Positions 1 through 50,851 of a stretch of 50,851 nt of DNA are shown here, in pieces (position 1 is the stretch's first letter; the number at the start of each line of letters is the position of its first letter). This DNA comes from a virus: positions 1 to 50,851 of IMG/VR virus record IMGVR_UViG_3300004770_000019, one strand, 5' to 3'. The notes under the pieces are model-generated. The model did not search any database. It saw only the letters and a list, made by a program, of their open reading frames with translations, and was not told the DNA's origin. The position numbers and the translations under genes were made by a program.

Positions 1-2
1 AA

Positions 3-122
3 AAAAGTATTATAATTTTTAATATCATGTATGATAGGCTTGGTGATGCAGAAGGTATTGATAAAGTTTATGAATCAGTAGTTGAATTTATTAAATGGTA
101 TAACCAAAACTTAACCAAATAA
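3..122 (+). CDS. Hypothetical protein, 3' part of a gene cut by the window start
   Basis: The reading frame is open from the window edge to a TAA at 120-122. The first ATG in the frame is at 27, which would give a 31-residue protein, but the frame is open upstream, so the gene may begin outside the window. The tail is acidic and then aromatic (GIDKVYESVVEFIKWYNQ) and looks like an amphipathic helix. It lies 14 bases before the next small gene on the same strand. I do not recognise the family. Confidence 0.45.
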   Translation, partial: KSIIIFNIMYDRLGDAEGIDKVYESVVEFIKWYNQNLTK

Positions 123-136
123 AAAACAAAAGAGTT

Positions 137-328
137 ATGACACCACTAGAAGCAGCAAACGAATACCATAAAGAGAAAGGAGTATTACCACCCAATGACG
201 AACATTCTTGGTATGTAATAGCAGTCAATGACTACCTAAAAAGAACTAAGACATATACACAAGAAGAAATGGATAAGGCAATAGAACAAGCATGGATTAA
301 AGGTCAGCAAAGTATGCTAGAATTTTAA
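137..328 (+). CDS. Hypothetical small protein, 63 aa
   Basis: A 63-residue soluble, charged protein with an N-terminal helix-like segment, a central YVIAVNDYLKR stretch and a C-terminal amphipathic helix (EEMDKAIEQAWIKGQQ). The ATG at 137 follows A-rich sequence, as expected for a Bacteroidota phage. It is the second in a row of small rightward genes that ends at the terminator near 741. No function can be assigned; such short charged proteins are common in phage early regions. Confidence 0.6.
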   Translation: MTPLEAANEYHKEKGVLPPNDEHSWYVIAVNDYLKRTKTYTQEEMDKAIEQAWIKGQQSMLEF

Positions 329-348
329 CCCACCTAAAACAGTTTAAT

Positions 349-492
349 ATGAACTTAATAATTAACCATCCATTTTATTTTTTAACTATTATAGTATCAT
401 TTGTCATGGTAATTGTAGTTAGACAAATAATAAAATGGGATAAACACCACCACTTACATGAAAAGACAGGAACTAGAAATACTATTAAATAA
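349..492 (+). CDS. Small single-pass membrane protein, 47 aa
   Basis: A short frame from ATG 349 to TAA 490-492. Residues about 8-27 are strongly hydrophobic (FYFLTIIVSFVMVIVV) and look like one membrane span. A basic, histidine-rich tail follows (KWDKHHHLHEK). It starts 20 bases after the upstream gene and overlaps the next gene by 35 bases in a different frame. The overlap is rather long, which lowers confidence slightly. The role is unknown; a holin-like or membrane-anchor function is possible but not shown. Confidence 0.45.
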   Translation: MNLIINHPFYFLTIIVSFVMVIVVRQIIKWDKHHHLHEKTGTRNTIK

Positions 493-646
493 GTTAAGTC
501 CTAATACATATAGTGAGTTTAAAATAGCTAAAATGAATGATTACGCATTGATATTATGCGTTAATGCACATTTAGTATGTAAGGATTGTTTACCTTATAG
601 TGAAGAAGAAGTTAATGGATTATTAAAAAGTATGGCAGAAGATTAG
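458..646 (+). CDS. Hypothetical small protein, 62 aa
   Basis: A 62-residue protein with an N-terminal KRQELEILLNKL helix, a hydrophobic YALILCVNAHLVC segment with two cysteines, and an acidic C-terminal helix (SEEEVNGLLKSMAED). It is the last protein gene of the short rightward cluster; a promoter-like element (647-654) begins right at its stop codon. I do not recognise the family. Confidence 0.55.
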   Translation: MKRQELEILLNKLSPNTYSEFKIAKMNDYALILCVNAHLVCKDCLPYSEEEVNGLLKSMAED

Positions 647-654
647 TATATTTG
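647..654 (+). promoter_or_regulatory. Bacteroidota-type -7 promoter element
   Basis: TATATTTG fits the Bacteroidota -7 consensus TAnnTTTG exactly. No good -33 TTTG is found 19-20 bases upstream. The only thing between it and the terminator at 710-741 is a structured, non-coding stretch, so the predicted transcript is a short RNA. Confidence 0.5.
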
Positions 655-660
655 TATTCA

Positions 661-741
661 TCCCTATAGATAGTATCTGTAGGCTTTCAGACCTGTTAGT
701 TCTGATTCCACATCGCCTTAAAAAAGCGGTGTTTTTTTTTT
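661..741 (+). ncRNA. Candidate small structured RNA (three stems, ends in terminator)
   Basis: Downstream of the TATATTTG element there is no convincing ORF but three inverted repeats in about 80 bases. Stem 1 pairs 663-670 with 676-683 (8 bp, one G-U, loop TAGTA). Stem 2 pairs 687-691 with 701-705. Stem 3 is the terminator, 710-716 with 726-732, followed by T9. Promoter, compact structure and terminator without an ORF are what a small RNA gene looks like. It does not match any RNA family I know, and it is not a tRNA. The function is unknown. Confidence 0.45.
710..741 (+). terminator. Rho-independent terminator, rightward
   Basis: Seven-base-pair stem (ACATCGC with GCGGTGT, one G-U pair), A-rich loop, then nine T residues at 733-741. 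It ends the rightward transcript of the left-edge genes and the candidate small RNA. Confidence 0.75.
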
Positions 742-743
742 AC

Positions 744-777
744 AAATAAGAAAGCCCAACCTTACAGGGTTTGAGCC
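744..777 (-). terminator. Probable terminator of the leftward operon
   Basis: On the minus strand GCTC-A-AACC pairs with GGTT-GGGC (one bulged A, one G-U), followed by a T-rich run read leftward (TTTCTTATTT). It lies only a few bases from the rightward terminator, so the two convergent transcripts would end back to back. A further 7-bp inverted repeat (805-811 with 823-829) lies between it and the last gene of the leftward operon. Confidence 0.45.
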
Positions 778-834
778 AAAGAATAGCGTATTGTTAATTA
801 CCGCATTTCGTTTACCAAAAATACGAAATTATAA

Positions 835-1020
835 TCAATCAAAGAAAGTATATTTTACCCAACGGAATACATAATACCAAGACTCTAAAGACCATTTATA
901 GTCATATTGAATATCTCCTATTGGTATATTATTTAATACCCAATTATCATAACTTATAATTATTAAAGATACAAGGCATCCTATACTATAAAATCCAAAA
1001 AAATAATAAAAGTAAATCAT
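835..1020 (-). CDS. Small membrane protein, 61 aa
   Basis: Last gene of the leftward operon. Its ATG overlaps the stop of the upstream 56-aa gene as ATGA. The N-terminus is very hydrophobic (MIYFYYFFGFYSIGCLVSLIII, about residues 1-22) and is predicted to span or anchor in the membrane. The remainder is aromatic and tryptophan-rich (WSLESWYYVFRWVKY), as in a membrane-surface segment. Function unknown. Confidence 0.5.
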   Translation of the reverse strand: MIYFYYFFGFYSIGCLVSLIIISYDNWVLNNIPIGDIQYDYKWSLESWYYVFRWVKYTFFD

Positions 1021-1187
1021 TGTTTATCTTTTTTAAGACTTAAATATAAAATATAAATACCTAACCATCCTAATATTATACCTGTCAATAAATAAGGAAA
1101 GTTAACATATAACCACATAGTAAATGCCATAAAACACAATACCAATAGTACAAATAATATTCCTAATATAGTAGTTAATATATTCAT
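1017..1187 (-). CDS. Small two-span membrane protein, 56 aa
   Basis: The frame runs leftward from ATG at 1187-1185 to TGA at 1019-1017. The protein has two hydrophobic segments (about residues 4-22 and 32-50) and a basic tail (SLKKDKQ). Its start overlaps the stop of the DnaA-domain gene by one base (TAATG) and its stop overlaps the next start (ATGA). This translational-coupling arrangement strongly supports that it is a real gene. No family is recognised; two short spans plus a charged tail would suit a holin or a membrane-acting host-takeover protein, but that is only inference. Confidence 0.55.
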   Translation of the reverse strand: MNILTTILGILFVLLVLCFMAFTMWLYVNFPYLLTGIILGWLGIYILYLSLKKDKQ

Positions 1188-1714
1188 TACGATGCTATTT
1201 GTAATATTTCTTCATTATTTAACCTTGCTTCAATAAATTTAATTACTTCTATATAGTTTTGATTACCTGTTTCAATTTCTCTCATAACTACGTTCTTTGC
1301 ACTAAGTACGGTACTATGGTCGTATGTTCCTATTGATTCACCAATAGCTTTATATGGCATCAATGTGTGCTTTTTAGCTATATAAAAAAAGCAATGTTTA
1401 TATACTACATTTGGATATGTTCTGCTTCTTTTTTTATAAGTAGGGAAATGTGTTTCAAATAGTGCTTGTATTTCATCAAATTTAGAAATAGAAAATATTC
1501 TCTTAGAAACAACTTCGGGATATAATTCTTCAAATTTATTAACAAGAATATCCTTTACTATAAGTACCCTATTCAATAAATCACTAAATTCAGAAATTTT
1601 TATTTCTTCTATTCCGCGTTGACTATACTCAAAACACTTTCTTAAATGTAATTCAGCATCTTTTAATTCGTGTAGTTTCCTTAATCTTGAAGTTTTGCAA
1701 CCCATATATTTCAT
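1187..1714 (-). CDS. DnaA domain IV-like DNA-binding protein (no ATPase domain)
   Basis: A 175-residue protein. Its C-terminal half (about 85-165) matches the DNA-binding domain IV of bacterial DnaA: a basic helix, FFYIAKKHT, then AIGESIG and the diagnostic YDHSTVLSAK at 131-140 (DnaA signature DHSTV). The first 80 residues are helical and charged with no Walker motifs, so this is not an initiator ATPase. In phages of this kind such proteins may recognise DnaA boxes to start phage replication or to interfere with host initiation (inference). It lies in the leftward operon, followed by two overlapping membrane-protein genes. Confidence 0.75.
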   Translation of the reverse strand: MKYMGCKTSRLRKLHELKDAELHLRKCFEYSQRGIEEIKISEFSDLLNRVLIVKDILVNKFEELYPEVVSKRIFSISKFDEIQALFETHFPTYKKRSRTYPNVVYKHCFFYIAKKHTLMPYKAIGESIGTYDHSTVLSAKNVVMREIETGNQNYIEVIKFIEARLNNEEILQIAS

Positions 1715-1782
1715 TTTTTAGTTTAAAAAACCACCCAAGTTTACATTTTACCCAATTTTAATAATTAGATACTTAGGGGGCA

Positions 1783-2025
1783 TTAATTTTTATTTGCTAT
1801 AATTTTATTAGCTAAATCTACTGCATCAGCTTGGTCATCTTCATCTTCCATATCTTCTAAAACAGATAATGCAAAATCTAATCTATCTGCATTACAAGTT
1901 GTGCAACAATTACCTAGTATTAAAACATCTCCATGTCCATCATCTGTAACTAAAGTATAATAATTTGATGTAAACATACTCCAACAATGTCTAATACGCC
2001 AATAGAATCGTTTAAGTCTTTTCAT
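1783..2025 (-). CDS. Hypothetical protein, 80 aa, acidic C-terminus
   Basis: The N-terminus is basic and aromatic (MKRLKRFYWRIRHCWSMF). The middle has a CCTTC cysteine cluster, and residues about 55-70 are very acidic (EDMEDEDDQADAVD). The paired cysteines could bind a metal, but the spacing does not match a zinc finger I know. It sits between the HNH-like gene and the DnaA-domain gene in the leftward operon, 68 bases from the latter. Not recognised. Confidence 0.55.
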   Translation of the reverse strand: MKRLKRFYWRIRHCWSMFTSNYYTLVTDDGHGDVLILGNCCTTCNADRLDFALSVLEDMEDEDDQADAVDLANKIIANKN

Positions 2026-2053
2026 GGGTAATTATTTAGATAAAGATACAAAA

Positions 2054-2635
2054 TTATTCGTTCATTTTATTAGCGTATTCCTTGAATAGTGTTAAGTATT
2101 TATGTTTTTCAGTTATTAAATGACCAAACTTTAAAAACCTATTTACCGCCGTTGGAAATACTTTCATTTGACTAAACGTATCTAATCTATGACTAAGATT
2201 ATGACAACCACAACGTGAGCCTAGCACTAAATAATTATATTCGTTTGATGCAATGCTAGGGAATAATGACTTTGGAAAAATATGTGCAGTAGCAGAACGA
2301 TAATCTTCTTTTGAAATATAATCTCCACATTCAAAACAATAAGGGTTTTTAGAAATAATACTTTCAGCCTTCTTCCAAAAAGTAGACATTTCTTCTTTTC
2401 TAATGGCTTCTATTTCTGATTCATCCATAATACTAACGCCACTCGTTACTATATCATCTGCTTTACTTAAATCAAAAAATCCTGCTTTCATTTTAGCTTT
2501 CTCCAATCCTTTTACAGTTATTGAACGTCTATCTAAATCAGTTCTTTTATATTGGCATCCTTTACAGTAACCTAATTTCGTTAGCTTATCAGTTCCAAAA
2601 ACAGGTTGATTGTGGCAATTACTACATAATCTCAT
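2054..2635 (-). CDS. HNH-like zinc-binding protein (NinG/HNH nuclease type)
   Basis: 193 residues. The N-terminus carries CSNC...C..C cysteine pairs (residues 4-27), typical of a zinc ribbon. The central part has CFECGDYI, then HIFPKS (the H of an HNH motif), N-x-x-LGSRCGCHNLSH (the second part) and a helical C-terminus, together resembling a divergent HNH/beta-beta-alpha-metal fold. Such proteins in phages are nucleases in recombination or packaging, or homing enzymes. It lies two bases downstream of the C5 methyltransferase in the same operon. They could form a modification pair, but the zinc-ribbon HNH type is more often a recombination accessory. Confidence 0.6.
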   Translation of the reverse strand: MRLCSNCHNQPVFGTDKLTKLGYCKGCQYKRTDLDRRSITVKGLEKAKMKAGFFDLSKADDIVTSGVSIMDESEIEAIRKEEMSTFWKKAESIISKNPYCFECGDYISKEDYRSATAHIFPKSLFPSIASNEYNYLVLGSRCGCHNLSHRLDTFSQMKVFPTAVNRFLKFGHLITEKHKYLTLFKEYANKMNE

Positions 2636-2637
2636 AA

Positions 2638-3483
2638 TTAATCTAATTTCATATATTTAAAAATATGTGCAATAATATCAACTGTCCATCCATTCCCCAA
2701 CATTTCATATCTATATCTATCTTTTACACATGATGTATAATTATCTGGAACCGTTTGTAATCTTTCCCATTCAATAGGTGTCATTTTTCTAATTCTATCA
2801 TTTTCAGTAACATAATTACAATTCCAAGACCCTTCACCTCGTTTAGTTAAGCACATTGCTCTTATTGGGTCTATTTGTGTAAATTTTTTTTCAACGCTTC
2901 GCCACCCACCTTGTGTAGTAAGCCATTTTAATCTTCCTTCTTTTATAAAATATTTTTCGTCTACATTTTTTTGTAATATATCTGTTAACTGTAAATGTTT
3001 TTTCTTTGGAATATCTATAACTGGGATATTAGTCCAATATAGTCTATTTCTATTTTGTGCTGAAACAATATTACTATTTAATCTAATTGGCTTAACGCCC
3101 AATAATAATGAAATATCTTGAATAGCTTTTTTATTGCCATTTACATTTTCAAGTAAAAAATATTTAGGTTTTGTTTCTTGTAATAATCTATACCATTCGT
3201 AAAATAAACCACTTTTTTCTCCATCTAATCCTAACTTAAATTTATTTAAGTTACTAATATCCTGACAAGGGCTTCCACCTATTAGTAAATCAATTTTAGG
3301 TAATTTATACCCATCTACTTTACATACATCTCCTAATTGTATTGTATTTGGGTAATTATTTATTGTTACATTGATAGAAGGGACTTCAATTTCACTAGCA
3401 AAATAATTATCAATATTAATCCCAATCCTATTTAATGCAATCTGACCACATGACATTCCATCGAATAAACTTAATACATTCAT
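2638..3483 (-). CDS. DNA (cytosine-5-)-methyltransferase
   Basis: 281 residues, complete. All core C5-MTase motifs are readable: motif I LSLFDGMSCG (SAM binding, residues 4-13), motif IV GGSPCQ with catalytic Cys73, motif VI LENV (111-114), motif VIII QNRNRLYW (143-150), and motif X near the C-terminus (LGNGWTVDIIAHIF). The start with FDG and the small target-recognition region resemble stand-alone Dnmt3/DRM-like phage enzymes. There is no clear partner endonuclease beyond the adjacent HNH-like gene, so the likely role is self-methylation against host restriction. It is in the early leftward operon, one base after the 87-aa gene. Confidence 0.9.
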   Translation of the reverse strand: MNVLSLFDGMSCGQIALNRIGINIDNYFASEIEVPSINVTINNYPNTIQLGDVCKVDGYKLPKIDLLIGGSPCQDISNLNKFKLGLDGEKSGLFYEWYRLLQETKPKYFLLENVNGNKKAIQDISLLLGVKPIRLNSNIVSAQNRNRLYWTNIPVIDIPKKKHLQLTDILQKNVDEKYFIKEGRLKWLTTQGGWRSVEKKFTQIDPIRAMCLTKRGEGSWNCNYVTENDRIRKMTPIEWERLQTVPDNYTSCVKDRYRYEMLGNGWTVDIIAHIFKYMKLD

Positions 3484-3484
3484 A

Positions 3485-3748
3485 CTAGCAATTTTCTAGT
3501 TCCCAAGTAATAGCTTCTCTTTGCTTATCATTGAGTGATTTAAAAATATCAATACCAATTCCTTTTACCATTACTTCTACTGATTCTAATTGTATATTCA
3601 CTAATGTGTGTTCTGAAAATCTATGCTCACCATGAAAATGTTCAATATAATCAGCTTTAATCTCCCAAGTTTCTAAATAGCTTACTAGAATTTCAAATCC
3701 TAATTCATTAGTTTCTACTAGCTTGTTTTTTTCGATTGTCTTTAACAT
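3485..3748 (-). CDS. Hypothetical protein, 87 aa
   Basis: A soluble, mixed helix/strand protein, acidic overall, with a histidine-rich stretch (YIEHFHGEHRFSEH) around residues 36-49. The start ATG overlaps the stop of the upstream 42-aa frame by 7 bases, and its end is one base from the methyltransferase start, so it is part of a tightly packed operon. No family recognised. Confidence 0.6.
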   Translation of the reverse strand: MLKTIEKNKLVETNELGFEILVSYLETWEIKADYIEHFHGEHRFSEHTLVNIQLESVEVMVKGIGIDIFKSLNDKQREAITWELENC

Positions 3749-3870
3749 ATTCTTATTAGTTTATTATTAATATAATCCCATTTAAAAGTTTTTACTTCTC
3801 CATCTTTTTCTACAATCATAAATCCAAGTAACTTACATAACTCATAAATAAGTTCTCTTTTCTCATCCAT
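3742..3870 (-). CDS. Small hypothetical protein, 42 aa, first gene of the leftward operon
   Basis: The frame runs from ATG 3870-3868 to TAA 3744-3742. It encodes a helical N-terminus (MDEKRELIYELCKLLGFMIV) and a short basic tail. It lies directly downstream of a TATCTTTG promoter element on the minus strand. The predicted transcription start is within a few bases of the ATG, so the message may be leaderless. Overlap with the next gene supports it. Function unknown. Confidence 0.5.
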   Translation of the reverse strand: MDEKRELIYELCKLLGFMIVEKDGEVKTFKWDYINNKLIRIC

Positions 3871-3874
3871 AGGA

Positions 3875-3882
3875 CAAAGATA
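3875..3882 (-). promoter_or_regulatory. Promoter (-7 element) of the leftward operon
   Basis: On the minus strand TATCTTTG is an exact match to TAnnTTTG, 5 bases upstream of the ATG of the 42-aa gene. No clear -33 TTTG is seen. It faces away from the rightward promoter at 3928-3959, which makes 3871-3980 a divergent control region. Confidence 0.55.
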
Positions 3883-3927
3883 AATACTTTTATTTTAAAA
3901 TACCTAATTATTTTTTATAATAAAAGT

Positions 3928-3959
3928 TTTGGTAGAATGAAATATTATATTTTACTTTG
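3928..3959 (+). promoter_or_regulatory. Promoter of the rightward replication operon
   Basis: TTTG (3928-3931), 20 bases, then TTACTTTG (3952-3959), a near match to the -7 consensus. It is 21 bases before the ATG of the HTH gene. The same TTTG-N20-TTACTTTG arrangement occurs in front of the portal gene (41964-41995). Confidence 0.5.
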
Positions 3960-3980
3960 TCTATCACTAAAAAATGATAA

Positions 3981-4175
3981 ATGAAAAAGAAAGACGTAAG
4001 GGATGAGATACTTGACCACCTTAAAGTGATTGAACGACCATTATCTTGGTTATCTACTAAAGCTGATATTAACTATTCAACAGTTTATTCGGTTCTAAGG
4101 CAAAGAACATTTAAGTTTTCAGATGAAAATTTAAGCAAGATAAATAACACATTAGGTACAAGTTTTAGTAATTAG
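3981..4175 (+). CDS. Small helix-turn-helix DNA-binding protein, 64 aa
   Basis: A 64-residue protein whose helical pattern (WLSTKADINYSTVYSVLRQR, residues 23-42) looks like a helix-turn-helix of the XRE/Cro type: S-T-x-A-x-I-x-x-S-T-V-x-x-x-L. It is the first gene after the divergent control region and is directly followed by the replication genes. This is the usual place for a Cro-like repressor or activator that acts on the two divergent promoters (inference). Confidence 0.65.
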   Translation: MKKKDVRDEILDHLKVIERPLSWLSTKADINYSTVYSVLRQRTFKFSDENLSKINNTLGTSFSN

Positions 4176-4188
4176 TTAATTTAACTAA

Positions 4189-4875
4189 ATGGCAAGTCAG
4201 GGGCATATTAAAATAGATAGGCGAATACTTAATTGGGAATGGTATAGTGATTCAAATATGGTTCATGTATTCTTACATTTGTTACTTAATGCAAATTATT
4301 CAGAAAGTAGATTTCAAGGTGTTTTAGTTAAGAGAGGTGAGTTAATTATTGGTAGGCTGAAACTCGCTTCTGCATTGGGTTTGAGCGAAATGCAAATTCG
4401 CACTTGCTTAAATAAGCTAAAATCAACCAACGAAATATCCATCAAAACAACCAACAGATTTAGTATTGTAACTATCTGTAAATATGATAGTTACCAATCA
4501 AATTCAAATAAAGATAACCAACAAAACAACCAACAAGATAACCAACAGATAACCAACAATCAACCAACAGATAACCAACAGATAACCACATCTAAGAAGA
4601 ATAAAGAAGATAATAAGAATAAAGAATATATAGATATACCTTCTAAAGATGATTTTTTGTGTTATATTAAATCCGTTTATGATAAACTAGGTAAATCTTT
4701 TTCTGAATATTCTATTTCGGCTGAATTAAAATATGATTCATGGGTTATTAATGGTTGGAAAGATGGAAACGATAAAAAAATAAAAAATTGGAAAAGTAAG
4801 ATTAATAACACAATACCGTATTTAGTGGCGAATACTAAACAACCTATTCAAAAAGCAAATCAACCATACTTCTAA
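4189..4875 (+). CDS. Phage replisome organizer-like protein (DnaD/DnaT-type winged helix)
   Basis: 228 residues. Residues 1-100 match the N-terminal winged-helix of phage replisome organizers (pattern I-DRRIL-WEWY-D-N-vFLHLLL-AN, then GELIIGRLKLASALGLS and IRTCLNKLKSTNEI). Next comes a glutamine/asparagine-rich linker (about 102-135, repeated NQQ and NNQQ units) and a C-terminal region (about 150-210, YDSWVINGWKDGN...IKNWKSKI) typical of the DnaD-like tail. These proteins bind the phage origin and help load the helicase. The stop overlaps the primase-helicase start by one base, which fits joint action. Confidence 0.75.
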   Translation: MASQGHIKIDRRILNWEWYSDSNMVHVFLHLLLNANYSESRFQGVLVKRGELIIGRLKLASALGLSEMQIRTCLNKLKSTNEISIKTTNRFSIVTICKYDSYQSNSNKDNQQNNQQDNQQITNNQPTDNQQITTSKKNKEDNKNKEYIDIPSKDDFLCYIKSVYDKLGKSFSEYSISAELKYDSWVINGWKDGNDKKIKNWKSKINNTIPYLVANTKQPIQKANQPYF

Positions 4876-6620
4876 TGCAGAACTACGAACTTTTAGAAAA
4901 ACTAGAAATTAACTTAAAAAATAAACGCTACGGTACTTTAAAGACCCAATGCCCAAAATGTAGCCAAGAACGAAAGAATAAACAAGATTTATGCCTATCG
5001 GTAAATATTGATGAAGGAGTTTATAAATGCCATCATTGTGATTGGCATGGGAAAGTTTTTAATAAAATACCAAAGAAAGAATACTTCACGCCACAACCAA
5101 GATTAGAAAAGTTAGAAAAGACTACAATAGATTGGTTTGAAAATATCAGAAAAATATCAAATAATACACTTTTACGCTTTAAAGTAACTGATGGAATCGA
5201 ATGGATGCCTATTGCTAACGCAGAAGTGCCTGTAATTTGCTTTAACTACTATCGGGAAGGTAAATTGGTCAACACAAAATTTAGAGCCAAAGGAAAGGGG
5301 TTTAAATTAGTAAAGAACGCAGAATTGATTTTTTATAACTTAGATTCTTTAAAGGATGAAAAGAAATGTTATATAGTTGAAGGAGAAATTGATGCCTTAA
5401 GTTTATATGAAGCGGGTATTTACAATGTAGTTTCAGTACCTAATGGTGCTTCAAAGGGTAATCAAAAGCTAGAATATCTTGATAATTGTTGGAAGGATTT
5501 TGAATTAATGGAAGAAATTGTTTTATTTACCGATGGGGATGAAGCGGGGTATTCGCTTAGAGAAGAATTATCAAGAAGATTAGGTGTAGAAAGGTGTAGA
5601 AAAGTAGATTATCCTGAAAATTGTAAGGATGCAAATGAAATATTAATAAAATATGGAAGTGATGTTTTAAAAAGTGTTTGTGAAAATATTTCAGGATTCC
5701 CAATAGAGGGTATTTTAACAGTTGCAGATGACCTAATTGACGATATTTATCAATATTATGAACATGGTTATCCACAAGGAGTTAGGACAGGTATTGAAAA
5801 TTTAGATGAACATTTTACTGTAATGGGTGGACAATTTACTACAATTACAGGTATTCCAAGTTCAGGTAAGTCAGAATTTTTAGATTATATATGTTCTGCA
5901 TTAGCTAAAACTAGCAAGTGGAAGTTTGGTATATGTTCTTTTGAAAACCAACCTGCTGCATTACACGCTACTAAAATAATGGAAAAAATAGGTGGTGGTT
6001 CTTTTGCATTTAGATATAATAAAGAACATAGGTTATCACAAATGCAGTTTGAGAAAGCATTATTAACTGTAAACGACCATTTTACATTTGTAAATATTAG
6101 GAAAGTAGACATAACATTAGATGGAATTTTAGATAAGTTTACGGAATTAGTAAGACAGAAGGGGTGTAAGGGATTTATAATAGACCCATGGAATTATATA
6201 GAAGCAGCTATTCCAAGTGGGATGACTGAAACCCAATATATTAGCGAGTGTTTAACAAAAATTAAAAATTTCTGCTTAATAAATAATGCACACCTATTCC
6301 TTGTAGCACATCCAACTAAATTAAGAAAGGAAATTAATGGCAAATATGAAATACCTACAATGTATTCAATTTCAGGTTCAGCACACTTTTTTAATAAAAC
6401 TGATAATGGTATTGCAGTATATAGGGATTTTGAAACAGGATTAGTACAAGTATATGTTCAAAAAATACGTTATTCATGGTTGGGAAAGTTAGGTATGGTA
6501 GAATTTACATTTAATACAGATACTAGACAATACCATCCTGCAAACTTTACCCCAACAGTAGATATAAATAAATTTATAGAACCAATAAAAACAGAATATG
6601 AAACAAATGCCCCTTTTTAG
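4875..6620 (+). CDS. Primase-helicase (T7 gp4/Twinkle type)
   Basis: 581 residues. Domains in order: a zinc-binding domain with Cys26, Cys29, Cys52 and Cys55 (CPKC...CHHC); a TOPRIM domain with the glutamate of VEGEIDAL (Glu169) and TDGDEAG (Asp220, Asp222); a DnaB-like RecA ATPase with Walker A GIPSSGKS (326-333), a Walker B-like GFIIDPWNYIE, and VAHPTK with a conserved His. This is the layout of bifunctional phage primase-helicases, which unwind the fork and lay primers. No DNA polymerase gene is present in the window. It overlaps its neighbours on both sides. Confidence 0.92.
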   Translation: MQNYELLEKLEINLKNKRYGTLKTQCPKCSQERKNKQDLCLSVNIDEGVYKCHHCDWHGKVFNKIPKKEYFTPQPRLEKLEKTTIDWFENIRKISNNTLLRFKVTDGIEWMPIANAEVPVICFNYYREGKLVNTKFRAKGKGFKLVKNAELIFYNLDSLKDEKKCYIVEGEIDALSLYEAGIYNVVSVPNGASKGNQKLEYLDNCWKDFELMEEIVLFTDGDEAGYSLREELSRRLGVERCRKVDYPENCKDANEILIKYGSDVLKSVCENISGFPIEGILTVADDLIDDIYQYYEHGYPQGVRTGIENLDEHFTVMGGQFTTITGIPSSGKSEFLDYICSALAKTSKWKFGICSFENQPAALHATKIMEKIGGGSFAFRYNKEHRLSQMQFEKALLTVNDHFTFVNIRKVDITLDGILDKFTELVRQKGCKGFIIDPWNYIEAAIPSGMTETQYISECLTKIKNFCLINNAHLFLVAHPTKLRKEINGKYEIPTMYSISGSAHFFNKTDNGIAVYRDFETGLVQVYVQKIRYSWLGKLGMVEFTFNTDTRQYHPANFTPTVDINKFIEPIKTEYETNAPF

Positions 6621-6864
6621 AATTTTACCTATTGAAATAACAAGTAAATATGAAGTAGTTCTTTATTCACATGAACAAAAATGCTATCATATAGAAGCAC
6701 TTGTTGAATATCTTAGAAGTAATATAGAAGATTTTATACTTTCAGATGAATGGAATGGGTATCAAATAATAGGGATATTTAGTAACTATGATGAAGCTAG
6801 TGATTATATTTTAAAATGTAGAGAAATTAAAAACATAAAAACAAAAACCAATGACAAAGCGTAA
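6598..6864 (+). CDS. Hypothetical protein, 88 aa
   Basis: Its start overlaps the end of the primase-helicase by 23 bases in another frame; the second methionine, at 6607, is an alternative start. The protein is an alpha/beta mix (YEVVLYSHEQKCYHIEALVEYLR, IIGIFSNYDEASDYILKC) with no recognised motif. It lies in the replication operon and overlaps the following gene by 14 bases. Confidence 0.6.
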   Translation: MKQMPLFRILPIEITSKYEVVLYSHEQKCYHIEALVEYLRSNIEDFILSDEWNGYQIIGIFSNYDEASDYILKCREIKNIKTKTNDKA

Positions 6865-7063
6865 AACACAAACAAAAACACCCACACACTATGACGAATC
6901 AATTCAACCTATTGATTTGATTGAGGTATTTGAATTAAACTTTTCAAGAGGTAATATTATCAAGTATGTATGTCGTGCCGCTTTTAAAGGAGAAGAATTA
7001 GAAGATTTACAAAAAGCACTTTATTACCTACAACGTGAAATTAATAACCTAGAAAACAAGTAA
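6851..7063 (+). CDS. DUF3310-like small protein
   Basis: 70 residues. After a basic N-terminus the sequence HYDESIQPIDLIEVF-x-LNFSRGNIIKYVCRAAFKGEELEDLQKALYYLQREI shows the DUF3310 pattern: HY, then P-I-D-hh, GN-hhKYh-R, and DL-KA-YLxREI. The family is common in phage replication regions and is often labelled 'nucleotide kinase', but no kinase motif is present, so a helical nucleic-acid or nucleotide-metabolism role remains unproven. It overlaps the upstream gene by 14 bases. Confidence 0.75.
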   Translation: MTKRKTQTKTPTHYDESIQPIDLIEVFELNFSRGNIIKYVCRAAFKGEELEDLQKALYYLQREINNLENK

Positions 7064-7065
7064 CT

Positions 7066-7305
7066 ATGAAACAACAAACACCATTGCAAAAGTTAAAGGA
7101 GTTTATGATGGATGAGAGTTTAAGTGGTATGATAGTAGGAGAACCTATTGTTAGTAAGATATGGGATAAGATTGAAGAATTATTACCGTATGAAAAACAA
7201 GTAATAGAAACCGCTTATAATGATGGGACTAATAATGATGATTTCTTTGGACAAGTAGAAAATCCATCAGAAGAATATTTTAACTCTAAATACAATAAAA
7301 AATAA
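7066..7305 (+). CDS. Hypothetical protein, 79 aa
   Basis: A helical, acidic protein (QTPLQKLKEFMMDESLSGMIV, KIWDKIEELLPYEKQVIETAYNDG) that begins two bases after the DUF3310-like gene. The motif DxIEELLPYEKQ-IxxAYxxG is familiar from small phage proteins of unknown function. It is in the replication operon just before the SSB gene, with no gap large enough for a separate promoter. Confidence 0.6.
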   Translation: MKQQTPLQKLKEFMMDESLSGMIVGEPIVSKIWDKIEELLPYEKQVIETAYNDGTNNDDFFGQVENPSEEYFNSKYNKK

Positions 7306-7308
7306 ACT

Positions 7309-7677
7309 ATGTCATTAAACAAAACAATGTTAATTGGAAATCTAGGAGCAGGTGCAACTTGTTCAGTAGTATCAGGTCTTAATGTTATTAATTTTAATCT
7401 TTGTGTAACTGAAAAATGGAAAGACCAACAGGGAGTACAGAAAGAAGTAAGTAATTGGTTTTCTGCATCCTATTGGTGTAAGTCTACTGCTATTGCACCT
7501 TATTTAAAGAAAGGAACAATGGTATATGTAGAAGGTAAATGCGAAGCTAAAATCTATAAAAATAAAGAAGGAGTTCAAGTACCACAACAATCTTTAAGAG
7601 TTAGTCATATTCAGTTACTAGGCGGTACAAAACCACAAGTACAAGTTGATGAAAATAATGACGAACCACCTTTTTAA
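7309..7677 (+). CDS. ssb: Single-stranded DNA-binding protein
   Basis: 122 residues with a single OB-fold of the bacterial SSB type: MSLNKTMLIGNLGAG at the start, then INFNLCVTEKWKDQQG-x-x-EVSNWF, YLKKGTMVYVEGK and SLRVSHIQLLG. The C-terminal tip is acidic and ends in EPPF, close to the D-D-I-P-F partner-binding tip of cellular SSBs. It coats single strands at the fork and probably contacts the primase-helicase or host proteins through the tip. It closes the replication block. Confidence 0.92.
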   Translation: MSLNKTMLIGNLGAGATCSVVSGLNVINFNLCVTEKWKDQQGVQKEVSNWFSASYWCKSTAIAPYLKKGTMVYVEGKCEAKIYKNKEGVQVPQQSLRVSHIQLLGGTKPQVQVDENNDEPPF

Positions 7678-7690
7678 GTTAATTTTAATT

Positions 7691-7720
7691 GGTAAATAGT
7701 ATAAAAGCTATTTACCTTTG
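7691..7720 (+). promoter_or_regulatory. Promoter element overlapped by a perfect 9-bp inverted repeat
   Basis: GGTAAATAG (7691-7699) and CTATTTACC (7708-7716) form a perfect inverted repeat with an 8-base spacer. TACCTTTG (7713-7720), a match to TAnnTTTG, overlaps its right arm. Such a layout fits an operator over a promoter. The repeat lacks a T tract, so a terminator is less likely. Confidence 0.45.
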
Positions 7721-7742
7721 TGTAAACTAAAAAGAAACTAAA

Positions 7743-8051
7743 ATGAACGGCAAAACGGCATTAATCAAACTATTCCTATCAGGTGAAGTAGTTAATATTA
7801 AAAACTGCTTTAAAGAGGTAGGCTTTTCAAATTGTTCAAGAGAATGTATTAGACAAATAGAAAAACCATTCAATGTAACTCTACATAGAGAACATAGAAA
7901 AGGTAAAAGCAGATGGGGTGTTGATGTTACTTGGACAGATTACTCATTAAAAAGAACAAATGAAAATCAGCAAGGAATTTTTGAAATGTCAAAATATTTA
8001 CTTGAAAATGGCTGGAACAAACCAAAAGGTAAAATAACCAATAAAAAGTAA
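7743..8051 (+). CDS. Hypothetical DNA-binding-like protein, 102 aa
   Basis: A basic 102-residue protein. Residues 4-40 (ALIKLFLSGEVVNIKNCFKEVGFSNCSRECIRQIEKPF) have the helical spacing of a winged or helix-turn-helix domain, followed by strand-like WGVDVTWTDYSLKR. A DNA-binding role is suggested by composition only. It has its own promoter-like element with an inverted repeat immediately upstream, so it is probably transcribed separately from the ssb operon. Confidence 0.55.
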   Translation: MNGKTALIKLFLSGEVVNIKNCFKEVGFSNCSRECIRQIEKPFNVTLHREHRKGKSRWGVDVTWTDYSLKRTNENQQGIFEMSKYLLENGWNKPKGKITNKK

Positions 8052-8056
8052 AATCT

Positions 8057-8320
8057 ATGGCAGAAAGAATAGGTAAACACGCTTTCACAGACTACTTTGA
8101 AGAAAGTAATCAAAAGCATATAATACTAGACTGTTCAATTTTAGATTTAGAAGAAAGAAAAAAAAAGGCAGTTATAGTAGATAATGCAGAACAAGCGGCT
8201 GCATATCTAAATGTGAAAATAGATACGGTATTTAGGAATAGAATACCTTCACCAAAAACAAAGCGTATTACAGGAATTAACGGAAAAGAATACGCGGTTA
8301 GACTTTATAAAGAAAAATAA
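8057..8320 (+). CDS. Hypothetical protein, 87 aa, excisionase-like helix-turn-helix possible
   Basis: 87 residues. The C-terminal half (AEQAAAYLNVKIDTVFRNRI, then KEYAVRLYKEK) resembles the MerR/excisionase-type pattern in which an A-x-x-hh-V-x-x-x-TV-R helix-turn-helix precedes a short wing. This would make it a small DNA-binding protein. The N-terminal half is acidic and not recognised. Six bases separate it from the upstream gene, so the two are co-transcribed. Confidence 0.55.
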   Translation: MAERIGKHAFTDYFEESNQKHIILDCSILDLEERKKKAVIVDNAEQAAAYLNVKIDTVFRNRIPSPKTKRITGINGKEYAVRLYKEK

Positions 8321-8325
8321 AAATT

Positions 8326-8559
8326 ATGTCTTATAGAGAAAAAGCAGAACAATTAGTTAAATTATTTTGGATTGCTAATAATATTTACAGTTATGATAAT
8401 TGTAATTATTTATTAATAAAAATAGACGAAATAGCTAAAAAATGTGCTTTAATAGCAGTAGATGAAATACTTGAATCAATCCATTATACCGAATACCCAA
8501 TGCCAACTAAGGATATTGATTATTGGAATCAAGTAAAAACAGAAATAGAACTACTATAA
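8326..8559 (+). CDS. Hypothetical helical protein, 77 aa
   Basis: A 77-residue helical protein (REKAEQLVKLFWIANN, LIKIDEIAKKCALIAVDEILESI, then YWNQVKTEIELL). The pattern A-K-x-CALIAVDEIL...YW-x-x-VK-x-EI belongs to a small family often seen in Bacteroidota phages; its function is unknown. It is the third gene of the small operon after ssb. Confidence 0.6.
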   Translation: MSYREKAEQLVKLFWIANNIYSYDNCNYLLIKIDEIAKKCALIAVDEILESIHYTEYPMPTKDIDYWNQVKTEIELL

Positions 8560-8582
8560 CAAACCATTAACACTTACTATCT

Positions 8583-8590
8583 TATATTTG
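8583..8590 (+). promoter_or_regulatory. Bacteroidota-type -7 element
   Basis: TATATTTG matches TAnnTTTG exactly and lies 17 bases before the ATG of the 54-aa gene. No strong -33 TTTG is seen. Confidence 0.45.
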
Positions 8591-8607
8591 AATCAAATCA
8601 AATAACA

Positions 8608-8772
8608 ATGGGAAACGAAAAATTACCAATAATCGTTCACGAAAACGAAGAAAAAACAGTTAAGATAGTTTACAATGGGGGTAACTATGTGTATATTTAT
8701 GCAGGTTTAAATAATGTTGCAATACACTTAGGTGATATTGAGTTCCTTGTAACTTCTTTGGAGAATATGTAG
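8608..8772 (+). CDS. Hypothetical small protein, 54 aa
   Basis: The frame from ATG 8608 to TAG 8770-8772 encodes a beta-rich 54-residue protein (LPIIVHENEEKTVKIVY, NGGNYVYIYAG, VAIHLGDIEFLVTSL). It lies alone between two TATATTTG promoter elements with an A-rich leader, which supports it being expressed. The sequence is not recognised. Confidence 0.5.
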   Translation: MGNEKLPIIVHENEEKTVKIVYNGGNYVYIYAGLNNVAIHLGDIEFLVTSLENM

Positions 8773-8780
8773 GATTATAT

Positions 8781-8788
8781 TATATTTG
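8781..8788 (+). promoter_or_regulatory. Bacteroidota-type -7 element before the GroES-like gene
   Basis: TATATTTG, an exact TAnnTTTG match, 18 bases before the ATG at 8807 and followed by an A-rich leader. It is 9 bases beyond the stop of the 54-aa gene. Confidence 0.5.
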
Positions 8789-8806
8789 TAAAACAAAAAC
8801 TAAAAA

Positions 8807-9067
8807 ATGGCAAATTTTCATCCTTTAGGTCAAAGAATTTTGGTGGAAGAAATTAAAGAAGCAGAACAAAAAGAGGGCTCAATAATCATACCAGATACAG
8901 TAGCGAAAATCTATAAAAAAGGCATTGTTCGTTATAAAAGCGATGAAGTATCAAAAGTATCGGTAGGTGATAAAATATTATTCCCATTTAATGTAGGTAA
9001 TCCATTAAACCAAGACGGAATAGATATGTTACTAATGGATGTTAATGCAGTAGACGCTATTATCTAA
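8807..9067 (+). CDS. GroES-like co-chaperonin
   Basis: 86 residues, close to the usual cpn10 length. The pattern is that of GroES: an N-terminal HPLGQRILVEE strand (compare the family's P-L-x-D-R-hhV), a mobile-loop region ending in GSIIIPDT (family GGIIIPD), then KGIVRY, VSVGDKILFPF (family VKVGDKVLh) and a C-terminal MLLMDVNAVDAII (family IhxExDILAhh). Phage GroES analogues replace or modify the host co-chaperonin so GroEL can fold the capsid protein. It has its own promoter and is followed by a larger paralogue-like gene. Confidence 0.85.
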   Translation: MANFHPLGQRILVEEIKEAEQKEGSIIIPDTVAKIYKKGIVRYKSDEVSKVSVGDKILFPFNVGNPLNQDGIDMLLMDVNAVDAII

Positions 9068-9083
9068 TCTAATTTAATATTTC

Positions 9084-9902
9084 ATGCAATCTGTAAATAG
9101 CGTATTGTTATCTATTGGTGAACCTTTACAAACATATATTGAAACAAATAATGGGTTTAAGTTGATTCTTGCAGGTCAAGAACACCGACACGAATGGAAT
9201 GTTTCAGTAAAAGGAAAGATAGTTTCACTACCAATAGACCACCCTTATAACAAATCATTAAAGGTTGGAGATACAGTATATTTCAGCTATTTCGTATGTG
9301 CAGATAGAAGTTTTGATTCAGATGCAGACTTTTTTAATCCCGAAATAAACCAAAACTATCTAAAGAAATTTTATGATGGTCATGGTAATTACATTCAAGT
9401 TATAGCTGTACCATCATTAATAGATAAACAATGGGTATGCACTTACATAGATAAATACGGTACATTTCAACATGGGATAAGCGGTACTGAAAGTGAAATG
9501 GAAAGGTGGCTATCCCAATTCAAATTTGGAAGTGTACAAAAATATAAATTTGAAAACCTAATAGAATTAGATGGTGAACAATATTGGAAATGCGACCCCG
9601 AATTTATATTTGCAAAAGAAGTAAATGGTAAACCAATAGCAATAGGTAAATATCTTCTTTTAGAACCATTAAAACAAACAATTTCAAGCCAAGAATTACT
9701 AAAATATAACATAGTAATACCCGAAGCATTTATTGAAACAACAGTCGCAGACAGGGCTATACTTTTAAGCGGTGGGAGTAAGCTAGGACTTAAAAAGGGA
9801 CAAACAGTAGGATTTAATAGTGCGTTTGTCCAAAAATATGATTTTGACAATGTCCCTTATACAATTCTAGAACAAGAACAAGTATTTGGGATTTGGGAAT
9901 AA
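9084..9902 (+). CDS. Putative double GroES-like-fold protein
   Basis: 272 residues. Two regions show cpn10-like strand order. The N-terminal one (about 1-75) has VNSVLLSIGEPL, VSVKGKIVSLP, LKVGDTVYFSY. The C-terminal one (about 180-272) has AIGKYLLLEPL, IVIPEA, ADRAILLSGG, LGLKKGQTVGFN and an ending like a cpn10 last strand. Position just 16 bases after the GroES gene supports a common chaperonin role. The sequence similarity is weak and the middle (about 80-175) is unassigned, so this is an inference from pattern, not a firm family assignment. The downstream small RNA promoter overlaps its 3' end. Confidence 0.5.
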   Translation: MQSVNSVLLSIGEPLQTYIETNNGFKLILAGQEHRHEWNVSVKGKIVSLPIDHPYNKSLKVGDTVYFSYFVCADRSFDSDADFFNPEINQNYLKKFYDGHGNYIQVIAVPSLIDKQWVCTYIDKYGTFQHGISGTESEMERWLSQFKFGSVQKYKFENLIELDGEQYWKCDPEFIFAKEVNGKPIAIGKYLLLEPLKQTISSQELLKYNIVIPEAFIETTVADRAILLSGGSKLGLKKGQTVGFNSAFVQKYDFDNVPYTILEQEQVFGIWE

Positions 9903-9915
9903 TTTACTATCTTTG
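9885..9915 (+). promoter_or_regulatory. Strong Bacteroidota-type promoter for a small RNA
   Basis: TTTG (9885-9888), 19 bases, TATCTTTG (9908-9915): both elements and the spacing match the Bacteroidota consensus. The expected start is at about 9920-9923, exactly at the first hairpin of the RNA candidate. It overlaps the end of the upstream gene. Confidence 0.65.
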
Positions 9916-9921
9916 AATAGC

Positions 9922-10013
9922 GTTTACTTAGCGAAGTCGCATCCGATAAGTGAACATATAAAGTTTCACAATTTAAAAAGCCTTAATAGATGCGACCTAT
10001 TGGGGCTTTTTTA
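9922..10013 (+). ncRNA. Candidate small RNA with a perfect loop-loop (kissing) complement
   Basis: Non-coding stretch from a strong promoter to a strong terminator, about 90 bases. Hairpin 1 pairs 9922-9930 with 9947-9955 (9 bp, one G-U) and exposes a 16-base loop (9931-9946). Hairpin 2 is the terminator, stem 9975-9989/9997-10011, with a 7-base loop ATGCGAC (9990-9996). The entire 7-base loop is the reverse complement of GTCGCAT at 9936-9942 in loop 1, so the loops can kiss within one molecule or between two. No coding frame of note lies inside. It is of no known family that I recognise. Confidence 0.6.
9975..10012 (+). terminator. Rho-independent terminator of the small RNA
   Basis: AAAAAGCCTTAATAG pairs with CTATTGGGGCTTTTT (15 bp including two G-U pairs), loop ATGCGAC, and the 3' arm runs straight into a T tract at 10007-10012. 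It separates the GroES-like genes from the HNH gene downstream. Confidence 0.75.
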
Positions 10014-10016
10014 TTT

Positions 10017-10847
10017 ATGAAAAAAGAATATAAAAACATTATCGGTACAAAATCAGGTAGACTATTAGCAATATCTGAAATACCAAGTAGTAAAGAAAAT
10101 AAAAAAATAAGAGTTAATTGTGTATGTGATTGCGGTAATAAATTAACTATTGATAGGTGTAATTTTCTATCTGAACATACTACATCTTGCGGTTGTTCAA
10201 GGGTTGGCGAAAATAATAATAAATTTGAAAACCTAATTGGTCAAAGATTTGGTAGGCTAGTTGTAGTAAGCAGAAATTTTTCTAAAAGTAAGACTGCTTG
10301 GAATTGTATATGCGATTGCGGTAAATGTAAATCAATTGTAGCTTCAAGCCTTAAAAATGGAATGACTAATTCATGCGGTTGTTATCAAAAAGAAAGAGTA
10401 TCGGAAGTATCTACTACTCATGGGAATACAAAAAATGCAAAAGATACAACAGAATATAAGTCATGGTGTGGGATGAAGTATAGATGTAGTAATAGTAAGG
10501 CTACAAAGTATAAAAACTACAAAGAGAAAGGAATTACTGTATGTGAAAGATGGGTAAATAGTTTTGAAAATTTCTTAGAAGATATGGGTAAAGCCCCAAC
10601 CCCAAAACATACATTAGACAGGATTAACCCAAATGGAAATTACGAACTAAGTAATTGCAGATGGGCAACACAACTACAACAACAAGGTAACCGAACCAAT
10701 AACCGATGGCTAGAATATGATGGTAAACGTATGATACTATCTGATTGGGGAAGGTTTTTAAACGTAAAACCTGAATATATTAGCTATAAAATAAGGAAAG
10801 GATTTAGTTTTGGAGAAATTTATCGAGAATTGTTAAAAAAATTGTAA
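10017..10847 (+). CDS. Free-standing HNH homing endonuclease-like protein
   Basis: 276 residues from the ATG at 10017. An in-frame ATG at 9990 lies in the loop of the terminator and would add nine residues, so it is not preferred. Two tandem zinc-finger-like repeats (about 4-57 and 78-126) each have GT-x-x-GRL or GQRFGRL, CxCDCG and SCGC. A central domain follows with SWCGMKYRC, KGITVCERW and LDRINPNGNYELSNCRWAT, the typical HNH/homing region, then a C-terminal helix-turn-helix-like segment (SDWGRFLNVKPEYISYKIRKGFS). These genes spread into phage genomes by homing. It sits between the chaperonin genes and the structural operon. Confidence 0.8.
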   Translation: MKKEYKNIIGTKSGRLLAISEIPSSKENKKIRVNCVCDCGNKLTIDRCNFLSEHTTSCGCSRVGENNNKFENLIGQRFGRLVVVSRNFSKSKTAWNCICDCGKCKSIVASSLKNGMTNSCGCYQKERVSEVSTTHGNTKNAKDTTEYKSWCGMKYRCSNSKATKYKNYKEKGITVCERWVNSFENFLEDMGKAPTPKHTLDRINPNGNYELSNCRWATQLQQQGNRTNNRWLEYDGKRMILSDWGRFLNVKPEYISYKIRKGFSFGEIYRELLKKL

Positions 10848-10867
10848 TTTAGAGCAAAATTTAAGTT

Positions 10868-11515
10868 TTGAGAAATATAAACGACCTTTATAATTTATGT
10901 GATTACATAGTGCGTAAAGAAAGGGGCAGCTTCGTTTCCGTAGATGAATTTACTCAATGTCTTAATTATGGGCAATTAGAAGCATATCAGCTATATTTTT
11001 CTGCTTATGGAGTTAATCAAACTATACACGATGCCCTTTTGCCATTTAAAGTAAGGACACAATTTACATCTGCATCAGATGGAACAGTTACTTATAATTC
11101 AAATTATCTTCATTTATTAGGTGGTGTATTTACTGTAACAGGTTCAACAGTTAATAAGGTTAGATTTATTTCACAAGATGAATTACCCGATGCTTTAACA
11201 GCTCAATTAAGGGCTGTTTCTACTTCTTCGCCCATAGCCGTAGATACTGCTAATGGATTTTACTTATACCCACAAGTACAACAAACAGGGTTTTATACTT
11301 ACATGAGATTACCTAATGCCCCTGTTTTAGCAGCTACTTATGGTGGTTCTGATGGAAGAACAGTAACTTATGACCCAACAAATAGTGTGCAATTAGAATT
11401 TTCAGATATTTATTGCAATAATATACTTTCAAGAGCATTGAAATTAATTGGTGTAAATATGGATGAAGAAGGAATTGAACAATTTGCCCAAAGTCAATCA
11501 CAACAATCTAATTAA
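10868..11515 (+). CDS. Virion structural protein (connector/adaptor type), 215 aa
   Basis: First gene of the rightward structural operon. The N-terminal helical part (INDLYNLCDYIVRKERGSFVSVDEFTQCLNYGQLEAYQLYFSAYG) is a pattern common in structural genes of Bacteroidota phages: short helices with V-x-x-EF-x-x-x-x-x-x-Q. The rest is beta-rich. The only start is TTG at 10868 or a rarer codon; an imperfect promoter-like AAGTTTTG overlaps it, so the true start is uncertain. Likely a head-tail joining or neck protein, from position upstream of the other adaptor genes. Confidence 0.6.
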   Translation: MRNINDLYNLCDYIVRKERGSFVSVDEFTQCLNYGQLEAYQLYFSAYGVNQTIHDALLPFKVRTQFTSASDGTVTYNSNYLHLLGGVFTVTGSTVNKVRFISQDELPDALTAQLRAVSTSSPIAVDTANGFYLYPQVQQTGFYTYMRLPNAPVLAATYGGSDGRTVTYDPTNSVQLEFSDIYCNNILSRALKLIGVNMDEEGIEQFAQSQSQQSN

Positions 11516-11517
11516 CA

Positions 11518-12147
11518 ATGACAAAGAGATTTCTTGCAGACCAAATATTAATTAGATTAACGGGTGGATTTCCTGATGTATCTGAACCTGTACAAAAAGA
11601 AGATATATTTGCAGCTATTGAGCAATGGATAAACTCTAAATTTAAGCTAAAACACTTTCAAGAAACATTATCAAGTGGTGAAACAATACCCGAAGGTGCT
11701 AGTATTGCTACTTATACAAATATACCTGTAGTTTCAGGGAGTACTTGCGCTACTGCTACATTGCCAATTATGCCAATATCATTACCTAGAAATTTAGGGG
11801 TATTTGATATAAATGATGGTAAAGGGTATAGTTTTATTCCCGTTCAAAGAGGTCAAATAGCAATGTTAGGGAATGACTTTATAATGGACACATTACTAGG
11901 ACAAGTAGTATATGAAGTTGGTAATAAGCAAGTTAAATTTTCAGCAGATATAACAGCTTTTGGTAAAAATACGGTTAATATGGATTTAATGGTATTTGAT
12001 ATTTCACTTTATGGAGAAACAGATACATTACCATTACCTAAAGATATGGAAGCACAATTAGTAGATGATTTATACAAAATGTTCTCTCCAATAACACCCG
12101 AAGCGGCAGTTGATAATAATTACCCAATACTTAATAAACAATCATAA
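11518..12147 (+). CDS. Virion structural protein (connector/adaptor type), 209 aa
   Basis: A 209-residue protein starting two bases after the previous gene. The N-terminus (FLADQILIRLTGGFPDVSEPVQKEDIFAAIEQWINSK) is helical and the rest is beta-rich with proline/threonine loops. The family has the same arrangement as other small structural proteins next to the stabilization-like protein, so a role in the neck or connector is likely by position. No enzymatic motif. It overlaps the next gene by one base. Confidence 0.6.
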   Translation: MTKRFLADQILIRLTGGFPDVSEPVQKEDIFAAIEQWINSKFKLKHFQETLSSGETIPEGASIATYTNIPVVSGSTCATATLPIMPISLPRNLGVFDINDGKGYSFIPVQRGQIAMLGNDFIMDTLLGQVVYEVGNKQVKFSADITAFGKNTVNMDLMVFDISLYGETDTLPLPKDMEAQLVDDLYKMFSPITPEAAVDNNYPILNKQS

Positions 12148-12923
12148 TGGCAGTAACAACTTCCCTAGATAAAATTGTTAGGACTGCTTTATTAAAGAAA
12201 GGCTATCCATTGCATTATTATGTTCAGTTTTTGATATATGCAAGAGAATGTTTGAAAGAACTTACCCAAGATGATTTAAAAGTGTTCAATACTAAATTAT
12301 TACCCGTAAATAGCTATGACGCAGTAGATTTACCCAATGATTTTTTAGACTATGTAACAGTAGGTATAATGACAAATCAAGGGGTTAGACCACTTGTAGA
12401 GGATAGAAAATTAAATGTTTTAACAAATTTAGATAGTAATTTTAACCCAATTCAATATAGTAATACTACCGCAATAGCTGATTCAAATAATCTTTATTAC
12501 GGTGCATTATCATTTACGAATTGGTACACAGTTAGATTTAATTCATTTGGTGAAGGGTTAGGTAGGTCATTTGGTGCAAAAGGAAGATATTCAGATACAT
12601 TTATATTAGTTAAAGAAAGAAACCAAATTCAGCTAAATGAAGCAATGGATGGGTTAGACTACCTTTACCTACAATACGTTAGCGATGGTTCTGATAGTGG
12701 AAGTGCAACAACACTTGACCCTTATGCTGAAATGACAATACAAGCATACTGTAATTGGATGCACAAGGAAAACAACCGAACTTATTCAGCTAACGATAGA
12801 ATGATAGCTAAAGGAGAATACACACAACAAAGAGGTATTTTAAGGGCAAGAAAATCAGACCTTACTTTAGAAGTGTTAAAGAGAATTATACAACGTAATA
12901 GCATAGCAGCACCAAAGAACTAA
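12147..12923 (+). CDS. Tail adaptor protein, P22 gp4-like (tail tubular type), 258 aa
   Basis: 258 residues: a helical N-terminus (LDKIVRTALLKKGYPLHYYVQFLIYARECLKELTQDDLK) with LPNDFLDYVTVGIMTNQGVRPL, then a beta-rich middle and a helical end (YAEMTIQAYCNWMHKENNR...KGEYTQQRGILRARKS). The order helix bundle, beta insertion, Y-x-x-Q-x-x-x-RARKS is typical of the gp4/T7 gp11-like ring adaptor that joins portal to tail. It overlaps the preceding gene by one base and precedes the very large stabilization-like protein, as in crAss-like genomes. Confidence 0.6.
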   Translation: MAVTTSLDKIVRTALLKKGYPLHYYVQFLIYARECLKELTQDDLKVFNTKLLPVNSYDAVDLPNDFLDYVTVGIMTNQGVRPLVEDRKLNVLTNLDSNFNPIQYSNTTAIADSNNLYYGALSFTNWYTVRFNSFGEGLGRSFGAKGRYSDTFILVKERNQIQLNEAMDGLDYLYLQYVSDGSDSGSATTLDPYAEMTIQAYCNWMHKENNRTYSANDRMIAKGEYTQQRGILRARKSDLTLEVLKRIIQRNSIAAPKN

Positions 12924-12924
12924 C

Positions 12925-15900
12925 ATGGTAAACCAAAAAGAGTTTAAGATTCAAGGTTTAAATAACGATGATAACTTAGAGTTATTAGGCGAAGGTGACT
13001 ATTTGAATTTGCTCAATGGAAGAATTGGTTTATCAGAGCAAGGTAAATCAATGAGGATTGAAAATGTTATGGGGACTACTGCTTTAGCTAATGCAAAATA
13101 TCCGCCCTATGGGGTCAATCAAACCATTGGTGGATGTATGGATATTGAAGGTAGAAGATTAATTTGGTTTGTTTATAATACTTTTTCAGACCATGGAATA
13201 TACTGTTATTCATTTGATGATAACCAAGTGTATGCAGTATTATATGATAGTCAAATACAAGGCGGGTTAGGATTTGATAAAAATTATAGAATAGATAGAA
13301 ATTGTAGAGTAGTAAATGGACTTTTATATTGGACAGATAATTTAAACGAGCCAAAAAAGATTAATATTGAAAGTGGCATTAAACTAAACCAACCATCTTA
13401 CAATACAACACAAGTAGCATACCAAACTCTTACTGATTCATACGAAATAACAGTAATTAGGCGACCACCTGCTTATCCACCAACTATCACTAAGGCTTAT
13501 GATAGCACCTATGTAAATAACTTTGTAGCAAATCAGTCTTGGCAATTTGCGTGGCAATATATTTATTTTGATGGAGAAATATCAGTATTAGCAGAATTTA
13601 GTACAGCTTCTAAAATGAATTTAAAATATTTTGGGGGTATACAAATATCAAATTATATTAATTGCACATTAAGTTTATCAGAACAAATCCCACAAACTGC
13701 AAGAATTATTAGATTAATAGCTAAAAACCAAATAAATAATTCTTATAATGTAGTTAAAACATACGACAAATTAGTAGACTCAACACCTTTTACAAATCAT
13801 AATAATGGAAGTATACAACTTTCATTTAATTATTATGGGGATGTAGTTGGTGAAACTATTGATGCAGCAACATCAGTAAAGCCTTACGATTCAGTTCCAT
13901 TGCTTTCAAAAACACTTGAAACAGCAGTAAGTAGAATATTTTTAGGTAATAATTTATCGGGTTACGCTTCGCCAACATCTACATCTTTGGCAGGTGTTAC
14001 AAATATTGCAACTATAAGTGCATCTGCATTTGCGGTTACAGGAGTAGATGCACAATCAGGCTACCCACCAAGTGTTACAGGTAGTTATAAAATGTTATTT
14101 ACAGGAACACCCGCTATTGGAGATTTAGTTACTCTTAAAATATATTTTTACGATACTACAAAAACACCTTCAAGTAATTCAATTATTATTACATATACAG
14201 CAGCATCGACTACTTTAACAACAGAGGTTTCCGCAATAGAAGCATTAATAGCTGCAAATTCTACAATATCTGCATATCATTTAACGGCTGCTTATGTTTC
14301 TTCACCTGTAAGTATTACATTAACAACAAGTACAGGTAGTAGTAAAGTAAGTTATATAGATGCTCATATTGTAACAAGTGGTGGGTCAGGAACAATTGGT
14401 AGTTTCTTTAAAAATGAATCTTCTTACCAATTGGGAACTACTTTTTATGATAAAGCAAGAAGAAAATGTGGAGTTGTTACAAATAGCGGATTAATTATCT
14501 CAACACCATTAAAAACATACGCAAATAGTACCGCAGCATTAAGTATAAATTGGACTTTAAGCAATATAAATGCACTTACGGAGATACCTAGTTGGGCATA
14601 TTATTATTCAATAGATAGGACGTTGAATCTAAAAACTAGATTCTTTATGGATAGTGTAAATGGCTCACATACTTATTATGCTGATAAAAATGCAACATCA
14701 GGTGTATATGAATATACAAGTACAACATTTGTAGCGGCATCAGTAGCAATAGCTATTGGGTTAGATTCATTATTACAAGCTAATTTGGGGTATACTTATA
14801 CAGCGGGGGATATGTGTGTAATAGTTACTTCAACGGGTTCTAGGTATGAATTACCAATTATAGGTACGGATAGTAATTATTTACTTGTTTCACCAACTGA
14901 TATAGGTAACGTATCTACATTACAATATATATATGAAATTTATACACCTTACATAAAAACAGATATAGAGCCATTTTATGAAGTTGGTAATCTATATCCA
15001 ATTATAAATGCGGGTACAAATAGCAGAGTATATTCAACATTATCGGGAAGTCTTTATGGTGATGCTTATATCTTAGCAAGAAGTTATAATTCTGTTTCAT
15101 ACTATGCAGAAACAATGTCCCCTAATGATGCTTTTTATAAGTATTGGATTACAGATGCAGGTTTTATAAATTATGTAACACTATTAGGGCAAGTAAGAAA
15201 TAAACATGAAATAAGGTACTCAAATGTATTTACCGCAGGTACACAAAACAATGGGTTAAGCACATTTGAAGCCCTAAATTTTAAAACAACACCACTAGGG
15301 ACAGGTGAAATTAATAAATTGCAACTAGCTTCTAAAACAGAAGAACAAGGGGTAATTATGTTATCTATTAACTCATTCCAAACTGTAAGTTGTTATTTGG
15401 GTGAAGTTCAAGTAATTGGGGCTTCTCAAAATGCGTTCTTAGCACAAGATACATCAGTTATAGGAACAATGAATGTATTAAAAGGGATGTTTGGTACAAA
15501 TCATCCTGAAACAGTCATTGAATACTTAGGCTATGTGTTTTGGTATGACCTTAATAATGGAGCAATAGTTCAATATAGTTCAAATGGGCTATTCCCTATT
15601 TCTTCTTATAAAATGGCTTCATTTTTCCATAGATATGCAAAAGATTATCAAGCAACTTCATCAGCAACACTAGATACATTAAATGGGTTTCATCATATAC
15701 CAACATCTATTGACCCTTTTACAAAAAGATTTCAAATAACATTACCATCTTTAATTGACCCATCAACAGCTACCGTACTTCCTAGTTATGGTGGGGTAGC
15801 ACCGTCTTACGCTAGTTCAATTATAAATAGATTTAATCCTTATACAAAATTAGGTCAAACGGTATGTTTTGATATATTAGAAAATAGATGGAAAGAGATA

Positions 15901-16401
15901 ATGGAGTATACGGGTGAATTTTATGACTATTTCCAAAATACCATGTTTGGGTTTAAAAATGGGACTATTTATACACATAATACTAATAGTTCCACGTGGA
16001 ACACGTTCTATGGGGTACAATACCCAATGCGTTATTGTTTTACCGCTAACCCACCAATTTCATCTGTAAAAGATGTAACAGGTTTAACGGTAGAAGGAAT
16101 AGATATACCTAATTATTCTGTTTTATATAGCGAATATCCTTATATTCAAATAACAGATATGACCGCTAAAGATTACAGAAATCAAGAAGGAATACAATAT
16201 AGTAATTGGTATAGAGATAGATTAAGCCCAAATGTAAATGGAACTACGATTCAAAAAATGTATTATGGTAGTATTATAAAAAGTAAAACACCATTATTCA
16301 TGATAGAATTTCAACAATATACTAGATTATCATATTTTACAATGACCGACACAAATTTTGCAGAATCAACAGGGCAAAAACAAATATTAAAAGATGGTTA
16401 A
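12925..16401 (+). CDS. Large stabilization-type tail protein (crAss-like), 1158 aa
   Basis: 1158 residues. The N-terminus (FKIQGLNNDDNLELLGEGDYLNLLNGRIGLSEQGKSMRIENVMGT, with NGRI and IENVMG) matches the start of the 'stabilization protein' of crAss-like phages, and aromatic-rich beta repeats fill the rest. In that group the protein belongs to the tail hub. No enzymatic motif is visible; serine/threonine/tyrosine are abundant and charged residues few. It is the second largest gene of the window, directly after the adaptor. The family assignment is from recall of the N-terminal pattern, hence moderate confidence. Confidence 0.6.
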   Translation: MVNQKEFKIQGLNNDDNLELLGEGDYLNLLNGRIGLSEQGKSMRIENVMGTTALANAKYPPYGVNQTIGGCMDIEGRRLIWFVYNTFSDHGIYCYSFDDNQVYAVLYDSQIQGGLGFDKNYRIDRNCRVVNGLLYWTDNLNEPKKINIESGIKLNQPSYNTTQVAYQTLTDSYEITVIRRPPAYPPTITKAYDSTYVNNFVANQSWQFAWQYIYFDGEISVLAEFSTASKMNLKYFGGIQISNYINCTLSLSEQIPQTARIIRLIAKNQINNSYNVVKTYDKLVDSTPFTNHNNGSIQLSFNYYGDVVGETIDAATSVKPYDSVPLLSKTLETAVSRIFLGNNLSGYASPTSTSLAGVTNIATISASAFAVTGVDAQSGYPPSVTGSYKMLFTGTPAIGDLVTLKIYFYDTTKTPSSNSIIITYTAASTTLTTEVSAIEALIAANSTISAYHLTAAYVSSPVSITLTTSTGSSKVSYIDAHIVTSGGSGTIGSFFKNESSYQLGTTFYDKARRKCGVVTNSGLIISTPLKTYANSTAALSINWTLSNINALTEIPSWAYYYSIDRTLNLKTRFFMDSVNGSHTYYADKNATSGVYEYTSTTFVAASVAIAIGLDSLLQANLGYTYTAGDMCVIVTSTGSRYELPIIGTDSNYLLVSPTDIGNVSTLQYIYEIYTPYIKTDIEPFYEVGNLYPIINAGTNSRVYSTLSGSLYGDAYILARSYNSVSYYAETMSPNDAFYKYWITDAGFINYVTLLGQVRNKHEIRYSNVFTAGTQNNGLSTFEALNFKTTPLGTGEINKLQLASKTEEQGVIMLSINSFQTVSCYLGEVQVIGASQNAFLAQDTSVIGTMNVLKGMFGTNHPETVIEYLGYVFWYDLNNGAIVQYSSNGLFPISSYKMASFFHRYAKDYQATSSATLDTLNGFHHIPTSIDPFTKRFQITLPSLIDPSTATVLPSYGGVAPSYASSIINRFNPYTKLGQTVCFDILENRWKEIMEYTGEFYDYFQNTMFGFKNGTIYTHNTNSSTWNTFYGVQYPMRYCFTANPPISSVKDVTGLTVEGIDIPNYSVLYSEYPYIQITDMTAKDYRNQEGIQYSNWYRDRLSPNVNGTTIQKMYYGSIIKSKTPLFMIEFQQYTRLSYFTMTDTNFAESTGQKQILKDG

Positions 16402-16423
16402 AATTTGTTAAATTTGATATAAT

Positions 16424-16855
16424 ATGGATAAGATTCAACGTGTTAATGATGATAGATTAGATGAGTTAGAATTATCTATTGTTCAAAATTTACAGCCCGT
16501 AGAATGTCCATTAGTTCATAGATTTGTAAATGGTATGTATATAAGAGAAATATTCATGCCAAAAGATGCTTTAATAACAAGTAAAATACACTTAACAGAG
16601 CATCCATTTACAATATCAAAAGGGAAAGTAGCAGTTTGTATTGATGGCGATAATTGGCAAGAATTTGAAGCACCATATACAGGAATTACAAAGGCAGGTA
16701 CAAGAAGGGTTTTATATATTATTGAAGATTGTGTTTGGACTACTTATCATTTAAACCCTGATAATGGGCAAGATTTAGAAGCAATAGAAGATAGAATAAT
16801 TGAAAAGCACGTTAATGAGTTAATAGAATCATATAATAACATTAAAATAAAATAA
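16424..16855 (+). CDS. Cupin-like virion-associated protein, 143 aa
   Basis: 143 residues. The central pattern VHRFVNGMYIREIFMPKDALITSKIHLTEHPFTISKGKVAV, then EAPYTGITKAGTRRVLYIIEDCVWTTYHLNPDNGQDLEAIE, corresponds to a family of small single-domain beta-sandwich (cupin-like) phage proteins (H-x-x-EHPF-ISKG-V and APYTGIT-x-G-RR-LYxxEDxVWTT). They often lie in tail gene clusters, but the exact role is not known. A TAAATTTG promoter-like element (16409-16416) is just upstream. It is followed two bases later by the ejection-type gene. Confidence 0.65.
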   Translation: MDKIQRVNDDRLDELELSIVQNLQPVECPLVHRFVNGMYIREIFMPKDALITSKIHLTEHPFTISKGKVAVCIDGDNWQEFEAPYTGITKAGTRRVLYIIEDCVWTTYHLNPDNGQDLEAIEDRIIEKHVNELIESYNNIKIK

Positions 16856-16856
16856 C

Positions 16857-17465
16857 ATGAGTTTTGTGGCAATTGGTGGTATAGGTGCAGGGCTAGGTGC
16901 TGCATTTAAAATATATCAAGGAGTTAAACAAAATAGCCTAGCCGACCAAATTAACCCGCAATATGATGTATATAAGGGGTCTAGTGCAGTTGGACAAAAC
17001 GTAGCAGCAGCCCAAAATGCTTATCAAGGTAGAATGGCAGGTGCAGGTTCAGCAGAAGAAAACTTATTAAGGGCGCAACAAAACCAATTTGCAAACGCAA
17101 GTAGAGGGGCTACTGATTCTTCTCAATTATTAGCATTAGCAGGTGCAGGTGCGGGTCAGGCTGCGGCAGGGGTTAATAATTTAGCTACCGCAGAAGGGCA
17201 AAATCAAAGAGGACTTTTAGATAACCTACAAGCAGCATACGGACAAAAAGTACAAGACGATAGGGCAGTTAACCAATCTCAATTAGAGAAATACCAAATA
17301 GATACAGGTGCAAAACAAGCATTAAGAGGTGCGGGAATGAATAATATTGCAGGTGGTATTAATGATACAGCAGGAATGGCTTTACAAATGGGGCAATTAA
17401 ATTCAATGAATAAAAAATTAAATTTAGCAGGTGCGGGTATTGGGTCTGCAATAGGTGGAGTATAA
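16857..17465 (+). CDS. Ejection/internal virion protein-like, 202 aa, alanine/glycine-rich
   Basis: 202 residues with a hydrophobic N-terminal segment (GGIGAGLGAAFKIY), a long alanine-, glutamine- and asparagine-rich helical middle (AAAQNAYQGRMAGAGSAEENLLRAQQ), and a hydrophobic C-terminus (LAGAGIGSAIGGV). Low charge and glycine-rich hydrophobic ends that could enter a membrane fit the internal (ejection) proteins of short-tailed phages, such as the P22 gp7/gp16/gp20 or T7 gp14-16 class. Three such genes (this and the next two) lie side by side, which is the usual arrangement. The direct family match is uncertain. Confidence 0.6.
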   Translation: MSFVAIGGIGAGLGAAFKIYQGVKQNSLADQINPQYDVYKGSSAVGQNVAAAQNAYQGRMAGAGSAEENLLRAQQNQFANASRGATDSSQLLALAGAGAGQAAAGVNNLATAEGQNQRGLLDNLQAAYGQKVQDDRAVNQSQLEKYQIDTGAKQALRGAGMNNIAGGINDTAGMALQMGQLNSMNKKLNLAGAGIGSAIGGV

Positions 17466-17482
17466 TTTAAAATAAAGTAAAA

Positions 17483-18973
17483 ATGGGGTATAATAATTCT
17501 GACATGGCTTTCACTTTGCCTAATCAAATAACACCAAGCCAAGTGTTACAGCAAGGTATTCAATTAAAAGAACGCCAATTAGAACGTAGTGATGCTTTAG
17601 CAGAAAGGCAAAGGCAGTTTAATGAAAGAGAGCAAGATAAAAAGCTGCAAAACCAATATAAAAATGCAGATATAATTGCAGAGCAAACGGATTTATCTAA
17701 GCATTTAACAGGTGATACTATTGCTAATGATATTGCAACTAAAAAATTAGCAGAAGCAATGCCACAATTTGTTGGGATGGCTAAAGCGGGTGCAAGCCCT
17801 GTAGATTTGCAAACAGCTATTTCACAATGGAAAAATAATACAGTACCCGCATTAGATAATATTAAAAGAGAATTTCAATTAGGAGATGAAGCTGCTAAGA
17901 AAATGAAAGAAATGAATCCTGAATTAAATACAGAAGCATTACTTACAGATTTTAGAAAAGACATACATAATAGAACTATTGACCCAAAAACAGGTCAATT
18001 AATACCTGCACATTTAGTACAACCATCAGAATATCAAAGTCAATTAACTAATCCTGATTTTTTAAGTAGATATGTACAAGGGAATAAAAATTTAGTTGAT
18101 GCTATTACTAATCCTAAAGGATTAGATAAAGCAAGTGCATTAGTTGGGAATCCCGATTCTCATGTTAAATATGAAGCTAATATCCCTTTTTGGAAAAAAC
18201 CTAATTATGAACCTACACAAGCAGTTGGTGGATATTTACCAAATAATGTAACTCCACAATTACAAATAAAAGGTTCTGAATTACCAATGGATAAATTACC
18301 CAATTCATTAACCGCAGGTAAGCCATTTAATATTATAGATAAAGATGTTTATGATAGGTTTTCACAAGACCCTAAAACAAACTTAGAATTAATATCAGCA
18401 GTAAGAAAAGATTACCCACAATACGATAGTTTTAATAATACCGAAAAAGAATATATTAAAAGACACGTTTTATATAATCAAATTCAAGGGTTAGACCAAA
18501 GTGAATTTCACCCAACAGGGGGAACAAAAGCACCAAGAACAAACATAAATGTAGCAGCTAATAAAGATATAAATCATACTCAAAATTTTGTATCTGATTT
18601 TGTAAAAGCAGTAGATAGTGGTGATACAAATTCAGTAATAGATGTAGGAAGAAGATTATACGCAGGTAACGGTAGTGGTGCTAAATTTGATAATTTAAGG
18701 GTAATGAGTAGTGGTAATATAGAAATTGATTATCATCCTAAAGTAGAAGGCGGATTTTCAAAGAAGGTAGAAACAAAAAAACTTAATCCCGAAGACCCTA
18801 ATTTTCCATACCAATTAGCAGGTTTATATCAACAATTAACAGGAAGTGATACTAAATTAGAAAGTGCGATATTAAGTAATAAAGGTGGTAAAAATGCGGG
18901 AATACCTAAGACTAAACCACCAAAAATTACTACTAAATCAATAAAAGAACTTCAAGGTTCACTAAATGACTAA
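17483..18973 (+). CDS. Probable internal virion/ejection protein, 496 aa
   Basis: 496 residues. The N-terminal 120 residues are highly charged and helical (LKERQLERSDALAERQRQFNEREQDKK), likely coiled coil. The rest is a glycine/asparagine/lysine-rich mix without enzymatic motif. The start at 17483 follows A-rich sequence; ATG 17504 is an alternative. It is the second of three neighbouring genes that look like ejection proteins and its stop overlaps the third gene's start by one base. Confidence 0.55.
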   Translation: MGYNNSDMAFTLPNQITPSQVLQQGIQLKERQLERSDALAERQRQFNEREQDKKLQNQYKNADIIAEQTDLSKHLTGDTIANDIATKKLAEAMPQFVGMAKAGASPVDLQTAISQWKNNTVPALDNIKREFQLGDEAAKKMKEMNPELNTEALLTDFRKDIHNRTIDPKTGQLIPAHLVQPSEYQSQLTNPDFLSRYVQGNKNLVDAITNPKGLDKASALVGNPDSHVKYEANIPFWKKPNYEPTQAVGGYLPNNVTPQLQIKGSELPMDKLPNSLTAGKPFNIIDKDVYDRFSQDPKTNLELISAVRKDYPQYDSFNNTEKEYIKRHVLYNQIQGLDQSEFHPTGGTKAPRTNINVAANKDINHTQNFVSDFVKAVDSGDTNSVIDVGRRLYAGNGSGAKFDNLRVMSSGNIEIDYHPKVEGGFSKKVETKKLNPEDPNFPYQLAGLYQQLTGSDTKLESAILSNKGGKNAGIPKTKPPKITTKSIKELQGSLND

Positions 18974-21900
18974 TGGAAGATAATTTAGAACAACCACAAG
19001 TAGAAGTACCTCAACAAGAAACACCCAAAACGGGTGATTTAGATAAGTTGTATAATGTAGTTAATCAAACGGGTCTTTATACTAAAACAAAAGATGAGTT
19101 TGTAAAAAAGTATAATAATCCCGAAAGCATAGATAAACTATATTCAATAGTTAATCAAACAGGATTATATACCAAATCAAAAGATGATTTCTATAATAAG
19201 TATTATCCTGATTTAACTCAACAAAAAACACAAGGATTAAAAACATACGGTCAGTCTACTCAACAACCACAAGAAGTTAAAAGACCTGATTTTGGGAGTG
19301 ATTTAACAAGTGCTACATTAAATATGTCGCAAAAGGCTAAGGATAGCGAAATGTCTTATAAGCCACAACCTATTAAAAAGCAACCATTACCTAAAAATGT
19401 AGCTGAAAATACCCAAAGTGGATTGGCATTACCTACAACAATTCAAGGTGGCAATGGTATTCCAAATGAGCAAGTACAAAATACAGATTTACAAGAAAAA
19501 CTAGCAAAAAGAGCAGAAGATAGAAACATAGCAGTAAATAACTATCTTGATAAAAAAGGATTAAAGCCTAATACTGCACAAAGAAGGGATGCCGAAGAAA
19601 ATTTAACTAATGCAATTCAAAATGATGATTTTGTAGTAGCTAAATCAAAAGATGGCGAACTTAAATTATTTAGGACACAAGGTTATGGTGAAACCTTATT
19701 TAATACTGTAAAAAATAGTGCAATAGAATCAGTAGATGCAGTTAAAGAAAATAGTGCATCTGATTCCGATTTATTAAACATATATAAGCAAAAAGACGCA
19801 GAGGCACAACAAGAAGATGAAACTAAGCCTAAGAATGATATTAGAGGGTATTTATCTGAATTAGCGGGTGGGGCAGTCAAACCATTAACCTTACAATCAT
19901 TAAATGCAATAGTACCAAGTTTAGGTAATGCAGCAATGGTTGGAGAAGCATACAATACAGCATTAGCCAAACAAAGGTATCAGCTATATAGAGAAGGTAT
20001 TCAAAATAAGTTATCACCCAAAGATGCACTTGCAAAAGCAAAACAAACTGCTCAATATACTGCTTTAGGAGATGCGGCAATAGCAGCCGTATTAGCACAT
20101 GGTACAGGAGAAGTAGCAAATACAATAAAAAATGGTTCGGTAGAAGCAGCAGAAAAAACATTTAAGCAATCATTAATTGATGGTGCTAAAAGTGCTGCTA
20201 AAGTAGGTGGTTACATGGGTGCTAGTGAAGTAGCTAAAACAGGAGTAGAAGCGGCAGGTGGATATGATAGAACAGTAGTTCAAGGATTAGAGAATGGATT
20301 AAAAGGATTAGGTAGTGGTGCTATGATGGATGTAGCATTTAAGGCTATTACTCATGCAGCATTAAATCCGTTTGGGGTAATTAAGGGTACAGTAGCAGCA
20401 GCTAAAAACCTATTTACAGAAGCACCAAAAGAAATGCAAGATGCTTATATAGAAACATTGCCTGATGATGTAGCTAAAAAAGTAAAAGAAAGTGTAGGTA
20501 ACTTTAGTAAAGCTAAGGATGATATTAAAGACTTTGTGCCCGAAGAACATTTAGCTTCATTTGCGGGTAAACTTGAAAAAGCAAAAGGATTAGAACAAAG
20601 AATAAGAGATTTAGAATTAAGAAAAGTGGGTAAACCACAATTTGCACAAGACCAAATAGACTTAGAAATACAAGATACTCAAAAAGAAATTGACGGTATT
20701 AATAAGCAAGTAAATGATGCAGCTAAAGAAGGTAAAGCACCAACAGAAAAAGATGATGTAACAGGTTTAAAACAAGGTCAAGAACCACAATTAGAAGAAA
20801 CAAAACAAAACGAAACTATACCAAGTGAACAAAGTCAAGAACAAGCCCCTGAAATACTCAACCCCACAGAAGTTGAAAAGCCTATTACTGAAAAAGTTGA
20901 TGAAACTAAGCCAACAACAGAAGAAACAAAAGGTGAAGGTGAAATAAAATCAAATTGGAATTATGAAGGAGAAGGGGATGCTTTTGCTAGTAACCCAAAA
21001 TCAAGAGAAGGTAAGTCTGCTTATGTAATTAGGGTTTTAGATAGCATGGGTCATGGTAAATCTTATAATAGAGCAGAACAAAGAGGTGAATTAGATACAG
21101 AATCACCATTGAAATATGTAGGTGATAAAGAAACGGTTAGTGCTATTGATGGTAATGGGAATAAGGTTGGTGTTGTGAAATTACAATCAGATGGCGGTAT
21201 AGAACATTTAGCAGTTGCCCCTGAATTTACTAAAAAAGGCGTAGCTACTGAATTAATTAAACAAATAAAGCAAAATGGAGCAGATGTTAATTTTGAAAAA
21301 TCAAAAAAAATATCTCCTGATGCAGCAAAACTTTTTAATAAATTAAACGAACAACCAAAAGAAACAATACCTAATAAAGAAACAGTAGAAGGAGTAGTAG
21401 AACCTAATAAACAAATTAAAATAAATGATTTAGTAGATAGGGTTCAACAATTACAGAAATTAAGGGCTAATGACCCAAAAAGGTCAAAAGAAGTTAATGA
21501 TGTAAAATTAGCTGCTAAGGAATTAGGATTAGAGTATAAAGATGATTTTGGTAAGTTATTTAATGATAAAGGAACAGAAATACAAAAACGTGAACCTATA
21601 ACTAACAAAACAGTAGTTAAGGATTTTGACCGTAAAAAGTATTCTAAAGAAACAAATGATTCAATAGATTTTATAGTAGATAATGAGCATGGTATAACAT
21701 GGTTTGACATAAGAGGAACTGATGGCAAAAGATTAAGTGCTAAACAACGTGCAGATGCTTTACAATCAATTAAAGATGGGAAGCCTAACTATGCAGCTAA
21801 GGCAGTATTTGATTTCATAGAACAAGCACATGAAAAAGGTGGTATAGAATTAGAAGATGTAACAAGTGGTAAAAGGGATATAGTGCCTATTGAAAAATAC

Positions 21901-22314
21901 TTCGATGCGATTAAAACAGAAGAAGATAAACTAGCGAAAGCTAATGCAGAAGATTTTGAAAATAATAAAGAACTAGAGCAGTCGGATGAATACATTAACC
22001 AATTAATAAATGATTATGAACAAGAAAACAGCAAACAGAATAATGAATCTAAGCCCACAAGTGAAGCAGAAGTTATTAAAGAAACTAGCACAGGAACAAG
22101 CCCTAAAGAAAATGGGCAAGAAAATGCCAAGCTAGAAATACCAAAAGAAGTAAAAAATAAGATAAAGGATGTAGTAGTTAATAATACTGAATTACCTTCA
22201 AAATTAAGTGAAGAAGATTATAAGTCATTAAGTGTAAAAGGTAAAAAAGAATATAAGATAGCTAGTGGGGAAGAAAAAATATTCAAAAAATTAATAGAGT
22301 GTATATGGGATTAA
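18973..22314 (+). CDS. Large ejection/polyvalent-type virion protein with GNAT-like domain, 1113 aa
   Basis: 1113 residues. The N-terminus holds two tandem repeats (LDKLYNVVNQTGLYTK and IDKLYSIVNQTGLYTK, both followed by K-D-F or K-D-E-F and YNK, residues 23-78). Next come hydrophobic alanine/glycine-rich segments (about 300-500) and a long charged, coiled-coil-prone stretch (about 530-680). Residues about 690-800 resemble a GNAT acetyltransferase: VVKLQSDGGIEHLAVAPEFTKKGVATELIKQI has the motif A pattern (V-A-P-x-x-x-x-KGVA-x-x-L). The C-terminal part is lysine/glutamate-rich. A multidomain protein like this fits the ejected polyvalent class. It ends where the next small gene overlaps by 16 bases. 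Confidence 0.6.
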   Translation: MEDNLEQPQVEVPQQETPKTGDLDKLYNVVNQTGLYTKTKDEFVKKYNNPESIDKLYSIVNQTGLYTKSKDDFYNKYYPDLTQQKTQGLKTYGQSTQQPQEVKRPDFGSDLTSATLNMSQKAKDSEMSYKPQPIKKQPLPKNVAENTQSGLALPTTIQGGNGIPNEQVQNTDLQEKLAKRAEDRNIAVNNYLDKKGLKPNTAQRRDAEENLTNAIQNDDFVVAKSKDGELKLFRTQGYGETLFNTVKNSAIESVDAVKENSASDSDLLNIYKQKDAEAQQEDETKPKNDIRGYLSELAGGAVKPLTLQSLNAIVPSLGNAAMVGEAYNTALAKQRYQLYREGIQNKLSPKDALAKAKQTAQYTALGDAAIAAVLAHGTGEVANTIKNGSVEAAEKTFKQSLIDGAKSAAKVGGYMGASEVAKTGVEAAGGYDRTVVQGLENGLKGLGSGAMMDVAFKAITHAALNPFGVIKGTVAAAKNLFTEAPKEMQDAYIETLPDDVAKKVKESVGNFSKAKDDIKDFVPEEHLASFAGKLEKAKGLEQRIRDLELRKVGKPQFAQDQIDLEIQDTQKEIDGINKQVNDAAKEGKAPTEKDDVTGLKQGQEPQLEETKQNETIPSEQSQEQAPEILNPTEVEKPITEKVDETKPTTEETKGEGEIKSNWNYEGEGDAFASNPKSREGKSAYVIRVLDSMGHGKSYNRAEQRGELDTESPLKYVGDKETVSAIDGNGNKVGVVKLQSDGGIEHLAVAPEFTKKGVATELIKQIKQNGADVNFEKSKKISPDAAKLFNKLNEQPKETIPNKETVEGVVEPNKQIKINDLVDRVQQLQKLRANDPKRSKEVNDVKLAAKELGLEYKDDFGKLFNDKGTEIQKREPITNKTVVKDFDRKKYSKETNDSIDFIVDNEHGITWFDIRGTDGKRLSAKQRADALQSIKDGKPNYAAKAVFDFIEQAHEKGGIELEDVTSGKRDIVPIEKYFDAIKTEEDKLAKANAEDFENNKELEQSDEYINQLINDYEQENSKQNNESKPTSEAEVIKETSTGTSPKENGQENAKLEIPKEVKNKIKDVVVNNTELPSKLSEEDYKSLSVKGKKEYKIASGEEKIFKKLIECIWD

Positions 22315-22703
22315 CAGATTTTAATGATGATGAAGTACAAGAATTAGTCTTAGAACAAAGACATAATGAACTAATTAAATCATTAAGTGGTGTTGTATCT
22401 GCATTGAAAGAAAAGGATAATTCAGATATAGTTTCAGCTATTGACGACCAAAAAGAAAAGATAGCCAAATTCATAGATTATATTAAAGAAGATAAAGAAA
22501 AGGATATAAATATTGAATTAAATCAGGATAAAATAGTATCTTCGATAGATGTAATGGCTAATTCCATACTTAAATCATTGGATGAATTAAAGAAATTAGT
22601 TGTTAAAACAGAGCAAAAAGAAGAAAAACCTAATTGGGAATTTCATATAGTAAGAAATAGAGTTTCCGACTTAATTGAAACGGTAACCGCAAAACAAATC
22701 TAA
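22299..22703 (+). CDS. Hypothetical coiled-coil protein, 134 aa
   Basis: 134 residues, helical and charged with repeated hydrophobic spacing (IVSAIDDQKEKIAKFIDYIKEDKEKD, VMANSILKSLDELKKLVVK) suggesting a coiled coil. A short beta-like tail (WEFHIVRNRVSDLIETVTAKQI) ends one base before the fibre gene. The ATG at 22299 overlaps the preceding gene by 16 bases; ATG 22305 is possible. The tail pattern W-x-F-x-I-x-RN-x-x-x-x-I-x-x-VTAKQI could be a linker or adaptor to the fibre, but the function is not known. Confidence 0.55.
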   Translation: MYMGLTDFNDDEVQELVLEQRHNELIKSLSGVVSALKEKDNSDIVSAIDDQKEKIAKFIDYIKEDKEKDINIELNQDKIVSSIDVMANSILKSLDELKKLVVKTEQKEEKPNWEFHIVRNRVSDLIETVTAKQI

Positions 22704-25700
22704 ATGAGGCTTCAAGCATACGTTTATCTTGGATGGTCGCCTAGATTGGCAGTAGTACCAAATGGGACAAATCAAGTGCTACAAGTTGTAGGATGGGATG
22801 GTGGTTCGGGCACTGCACCTGCAACGGGATTATATGTAGGCTCAACAGGTTATGTATCAAATATAACAGATGGCGTAAATATTAAAGGTGCGGCAGGTGG
22901 TGGCGGTGGTGCAGCCCAAAGTTTTGCAGGGGGTAATACATTCGGTAATACATTTTTAGCAAATAATGGGACAGTAGGTTGGTATGCAGGTAATAATATT
23001 TCTCTTTCCTTAGATAGTTTAGGTCAAAATGCAACAATAATAGGGAATACCCCCGTAGTTTTCTCAAATGCAAACGGTGTAACTTTTGGAACAAATGCAG
23101 GTACGGTAACAGCTAGTGTCAATACTAACTATCAATCACAAGGGGCTTACTTAACTACTGCAATGGCTTCCAATGCGGGTAGTAATTTTGCAGGTTTAAA
23201 TAGTGCCATTACCAATGGTGCAATGACTTATAATAGTTCAGGATTATCTCTGAATTTATCTAATTTATTGACAACTGCCATGCAATCAAACGCAGGTAGT
23301 AACTTTATAAATACTTCTCAAAGCAGCTTATTCCAACAAACAAGTGCGATGTCAAATTATTTGACAACTGCTATGTTGAGTAACGCAAGTTCAAATTTTG
23401 CAGGTACAAACGGTGCAATTACAGGTGGTTCAATGACTGTAAATACAAGTGGGGTAAGTATTAATTTGCCTAACTATCTTACTACAGCGATGTTAAGTAA
23501 TGCTAGTTCTGTTTTTGCAGGTATAGGTACAACTTTTGCAGGTACGAATGTATCAGGTTCAATGACGTTAAATTCTAACGGATTGAATTTAGCTTTAAGT
23601 GCAGGTGCAGGTGGTGGTGGTGGAAGTGTAAACTTTAGTGCAGGTACAACTTCAAATAACTTAAACGCAATTACATTCTCAAATGCCAATGGAGTTTCTT
23701 TTGGGTTGAATGGTTCTGTAATGACAGGTAGTGTTGCTGCGGCAGGTGGCGCACAAACAGGGATAAGTGGAATTTCAGCAGGTACAACTATATTAACAGC
23801 AGGTACACTTTCTTTTGGTAATAGTAACGGCATTACTTTTGGGTTAAACGGTTCTGTAATTACAGGAACGGTTGCAACTAATTATCAGTCGCAAGGGGCA
23901 TATTTAACAACTGCAATGCAGAGTAACGCTGCTACAATTTCTAATATAAATGTTAGTGCAGGTACTACAAGCGGAAACTTATCTGCCTTAACCTATGCAA
24001 ATAGTAATGGTGTTTCATTTGGATTAAATAATGGGACTATCACCGCAACAGTAGCGACAAACTATCAAAGTCAAGGGGCTTACCTTACAACAGCGATGGT
24101 TTCAAATGCAGGTAGTAATTTCATTGGGCTAAATACGGCAATAACTAATGGGTTAATGACAGCCAATTCAAGTGGAATTAGTCTTAACCTTTCAAATTTA
24201 CTTACAACAGCAATGGTAAGTAATGCAGGTTCTAATTTTATTGGGTTAAATACTGCAATTACTAATGGCTCAATGACAGCAAATAGTAGTGGTATAAGTA
24301 TAAACTTGCCCAACTACCTAACAACCGCAATGGCTTCAAATGCTGCAACTATTTCTAATATAAACATTTCAGCAGGTACTACTTCTAATAACCTAAGTGC
24401 ATTTACTATGAGCAATGCAAACGGTGTTAGCTTTGGATTGAATGGTTCAGTTTTGACAGCTTCGGTTGCAGCAGCAGGTGGGGCACAAACAGGTATTTCA
24501 GGTATTAGTGCAGGTACTACAGTATTAACAAGTGGAACATTAAGTTTTGGTAATGGTAGTGGTGTTAGTTTTGGGTTAAACGGTAGTGTTATAACTGCTA
24601 GTGTTCAAACAAACTACTTGACTACTGCGATGGCTTCTAATGCGGCTACGATTTCAAATATAAATTTATCAGCAGGTACAACGTCTAGTAATATTAGTGC
24701 GTTTGTATTTAGCAATTCAAATAACGTAAGTTTTGGATTAACTAATGGCTCACAAGTTACTGCTAGTGCTTCTTTCCCTACACAGACAGTACAACCAATG
24801 TATTATTCTGCAAGTGGTACAAGTTCATCTAGCGGTACAATTCAATTTGGTAATACACAAGGGGTATCATTTAGTTTATCAAATGGTTCAATAGTAGGTA
24901 GTGTTGCAACAAACTATCAATCACAGGGAGCGTATCTTACAACTGCAATGGTTTCTAACGCAGGCTCAAACTTTATAGGATTAAATACTGCAATAACAGG
25001 TGGTTCATTAACAGCAAATAGTAGTGGTATATCAATTAATATACCTGCCGCAGCACCTAGCCCTGTATATATTCAAGCAGGTACAACAAATGGCTCTTTA
25101 GGTACTATTAGTTTCGCAAACTCAAATGGCGTTTCGTTTGGGTTAAATGGCTCTACAATAACAGCAAGTGCCGCAGGTGGGGCAGCAGATGGGTATAATT
25201 TCATGCAAATAGGAACTACAGGTACTTTAGGGGCTTCATTTTCTACAAGTCAGGCAACATTCTTCTTTAATGGGATGAGTGGTTTTAGTATCAGCCAAAC
25301 ATCAAATACATTAAATTTTATAGATAATGATATTTGGTATATTAATGGTAATACAGCAGGTGGTCAAAGTTCAAGCAACTATTCAAATGGATTATACTTA
25401 TCAGGTGGTGCAAATATTACATTAAGTAACAATGGCTCTACTATAGCAATTATAGGCGCGGCTTACGCTACTATTAATGATTGGCAACCATATCAATTAG
25501 CTAACTCAACTTATACTTCTTTAGCTAATACTACACCAATATGGTTAGGTATATATCCACAAGAAAACGTATCAATGAGTGTCGTTGAAATGATTTCGTC
25601 TTTATCGTTCTCATCTTATTCTTCAACATGGAATAAAGGGTATACAATATCTTATGGTATGTATTCTCAAAATGGTGCAAGTACATCATTAATGGGTTCT

Positions 25701-26135
25701 AGTTCAATGGCTATGTTAATATCAGCATCTTCAAGTGCTACATTTGGGATTACTTTATCACAAGGAACAAATAGTACAACATTTGCTACAGCTAACTCAT
25801 CTTATTCTGCTTTAACAGGACAGAAGATAGTGCAAATGCCATTTTCTACAAGTTTAGCAGCAGGGGGCAACTATTTCTTTGGTATGATTAGTTCGTCATC
25901 ATCAGCAGGTTCTAACGTCAATGCTACAGTATCTTTTCTAGCAAATAACGCTATGACTAATGCATCTATGGGCTATCTAGCACCTAATAGTTTAGTAGCA
26001 TCTGCTAACTCTGTAGTACATGAACCTTTCGGATTTGGATATACAGCAGGTACAGGTGCTTTTCCTTCAAACTTCCAAGCATCACAAATGTCTGTTCAAT
26101 CGAATTTGCAACCTTATGTATTCTTTGAAAACTAA
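22704..26135 (+). CDS. Repetitive tail fibre / receptor-binding protein, 1143 aa
   Basis: 1143 residues, rich in Ser, Thr, Asn, Gly and Ala with almost no charged residues. The N-terminus (MRLQAYVYLGWSPRLAVVPNG) is probably the particle-attachment part, followed by glycine-rich GGGGGAA. Residues about 140-830 contain about ten copies of LTTAM-x-SNA, interleaved with SFGLNG-hh-x-x-S and SAGTT-x-x-x-L units of a beta-helix or trimeric coiled fibre. The last 300 residues (from the FMQIGTTG region) are a non-repetitive globular end, the likely receptor-binding tip. Length and composition fit a tail fibre. A short LamG-like fragment lies six bases downstream. Confidence 0.75.
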   Translation: MRLQAYVYLGWSPRLAVVPNGTNQVLQVVGWDGGSGTAPATGLYVGSTGYVSNITDGVNIKGAAGGGGGAAQSFAGGNTFGNTFLANNGTVGWYAGNNISLSLDSLGQNATIIGNTPVVFSNANGVTFGTNAGTVTASVNTNYQSQGAYLTTAMASNAGSNFAGLNSAITNGAMTYNSSGLSLNLSNLLTTAMQSNAGSNFINTSQSSLFQQTSAMSNYLTTAMLSNASSNFAGTNGAITGGSMTVNTSGVSINLPNYLTTAMLSNASSVFAGIGTTFAGTNVSGSMTLNSNGLNLALSAGAGGGGGSVNFSAGTTSNNLNAITFSNANGVSFGLNGSVMTGSVAAAGGAQTGISGISAGTTILTAGTLSFGNSNGITFGLNGSVITGTVATNYQSQGAYLTTAMQSNAATISNINVSAGTTSGNLSALTYANSNGVSFGLNNGTITATVATNYQSQGAYLTTAMVSNAGSNFIGLNTAITNGLMTANSSGISLNLSNLLTTAMVSNAGSNFIGLNTAITNGSMTANSSGISINLPNYLTTAMASNAATISNINISAGTTSNNLSAFTMSNANGVSFGLNGSVLTASVAAAGGAQTGISGISAGTTVLTSGTLSFGNGSGVSFGLNGSVITASVQTNYLTTAMASNAATISNINLSAGTTSSNISAFVFSNSNNVSFGLTNGSQVTASASFPTQTVQPMYYSASGTSSSSGTIQFGNTQGVSFSLSNGSIVGSVATNYQSQGAYLTTAMVSNAGSNFIGLNTAITGGSLTANSSGISINIPAAAPSPVYIQAGTTNGSLGTISFANSNGVSFGLNGSTITASAAGGAADGYNFMQIGTTGTLGASFSTSQATFFFNGMSGFSISQTSNTLNFIDNDIWYINGNTAGGQSSSNYSNGLYLSGGANITLSNNGSTIAIIGAAYATINDWQPYQLANSTYTSLANTTPIWLGIYPQENVSMSVVEMISSLSFSSYSSTWNKGYTISYGMYSQNGASTSLMGSSSMAMLISASSSATFGITLSQGTNSTTFATANSSYSALTGQKIVQMPFSTSLAAGGNYFFGMISSSSSAGSNVNATVSFLANNAMTNASMGYLAPNSLVASANSVVHEPFGFGYTAGTGAFPSNFQASQMSVQSNLQPYVFFEN
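23140..25010 (+). repeat. Internal tandem-type repeats of the fibre (LTTAM-SNA and FGLNGS units)
   Basis: Within the fibre gene about ten copies of an LTTAM-x-SNA unit, several preceded by NYQSQGAY, alternate with SFGLNGS-type units and the SGISAGTT-x-L segment. Individual copies differ at synonymous positions, so they are old or kept distinct at the DNA level. Such repeats allow fibre length change by recombination. Confidence 0.7.
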
Positions 26136-26141
26136 TAATTA

Positions 26142-26321
26142 ATGGCTAATCCAACTTATTTTGGGTATTTTGCATTTACAGATTACTATAATATTGGCTC
26201 TAGGACAAGCCCTATATATGCAACAATGACATTAGGACAAATATTAGTATATAATAGACCATTAACTGCTACAGAGGTTTTAAATAATTTTACTGCAACA
26301 AGAGCAAATTATGGTGTTTAA
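26142..26321 (+). pseudogene. LamG/ConA-like domain C-terminal remnant
   Basis: Frame ATG 26142 to TAA 26319-26321, 59 residues. The end TMTLGQILVYNRPLTATEVL plus N-NF-x-AT-x-x-YGV matches the C-terminal strands of LamG/concanavalin A-like phage fibre domains (pattern G-x-IhhYNRxLTATEhxxNFxATRxRYG). A full domain needs about 150-200 residues, so only the last third is here. It lies six bases after the fibre stop. It is either the leftover of a replaced receptor-binding gene or a small protein swapped as a cassette; I favour a remnant. Confidence 0.5.
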
Positions 26322-26361
26322 AATAAATGTTAAAGTTATTTAACTTAATGTTATTTTGCCT

Positions 26362-26369
26362 TATATTTG
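26362..26369 (+). promoter_or_regulatory. Bacteroidota-type -7 element before the glycosyltransferase gene
   Basis: TATATTTG, an exact TAnnTTTG match, 24 bases before the ATG at 26394. It lies in the 72-base gap after the LamG-like fragment, so it may restart transcription after the fibre genes. A four-codon frame (ATG 26383 to TGA 26395-26397) overlaps the start codon of the gene. Confidence 0.5.
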
Positions 26370-26393
26370 ACTAACTAAAAAAATGAAACACCT

Positions 26394-27119
26394 ATGAGTG
26401 AAGCAAAGCCACAAATAATAATTGAGGACTTCAAAGGATGGAATGAAAGGATGCCACAGGATGAAAAGCAAAAGAAAAACTCTTTCAAAGATTTATCCAC
26501 AATTTTAATTATCCCCTGTTATTCTAAGGGTATTCATCCTAAAGTAGTTCAGAATTGGATGAATATAATGCAGCCAATGAACCAACAGTTTATTAAGATA
26601 TTCACTACAGACATGGAAGTAGGTAGGGCATATACTGAAACAATAAACAATATCCTAGAAAATCCAATATTATCTAAATTTAAATATATAGCTACACTAG
26701 AGCATGATAATATAGTACAACCTGATTGGTTATTAAAAATGTACCCCGATATGGATAGGTATGACGTATTAGGTGCTATATATTATACTAAAGGGGTAGA
26801 TGGCAAACCGATGTGCTATGGGAATCCTGAATATGCTACTTACAATTTTGTTCCTTTTGAGCCTAGACCTAATGATGTAACGACTTGTAATGGGCTAGGG
26901 ATGGGCGCAAATTTATTTAAGTTAGAAATATTTAAAAACCCTAAAATGCCAAAGCCTTTTTTTGAAACAGTTCAGAAATACGAAGAAGGAAAGGGTGCAC
27001 AAGCATATACCCAAGATTTAAAATTTTTCCAAGAAGCAGGTAAATTAGGATATAAATTTGGTTGTACAACTAAAACAACCGTAGGGCACATGGACTTAGC
27101 AACAGGTTTTGTATGGTAA
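26394..27119 (+). CDS. Glycosyltransferase, GT-A fold (family 2-like)
   Basis: 241 residues. A lead strand ILIIPCYSKG, a TTDMEVGRAYTETINNIL segment, and IATLEHDNIVQPDWL (the D-x-N/DxD-type nucleotide-sugar and metal site) with VLGAIYYTK and NGLGMGANLFKLEIF fit the GT-A fold glycosyltransferases found in phages. It would transfer a sugar from a nucleotide donor. It sits among virion genes, apart from the main sugar island at 34345-41954, together with a methyltransferase gene downstream. The exact donor and acceptor are unknown. Confidence 0.65.
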   Translation: MSEAKPQIIIEDFKGWNERMPQDEKQKKNSFKDLSTILIIPCYSKGIHPKVVQNWMNIMQPMNQQFIKIFTTDMEVGRAYTETINNILENPILSKFKYIATLEHDNIVQPDWLLKMYPDMDRYDVLGAIYYTKGVDGKPMCYGNPEYATYNFVPFEPRPNDVTTCNGLGMGANLFKLEIFKNPKMPKPFFETVQKYEEGKGAQAYTQDLKFFQEAGKLGYKFGCTTKTTVGHMDLATGFVW

Positions 27120-27139
27120 ATAAATAAAATAAACAAAAA

Positions 27140-27754
27140 ATGAAAGTAGTAAAGAAAGCACCAATTAAAAAATTAAAAGAAGAAATCCCACAAGTAATTG
27201 GGTTAGAACTAGGTTGCGGTCAAAATAAACAAAATGCAGAGTTTTTTGACCAAAATATGCAAGTTAAAGTAACTAAGGTTATTGGAGTAGATTTTGCAAA
27301 ATGCGAAGGGGTAGATGTAGTGCATGACCTAACTAAGTTCCCTTATCCTTTTAAAGATGAAAGTGTAGATGCTATTTTTAGTTCTCACTTCTTAGAACAC
27401 CTAGATGGGTTTGAGAGAATTAAGTTTTTTGAAGAATGTTATCGAATTTTAAAGCCTAGTGGTAAGATGAGATGCGTTCACCCTTATTACAAATCAATAA
27501 GAGCAATTCAAGACCCAACACATAAATTTCCCCCTATCGGAGAAAATTCGTACCTTTATTGGGATAAAAATTGGCGAGCAGCTAATAAATTAACTCATGG
27601 TGTATATGATATTAAATGTGATTATGAGTTTAAAATATACTATACTTGGCAAGACCCAACAGTAGCTAATAAGAACGAAGAAACTAGAAACTTTTGGATT
27701 GATAAGTATTTTAATGTAGTTGCAGATATGATAGTTGACTTAACAAAGAGATAA
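27140..27754 (+). CDS. Class I SAM-dependent methyltransferase, 204 aa
   Basis: 204 residues. SAM-binding motif I is GLELGCGQNK; then VIGVDFAKCEGVDVVHDLTK-x-PYPF, DAIFSSHFLEHL and YRILKPSGKM give the typical order of a Methyltransf_11-type enzyme (the EHL and LKPSG motifs). The N-terminus is lysine-rich. The substrate cannot be read from the sequence; neighbouring glycosyltransferase suggests a sugar or a modified surface molecule. It ends right before the next gene's ATG. Confidence 0.8.
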   Translation: MKVVKKAPIKKLKEEIPQVIGLELGCGQNKQNAEFFDQNMQVKVTKVIGVDFAKCEGVDVVHDLTKFPYPFKDESVDAIFSSHFLEHLDGFERIKFFEECYRILKPSGKMRCVHPYYKSIRAIQDPTHKFPPIGENSYLYWDKNWRAANKLTHGVYDIKCDYEFKIYYTWQDPTVANKNEETRNFWIDKYFNVVADMIVDLTKR

Positions 27755-28132
27755 ATGGCAAATGAAATACAGATTTCAGCCGTAACAGGACTTAGCCCTA
27801 CCATACAATTGTATAGTGGGGCTACTGCTATTGGAAGCCCTTTTAGTGCAACAGAAATAGGTAGTACAGGTGAATATGTAGCTTCAATGCCAACAACACC
27901 TTATGGAAGATATATTTTAGTAGTTACAGCAGGTTCGGCAAAGTTGGCTAGTGGTGAAATACTTTGGGATGGGGCTTATGAGATAGTTGAAGGAATAGCT
28001 ATAATACAAGGGCTTAATCCAAATACACCATCAAGGACAAACATTAATACTAAGAAATGGACTGCGGGTGCTATTACGATAGACATGACAGGTGATTTAT
28101 TAACTGATACTACAATGACTAGAGAGCCATGA
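27755..28132 (+). CDS. Beta-rich virion-associated protein, 125 aa
   Basis: 125 residues, almost free of charged residues at the start: ISAVTGLSPTIQLYSGATAIGSPFSATEIGSTGEYVASMP, then YGRYILVVTAGSAKLASGEILWDG. The order of short strands with a G-x-LxL-Y-SG-x-x-IG pattern is common in small phage proteins near tail genes and looks like an Ig-like fold. The exact role is unknown; by position it is a minor virion protein. It overlaps the following gene by four bases. Confidence 0.5.
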   Translation: MANEIQISAVTGLSPTIQLYSGATAIGSPFSATEIGSTGEYVASMPTTPYGRYILVVTAGSAKLASGEILWDGAYEIVEGIAIIQGLNPNTPSRTNINTKKWTAGAITIDMTGDLLTDTTMTREP

Positions 28133-28365
28133 TAAGTGCAGTATCAGTAGCAACTAGAGGTAGGGTTAATGCAGGTCAAGCAGTTGTATTTGCAGCTATT
28201 GGTTGGGTATTGATATTTACACCACCAAATACCAATACTGATTCGGGTGATGGATTTGACCCTGTAAGAAAACATAGAATAGAGTTAGTAAGCAGAGAAA
28301 AAAAGATTAAATTAGATGATGATGAAATTGTTAATATCATAAAAATGTTTATGCAATGCCTGTAA
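28129..28365 (+). CDS. Small membrane-associated hypothetical protein, 78 aa
   Basis: 78 residues with one hydrophobic segment (AGQAVVFAAIGWVLIFTP, about 15-32) that could span a membrane, a proline/aspartate-rich turn, a basic strand region (RKHRIELVSREKKIKL) and an acidic end. It starts inside the stop of the previous gene (ATGA) and overlaps the next gene's start by 10 bases. Function unknown; a lysis or structural role would both suit a small one-span protein. Confidence 0.5.
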   Translation: MISAVSVATRGRVNAGQAVVFAAIGWVLIFTPPNTNTDSGDGFDPVRKHRIELVSREKKIKLDDDEIVNIIKMFMQCL

Positions 28366-31300
28366 AGTGCCTTACTAATATGTTAGAAAATCTAAGAAAA
28401 CACTTAGATGATAATAACATGAAAAAAGTAGAAATAAATGATGATACTATTAAAAGAATAAATTCTTTAGAAGGGGCATTTAAAAAAGCTAAAGAAGATT
28501 GGGCTAAGAAAAATAAAGGTCGTGAAATGACCGACCATGAAGAAAAACAAATAGCTACAAATGTTGCATTAGATTATCATAAAGGTGTTGTAAATAAAAT
28601 AAATGGTTTAATTGAAGAAGCTAATAGTAAAAAAGGGGAAGGTCAATCTAAAATAACCCCAATTAATGTAAATTATAGTGAAGCAAAAAAAGGTTTAAAT
28701 AACGCAATAAAAGAATATTCAAAAACAATAAAATCTGAACAAAATGCCATACCAAAGCCTAGCACAGGAGAAGTTCTTCAACGCCAATCGGGCGGAGATG
28801 GAGAGCAAAGGGGTGAACGTGGACGAGTGGAACAAAGCCTCAAAGGGGAAAGTTCTACCACAGAAAGTAAGCCAACCGAACAAAAAGCAGCCCAAACAGA
28901 ACAAAGCGGGGGTAGCGGTGGGTCTAGTACAACCAACAAAGATAAAGGCAGCGGGGGAGAAAATGTAGGCGGTTTAGCCCAAAGGGTACAAGAAGAAAGA
29001 AGGGGTCTTTTAGGTATAAATACTTATAAGTCAGGTGAAGGATGGACTAAAGAAGAAGCATTATCAAGGGGAAAAGAATTAGAAAAAGAAGGATTAAGTG
29101 CAGATGATATTATAAGTAATTTCAAAAAAGATGGTCGTATTTCACCCGATGAAATGGCTAGACTTCAATATGAATCTATTAAACTAGCTAAAGAAACAAG
29201 TACAGCAGAAGATAAGTTTAGTATAGATAGTAAAGAATATAAAGATGCTTTAGCTAAAGAGAATGAGTTCTTAGATAGTGTACAACCAATAAAAACAGCT
29301 TCATCAAAAATATTTTCAGCACAACAAGGGGCGTATAATTTAGATACTGAATCATTTAGTGCAGTAAAAAAAGCAGCAGAAAATAACATAGGTGATGCAA
29401 AGCTAACAAAAAAACAAGAAGGTAAAATAAAAGAACTTACCGAAACAAATAAGAAACTTAAAACTCAATTAGACGAAACCGAAAAGAAACTAATCGCAGA
29501 AACGGATGCACATTTCAAAACAAAAGAAGAATCTAAAAAAACATATTCAGAGAAAGCTAAAAAAGTAGCAGATACATTTAGAAAGTTAAAAACAAAAGAA
29601 TTTACATTTAAAGATGAAAATGGCAATGAAATACCTATACAAAAGATGGGAGTTTCATGGAATGAATTAGTAGAATTAGGTGCTAAAGCTATTGAAAAAA
29701 CAGGAGAAATAGCAGATGGAGTAAAAGAAATATTAGATAGAGTAAAAGATGAAGATTGGTATAAAAATCTTTCAGATAAAGATAAGGAAAGATTTAAAAA
29801 ACAATTAAATGAGCATTATGGCGAAAGTGTAAAAGATACACCCGAAGCACAAAATATAAAAAGATTAGAAAAAGAATTAGAGAAATTACAAAATGGTGAA
29901 GCAAAACAACAATCACCAAAAAGAGAAATTTCAGAAAAAGAAAAAGAACTTCAAGAAAAAATAAGAGATGAAAAAGAAAAACTTGGGTTAGTAAAATCTA
30001 AACAAGAAAAACCACTAACAGAAGATGAACAGATAGAGCAAGATAAAAAAGAACTAGAAGGTCTACAAAAACAATTCGTAGATAAAAAAGGTAATAAGTT
30101 TACCTATGATGAAGCTAAGTCAATTTGGGATTATGGCAAGAAGAATTATTTAGATAGGGGTTCAGATTTTATAGATATGGTTATTAATACATCCAAAGAT
30201 TTAGGATTATCAGTTGAACAAGTAGCTAAAGCTATTGATTCTCCAAAATCTAAAGAAAATTCAATTCAATATTGGAAAAAACAATATGATTTAAGAAGAG
30301 GTAGGCAAATAACAAAAGATTATATAGAATCTCAAAATAGAAGCCCATTATTTAAATTGTGGAGAAAAATAAGTAGTGTACCTAGAAGTATAGTAACAGC
30401 TTTACATGGTCATGTGTATGGTGGGACACACTATCCTATGGGTATAATAACTCCTACAGATTGGAATATTTATTTTAAAGGTATAGCTAATATGGCTAAA
30501 TCATCATACGGGAGTAGAGGTGAACATGAAATGTTTTTACGTTCAATAGAAAATGACCCCAATTATTCATTAGCATTAAAAAGTGGGTTAAAGGTAGATG
30601 TAAATAGTACCAATACAGATGATTTTGAAAAGCCTAATACATTATTTGGTGAAAAAGCTAAAGCAATAGGGGAAGTAGGTACAAGAGGTTTTGCGGGGTT
30701 TAAAGATTTAAGATTAAAAATGTTCAATAAATATTGGGAAAATGTTCCTGAAAATGAAAAAAATAAAGAAACAGCAGAAACTATAGCGTATTTAATGAAC
30801 TTAGCAACAGGAGCAAGTAATAATAAAATACCTACAGTTTTACAAGAGGGTTTATTTTCGGCAGGTATGGAAAGTGCAAGATGGGGTAAGTTATTTAAAA
30901 CTCCTGCATTAGCTGTAGATGCTTCCATAAGGATAATGAAATCTTTAAAAAATGGACAAGAGCCTAGACCTCAAGATAAAGTATTATTAAAAGTATGGGG
31001 TAGCAGAGTTGGTCAGCAACTTGCCATGTATGCGGGAGCATTAGCGTTGTCGGGGTATATTCAAAATACATTATACCCAAATAATAAGATAAATGTAACA
31101 GACCCAACAAAATCAGATTTCCTGAAATTTAAAATTGGAAATACTACAATAGGATTAGATGGGGGTATTATTGGCATAATAAATTTATTATCATCTTTAT
31201 ATGAATATACTAGTCAATCTAAAACAAGACAGGTTGGGGAAGAAAAAGCAGGACAAAAAGTATTGAAGTATGGATTAGGCAAGGCTTCTCCATTAGTAGG

Positions 31301-31973
31301 AGATATTGCGGAAATAGGGTTAGGAGCAGATTTTAGTGGAAACCCTTTGCCGTGGAGTAATAAAAAAGCACCATCGTATGGGCATAAATTATCTTATGGC
31401 GAATATTTTGGGTCTAAAGCACCTATATTTATAGAAGGTACAATTTCTAATATATATAAAGGGGCAGAAGAACAAGGTTTAAACAAGACTAAGACAGATA
31501 AAATTATTAATGGTATATTACAATTTGCCGCAACAGCAGGTATTGGTGTACACGCTAAAGAATCATACGAAGATAAGAGTAAAAAAATATTTACAGATTC
31601 AGATAAGCAAAAACCATCGTTTAAATATTTTTTAGATAAAGGGATAGAATTGCCGCAAACATCATCTACATCAGAAGAAATTAAGGATAAAGAAGAAGGT
31701 ACAGTTAAAAAAATAAGTGATTTCCCTAAAGAAAAAATAAATGAGTACGAAAAACTACATAAACAATTATTAGAAGAAGAATTAAATGATGTATTAAAAG
31801 ATGGGTATGTTTATGTAGATAAAATAGGTGATGTTTCATTTAAAGAGAATATATATAATACTCCAATGAAAATAGATAAATTAGATGATATTAAATTAGA
31901 AAAGGTTTTAAAATTAGCACAATCACACGCAACTAAAGAAGCAAAAAAAGAAGTATTTAAAAATAACGAATAA
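28356..31973 (+). CDS. Very large polyvalent-type protein, coiled-coil plus membrane-like C-terminal domain, 1205 aa
   Basis: 1205 residues. The N-terminal third is charged and helical; residues about 130-205 are a low-complexity linker (Ser/Gly/Gln/Glu-rich, EVLQRQSGGDGEQRGERGRVE) that is also read in another frame. Residues about 340-600 are lysine/glutamate-rich coiled coil. From about 660 a conserved-looking block begins (LFKLWRKISSVPRSIVTALHGHVYGGTHYPMG...), followed by helical and hydrophobic stretches (MYAGALALSGYIQNTLYP, GIIGIINLLSSLYEY). This is the layout of phage polyvalent or ejected proteins. Starts at ATG 28380 and 28419 are possible alternatives. It is the largest protein of the window and precedes the terminase genes. 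Confidence 0.6.
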   Translation: MPVKCLTNMLENLRKHLDDNNMKKVEINDDTIKRINSLEGAFKKAKEDWAKKNKGREMTDHEEKQIATNVALDYHKGVVNKINGLIEEANSKKGEGQSKITPINVNYSEAKKGLNNAIKEYSKTIKSEQNAIPKPSTGEVLQRQSGGDGEQRGERGRVEQSLKGESSTTESKPTEQKAAQTEQSGGSGGSSTTNKDKGSGGENVGGLAQRVQEERRGLLGINTYKSGEGWTKEEALSRGKELEKEGLSADDIISNFKKDGRISPDEMARLQYESIKLAKETSTAEDKFSIDSKEYKDALAKENEFLDSVQPIKTASSKIFSAQQGAYNLDTESFSAVKKAAENNIGDAKLTKKQEGKIKELTETNKKLKTQLDETEKKLIAETDAHFKTKEESKKTYSEKAKKVADTFRKLKTKEFTFKDENGNEIPIQKMGVSWNELVELGAKAIEKTGEIADGVKEILDRVKDEDWYKNLSDKDKERFKKQLNEHYGESVKDTPEAQNIKRLEKELEKLQNGEAKQQSPKREISEKEKELQEKIRDEKEKLGLVKSKQEKPLTEDEQIEQDKKELEGLQKQFVDKKGNKFTYDEAKSIWDYGKKNYLDRGSDFIDMVINTSKDLGLSVEQVAKAIDSPKSKENSIQYWKKQYDLRRGRQITKDYIESQNRSPLFKLWRKISSVPRSIVTALHGHVYGGTHYPMGIITPTDWNIYFKGIANMAKSSYGSRGEHEMFLRSIENDPNYSLALKSGLKVDVNSTNTDDFEKPNTLFGEKAKAIGEVGTRGFAGFKDLRLKMFNKYWENVPENEKNKETAETIAYLMNLATGASNNKIPTVLQEGLFSAGMESARWGKLFKTPALAVDASIRIMKSLKNGQEPRPQDKVLLKVWGSRVGQQLAMYAGALALSGYIQNTLYPNNKINVTDPTKSDFLKFKIGNTTIGLDGGIIGIINLLSSLYEYTSQSKTRQVGEEKAGQKVLKYGLGKASPLVGDIAEIGLGADFSGNPLPWSNKKAPSYGHKLSYGEYFGSKAPIFIEGTISNIYKGAEEQGLNKTKTDKIINGILQFAATAGIGVHAKESYEDKSKKIFTDSDKQKPSFKYFLDKGIELPQTSSTSEEIKDKEEGTVKKISDFPKEKINEYEKLHKQLLEEELNDVLKDGYVYVDKIGDVSFKENIYNTPMKIDKLDDIKLEKVLKLAQSHATKEAKKEVFKNNE
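28744..28968 (+). CDS. Nested small gene in the +1 frame (MPYxSxAQ family), 74 aa
   Basis: A complete 74-residue frame lies inside the 1205-aa gene in the +1 frame. It begins MPYQSLAQEKFFNANRAEM, then VNVDEWNKASKGKVLPQKV, the pattern of a small stand-alone phage protein family (MPYxSxAQxxFF...VDEWDKATKGKxLPxKV). The C-terminal part is basic (PNKKQPKQNKAG). The same DNA reads in the main frame as the low-complexity linker, and this stretch is visibly richer in G+C than its surroundings. Both points support dual coding. It might instead mark a past frameshift or fusion. Confidence 0.55.
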   Translation: MPYQSLAQEKFFNANRAEMESKGVNVDEWNKASKGKVLPQKVSQPNKKQPKQNKAGVAVGLVQPTKIKAAGEKM

Positions 31974-31976
31974 AAA

Positions 31977-32288
31977 ATGGAAACAATAGAAGAACTAAAA
32001 GAAAAGCTAAAGCTATATGAGTTAAATGGTGCTGCTAAATTATTTTATGCTTTAAATAGAAAGGCTAATGAAATGGCTGATTTGCTTAATAAAACAAATT
32101 TAGGAACACTTAGCTTAGATGACCCAAAAGACAAAACATTTGAGAGATTGAAAGTAATTTGGAATGATAGTGCAAGTATATCTACTGCAATTAAAGAACT
32201 TGGTATATCAGCAGGTGTAACAGGTAACCAAGTTGAAGATGAAACTAAAAAGATTTTCGTAAATACTATTGCTGATTCAAGAAGATAA
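31977..32288 (+). CDS. Probable small terminase subunit, 103 aa
   Basis: 103 residues, helical: MQ-like start METIEELKEKLKLYELNGAAKLFYALNRKANEMADLL, then DDPKDKTFERLKVIWNDSASISTAIKELG and a polar C-terminus. It lies three bases after the polyvalent gene and its stop overlaps the large-terminase start by one base. The same small helical family precedes the large terminase in other Bacteroidota phages. A DNA-recognition role as TerS is inferred from position and size; no classic HTH is clear. Confidence 0.65.
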   Translation: METIEELKEKLKLYELNGAAKLFYALNRKANEMADLLNKTNLGTLSLDDPKDKTFERLKVIWNDSASISTAIKELGISAGVTGNQVEDETKKIFVNTIADSRR

Positions 32289-34342
32289 TGCCAATAGAGA
32301 AAGTATATGGGACAAATATAACCATACCCGAACCTAATGGGTATGTAGAAGATTGGGGTTATCCTAATGATATATCAGAACAATATTGGAGAAGATTACC
32401 GTTACCTGATTTTTTTGAATTAGTAGAATATGATAGTGATGGTAATGCTTTGTTAGATTCAAGACAAGCTGCATTTGCAAGAGAAGAAGTTAGAAGGTGT
32501 AAAGAAGGATTCTATTTCTTAAATAATGGTAAGACAATATTTATAACAGGTAAGAATTACTTTTATTTACAATGGTGGAAATTAGAAGATGATATTTATG
32601 CAGACTTTAGAATGTCTGATAGAAAATATTTTTTATTCTTAGACCATTGGGAAAAAATAACGTGGTGCTTGGGTATTATAAGAGGCAAACCAAGACGTGC
32701 GGGTGCTACCTCACAAGCTACTTCTAACTTGATTTATGAGTGTATATTTTTTAAAAATAGTCTTTGTGGTTTAACAAGTAAGACACAAGCCGATGCTAAA
32801 GCTGCATTTACAAACATGGTTTCTTTTGGATATAGACAATTACCTGTATTCTTAAAACCAAAACAATTAAATAATAAAGATTCAGTAACAGAATTAGTAT
32901 TTGCACATAAGTCAGTAGATGTAAAAGGAACAAAAGGAAGTGCAGTAGATACAGATACAGGACATAGGTCAAAGATAGATTATAAAGCACCTTCACTAAA
33001 TGCGTATGATTCAGGAAGGATTAGTAGGTTACTAGCCGATGAGTGTGGTAAATGGGCGAGTGATGTACCCGCTTCACAATTCTTATCTATTGTAAGTAAG
33101 ACAATGGTGAAGGGCGGAAAACGTGTAGGATTTTGTGAACTCCCATCTACCGTAAACGAACTTACAAGGGGTGGTGGTGAGCAATTCAAATTAATATGGG
33201 ATGTTGCAGACTTCACGAAAAGTGAAGAAAGAACGCCTAATAGAATAGTAAGATATTTTTGTCCCGCTTATGATGGGTATGTAGGCTTTATTGATAAATA
33301 TGGGAATAGTGTAATAGAAGAACCAAACGAAGAACAATATAATTATTTAGTAGAAAACTTCGTAGGTGCGGGTGATTTAAACGCAGAAGATATTAAACTT
33401 GGTGCTAGAAGATATTTATTAAAAAAGAGAAGCACATTAGAAGGCGTTGCATTAGAAGAAGAAATTCGTATGACACCTTTTGATGAAAGGGAAATGTTCA
33501 TGCTTCGTAATGCTAATTGCCATTTTGATGCAATACTTTTAAATGATTTATACGAAGCGGCAAAAGTAAGTGAACCCGAAGTAGTTGAATATGGTAATTG
33601 GACTTGGGAGAATGGGAAGCCATATACAAAAGCAGTTTGGGAGAAAACAAGTAATGAAGCCGCAAGATGGTCAAGGGCTAAGAATTTTAAATTACCCGAA
33701 GGGGAAACTTATGAAAAACGTGGAGAAAACTTTTTACCAAAAAATCATATTCAGTTTATTATGGGATGTGACCCATTCCAAAACTCGGTTGTAGAATCAG
33801 GTGAAGGTTCAAAAGCTACAAGTGCAGTATTGAATAGGTATGACATAGGAATTAATGACCCCATTTACAATATGATGTTTGTTTCAAAATATCATGCAAG
33901 ACCTAAGATGGTAGAATTATTTCACATGGATATGGTACTCCAATGTTTTGCTTATGGTGGACAAATATTAATAGAAGCAAAGATGGATGGGGGGTTAAGA
34001 AAGTTTTTTATTGATAATTATTGCGAATCATTTTTAATAAAATTAGAAGATAAAGCAAATTATGGAGTTGACCCTAATTCAGATAATAAAGCATTGATGG
34101 TAAACTTATGGGAACAATATATTTTAACACATGGCAGAGAAGGTAAAATAATATATCCTGAATTAATAGATAGTAAATATGATGGTTTGATAAAGTTCAA
34201 TGTGAATGATACAGAAGTATCGGATTTAGTAATGGGATTTGGATGGACACTTGTAGCTGATTATTATAAAAGAGCAAATTTTAGAAAGATAGATAAAGCT
34301 ATTAAATTAGCAGATTGGTTTAAGCAAAAAAAAGTAGGATAA
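32288..34342 (+). CDS. Terminase large subunit (TerL)
   Basis: 684 residues. The ATPase half shows a P-loop-like RGKPRRAGATS (132-142), a hydrophobic-LADE Walker B (Asp251, Glu252) and a possible coupling motif CELPSTVNE. The nuclease half shows MGCDPFQN (Asp495), ILIEAK (Glu563) and SDLVMGFGWT (Asp646), the three acidic residues of an RNase H-like packaging nuclease. It packages DNA through the portal. Note that the P-loop has alanine where lysine of the classic GK[ST] is expected. It overlaps the small subunit gene by one base and ends two bases before the first sugar-island gene. Confidence 0.9.
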   Translation: MPIEKVYGTNITIPEPNGYVEDWGYPNDISEQYWRRLPLPDFFELVEYDSDGNALLDSRQAAFAREEVRRCKEGFYFLNNGKTIFITGKNYFYLQWWKLEDDIYADFRMSDRKYFLFLDHWEKITWCLGIIRGKPRRAGATSQATSNLIYECIFFKNSLCGLTSKTQADAKAAFTNMVSFGYRQLPVFLKPKQLNNKDSVTELVFAHKSVDVKGTKGSAVDTDTGHRSKIDYKAPSLNAYDSGRISRLLADECGKWASDVPASQFLSIVSKTMVKGGKRVGFCELPSTVNELTRGGGEQFKLIWDVADFTKSEERTPNRIVRYFCPAYDGYVGFIDKYGNSVIEEPNEEQYNYLVENFVGAGDLNAEDIKLGARRYLLKKRSTLEGVALEEEIRMTPFDEREMFMLRNANCHFDAILLNDLYEAAKVSEPEVVEYGNWTWENGKPYTKAVWEKTSNEAARWSRAKNFKLPEGETYEKRGENFLPKNHIQFIMGCDPFQNSVVESGEGSKATSAVLNRYDIGINDPIYNMMFVSKYHARPKMVELFHMDMVLQCFAYGGQILIEAKMDGGLRKFFIDNYCESFLIKLEDKANYGVDPNSDNKALMVNLWEQYILTHGREGKIIYPELIDSKYDGLIKFNVNDTEVSDLVMGFGWTLVADYYKRANFRKIDKAIKLADWFKQKKVG

Positions 34343-34344
34343 TT

Positions 34345-34962
34345 ATGTGGACTAATTTCTTCAATAAAATATACGTTATTAATTTACCAAAACGGATAGA
34401 TAGATTAATGCAGTTTGTAGAAGAAATGGAAAAGTATGAAATAGAATTTGAAATAGTGAATGGAATAGAACATGAAAGTGGGGCAGAAGGATTAAGGCAA
34501 ACAGTAGAAAATATATTCATTGATGCTATTGAAAAAAAATATAATCAGATACTAATATTTGAAGATGATTGTTATTTCGTAGAAGGGAAAAGTACAGTAG
34601 ATTGGACAATGGATAACGCCATAAAAGAGTTACCCGAAGATTGGCAGGTATTATACTTAGGGGCACAAGTAACAAATGGGTTCAAACGCAGGCAAGGTAT
34701 GTGCTTATTCCAATTAGATATGGCTTTTGCAACACACGCTTGGGCTTTATCATTGCAAGGGATGAAGGAAATAATTTCTTATGGGTTAGAAGCACCTATT
34801 GATAATTCAGTAGTAAAAACTATTCAAACACAACAAAAGTGTTTTATAACTTATCCGCTTCTTGCTTCCCAACGTGCGGGTTTTTCAAATATTGGTAATA
34901 CTGAAATAGATTGGAATCCATTTATCGTTTCAAGATACAATCAAAAACTAGGAGAAATATGA
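34345..34962 (+). CDS. Glycosyltransferase family 25-like
   Basis: 205 residues. NKIYVINLPKRIDRLMQFVEEM is the start pattern of GT25 enzymes, and IFEDDCYF (Glu73, Asp74, Asp75) is their ED-D motif. THAWALSLQGMKEII and a GFSNIGNTEIDWNPFI tail follow. Such enzymes in bacteria add galactose or glucose to lipopolysaccharide; the acceptor here is unknown. It opens the sugar island two bases after the large terminase and overlaps the next gene by four bases (ATGA). Confidence 0.8.
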   Translation: MWTNFFNKIYVINLPKRIDRLMQFVEEMEKYEIEFEIVNGIEHESGAEGLRQTVENIFIDAIEKKYNQILIFEDDCYFVEGKSTVDWTMDNAIKELPEDWQVLYLGAQVTNGFKRRQGMCLFQLDMAFATHAWALSLQGMKEIISYGLEAPIDNSVVKTIQTQQKCFITYPLLASQRAGFSNIGNTEIDWNPFIVSRYNQKLGEI

Positions 34963-35654
34963 AACAATTAAGCATTTGCATCCCAACTTGGAATAGGTAC
35001 GAATTAACAATAGATTCATTTTCACAAGTATATAATGATGAAAGGGTAAAGAATATTATAATAGTAGATGATTGTAGCGATGATGAAATATATGTAAAAC
35101 TAGCCCTAATGTGTAGGTATATGGATAAGGTACACTTATACCAAAATGATACTAACTTAGATTGTTATAGAAATAAAAGAGAAGCAGTAAGCAAAGCAAC
35201 AACAGATTACTGTATAGTATTAGATAGCGACAATGAAATAGGAATAGACTACCTAGATGCACTCTATAAAGAAGAATGGGATGAAGATACTATCCTAATG
35301 CCATCATTCGCAAGACCAATGTTTGATTATAGAGATTATTCGGGGATAACTTTAACCAAAGAAAATCTAGCGGAATACATAGATAAGCCTCTTATAGAAA
35401 CTTGCCTTAATTGTATGAACTACTTTGTAAACGCAAAAAACTATTTAGAAGTATGGGATGGAAGTGTAGACCCTGTAACAAGTGATAGCCTATTCCAAAA
35501 CTATAATTGGATAATGTCAGCTAGAAAATTCAAAATAGTAAGTGGATTAGAATATGAACATAAGGTTCATGATGGCAGCCACTACATAAACAATGTTCAC
35601 CGAACAGGAGATTTTAAGGATATTTTAATAGAAAAGATAAGAAATTTGAAATAA
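34959..35654 (+). CDS. Glycosyltransferase family 2-like
   Basis: 231 residues from the ATG at 34959. An upstream in-frame ATG at 34911 lies deep inside the preceding gene, whereas 34959 gives the usual ATGA overlap, so I prefer it. Motifs: LSICIPTWNRYELT at the N-terminus, IIIVDDCSDDE, and LDSDNEIG (the D-x-D/N metal site). The C-terminus carries VSGLEYEHKVHDGSHY, a helix-loop often seen in this family. It transfers a sugar from a nucleotide donor by an inverting reaction; the acceptor is unknown. Confidence 0.85.
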   Translation: MKQLSICIPTWNRYELTIDSFSQVYNDERVKNIIIVDDCSDDEIYVKLALMCRYMDKVHLYQNDTNLDCYRNKREAVSKATTDYCIVLDSDNEIGIDYLDALYKEEWDEDTILMPSFARPMFDYRDYSGITLTKENLAEYIDKPLIETCLNCMNYFVNAKNYLEVWDGSVDPVTSDSLFQNYNWIMSARKFKIVSGLEYEHKVHDGSHYINNVHRTGDFKDILIEKIRNLK

Positions 35655-35686
35655 ATAAGTTAATTTAGACACCTAAAGAAGAAAGC

Positions 35687-36433
35687 ATGATAGGATTTCG
35701 TCCATACGGTCGTTTAGGGAATTTCCTTTTTATGATGGCTAATGCTATTTCTTATGGGCTAAAGCACGGGGAAGATGTTTCAGCACCTTACGAAACAAAC
35801 AATGCTTTTTGGAACCCACTATATCTACCACATTTAATAGATAAAAACTACATACAAGGAGTAGAAGATGTACTTGTTAATGAAAATGGGTTTAGATGGC
35901 AAGAAATACCTTTTGAACAACATTGGAAAGGGAAACAAATAGTCCTTAATGGCTATTGGCAGTCATGGAAGTATATAGAAGAACATAGAAGGGAAATATT
36001 GTACGCATTTGACCTTAGATGGGTAATGAAACCCAATACAGCAAGTATTCACATAAGACGAGGGGATTACTTACAACTTACAGATAAACACCCACCTTAT
36101 AGTTTAGACTACCTAAACAACGCAATTAACTACTTAAAAGACGAAAAAGGAGTAACTAAATTTGAAGTATATTCAGATGATGTACTTTGGTGTTTAGATA
36201 ACCTAACCCACATCCAAAACGTAAAGGTAATGGAAACAGGGAATGAGTTAAACGATTTAGTTGAGGCTAGTTGCTGCGAACATAATATTTGTTGTAGTAG
36301 CACATTTTCATTTTTCATAGCTTGGTTAAATAAAAACCCCGAAAAGGTTTGTATATTCCCTAAGCTATGGTTTGTAGAAGGGTATCATTTGGACACGCAA
36401 GATTTACTCCACCCTGATTTTATAAAAATGTAA
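35687..36433 (+). CDS. Alpha-1,2-fucosyltransferase-like (GT11)
   Basis: 248 residues. GRLGNFLFMMANAISYGLKHG at the N-terminus (family G-x-LGNQhFQhAhhxxLA) and IHIRRGDYL (His122, Arg124, Arg125) at the GDP-fucose site are the GT11 hallmarks, with FEVYSDD and NICCSSTFSFFIAWLN for later motifs. The donor is probably GDP-fucose or a related GDP-hexose; the GDP-mannose epimerase-like enzyme of the island could supply the latter. The 32-base upstream gap is the largest gap within the island. Confidence 0.85.
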   Translation: MIGFRPYGRLGNFLFMMANAISYGLKHGEDVSAPYETNNAFWNPLYLPHLIDKNYIQGVEDVLVNENGFRWQEIPFEQHWKGKQIVLNGYWQSWKYIEEHRREILYAFDLRWVMKPNTASIHIRRGDYLQLTDKHPPYSLDYLNNAINYLKDEKGVTKFEVYSDDVLWCLDNLTHIQNVKVMETGNELNDLVEASCCEHNICCSSTFSFFIAWLNKNPEKVCIFPKLWFVEGYHLDTQDLLHPDFIKM

Positions 36434-36435
36434 TT

Positions 36436-37677
36436 ATGGCTATAGGTAATAAAGAAAACAATTCAGTATTAGGGTTACTTACTTTCTTAAATGAAAATCC
36501 TGTTGTATTTGATGTAGGAGCAAATAAAGGTCAATGGGCTGATATTATACTAGAAAGATTTGGGGATAATTGTGATTTACATTTGTTTGAACCAAATAAA
36601 AAATTATTAGATTATTGCGAAATAAAATACGAGTATAAGAAAAACATAACATACAATGAATTAGCAGCGTATAAGTCTGAAACTGAATTATTATTTTATT
36701 ATTTTGAAAATTTCAATAATGAACTTTCTTCTATTTATGAGAGTTCCGATTGGGATGGACTGCCAATGCAAAAAAAGGTAGTAAAATCAATTAGGATGTC
36801 TGCATACTGCCAAGATAAAAAGATACCATATATTGACTACTTAAAGATAGATACAGAAGGGGCAGACGTAGATGTATTATTAGGTTCTATTCAGTTAATG
36901 AAAGAGAATAAAATAGGAATTATTCAATTAGAATATGGGGCACACTATATAAGAGCAAATCACACATTTGCAGAAGTATTAAATATAGCAGAACAAACAG
37001 GATATAATGTATATTATTGGAGTGGTGCTAATTATGTTAAAGTAACTAAAAATGACTTTACAGAAGATTTTAGAGCAGAAGATTTCTTTCTAACAAAATT
37101 CAATATCCAAAACTATTCACATGGATGGAATAAAGAGTTTATAATTAATAGTTCACTCATAGGTAAATTAGATTTTGTATTAGAAGTAGGAACTTATGAA
37201 GGGTTAACAGCTAAGTATATTGTCAATAATCTATTAAATGAAGGTGGTAGAATTATATGTGTAGACCCACTAGAAAACTACTATACCAAAACAGATACAG
37301 AGCATACCGAAATGTTTAAAGACCAATATCAAAGGTTTTTAAGAAACACATACGGATTACCTATTGAATTAAAAAGAAAAGAAAGTAGAGTAGCTTTACC
37401 TGAATTAAACGCCTTTAGATTTGACTTAGTTTTTGTAGATGGCGACCACTCAAAAGATGCAGTATATTTTGATGCTTGTTGGGCTTTTGCAGTATGTAAA
37501 ATTGGCGGCTATATTATACTTGATGATTACGAATGGAGAGATTATACAAAAGAAGGGATTGATATATTCCTAAATGAGTTTATTGGAGCATACGATTTAA
37601 TAGTAAAAGGCTATCAAGTATTAATCCAAAAAACAACAAATAGGTATAACGATATAACTTTTGATTACTATAAATAA
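36436..37677 (+). CDS. Fusion of an FkbM-type and a second class I methyltransferase
   Basis: 413 residues. Residues about 15-210 read as FkbM: VVFDVGANKGQWADIIL (SAM site), LHLFEPNK, and YLKIDTEGADVDVL (the DTEG motif). Residues about 230-410 read as a Methyltransf_24-type domain: LDFVLEVGTYEGLTAKYI, IICVDPLENYY, FDLVFVDGDHSKDAV and GGYIILDDYEW. Both halves look intact. It may methylate two sugar hydroxyls in sequence. It begins two bases after the fucosyltransferase gene. Confidence 0.85.
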   Translation: MAIGNKENNSVLGLLTFLNENPVVFDVGANKGQWADIILERFGDNCDLHLFEPNKKLLDYCEIKYEYKKNITYNELAAYKSETELLFYYFENFNNELSSIYESSDWDGLPMQKKVVKSIRMSAYCQDKKIPYIDYLKIDTEGADVDVLLGSIQLMKENKIGIIQLEYGAHYIRANHTFAEVLNIAEQTGYNVYYWSGANYVKVTKNDFTEDFRAEDFFLTKFNIQNYSHGWNKEFIINSSLIGKLDFVLEVGTYEGLTAKYIVNNLLNEGGRIICVDPLENYYTKTDTEHTEMFKDQYQRFLRNTYGLPIELKRKESRVALPELNAFRFDLVFVDGDHSKDAVYFDACWAFAVCKIGGYIILDDYEWRDYTKEGIDIFLNEFIGAYDLIVKGYQVLIQKTTNRYNDITFDYYK

Positions 37678-37682
37678 AGTAT

Positions 37683-37877
37683 ATGAAAATAGGAGATATA
37701 GTAGAAGTTATTAAACCTTTTGTTGGATTTGACAGATATATGGGTAAAATGGCAATTATTACAGATGTTTCATATGACACTGATAGGTATAGTATTTATC
37801 TTTATGAAGATGGCAATAAAATGGCATGGTTTAAAGATTCTGAATTAAAATTAATCAAAGAAATAGAATATATATGA
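37683..37877 (+). CDS. Small KOW/SH3-like protein, 64 aa
   Basis: 64 residues of beta-strand character: MKIGDIVEVIKPFVG, MGKMAIITDVSYDTDRYSIYLYEDG, KMAWFKDSELKLI. This is the pattern of a KOW/SH3-like barrel (K-x-GDxVxVIK...G-x-x-AxITDV...Y-x-V-x-F). Such small proteins bind nucleic acid or fold as stabilising modules; function here is unknown. It overlaps the next gene (HNH) by four bases and sits inside the sugar island without an obvious link to it. Confidence 0.55.
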   Translation: MKIGDIVEVIKPFVGFDRYMGKMAIITDVSYDTDRYSIYLYEDGNKMAWFKDSELKLIKEIEYI

Positions 37878-38368
37878 GTGTTACAAAGCAATGCGAGTGC
37901 GGGTCTTTCTTTGAAACAACAGAAAAGAGAATACTAGATGGCAGAGGAAAATTTTGTAGCCAAAAATGCAAGTATAAATATAGAGTAATGCCTAAAAAAA
38001 GAGATAAATATATATTAGTAGTAGAAAATAATGGTTGGTTAAAAAAAGGAGAAAGGTTAAGTATAAGTACAGAATTTAAAAAAGGAGAAATACCTATTAA
38101 TTATTTAGGGGATAACGTTGGGTATCATGCCCTACATGATTGGGTTGAAAGAAAACTAGGTAAGCCTTTAAAATGTGAACATTGTGGGTGTGAAAATAAA
38201 AGGTTAGAGTGGGCTAATAAAAGCCATGAATATAAAAGAGATATTGATGATTGGATTAGATTATGTAGAAAATGTCATATAAAATACGATAGAAGTGATA
38301 ATGATAAAAATTGGGGCATAGCGACAAAGAAATTTAATATTAGTAGTAAAAAAAGAAAAACATTATGA
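37874..38368 (+). CDS. HNH endonuclease-like protein, 164 aa
   Basis: 164 residues with an N-terminal CECGSFFETTEKRILDGRGKFCSQKC zinc-ribbon-like part. The C-terminal YHALHDWVERKLGKPLKCEHCG, LEWANKSHEYKRDIDDWIRLCRKCHIKYD has the cysteine pairs (CEHC, CRKC) and His/Asn positions of an HNH nuclease. This is a frequent family of free-standing homing nucleases in phages. It overlaps both neighbours by four bases and breaks the series of sugar genes, probably an insertion. Confidence 0.7.
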   Translation: MSVTKQCECGSFFETTEKRILDGRGKFCSQKCKYKYRVMPKKRDKYILVVENNGWLKKGERLSISTEFKKGEIPINYLGDNVGYHALHDWVERKLGKPLKCEHCGCENKRLEWANKSHEYKRDIDDWIRLCRKCHIKYDRSDNDKNWGIATKKFNISSKKRKTL

Positions 38369-39390
38369 AAACTGCATTAGTATTGGGCGGCTCAGGATTT
38401 ATAGGTAGCCACATGGTAACTAGACTTCAAAAAGATGGTTATTGGGTAAGGTCAGTAGATTTGAAATGTCCCGATTATGGTTACTCGAAAGCAGACGATA
38501 TGATAATAGGCGATTTAAGGCAAGAAAATTTAGTAAGCAGAGTAATGTTTGCACCTAGTCAAATTTCAATAAAAGATAAAGAAAATTCTTTTGATGAAGT
38601 ATATTCATTTGCGGCAGACATGGGAGGAGCAGGGTATGTATTTACGGGCGAACATGATGCTGATATAATGCACAATTCAGCACTAATAAATCTTCATGTA
38701 GCGAAGTTTGCGGCATTAAATGGGGTAAAAAAATTATTCTATTCAAGTTCAGCTTGTGCATATCCACAACACATTCAAGAAGAAACAGATAATCAAGGTC
38801 TAAAAGAAAGCGATGCAATACCCGCAGCACCCGATAGTGTGTATGGTTGGGAAAAATTATTTAGTGAGTTTGTATATGATTCATTCCATAGAAATAAGGG
38901 GTTAGATATTAGAATAGCAAGGTTTCATAATATTTTTGGTATAGAAGGCACATACGATGGAGATAGAGCCAAAGCCCCTGCCGCAATATGTCGTAAGGTA
39001 GCACAAGCAAAAGATGGTGATACTATTGAAATATGGGGGGATGGATTACAAACAAGGTCATTCCTTTATGTGGATGAATGTATTGAAGGTATATTAAGAT
39101 TAATGGATTCAGAATATAGAAATCCAATTAATATTGGTTCGGATGAAATGATTAGCATTAATGACTTAGCTAAAATGGTTATTGAAATTAGTGGCAAGGA
39201 TTTGAAAATTAAAAATGTAGAATCAAATGCAATAGGAGTTCGTGGTAGGAATAGTGAAAATACTCTTATCGAACAAGTATTAGGATGGCGACCAACACAA
39301 CCGCTTAGAATAGGCATTGAAAAAACATACGCTTGGGTTAATGAGCAAGTAAATAGAAAAGCTAATTTATACGAACATAAAGTATTATAA
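38365..39390 (+). CDS. GDP-mannose 3,5-epimerase-like (extended SDR)
   Basis: 341 residues. Rossmann start ALVLGGSGFIGSHMV (NAD-binding GxxGxxG); FAADMGGAGY; YSSSACAYPQ with Cys131, which fits the catalytic Cys of GDP-mannose 3,5-epimerase (family motif SSACIYPE); SVYGWEKLFSE with Tyr160 and Lys164 of the YxxxK dyad; NIFGIEGTYDGDRAKAPAA and a WGDGLQTRSFLYVDEC substrate site. The enzyme would convert GDP-D-mannose to GDP-L-galactose or GDP-L-gulose. It is the only sugar-nucleotide-forming enzyme in the island, so the phage relies on the host for GDP-mannose. Confidence 0.8.
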   Translation: MKTALVLGGSGFIGSHMVTRLQKDGYWVRSVDLKCPDYGYSKADDMIIGDLRQENLVSRVMFAPSQISIKDKENSFDEVYSFAADMGGAGYVFTGEHDADIMHNSALINLHVAKFAALNGVKKLFYSSSACAYPQHIQEETDNQGLKESDAIPAAPDSVYGWEKLFSEFVYDSFHRNKGLDIRIARFHNIFGIEGTYDGDRAKAPAAICRKVAQAKDGDTIEIWGDGLQTRSFLYVDECIEGILRLMDSEYRNPINIGSDEMISINDLAKMVIEISGKDLKIKNVESNAIGVRGRNSENTLIEQVLGWRPTQPLRIGIEKTYAWVNEQVNRKANLYEHKVL

Positions 39391-39966
39391 ATGAAGTGCT
39401 ACATTGATATTGGAACAAATAGTATGGGTGGCTATAAAAATCTACTTGAAGAATTAAAAATAGATGATACTTGGCAAAAAATATTTGTAGAACCCAACCC
39501 CGAACATTGGGAAATTGATACAATAGATAAGAAAATAGATAAAATACCAAATGCTATATTGTTGAAAAATGCAGTTTCATCCGAAAATTGTTTCTGTTAT
39601 TTATATACGCGTTCTGATTTAGTTGGTCATACAGGTGATTCGGCAGCTACTATACAATCACTTGACTTTTTAAAGAAAAGTATTGGTGATAAGTTTACTC
39701 AAAATGCAAAGTATAAACAATATTTAGTAGAATGTATTACCATAGAAGATATTTTCAAAATTACAGATGCAGATGAGTTATATATTAAAATAGATGCAGA
39801 AGGGTCTGAATTTGATATTTTATATAAATTCCCTTTTGAATATTTACCAAGAGTAAAAAGAATGTTTGTAGAGTTTCATTGCCAAAATAAAGAAATGACA
39901 GAAACAAAATATAGTTTGATAAATAAATTTGAACAATTAGGATTACAAATTGAAAATTGGGATTAA
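39391..39966 (+). CDS. FkbM-type methyltransferase, 191 aa
   Basis: 191 residues. Short N-terminus CYIDIGTNSMGGY (SAM site, weaker than usual: G-T-N in place of G-A-N), IFVEPNPEHW, AVSSEN, and LYIKIDAEGSEFDIL (the DAEG motif of FkbM). It is probably O-methylating a sugar. It begins right after the epimerase stop. Atypical motif I may mean altered SAM binding, but the other motifs are intact. Confidence 0.75.
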   Translation: MKCYIDIGTNSMGGYKNLLEELKIDDTWQKIFVEPNPEHWEIDTIDKKIDKIPNAILLKNAVSSENCFCYLYTRSDLVGHTGDSAATIQSLDFLKKSIGDKFTQNAKYKQYLVECITIEDIFKITDADELYIKIDAEGSEFDILYKFPFEYLPRVKRMFVEFHCQNKEMTETKYSLINKFEQLGLQIENWD

Positions 39967-39968
39967 TT

Positions 39969-40604
39969 ATGATGATACCATTAGACCAACTAATCGAAAG
40001 ACACAACCTTAAAATTACAGGTGTTCTTCATTGCGGAGCAAACGAAGGGCAAGAGAGAGAAGTTTATAACCAACTAATAGATGGTGAAGTTATTTGGATT
40101 GAAGCTATTAAAGAAGTTTTTGAAAAGCTAAGAGAAAATATAGCACCATATCCAAAACAGACCGCTATTTATTGTTGTTTAAGTAACCAAGATGATACAA
40201 CAATAGTATTTAATATTTCAAACAATGAATCCCAAAGTTCATCAATGTTGAATCTTAAATACCATGAAATTATCCATCCCGAAGTGCACTATGTAGACCA
40301 TGTAGTAATGAAAACAAGAAGGTTAGATACACTATTCCATTTACTTGAAAGGAATATTAGTAAGCTAAACTTTTTAAACTTAGACTTACAAGGGGCTGAA
40401 TTATTAGCATTGCAAGGTGCGGGTAAACTTTTAGAACAATTTGATTATATCCTAACAGAAGTTAATCAGAAAGAGGTATATGAAAATTGTGCATTAGTGT
40501 CAGAATTAGATGAATTTCTAAAAGACTATACAAGAGTAGAAACAGGTACTTGGGTGGGGGATAGTTGGACAGATGCTTTGTATATTAAAAAATCTCTTTT
40601 ATGA
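39969..40604 (+). CDS. FkbM-type methyltransferase, 211 aa
   Basis: From ATG 39969 (211 residues); an upstream TTG at 39957 lies inside the preceding gene and is less likely. Motifs: ITGVLHCGANEGQEREVYNQL, VIWIEAI, LSNQDDTTIVFNISNNESQSSSML and LNFLNLDLQGAELLALQGAG (the L-DLQGAE variant of the FkbM D-x-EG-E motif), with YILTEVNQKEVYE. This variant is widespread in bacterial and phage sugar clusters. It overlaps the next gene by four bases. Confidence 0.8.
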   Translation: MMIPLDQLIERHNLKITGVLHCGANEGQEREVYNQLIDGEVIWIEAIKEVFEKLRENIAPYPKQTAIYCCLSNQDDTTIVFNISNNESQSSSMLNLKYHEIIHPEVHYVDHVVMKTRRLDTLFHLLERNISKLNFLNLDLQGAELLALQGAGKLLEQFDYILTEVNQKEVYENCALVSELDEFLKDYTRVETGTWVGDSWTDALYIKKSLL

Positions 40605-41404
40605 TAGAAATTCCTGATGAATTTTTACAGTCAATAGGAGTTGTGTACCCACATGAAAATTTTGAAATATTTGAATATTGGGCTACGAAACAATTACCTT
40701 TTACAAGTGAAAGAGAATACTTACCTATCCAATGGACTGCATACTTTGTAAACAATGGTTACGGGAATGATGTATTAGCTTTGCATAGACTACAACAATT
40801 CGTTGACCAACTTCCTAAAGATAAAAAGTATTGGACAATAGTTCAATACGACAACGGGATTGTTATAGATTTTAATGATTTAGATGTTTTGCAATTCAAC
40901 ATGAGTAAGAATATAGGCGTTCCTATACCATTACTTTGCATGGAACATTCATACGTTCACAATGAAGATAAATCAATACTAGCTTCATTCATAGGCTCAC
41001 ATACACATCCAATAAGAGAGCATATATTTAAGATAAGTAATGCAGAATATTATATATCCGATGAAAACCATGATATAAATAGGTATTGCAGAATATTAGC
41101 AAGTTCTATATTTGGGTTAGCACCTAGAGGGTATGGATTAAATAGCTTTAGGCTTTCTGAATGTATGCAATACGGCACAATACCTGTTTATATTTCAGAT
41201 GAGTTTATTATACCTTTTGGGGTAGATTTTGAAGAATATGGGGTGTTAATAAAAGAAGAAGATGCACATAGAATAGAAGAAATATTGGGCGCATATACCA
41301 TGCTTCAAATAATTGAAAAGCAAAATAATATCAAGAAATACTACGAAGAATATTACACCTATAATGGTGCTTTTAATAAAATAAAAGAATATCTTGAAAG
41401 CTAA
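40601..41404 (+). CDS. Exostosin-like glycosyltransferase (GT47)
   Basis: 267 residues. The C-terminal part SSIFGLAPRGYGLNSFRLSECMQYGTIPVYISDEFIIPFG is the exostosin signature (F-x-L-x-PRG-x-G-x-x-S-x-R-x-xE-x-hxxG-hIPVhhSD-x-hxxPF), including the acidic residue of the ISDE. The N-terminal part has the WTIVQYDNG and IVIDF pattern of a GT-B fold. It would transfer a sugar to a glycan acceptor. Bacterial and viral GT47-like enzymes are known in surface glycan clusters. The end overlaps the next gene by 11 bases. Confidence 0.8.
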   Translation: MIEIPDEFLQSIGVVYPHENFEIFEYWATKQLPFTSEREYLPIQWTAYFVNNGYGNDVLALHRLQQFVDQLPKDKKYWTIVQYDNGIVIDFNDLDVLQFNMSKNIGVPIPLLCMEHSYVHNEDKSILASFIGSHTHPIREHIFKISNAEYYISDENHDINRYCRILASSIFGLAPRGYGLNSFRLSECMQYGTIPVYISDEFIIPFGVDFEEYGVLIKEEDAHRIEEILGAYTMLQIIEKQNNIKKYYEEYYTYNGAFNKIKEYLES

Positions 41405-41954
41405 TATCATACATTGCAACTATTACCAAGATAGGTTAGCCCGTTTAGTTGACGAATTAGATAACAATGGTATTAAAGACTTTGAACTTTGGGACGGGAT
41501 AGTAGATAATAAATCCAATAAAAAGGGAATCAATCAAAGCCACAAGCAAATAATAGAATACGCAAAACTAGCAGATTGGGATGAAGTTTTAATAATGGAA
41601 GATGATGTTAGATTTTGCGGAAAAGGTTCTTTTCAATATTTCTTAGATAGTAAGCCTAAAGACTTCGATATTTATCTTTCAGGGATATATATGGGTGAAA
41701 TATTGGAAGATAAGACTGTTAAATCATTTTCGGGATTTCATTGTTACATAGTAAATTCAAGATTCTACGATACATTCCTTTCAGTTCCCGATGATGAGCA
41801 TATTGATAGAGCATTGGCTAATTTAGGGAAATACAAAGTATGCTATCCATTTGCAGCCGTACAATACAACGGGTTTTCAACCAATACAAAAAGACAAGAA
41901 AATTACGACATCTTATTAGAAGGTCGTGAATTATACGGTAATTATTTCTTGTAA
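41394..41954 (+). CDS. Glycosyltransferase family 25-like, last gene of the island
   Basis: 186 residues from TTG 41394. KANIIHCNYYQDRLARLVDELDNNGI is a GT25-like start and VLIMEDDVRF carries the E-D-D metal motif; FSGFHCYIVNSRFYDTFL and YPFAAVQYNGFSTNTKRQENY follow. It is shorter than the first GT25-like protein and diverged from it, so it is a paralogue rather than a recent copy. A promoter-like TTTG-N20-TTACTTTG lies just after its stop, marking the end of the island and the start of the head module. Confidence 0.75.
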   Translation: MKANIIHCNYYQDRLARLVDELDNNGIKDFELWDGIVDNKSNKKGINQSHKQIIEYAKLADWDEVLIMEDDVRFCGKGSFQYFLDSKPKDFDIYLSGIYMGEILEDKTVKSFSGFHCYIVNSRFYDTFLSVPDDEHIDRALANLGKYKVCYPFAAVQYNGFSTNTKRQENYDILLEGRELYGNYFL

Positions 41955-41963
41955 TAAAATTTA

Positions 41964-41995
41964 TTTGTTTTTTTAAGGTTTTTTTAATTACTTTG
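41964..41995 (+). promoter_or_regulatory. Promoter in front of the portal gene
   Basis: TTTG (41964-41967), 20 bases, TTACTTTG (41988-41995). It is the same arrangement and spacing as the rightward early promoter at 3928-3959. The TTACTTTG covers the annotated TTG start of portal (41993), so if it is a promoter the portal start codon must lie further down. Confidence 0.5.
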
Positions 41996-44356
41996 AGTAG
42001 GATTAAAAATTCCTTAAAATTGGCAGATAATCAATACGGTTACCCTGATAATCAAATAGACCCAAGAGAAAAAGGTTACGATTGGATTTTGCAGTACGCA
42101 AAGGCAGCCTATTTTGATAATAGGGGTTATATCCCGTCTGCACCAATGAACTCTAGCACTTCTAAGATGCAAGAGATTAAAGAGTATGCTTTAGGTCAGC
42201 AATCAATATCAAAATACAAAAGAGAGTTACTAGCAGACGAACAGCAAGATAAAACTTGGCAATCAATAGATTGGTCGCCACTAGCCCTACTTCCAAAGTT
42301 TAGGGAAATTGCTATTTCTAGGATGTTCCAAACAAAATATGATGTACAAGCATTTGCGGTAGACCCATTAGCTAAAAGCGAAGAAGATAACTATTTTAAC
42401 GAAATGAAAGTTAAGATAATGCTTCGTGAACAAGTGCAACAAATGGGTCAAGCGGGTCAAGAATTAGCGAATAACCCAATTTTAAAACCTGCACCAAATG
42501 AGCCACAAGACTTAGAGCAGCTTAAAATGGAAATGGACTTCGGATATAAGCATATTATGTCAATGGAAGCCGAAGAACTAAATACCCTAATCATGCAACA
42601 GAATGATGGGGAAGAATTAAGAAAAAGAACTATTGAATACTTATATGATTTTGGAATAGGTGGCTATACGCAATGGATTGATGAAAATGGAATGGTAAAA
42701 ATAAGGGAAATCAACCCTGAAAATACTGTATTATCTTATTGTTCAAAAAATAATTTTTCTGATTTAATCCATTGGGGTGAGATTATAGAAGTATATGTAG
42801 CAGACTTAGCCCCATACTTTACTAAAGACCAATTAAATAAGATTATCACAACAGTAGCGGGGAAATATGGTAATCCTACCAATATTGCCTACGGTGCTGA
42901 TATGTCTAAGTATTGGAGTAAGTTTAAAGTGTTGGTAATGGACTTTAAATTCCTATCATGGAATACAACAGTTTATAAATCAGAAATTGATGGTAGAGGT
43001 AATGAAAGGTTTAATAAAACAAAATTCAAAGACTTATCAAAAAATACTCCCCTAGAAAAAGAATACGCAGAACCATTTGAAGATACAGGAAGTAAAGGAA
43101 GTGCAGACCCTAAATTTATACCAATCACTAGAAAGGTGCAGTATAAATGTAAGTGGCTGATTAACACAGACTTTATGTATGATTATGGTCTGTCTGAAAA
43201 TCAAGTTAGAAAACAATCTTCTTGGTGGGACACTACTTTAGATGTTCAATTATATGCTTGGAATTTCTATAAAATGAAGTTTGCGGGTATTACAGAAAGA
43301 CTTATACCATTGGAAGATAAGGCTTGTTTGACTTGGTTTAAGCTACAAAATCTTACCAATAAACTTGTCCCTTATCTAATCAATTTAGACTTAACTGCAT
43401 TTGAAGGCGTAAACTTTGGTAAAGGTGGTGGTAACGCAACACCATCAGAGATTGTAGATTTCATATTCACAAACTTTGTAGTACCACATAGAAGCCATGA
43501 CCTATTAAGGCAAAATCCTAACTATAAACCTGTAAGCATTGAAGCTAGCGGTCAGTTAGCATTGTTTAGTCAGCTTTATGAAGAATTAAATAATACAATC
43601 CAAATGATGCGTCAAGTGTCAGGATTGAATGAAATAACAGATGGTAGCACACCAAATTCTAAAAACTTAAATAGTACCAATGCAGCAGGTATGCAAGGTA
43701 CAAATAACGCATTATTCTTAATTCAAAATGCAGACAAATACCTTACACTTAAACTAGCAGATGCTAATATAGCTAAAGGACAAATTGCAGTTAAATTAGG
43801 GAAAGTATCAGGTTATAGAAAAGCATTAGGTCAAGAAACAGTTAGCTTCTTACAAATTAACCCTAGTGTATCAAATCACGAATTTGGTATATTCTTAGAA
43901 GATGCACCAAGTGATGAGCAAAGACAAATGTTTTGGCAGTCATTAAATGCAAAGGAGTATCAAGGATTAATTGAGCCAAGCGATAAGATTTTGGTAATGT
44001 CTGTTAGAAATTTAAAACAAGCAGATATTGTATTAGCATATAGAATTAAAAAACGTAAAGAAGAAGCCCAACAAGCTGAATTACAAAAGATTCAAGCTAA
44101 TAATCAAGGTCAGCAACAAACTACTGCAATGGCGGCACAAGCAGCTTTGCAGCAAACACAAGCACAAACAGAATCACAGATAGCAGTAATCAATGCTCAA
44201 ATGCAATGGCAATACATCATTGAAAAGATGAAGAAAGAGTCAGATGTAGATGAAGCTAAAGTACACGCAGAATCAAAAGTTATTGCACAACAAATAGCTT
44301 CTGATGCAAAAATCACAGTAGAACAATTAAAACCTAAAAAAGAGAAAGCAGCATAA
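41993..44356 (+). CDS. Portal protein (crAss-like), 787 aa
   Basis: 787 residues, a typical length for P22/crAss-type portals. N-terminal DPREKGYDWILQYAKAAYFDNRGYIP and IPLEDKACLTWFKLQNLTNKLVPYLI, KEYQGLIEPSDKILVMSVRNLKQADIVLAYR and a C-terminal glutamine-rich coiled coil (QAELQKIQANNQGQQQTTAMAAQ) agree with this class. It forms the packaging channel vertex. The ATG-less start is uncertain: TTG 41993 lies in a promoter-like box, and the next in-frame option is TTG 42020. It follows the sugar island directly and precedes the scaffold-like gene. Confidence 0.8.
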   Translation: MSRIKNSLKLADNQYGYPDNQIDPREKGYDWILQYAKAAYFDNRGYIPSAPMNSSTSKMQEIKEYALGQQSISKYKRELLADEQQDKTWQSIDWSPLALLPKFREIAISRMFQTKYDVQAFAVDPLAKSEEDNYFNEMKVKIMLREQVQQMGQAGQELANNPILKPAPNEPQDLEQLKMEMDFGYKHIMSMEAEELNTLIMQQNDGEELRKRTIEYLYDFGIGGYTQWIDENGMVKIREINPENTVLSYCSKNNFSDLIHWGEIIEVYVADLAPYFTKDQLNKIITTVAGKYGNPTNIAYGADMSKYWSKFKVLVMDFKFLSWNTTVYKSEIDGRGNERFNKTKFKDLSKNTPLEKEYAEPFEDTGSKGSADPKFIPITRKVQYKCKWLINTDFMYDYGLSENQVRKQSSWWDTTLDVQLYAWNFYKMKFAGITERLIPLEDKACLTWFKLQNLTNKLVPYLINLDLTAFEGVNFGKGGGNATPSEIVDFIFTNFVVPHRSHDLLRQNPNYKPVSIEASGQLALFSQLYEELNNTIQMMRQVSGLNEITDGSTPNSKNLNSTNAAGMQGTNNALFLIQNADKYLTLKLADANIAKGQIAVKLGKVSGYRKALGQETVSFLQINPSVSNHEFGIFLEDAPSDEQRQMFWQSLNAKEYQGLIEPSDKILVMSVRNLKQADIVLAYRIKKRKEEAQQAELQKIQANNQGQQQTTAMAAQAALQQTQAQTESQIAVINAQMQWQYIIEKMKKESDVDEAKVHAESKVIAQQIASDAKITVEQLKPKKEKAA

Positions 44357-44378
44357 TTTTTTAACTAAAAAATAAAAT

Positions 44379-45530
44379 ATGGAAACCGAAGAAATTATAG
44401 AACAACAAGCAACGCAAACGCAAGAGCAACAACCTGTATTTGAAAAGTCAACATTTGGTCAATCTGCACAACAATCATTAGATTTTAATACGTCTACTGA
44501 TACAGCAGCTACAGAAACAACAACAGAAAACCAAACAGCGACAAATGAGGAAGCAGTACAAGAAGATGGAGTGGCTACGTTCACTATGCCTACATTCGGT
44601 GAAGATGCTACCCAATCTAATGTTAGTGAGGAAGGTGTACAGAATACAGCACCGATAGATTGGAAAGAAGAAATTAAAAAACAAGATAGAAGGGATGTTT
44701 TAAAAGCTGCGGGATTAAGTGATTTTGCGATTGATTTTGCAGAATATTATGAAGCAGGTAATGACCCTTATAAATATTTAGAAGCTAAATCTTTTGATTG
44801 GGAAAAAGTTGGTGATATTGACGTAGTTAAAAATGACTATAAACAACAATACCCAACATTTAATGACCAACAAATTGATAGGTTAATAGCTAAAAAATAC
44901 GGTTTTATTGAAGGTGGTGATGAAGAAGATAATGCAGACGCATTATTGATGGTGAAAGCAGATGCACACGTTTCAAGACAAGCTAAAATACAACAGCAAA
45001 AAGCGTTTGTAATACCGACTGTTAATAAACCGCAAGAGGCGGCTACATCACAAGGTAATATAGACCAATTAATAGCGCAACAACAAGAGGTAGCAGCACA
45101 AGAGTATCAAAACATCGTTAAATTCTACCAAGAACATGAGGCAACACAAAATCTTAGTCAATCCAAAAGAGTTGGAGTAGACTTAGGTACTGAAAAGCCT
45201 TTTTACTTCAATGTAGAAAAACCTGAATTGGTTACAAAAGCTATTACACATGGAGATTTTTGGCAAAGGATTACAGCGACAAATCCGCAAGAGGCAGATG
45301 TAAGCAAATTAATCCCTGATGTGGCAAAACTACAAAAGTTAGTCATAGCAGCTATGAATCCCAACTACGAAAAAGACATCTTTAATTATGGTAAATCCTT
45401 TGGGCTAAAAGCTATTGTTGAAGAAGGTCAAAATGCCAAGCGACCAAATGGTACTTCACCCACCGTACCAAATGATACGCCACAAGCAGCTTGGGGAAGG
45501 GCGGCAACAACAACATTTGGTGGGCGATAA
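44379..45530 (+). CDS. Scaffold-like head assembly protein, 383 aa
   Basis: 383 residues, strongly acidic and glutamine/threonine-rich N-terminus (EEIIEQQATQTQEQQPVFEK), a helical middle (DWKEEIKKQDRRDVLKAAGLSDFAIDFAEYYEAG, KNDYKQQYPTFNDQQIDRLIAKKYG) and a C-terminal region with QQQEVAAQEYQNIVKFYQEHEATQN. This charge pattern and position between portal and major capsid match phage scaffolding proteins. No protease motif is apparent. It would be removed or retained during capsid maturation. Confidence 0.65.
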   Translation: METEEIIEQQATQTQEQQPVFEKSTFGQSAQQSLDFNTSTDTAATETTTENQTATNEEAVQEDGVATFTMPTFGEDATQSNVSEEGVQNTAPIDWKEEIKKQDRRDVLKAAGLSDFAIDFAEYYEAGNDPYKYLEAKSFDWEKVGDIDVVKNDYKQQYPTFNDQQIDRLIAKKYGFIEGGDEEDNADALLMVKADAHVSRQAKIQQQKAFVIPTVNKPQEAATSQGNIDQLIAQQQEVAAQEYQNIVKFYQEHEATQNLSQSKRVGVDLGTEKPFYFNVEKPELVTKAITHGDFWQRITATNPQEADVSKLIPDVAKLQKLVIAAMNPNYEKDIFNYGKSFGLKAIVEEGQNAKRPNGTSPTVPNDTPQAAWGRAATTTFGGR

Positions 45531-45549
45531 CAAATAAAAACCAAATAAA

Positions 45550-46917
45550 ATGCCATCAGCAGGTATAATTAATAAACAGTATGTGTCGTCATTAGACCCA
45601 CTATTGGACAGACGTGAAATTAACAGAGATGTTACAGACGTTTTTAACGAAGATAACCTTACAGACATTGTAAACCTTGCAAGTCGTAAGAAACCAATCG
45701 AAACAGGTCAACCTTTCTATAACACTTATGTAAATGACAAGTTGTTTTTCTTGTTAGATACTACAGGTGGTACAGTAAACGGTTCGGGTACAACTTCTTT
45801 GAACTTCACTTGTACAGCAGCTACATCAGGTCTTGCTCGTAAAGACGATATTTTGTTAGCACCAACAGGTGTTCAATCTTTGATTGTAACTAACGTGACT
45901 ACTGCATCAGGTATTGATACTGTATTCGTAAAGGCTGTTTCAGGTTCTAACGTAACTTTAACAGCGAATGATAAACTTTCAGTTTATTCAGTAGCAGTTG
46001 GTGAAAACTCAACTTCTCAAACTAACTTACGTTTCGGATTAACTCGTTACTTCAATAAGTATCAAATCTTCCGCGAAATTTCTGTAATCACAGACGTTCA
46101 GAAAGCTGCTACTATTGAAACAACTTTCAATGGTCAACCTTACTTCGCAGTAAAAGACCATTTGGAAAAGCAAATAAAATTGAAGGGAGATATTAACGCA
46201 GCGTTTATCGCAGGTGATATGAGTACTACTTCTTTTTCTGATGCTAACGCTTTCTTAGTTGACCCTAACGGTTATACAGGAGCGGGTGGAACAGCAGGTA
46301 GCGGTAACATCCAAACTACTCGCGGATTACATAAGTACAATGAAATTTACGGTAACACTATCGTAGATGGTACTTTAGGTACTTTCCAAAAAGCAGATTT
46401 GGATAACGCAGTTGCAACTTTAATCGCAGCACGTTCTCCTAGAGAGCAGTTAGTATTCGGTTCAAGCATCGCTAGAGCAGCCGTTGATACCTACCTTAAA
46501 AACTTAGGTTCATCAGGGGTTACTTCTGTACGTTTGGTTGTAGACGGTAAAGAATTAGATTTGCAAGTAGATAAATTATCTTACGCAGGTTTTCAATTCA
46601 ACTACATGACTATGCCAATCATGAACCATCCTATTATGTTCCAACAAACTGTAATTAACAAGTCTTTGTATTATGTTCCTTACAACTTGAAAGTTCCAAT
46701 CTTAGGTGGTGGATTCGATGCAGCAATCGGGGTTCGCTATGTACCTTCTCAAACTAAATACGGTAACGGTATGATTGATGAAATCCATACAGGTGCTTTA
46801 GCTTGGAACGGTAATGCAAATGGCGACCAAATGAACGCTACTTGTTCTTGGACAACTAAGCAAGGTTTAGAAGTATTAGGTGCTCAATTCCTTTTACGTC
46901 AACAAGTTTTGGCTTAA
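45550..46917 (+). CDS. Major capsid protein, 455 aa
   Basis: 455 residues, right after the scaffold-like gene. It has a polar N-terminus, many serine/threonine strands (TSLNFTCTAATSG, VKAVSGSNVTLTANDKLSVYSV), EKQIKLKGDINAAFIAGDMS, and a C-terminal beta-rich domain (AGFQFNYMTMPIMNHP, VPYNLKVPILGGG), as expected for an HK97-fold capsid protein. Arginine codons here include many CGT/CGC whereas other genes mostly use AGA/AGG, and codons ending in C are common, a sign of selection for high expression. A strong terminator follows 24 bases downstream. Confidence 0.8.
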   Translation: MPSAGIINKQYVSSLDPLLDRREINRDVTDVFNEDNLTDIVNLASRKKPIETGQPFYNTYVNDKLFFLLDTTGGTVNGSGTTSLNFTCTAATSGLARKDDILLAPTGVQSLIVTNVTTASGIDTVFVKAVSGSNVTLTANDKLSVYSVAVGENSTSQTNLRFGLTRYFNKYQIFREISVITDVQKAATIETTFNGQPYFAVKDHLEKQIKLKGDINAAFIAGDMSTTSFSDANAFLVDPNGYTGAGGTAGSGNIQTTRGLHKYNEIYGNTIVDGTLGTFQKADLDNAVATLIAARSPREQLVFGSSIARAAVDTYLKNLGSSGVTSVRLVVDGKELDLQVDKLSYAGFQFNYMTMPIMNHPIMFQQTVINKSLYYVPYNLKVPILGGGFDAAIGVRYVPSQTKYGNGMIDEIHTGALAWNGNANGDQMNATCSWTTKQGLEVLGAQFLLRQQVLA

Positions 46918-46941
46918 TCGTTTGATATGGGTTAGAAGTAG

Positions 46942-46969
46942 GTGGGGGTGTAAAAAGCCCCCACTTTTT
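46942..46969 (+). terminator. Rho-independent terminator after the major capsid gene
   Basis: GTGGGGG (46942-46948) pairs with CCCCCAC (46958-46964), loop of 9 bases (TGTAAAAAG), then T5. It ends the portal-scaffold-capsid transcript. Confidence 0.85.
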
Positions 46970-47000
46970 AAAACTAAATTATAAACAAAAAACAGAAAAA

Positions 47001-47879
47001 ATGAAAGTAATTCCAAAGAAGTTCAATGATTTGTCGCCTGAACTTTTAAAAAAAATGACAAAACTAAAAAATGGGGAACAGGTATTATTCCAAATGATGA
47101 ATGGTATTAAAAACCCCGACCCCGACCCTGATGAACAAAGAAAAAGACCAATGCTTTACCCAAAGCATAACATCCCAATGAATGATTACATTAAAGATTT
47201 AGATGGGGAATGGAAACACATTGTTATTGCAGATTCTTGGGACACCGATAAACCTGCAAGAGAAGCATTTTTCATGCCAGGAATGGATGATGGCGGATTA
47301 TTTACAGGAAAGTTTTCATTGACAGGTGGTAATAAAAAACATGAAGAATTATTTGAGTATTTACAGATTTGTAATTACAACGAAAGTTGCATATTAGGTG
47401 AAGATAGAGATGTATCAAAACCTATATTATTTAAAATGGTAAATCTAAAAGCAGAAGCTACTCAAACTACTAATAAGATTGGTATTTTAAGAAAGGCATT
47501 AGACTTAGCAATTAGCATTAAAGAAGAAGATGGTAAAGAATTAGCAGCAAGTTTAAATTGGAATGTTTATACTGATTGGGTAGAATTAGAAGCTAAGATT
47601 TTAGATTTTGCAAAGTCTAAGCCCGAAGAATTTCTTAAATATTACCAAGACCCAAGTAAGAAGATTAAATCACAAATAAAACAAGCATTAACTAATAATA
47701 TCATTAGCTACGACCCAATTAAAGGGGAAGTTAAAATGGGAGATTCATTACTTACTGTAATTAAAAAAGCAGATAGAAATAATGACATTTTAGACTACCT
47801 AACAGTTTGGTTTAATGAAGCTAAAAATGGTCAAGAAGTGCTAGAAAATATTAAAGCACAATTAGAAGTTACTGTATAA
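47001..47879 (+). CDS. Hypothetical virion/head-associated protein, 292 aa
   Basis: 292 residues, lysine-rich alpha/beta protein (MKVIPKKFNDLSPELLKKMTKLKNGEQVLFQMMNGI, KHIVIADSWDTDKP, FTGKFSLTGGNKKHEELFEYLQI, then a helical C-terminal half). No family recognised. It sits alone between two strong terminators (46942-46969 and 47904-47933), so it is its own transcription unit with a promoter probably in 46970-47000 that I cannot pinpoint. By position it is likely a minor head protein. Confidence 0.55.
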   Translation: MKVIPKKFNDLSPELLKKMTKLKNGEQVLFQMMNGIKNPDPDPDEQRKRPMLYPKHNIPMNDYIKDLDGEWKHIVIADSWDTDKPAREAFFMPGMDDGGLFTGKFSLTGGNKKHEELFEYLQICNYNESCILGEDRDVSKPILFKMVNLKAEATQTTNKIGILRKALDLAISIKEEDGKELAASLNWNVYTDWVELEAKILDFAKSKPEEFLKYYQDPSKKIKSQIKQALTNNIISYDPIKGEVKMGDSLLTVIKKADRNNDILDYLTVWFNEAKNGQEVLENIKAQLEVTV

Positions 47880-47903
47880 ATTACGCATATAAGCAATTAA
47901 ATC

Positions 47904-47933
47904 AGCCCCACAAAAAATAAGTGGGGCTTTTTT
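47904..47933 (+). terminator. Rho-independent terminator after the 292-aa gene
   Basis: AGCCCCAC (47904-47911) pairs with GTGGGGCT (47921-47928), loop of nine bases, then T5 (47929-47933). Confidence 0.85.
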
Positions 47934-47955
47934 ATGTTTTTAACAAAAATTTAAG

Positions 47956-47963
47956 TAGATTTG
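47956..47963 (+). promoter_or_regulatory. Bacteroidota-type -7 element after the terminator
   Basis: TAGATTTG matches TAnnTTTG, 14 bases before the ATG at 47978. It lies directly after the 47904-47933 terminator, so a new transcript starts here. Confidence 0.5.
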
Positions 47964-47977
47964 AGAAACATTTTACA

Positions 47978-48493
47978 ATGGCACTTACAGTAAATTTTGT
48001 CGCATCTACTAATATAACTACCCCAACTATCCTTACATTAGCTGATACATCTACGGGTACTGATGGAGCAATTACATCAAGAAGGGTTCTTTTGCAAAAG
48101 GCAGATGGAACGTATCTAGTCCCTACAGGGACAACAACTAATTATATTGTTTGGGATATAGCATCTTCTAGTATAAATTTATCTGTTTTATCGGCAGATT
48201 ACGCATTGAATATTTATGTTTATTGGATGGCGGGTAGTCAAGTAAATTATTATCTAAATATACTTTACGAATTTAATACAAATGCAAGGGTTCTTAGAAT
48301 ACAATTATTAAAAGCGTTAGCAGCTAATCCTAATCAAGTGAATAGTGCTAATTACTTTTCAGTATTATCAAGACTATCTACTTACATTGATGGAGCAAAT
48401 GAAGCTGTTCTTTTAGCAGGGGATATTACACTTGCACAGCTTTGTAATAATAACGCAGCAGTATATGTAAACAACCCTAAATTAGCATATTAA
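47978..48493 (+). CDS. Beta-rich structural protein, 171 aa
   Basis: From ATG 47978, which follows the promoter element. An upstream GTG at 47921 lies in the terminator stem and would add 19 residues, so I reject it. The N-terminal part is beta-rich (LTVNFVASTNITTPTILTLADTSTG, IVWDIASSSINLSVLSADYALNIYVYW) and the C-terminal part helical (ARVLRIQLLKALAANP, NYFSVLSRLSTYIDGANEAV). Probably a neck or tail component by position; no family recognised. It overlaps the next start by one base. Confidence 0.55.
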   Translation: MALTVNFVASTNITTPTILTLADTSTGTDGAITSRRVLLQKADGTYLVPTGTTTNYIVWDIASSSINLSVLSADYALNIYVYWMAGSQVNYYLNILYEFNTNARVLRIQLLKALAANPNQVNSANYFSVLSRLSTYIDGANEAVLLAGDITLAQLCNNNAAVYVNNPKLAY

Positions 48494-49047
48494 TGACAAC
48501 AGCAAACGTAATTAATATTGCTAAGGTTTGCATCCCACTAGCATTAAAAGATATTGCTAATCAAATCAATGGCGATAAGAGATACCCAAGAGAATTGTAC
48601 ATAGCTTACAATACTCTTAACGATTTATATACAGATAATCCATCAAGTACAGATGTAACATCATTGACCAATTATGTGTATGCTTTATGTGGTGGATATT
48701 ATTTTCAAGCACAAAACTTACTAAGTCTAGGTCAATCAGGTATTATAGTAAACCCATCAACAGGGGTAGCTTCATTTGCTTCTTTAAGAGAACAGTTTGT
48801 AGTTGGGGATGTTGGAGCATTACTTACAAACGGGGCTACTACATTTACAATAAATATTGGTGCAGGTAATGTATTCCAAGACGGAACATTCCAAATTGAA
48901 TTAGACCAATCAATATTACCAAGAAATAATAGTAATTATATAAGCTATACAGTTAGCTATGCAGCAGGTATAATTACAGTAGTATTAAATCAAGCAGCAG
49001 TAACAGGGCAACTATATGTTATAACAGGAACTTATCTTATAGTATAA
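48493..49047 (+). CDS. Structural protein with helical N-terminus and beta-rich end, 184 aa
   Basis: 184 residues: helical N-terminus (VINIAKVCIPLALKDIANQINGDKRYPRELYIAYNTLNDLY), then a glycine/serine-rich loop and a beta-rich C-terminal half (TTFTINIGAGNVFQDGTFQIELDQ, YTVSYAAGIITVVLNQAAVTGQLYVITGTYLIV). The last part may be an Ig-like domain. It lies between the 171-aa gene and the signal-peptide fibre gene. Role is likely in the neck or fibre attachment; not recognised. Confidence 0.5.
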   Translation: MTTANVINIAKVCIPLALKDIANQINGDKRYPRELYIAYNTLNDLYTDNPSSTDVTSLTNYVYALCGGYYFQAQNLLSLGQSGIIVNPSTGVASFASLREQFVVGDVGALLTNGATTFTINIGAGNVFQDGTFQIELDQSILPRNNSNYISYTVSYAAGIITVVLNQAAVTGQLYVITGTYLIV

Positions 49048-49048
49048 T

Positions 49049-50851
49049 ATGAAAAGAATATTAATATCTTTAATATGTTTATTTTGGGCTTACTGCATTA
49101 ACGCCCAATTAGTACCCGCAGGTTTACCTAGCCCTTCAAGTAATGGCTTTGCTAAATACGGGTATCTGAAAACAGATAGTGCGGGGATAGCGGCACTTAG
49201 AGATACATCGTGGACACCAAAGTATTTTGGAAGTTGGATTTATTGGCAAAACCCCGCAAGTGATTCATCATTTTGGGTATTTAATGGCAAGACAGTAGGA
49301 AAGAAGTGGGATAAGGTTGTAATGGTTTCGCAAGGTAATATCAATGGTTATTTAAAAATAACAGATACGGCAGCAATGCTAACAGGTTATTTAAGAAACG
49401 CTACAATAGGTTTTACGGTACAACCTTATAATGCAGCTACAACTTTATTGGGCAATACTACAACAGGAACAGGCTCTACAATAGTTTTAAGTGGGTCGCC
49501 TACAATAACAACCCCTACAATAGCAGCTATTATAAATTCGGGAAATACTATTACAGTTCCATCTACGGCAGGGCTTTTGGCTTTAAGAAGTGATACAGGT
49601 CGCGTACCTTCAATATTAGTTACAGGTGGCTCATTAAATAAAGTACGAGATAGTCTAGTAGGATTGATTTCTGCGGGTGGATTTGGTACTGTATTTAGTG
49701 TGGCTACGACAAATGGAACGGGTATTATATCATCAGTAGCCAACCCTACTACAAGCCCTAATATCACAATTAAAGTTGATACCAATAGAACTGTTTCTTC
49801 AATAATAACAGGTGGTAGCTTAAATAAGGTTAGAGATAGTATCACAAGTGTTACCAATGCTGCAATTGCATTAAAGGTTAATATATCAGATACCGCAGTT
49901 ATGATGTCAGGCTATCGCAGAACATCAGTTGGTATATTGAATACTGATTTAGTTAATTCAACAATAAGCGGAACGGCTTTAGGGGGTACTTTACCAAACT
50001 TAAATTTTGGTACTTATCTACAAGCAGGGGCTACGTCTTATAATGGTACTACAGCAGTAACAATGACTACTAATGCTACTAATTCAAACTTAGCAAGTAC
50101 ATTAGTAGCTAGAGATGCCAATGGCGATTTTAGTGCAAGAAATATTACTGCAACATTGTTAGGATTAGCAAGTGAATCTACATTAGCTACTATTACAAAT
50201 GATGCTAGTTCTAATATAACAGTTTATCCTACTTGGGTAAGTGCTAATACGGGATATGTAGGTTTAGAAACATCATCAAGTAAGTTGTTTTTCAATCCTA
50301 GTACGGGGTTATTAACTTCTACAAGTTTTGCAGGTAATTTAAGTGGTAATGCAACAACAGCATCTACATTACAAACACCTAGAACTATTAATGGAGTAGC
50401 TTTTGATGGTAGTGCTAATATTAGTATTTCAGCATCAGTTTCAGGGGTTTTAAGTGCAGGTTATGGATTAACAGGAAGTGGATATAATGGTTCACTTAAC
50501 TATACTTGGACAGCAGATACAACTAAGGTAATACCTTATACAGATACATTAGCTATTTGGGGCATAGCTAGTAAGGGGTTTGTTAGAAACTATATAACAG
50601 CAACTTCTCCAATTTTCTTTAATGGTAGTACAGGTGTTATAAGTTCACAAGCAGCAACAAGTGGTCAAAATGGGTATTTAACATCTACTGATTGGTCTAT
50701 ATTTAATGGTAAACAACCACAGTTAAACGGTACAGGATTTGTTAAAGCAAGTGGAACAACAATTTCTTATGATAACTCAACATATTTAACAACTGCTGTA
50801 AGTACCGTATCAGTAACAACGGCAAATGGTATTTCAGGAACTGTTGCTACT
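49049..50851 (+). CDS. Tail fibre-like protein with N-terminal signal peptide (cut by window end)
   Basis: Open from ATG 49049 to the window end, 601 codons with no stop. The N-terminus is MKRILISLICLFWAYCINAQ, a lysine/arginine start plus hydrophobic core and an NAQ cleavage-like site, i.e. a signal peptide. After it come LVPAGLPSPSSNG, repeated serine/threonine/asparagine beta units, two copies of TGGSLNKVRDS, and ASTLQTPRTINGVAFDGSAN, the usual phage tail-fibre pattern (T-x-x-x-INGVxFDGSxNI). Near the end it shares YLTTA with the other fibre. It is likely a receptor-binding or host-surface protein. Confidence 0.75.
   Translation, partial: MKRILISLICLFWAYCINAQLVPAGLPSPSSNGFAKYGYLKTDSAGIAALRDTSWTPKYFGSWIYWQNPASDSSFWVFNGKTVGKKWDKVVMVSQGNINGYLKITDTAAMLTGYLRNATIGFTVQPYNAATTLLGNTTTGTGSTIVLSGSPTITTPTIAAIINSGNTITVPSTAGLLALRSDTGRVPSILVTGGSLNKVRDSLVGLISAGGFGTVFSVATTNGTGIISSVANPTTSPNITIKVDTNRTVSSIITGGSLNKVRDSITSVTNAAIALKVNISDTAVMMSGYRRTSVGILNTDLVNSTISGTALGGTLPNLNFGTYLQAGATSYNGTTAVTMTTNATNSNLASTLVARDANGDFSARNITATLLGLASESTLATITNDASSNITVYPTWVSANTGYVGLETSSSKLFFNPSTGLLTSTSFAGNLSGNATTASTLQTPRTINGVAFDGSANISISASVSGVLSAGYGLTGSGYNGSLNYTWTADTTKVIPYTDTLAIWGIASKGFVRNYITATSPIFFNGSTGVISSQAATSGQNGYLTSTDWSIFNGKQPQLNGTGFVKASGTTISYDNSTYLTTAVSTVSVTTANGISGTVAT

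Follow-up and report, generated by a model that had tools for sequence, protein, structure and literature searches.

In the ColE1 RNA I/RNA II pair a 7-nt hairpin loop is fully paired with its partner, and in the HIV-1 dimer site the pairing bases are flanked within the loop by two bases on the 5′ side and one on the 3′ side. Loop-loop contacts also decide termination in the antisense-controlled attenuators of pT181 and pIP501, at which a promoter, a leader hairpin, a terminator and the controlled gene follow one another. In T4-type phages, homing endonucleases are kept down by terminators and leader hairpins, according to a review on T4 (PMC2988022). Among pseudoknotted bacterial RNAs, the skipping-rope RNA was presented as an example in Rfam 14 (PMC7779021).

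We examined a 50,851-nt stretch of viral DNA (IMGVR_UViG_3300004770_000019), referred to here as the window, which covers a virus record of 50.8 kb with terminase and portal matching those of Flavobacterium and Cellulophaga podoviruses. On its plus strand, a Bacteroidota-type promoter string (TTTG-N19-TATCTTTG) was found at 9885..9915. The transcription start is predicted at 9920, rather than near 9921 as proposed in the initial annotation, because in Flavobacterium promoters position -5 is taken by the G of the -7 box (PMC6847099). At +3 relative to this start lies hairpin 1 (9922..9955, plus strand), with a 9-bp stem GTTTACTTA/TAAGTGAAC (arms 9922-9930/9947-9955) and the loop GCGAAGTCGCATCCGA (9931-9946), in which GTCGCAT (9936..9942) makes up the first kissing strand. 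A 19-nt linker (9956..9974), single-stranded in the predicted fold, leads to an intrinsic terminator (9975..10014, plus strand) with a 15-bp stem (9975-9989/9997-10011), a 7-nt loop and a U-rich tail. The second kissing strand, ATGCGAC (9990..9996), is the entire terminator loop and the reverse complement of GTCGCAT. Promoter, hairpin, terminator and the start codon of an HNH gene are all inside 130 bases.

The positions given in the initial annotation for the promoter, hairpin 1, the terminator and both loops all hold, as does the exact 7-base complement, and the match extends to 8 nt (GTCGCATC/GATGCGAC) if the closing G-C pair of the terminator opens. A chance match had been put below one in a thousand, which is the right order of magnitude for a single pair, the value being 2.8e-4 once the actual base composition is used. 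When many terminators are searched, permutation is the appropriate null; it yields about 0.42 to 0.5 chance cases among 150 to 590 strong terminators, where 4 to 6 were seen. The predicted fold of the module, two separate hairpins, has -27.1 kcal/mol (z = -4.4), and no shuffle was equally stable. As for the promoter, described before as a textbook case, the string is present, but in a genome this rich in AT it carries no significance on its own (2 found vs 0.78 expected); its distance of 6 nt to the stem is found again, to the nucleotide, in a second phage (L134).

The HNH endonuclease gene (phrog_374; 10017..10847, plus strand) starts 5 nt past the terminator stem. Together with the RNA module it occupies a segment (9903..10867, plus strand) between a co-chaperonin-like gene (9084-9902) and a virion structural gene that begins at 10868. 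The co-chaperonin-like gene is present in about 50 relatives that have no such segment; the junction was read in roughly 20 of them, and there this gene directly abuts the structural gene. As neither the RNA module nor the HNH gene is present in these and the flanking genes abut, we conclude from the sequences that the two are one inserted cassette. Like a leader-controlled phage homing endonuclease, the gene has an RNA structure with a terminator at its 5′ end and belongs to an insertion that is absent from relatives. The homing role of the protein is putative, from its phrog_374 membership and the insertion pattern. A profile scan of genome contigs with the HNH alignment returned no relative. 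Two tandem GroES-like genes (8807-9902) precede the structural genes in the window, at which the second is enlarged to 272 aa and conserved in all relatives fetched with it.

Only one relative with the same cassette was found, L003 (with L002 as its duplicate), in which the gene order is the same as in the window and the HNH protein is 45% identical. Its module, AAGCCAACA(GCGTAATTGCGCAACGA)TGTTGGTTT followed by a 13-nt linker and a terminator with the loop GCGCAAT, has the anatomy seen in the window, and the loop frame GCGnA...CGA is common to both. The HNH gene starts directly after the terminator here as well, and a recognisable promoter is absent. The arms used for counting pair changes were set by hand, because hairpin 1 is misplaced in the MAFFT alignment (A3). 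In stem 1, 7 of the 9 pairs are changed on both sides and all 9 are kept; in the terminator stem 7 of 15 are changed on both sides, again with all pairs kept. The loop-loop kiss is itself kept in 7 of 7 pairs, 4 of them changed on both sides. In the initial annotation, homologous loops that drift without staying complementary were named as refuting the idea, and here the loops have changed together instead; this covariation comes from one true homolog, L003. The chance of a full complement to the L003 terminator loop within its first loop is about 3e-4. As the match is kept with different bases in a related phage, we regard the module as a probable genuine RNA switch or clamp by which the HNH gene is kept in check.

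The same design was searched for with a script in all fetched loci, by asking of each strong terminator whether its loop complements that of a hairpin upstream of it. When the settings were kept fixed, 4 of 148 strong terminators passed vs 0.5 in loop permutations. The enlarged set gave 6 of 589 vs 0.42 expected from permuted loops, with a filter on G+C and stem that was chosen after the cases were known, and some thresholds were likewise set after the first cases. This filter was used because a relaxed search, in which loops were extended into the stem, returned mostly AT-rich noise (13 seen vs 7 expected). Apart from the window and L002/L003, the qualifying elements are in three phages. Phage G044 (L091/L134) has a 10-nt loop match, TGCTTCCGAC, and its L134 element lies between genes, with about 400 nt to the nearest one downstream; phage G045 (L240) has an 8-nt match, CTTCCCGG. 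L012 carries two kissing elements (at 1795 and 5126; CCACTAC and CTCTCAC), with 8-nt loops pairing over 7 nt, in different gene contexts, one of which precedes a lipoprotein-like gene. The search of HNH upstream regions added a 7-nt match in L015 (ATTGCCC/GGGCAAT) and a weak 6-nt match in L234 (G040). Loop sequences are unrelated among these independent phages, and the linkers (13 to 39 nt) are conserved neither in sequence nor in length.

A promoter ends just before hairpin 1 in five elements, namely those of the window, L134, L012 (both) and L015. In the window and L134 it is TTTG-N19-TAnnTTTG exactly 6 nt before the stem, in L012 (twice) and L015 a TTGACA-type promoter, and L240 lacks a recognisable one. 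No convincing element was detected in ten Bacteroidota phages (Panino, phi13:2, phi38:1, Gundel_1, elemoF, JQ, FCOV-F35, ctfjg026, crAss001 and lillamy). DNA searches with three elements gave no relative in 50,697 phage records; for the window RNA, phage records returned nothing or only terminator-like scraps. A profile scan of viral contigs with the small HNH of L240 found only itself. Tentatively, and with slightly less than even confidence, we propose a recurring, undescribed phage RNA class, in which the loop of a promoter-proximal hairpin kisses the loop of an intrinsic terminator and locks free-standing HNH genes in different host groups, the loops being free to change as long as they match.

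The HNH start lies 0 to about 20 nt after the terminator hairpin in 5 of the 8 elements, directly after it in the window, L003, L240 (G045) and L015 and about 20 nt after it in G040; in G044 and at both L012 elements no HNH gene is directly downstream. The HNH genes behind kissing elements belong to two different families, phrog_374-like and small HNH. In this phage set, 3 of 16 HNH genes have a strong terminator no more than 20 nt from their start codon, vs 25 of 2453 other ORFs (p = 7e-4). Kissing leaders were found in 4 of 85 HNH upstream regions vs 6 of 900 control ORFs (p = 0.007) and 5 of 1020 shuffles. The link of the kissing leader to HNH genes is thus likely but not proven from these sequence counts, because the enrichment is not significant once the window and its ortholog are removed (2 of 83, p = 0.14).

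Other structured RNAs were observed near HNH genes in the fetched loci. At L262 16074 (HNH gene of G033), a long terminator stem carries a 45-nt loop that holds TAATGTGATTTTTGAGCAA, complementary over about 17 bp to TTGCTCAAATTCACATTA further upstream, and this leader is possibly a pseudoknot variant of the kissing theme. At L237 9790 (HNH gene of G044), a terminator (AAGCC...GGCTT) lies directly before the HNH start and competes with a more stable upstream hairpin (GCTTAC/GTAAGC), which looks like a classical attenuator. Just upstream of the HNH gene of L302 (G053), the hairpin AACCTCCTTATG(AAAA)TGTAAGGAGGTT contains the Shine-Dalgarno sequence. The Rfam int-alpA RNA (RF02996) lies directly upstream of the HNH gene in L010 (2893-2959), and its core AGGGTnGCnCCCGAAAAG is shared by the region upstream of HNH in L007, with a score below the cut-off. 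L016 has two group I introns (RF00028; 2591-2929 and 5648-6044), one just before an HNH relative, and an abiF RNA (RF03085) is found in L015 (6458-6494, minus strand), at the same locus as the kissing leader.

For the window module, the reading to which we give about even weight is that of a leader of a mobile HNH cassette, an attenuator and insulator that is off by default and acts chiefly in cis. Transcription by the host polymerase would begin at about 9920 and hairpin 1 would fold at once, so that its loop could catch the emerging apical loop of the terminator over 7-8 bp. Such a kiss would clamp the terminator and both RNA ends, and transcription would stop at about 10012, ahead of the HNH gene, whose start codon is at 10017. 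The product would be a stable RNA of about 93 nt that begins and ends in a hairpin. Read-through from upstream late genes would meet the same terminator and a hairpin near the start codon, which would keep HNH low. The promoter string, both hairpins, their complementarity, its compensatory conservation and the joint insertion with HNH are present in the DNA; the kiss, its strengthening of termination and any opening signal are what we infer. The kiss might rescue a terminator whose 7-nt loop would otherwise be poor, the usual terminator loop being 4 nt according to the T4 review (PMC2988022), and it may also leave termination unchanged. No conserved antiterminator was found, and no mutually exclusive structure is obvious in the window or L003; a competing hairpin was seen in the leader of another HNH gene (G044).

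The initial annotation had left the choice between control of the HNH gene in cis and action in trans. A small phage RNA acting in trans, with its linker drawn taut by the kiss and offered single-stranded to a pairing target or a protein, and with the HNH gene as a mere neighbour, seems to us unlikely, if worth keeping in mind. Promoter, 5′ hairpin at +3 and terminator would indeed make a compact, stable RNA. The exact TTTG-N19-TAnnTTTG that the window and L134 share at a distance of six nt to the stem, the intergenic site of the L134 element and the differing gene contexts of the two L012 copies all suit a free RNA. However, five of the eight elements sit before an HNH start codon, their linkers are not conserved, the DNA searches of 50,697 phage records with three elements gave no relative, and the antisense search of the window gave no target better than chance and no convincing antisense site in the phage. 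The option in cis is favoured over a free small RNA, as the element precedes HNH starts in the window, L003, G045, L015 and G040. Kissing between molecules, giving dimers or chains of which the oligomer is active, or letting the terminated RNA act back on the nascent leader, appears improbable. Such pairing between molecules is known from the phi29 packaging RNA and from retroviral dimer sites. Both partners are on each RNA and could pair head-to-tail, and the 13-nt linker of L003 is by our estimate tight for an intramolecular kiss unless the terminator opens at its A-U base, whereas the intramolecular form, presumably favoured at low RNA concentration, is compatible with the linkers of 19 to 39 nt in other elements.

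An ordinary insulating terminator with a hairpin nearby, whose loop complement is chance or a by-product without function, is a little more improbable still. Strong terminators directly before HNH genes do exist without a kiss (L302), and chance kisses occur in AT-rich sequence; against this stand the four double changes that preserve the kiss in L003, the 10-nt and 8-nt kisses elsewhere, and the excess of elements over permutation. That the inverted repeat GTCGCAT...ATGCGAC is a DNA-level site recognised by the HNH protein or a repressor is very improbable in our view, even though I-TevI represses itself through an operator before its gene according to the T4 review (PMC2988022). From phage to phage the repeat sequences differ completely, and they coincide precisely with the loops of two further inverted repeats; an RNA fold is the only simple explanation of this arrangement. 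The default-off leader in cis is our preferred reading, at about even odds. If it is true, a terminator would be held by a tertiary loop-loop clamp within its own transcript, acting on selfish genes that need to stay quiet to be tolerated by the phage, and the module would be a simple test bed for tertiary contacts acting on termination. Sequence searches and standard covariance models would miss such a class, because the loops are free to drift together and pseudoknots are not scored.

The window RNA matches no Rfam 15 family at or above the gathering cut-off and gave weak chance matches only, in line with the initial annotation, which knew of no such family; no Rfam family covers the module. 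For the skipping-rope RNA (RF02924, gathering 36.7 bits), the window and the records of L003, L012, L015 and L091 gave nothing with E<=10, and no match coincided with the elements in 47 further records; a single 12.7-bit match in G045 is away from the kissing element. Its model has an outer closing stem, inner branches and conserved GAGG..GGAAAgGG and GAGAUG, whereas the window RNA consists of two separate hairpins. The int-alpA RNA (RF02996) is likewise a structured RNA, found in one copy upstream of an HNH relative (L010), but it differs from the window RNA in sequence and fold and has no match in the window.

The leaders of T4-type homing endonucleases (I-TevI, segB, mobE and seg43) are similar in that RNA structure at the start of a mobile endonuclease gene limits expression, an effect that we propose for the window; they differ in that their hairpins mostly hide the ribosome-binding site or are simple terminators, and the accessible part of the T4 review (PMC2988022) describes no loop-loop complement in them. 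In the literature on kissing terminators and on HNH leaders with kissing loops, of which few subscription papers were covered, we found no description of this design. The attenuators of pT181 and pIP501 receive the partner loop from a separate antisense RNA, and none was seen here. The two loops of the window module resemble those of ColE1 RNA I/RNA II and of the HIV-1 dimer site, but in those pairs the contact is between two molecules, whereas here both partners are in one RNA.
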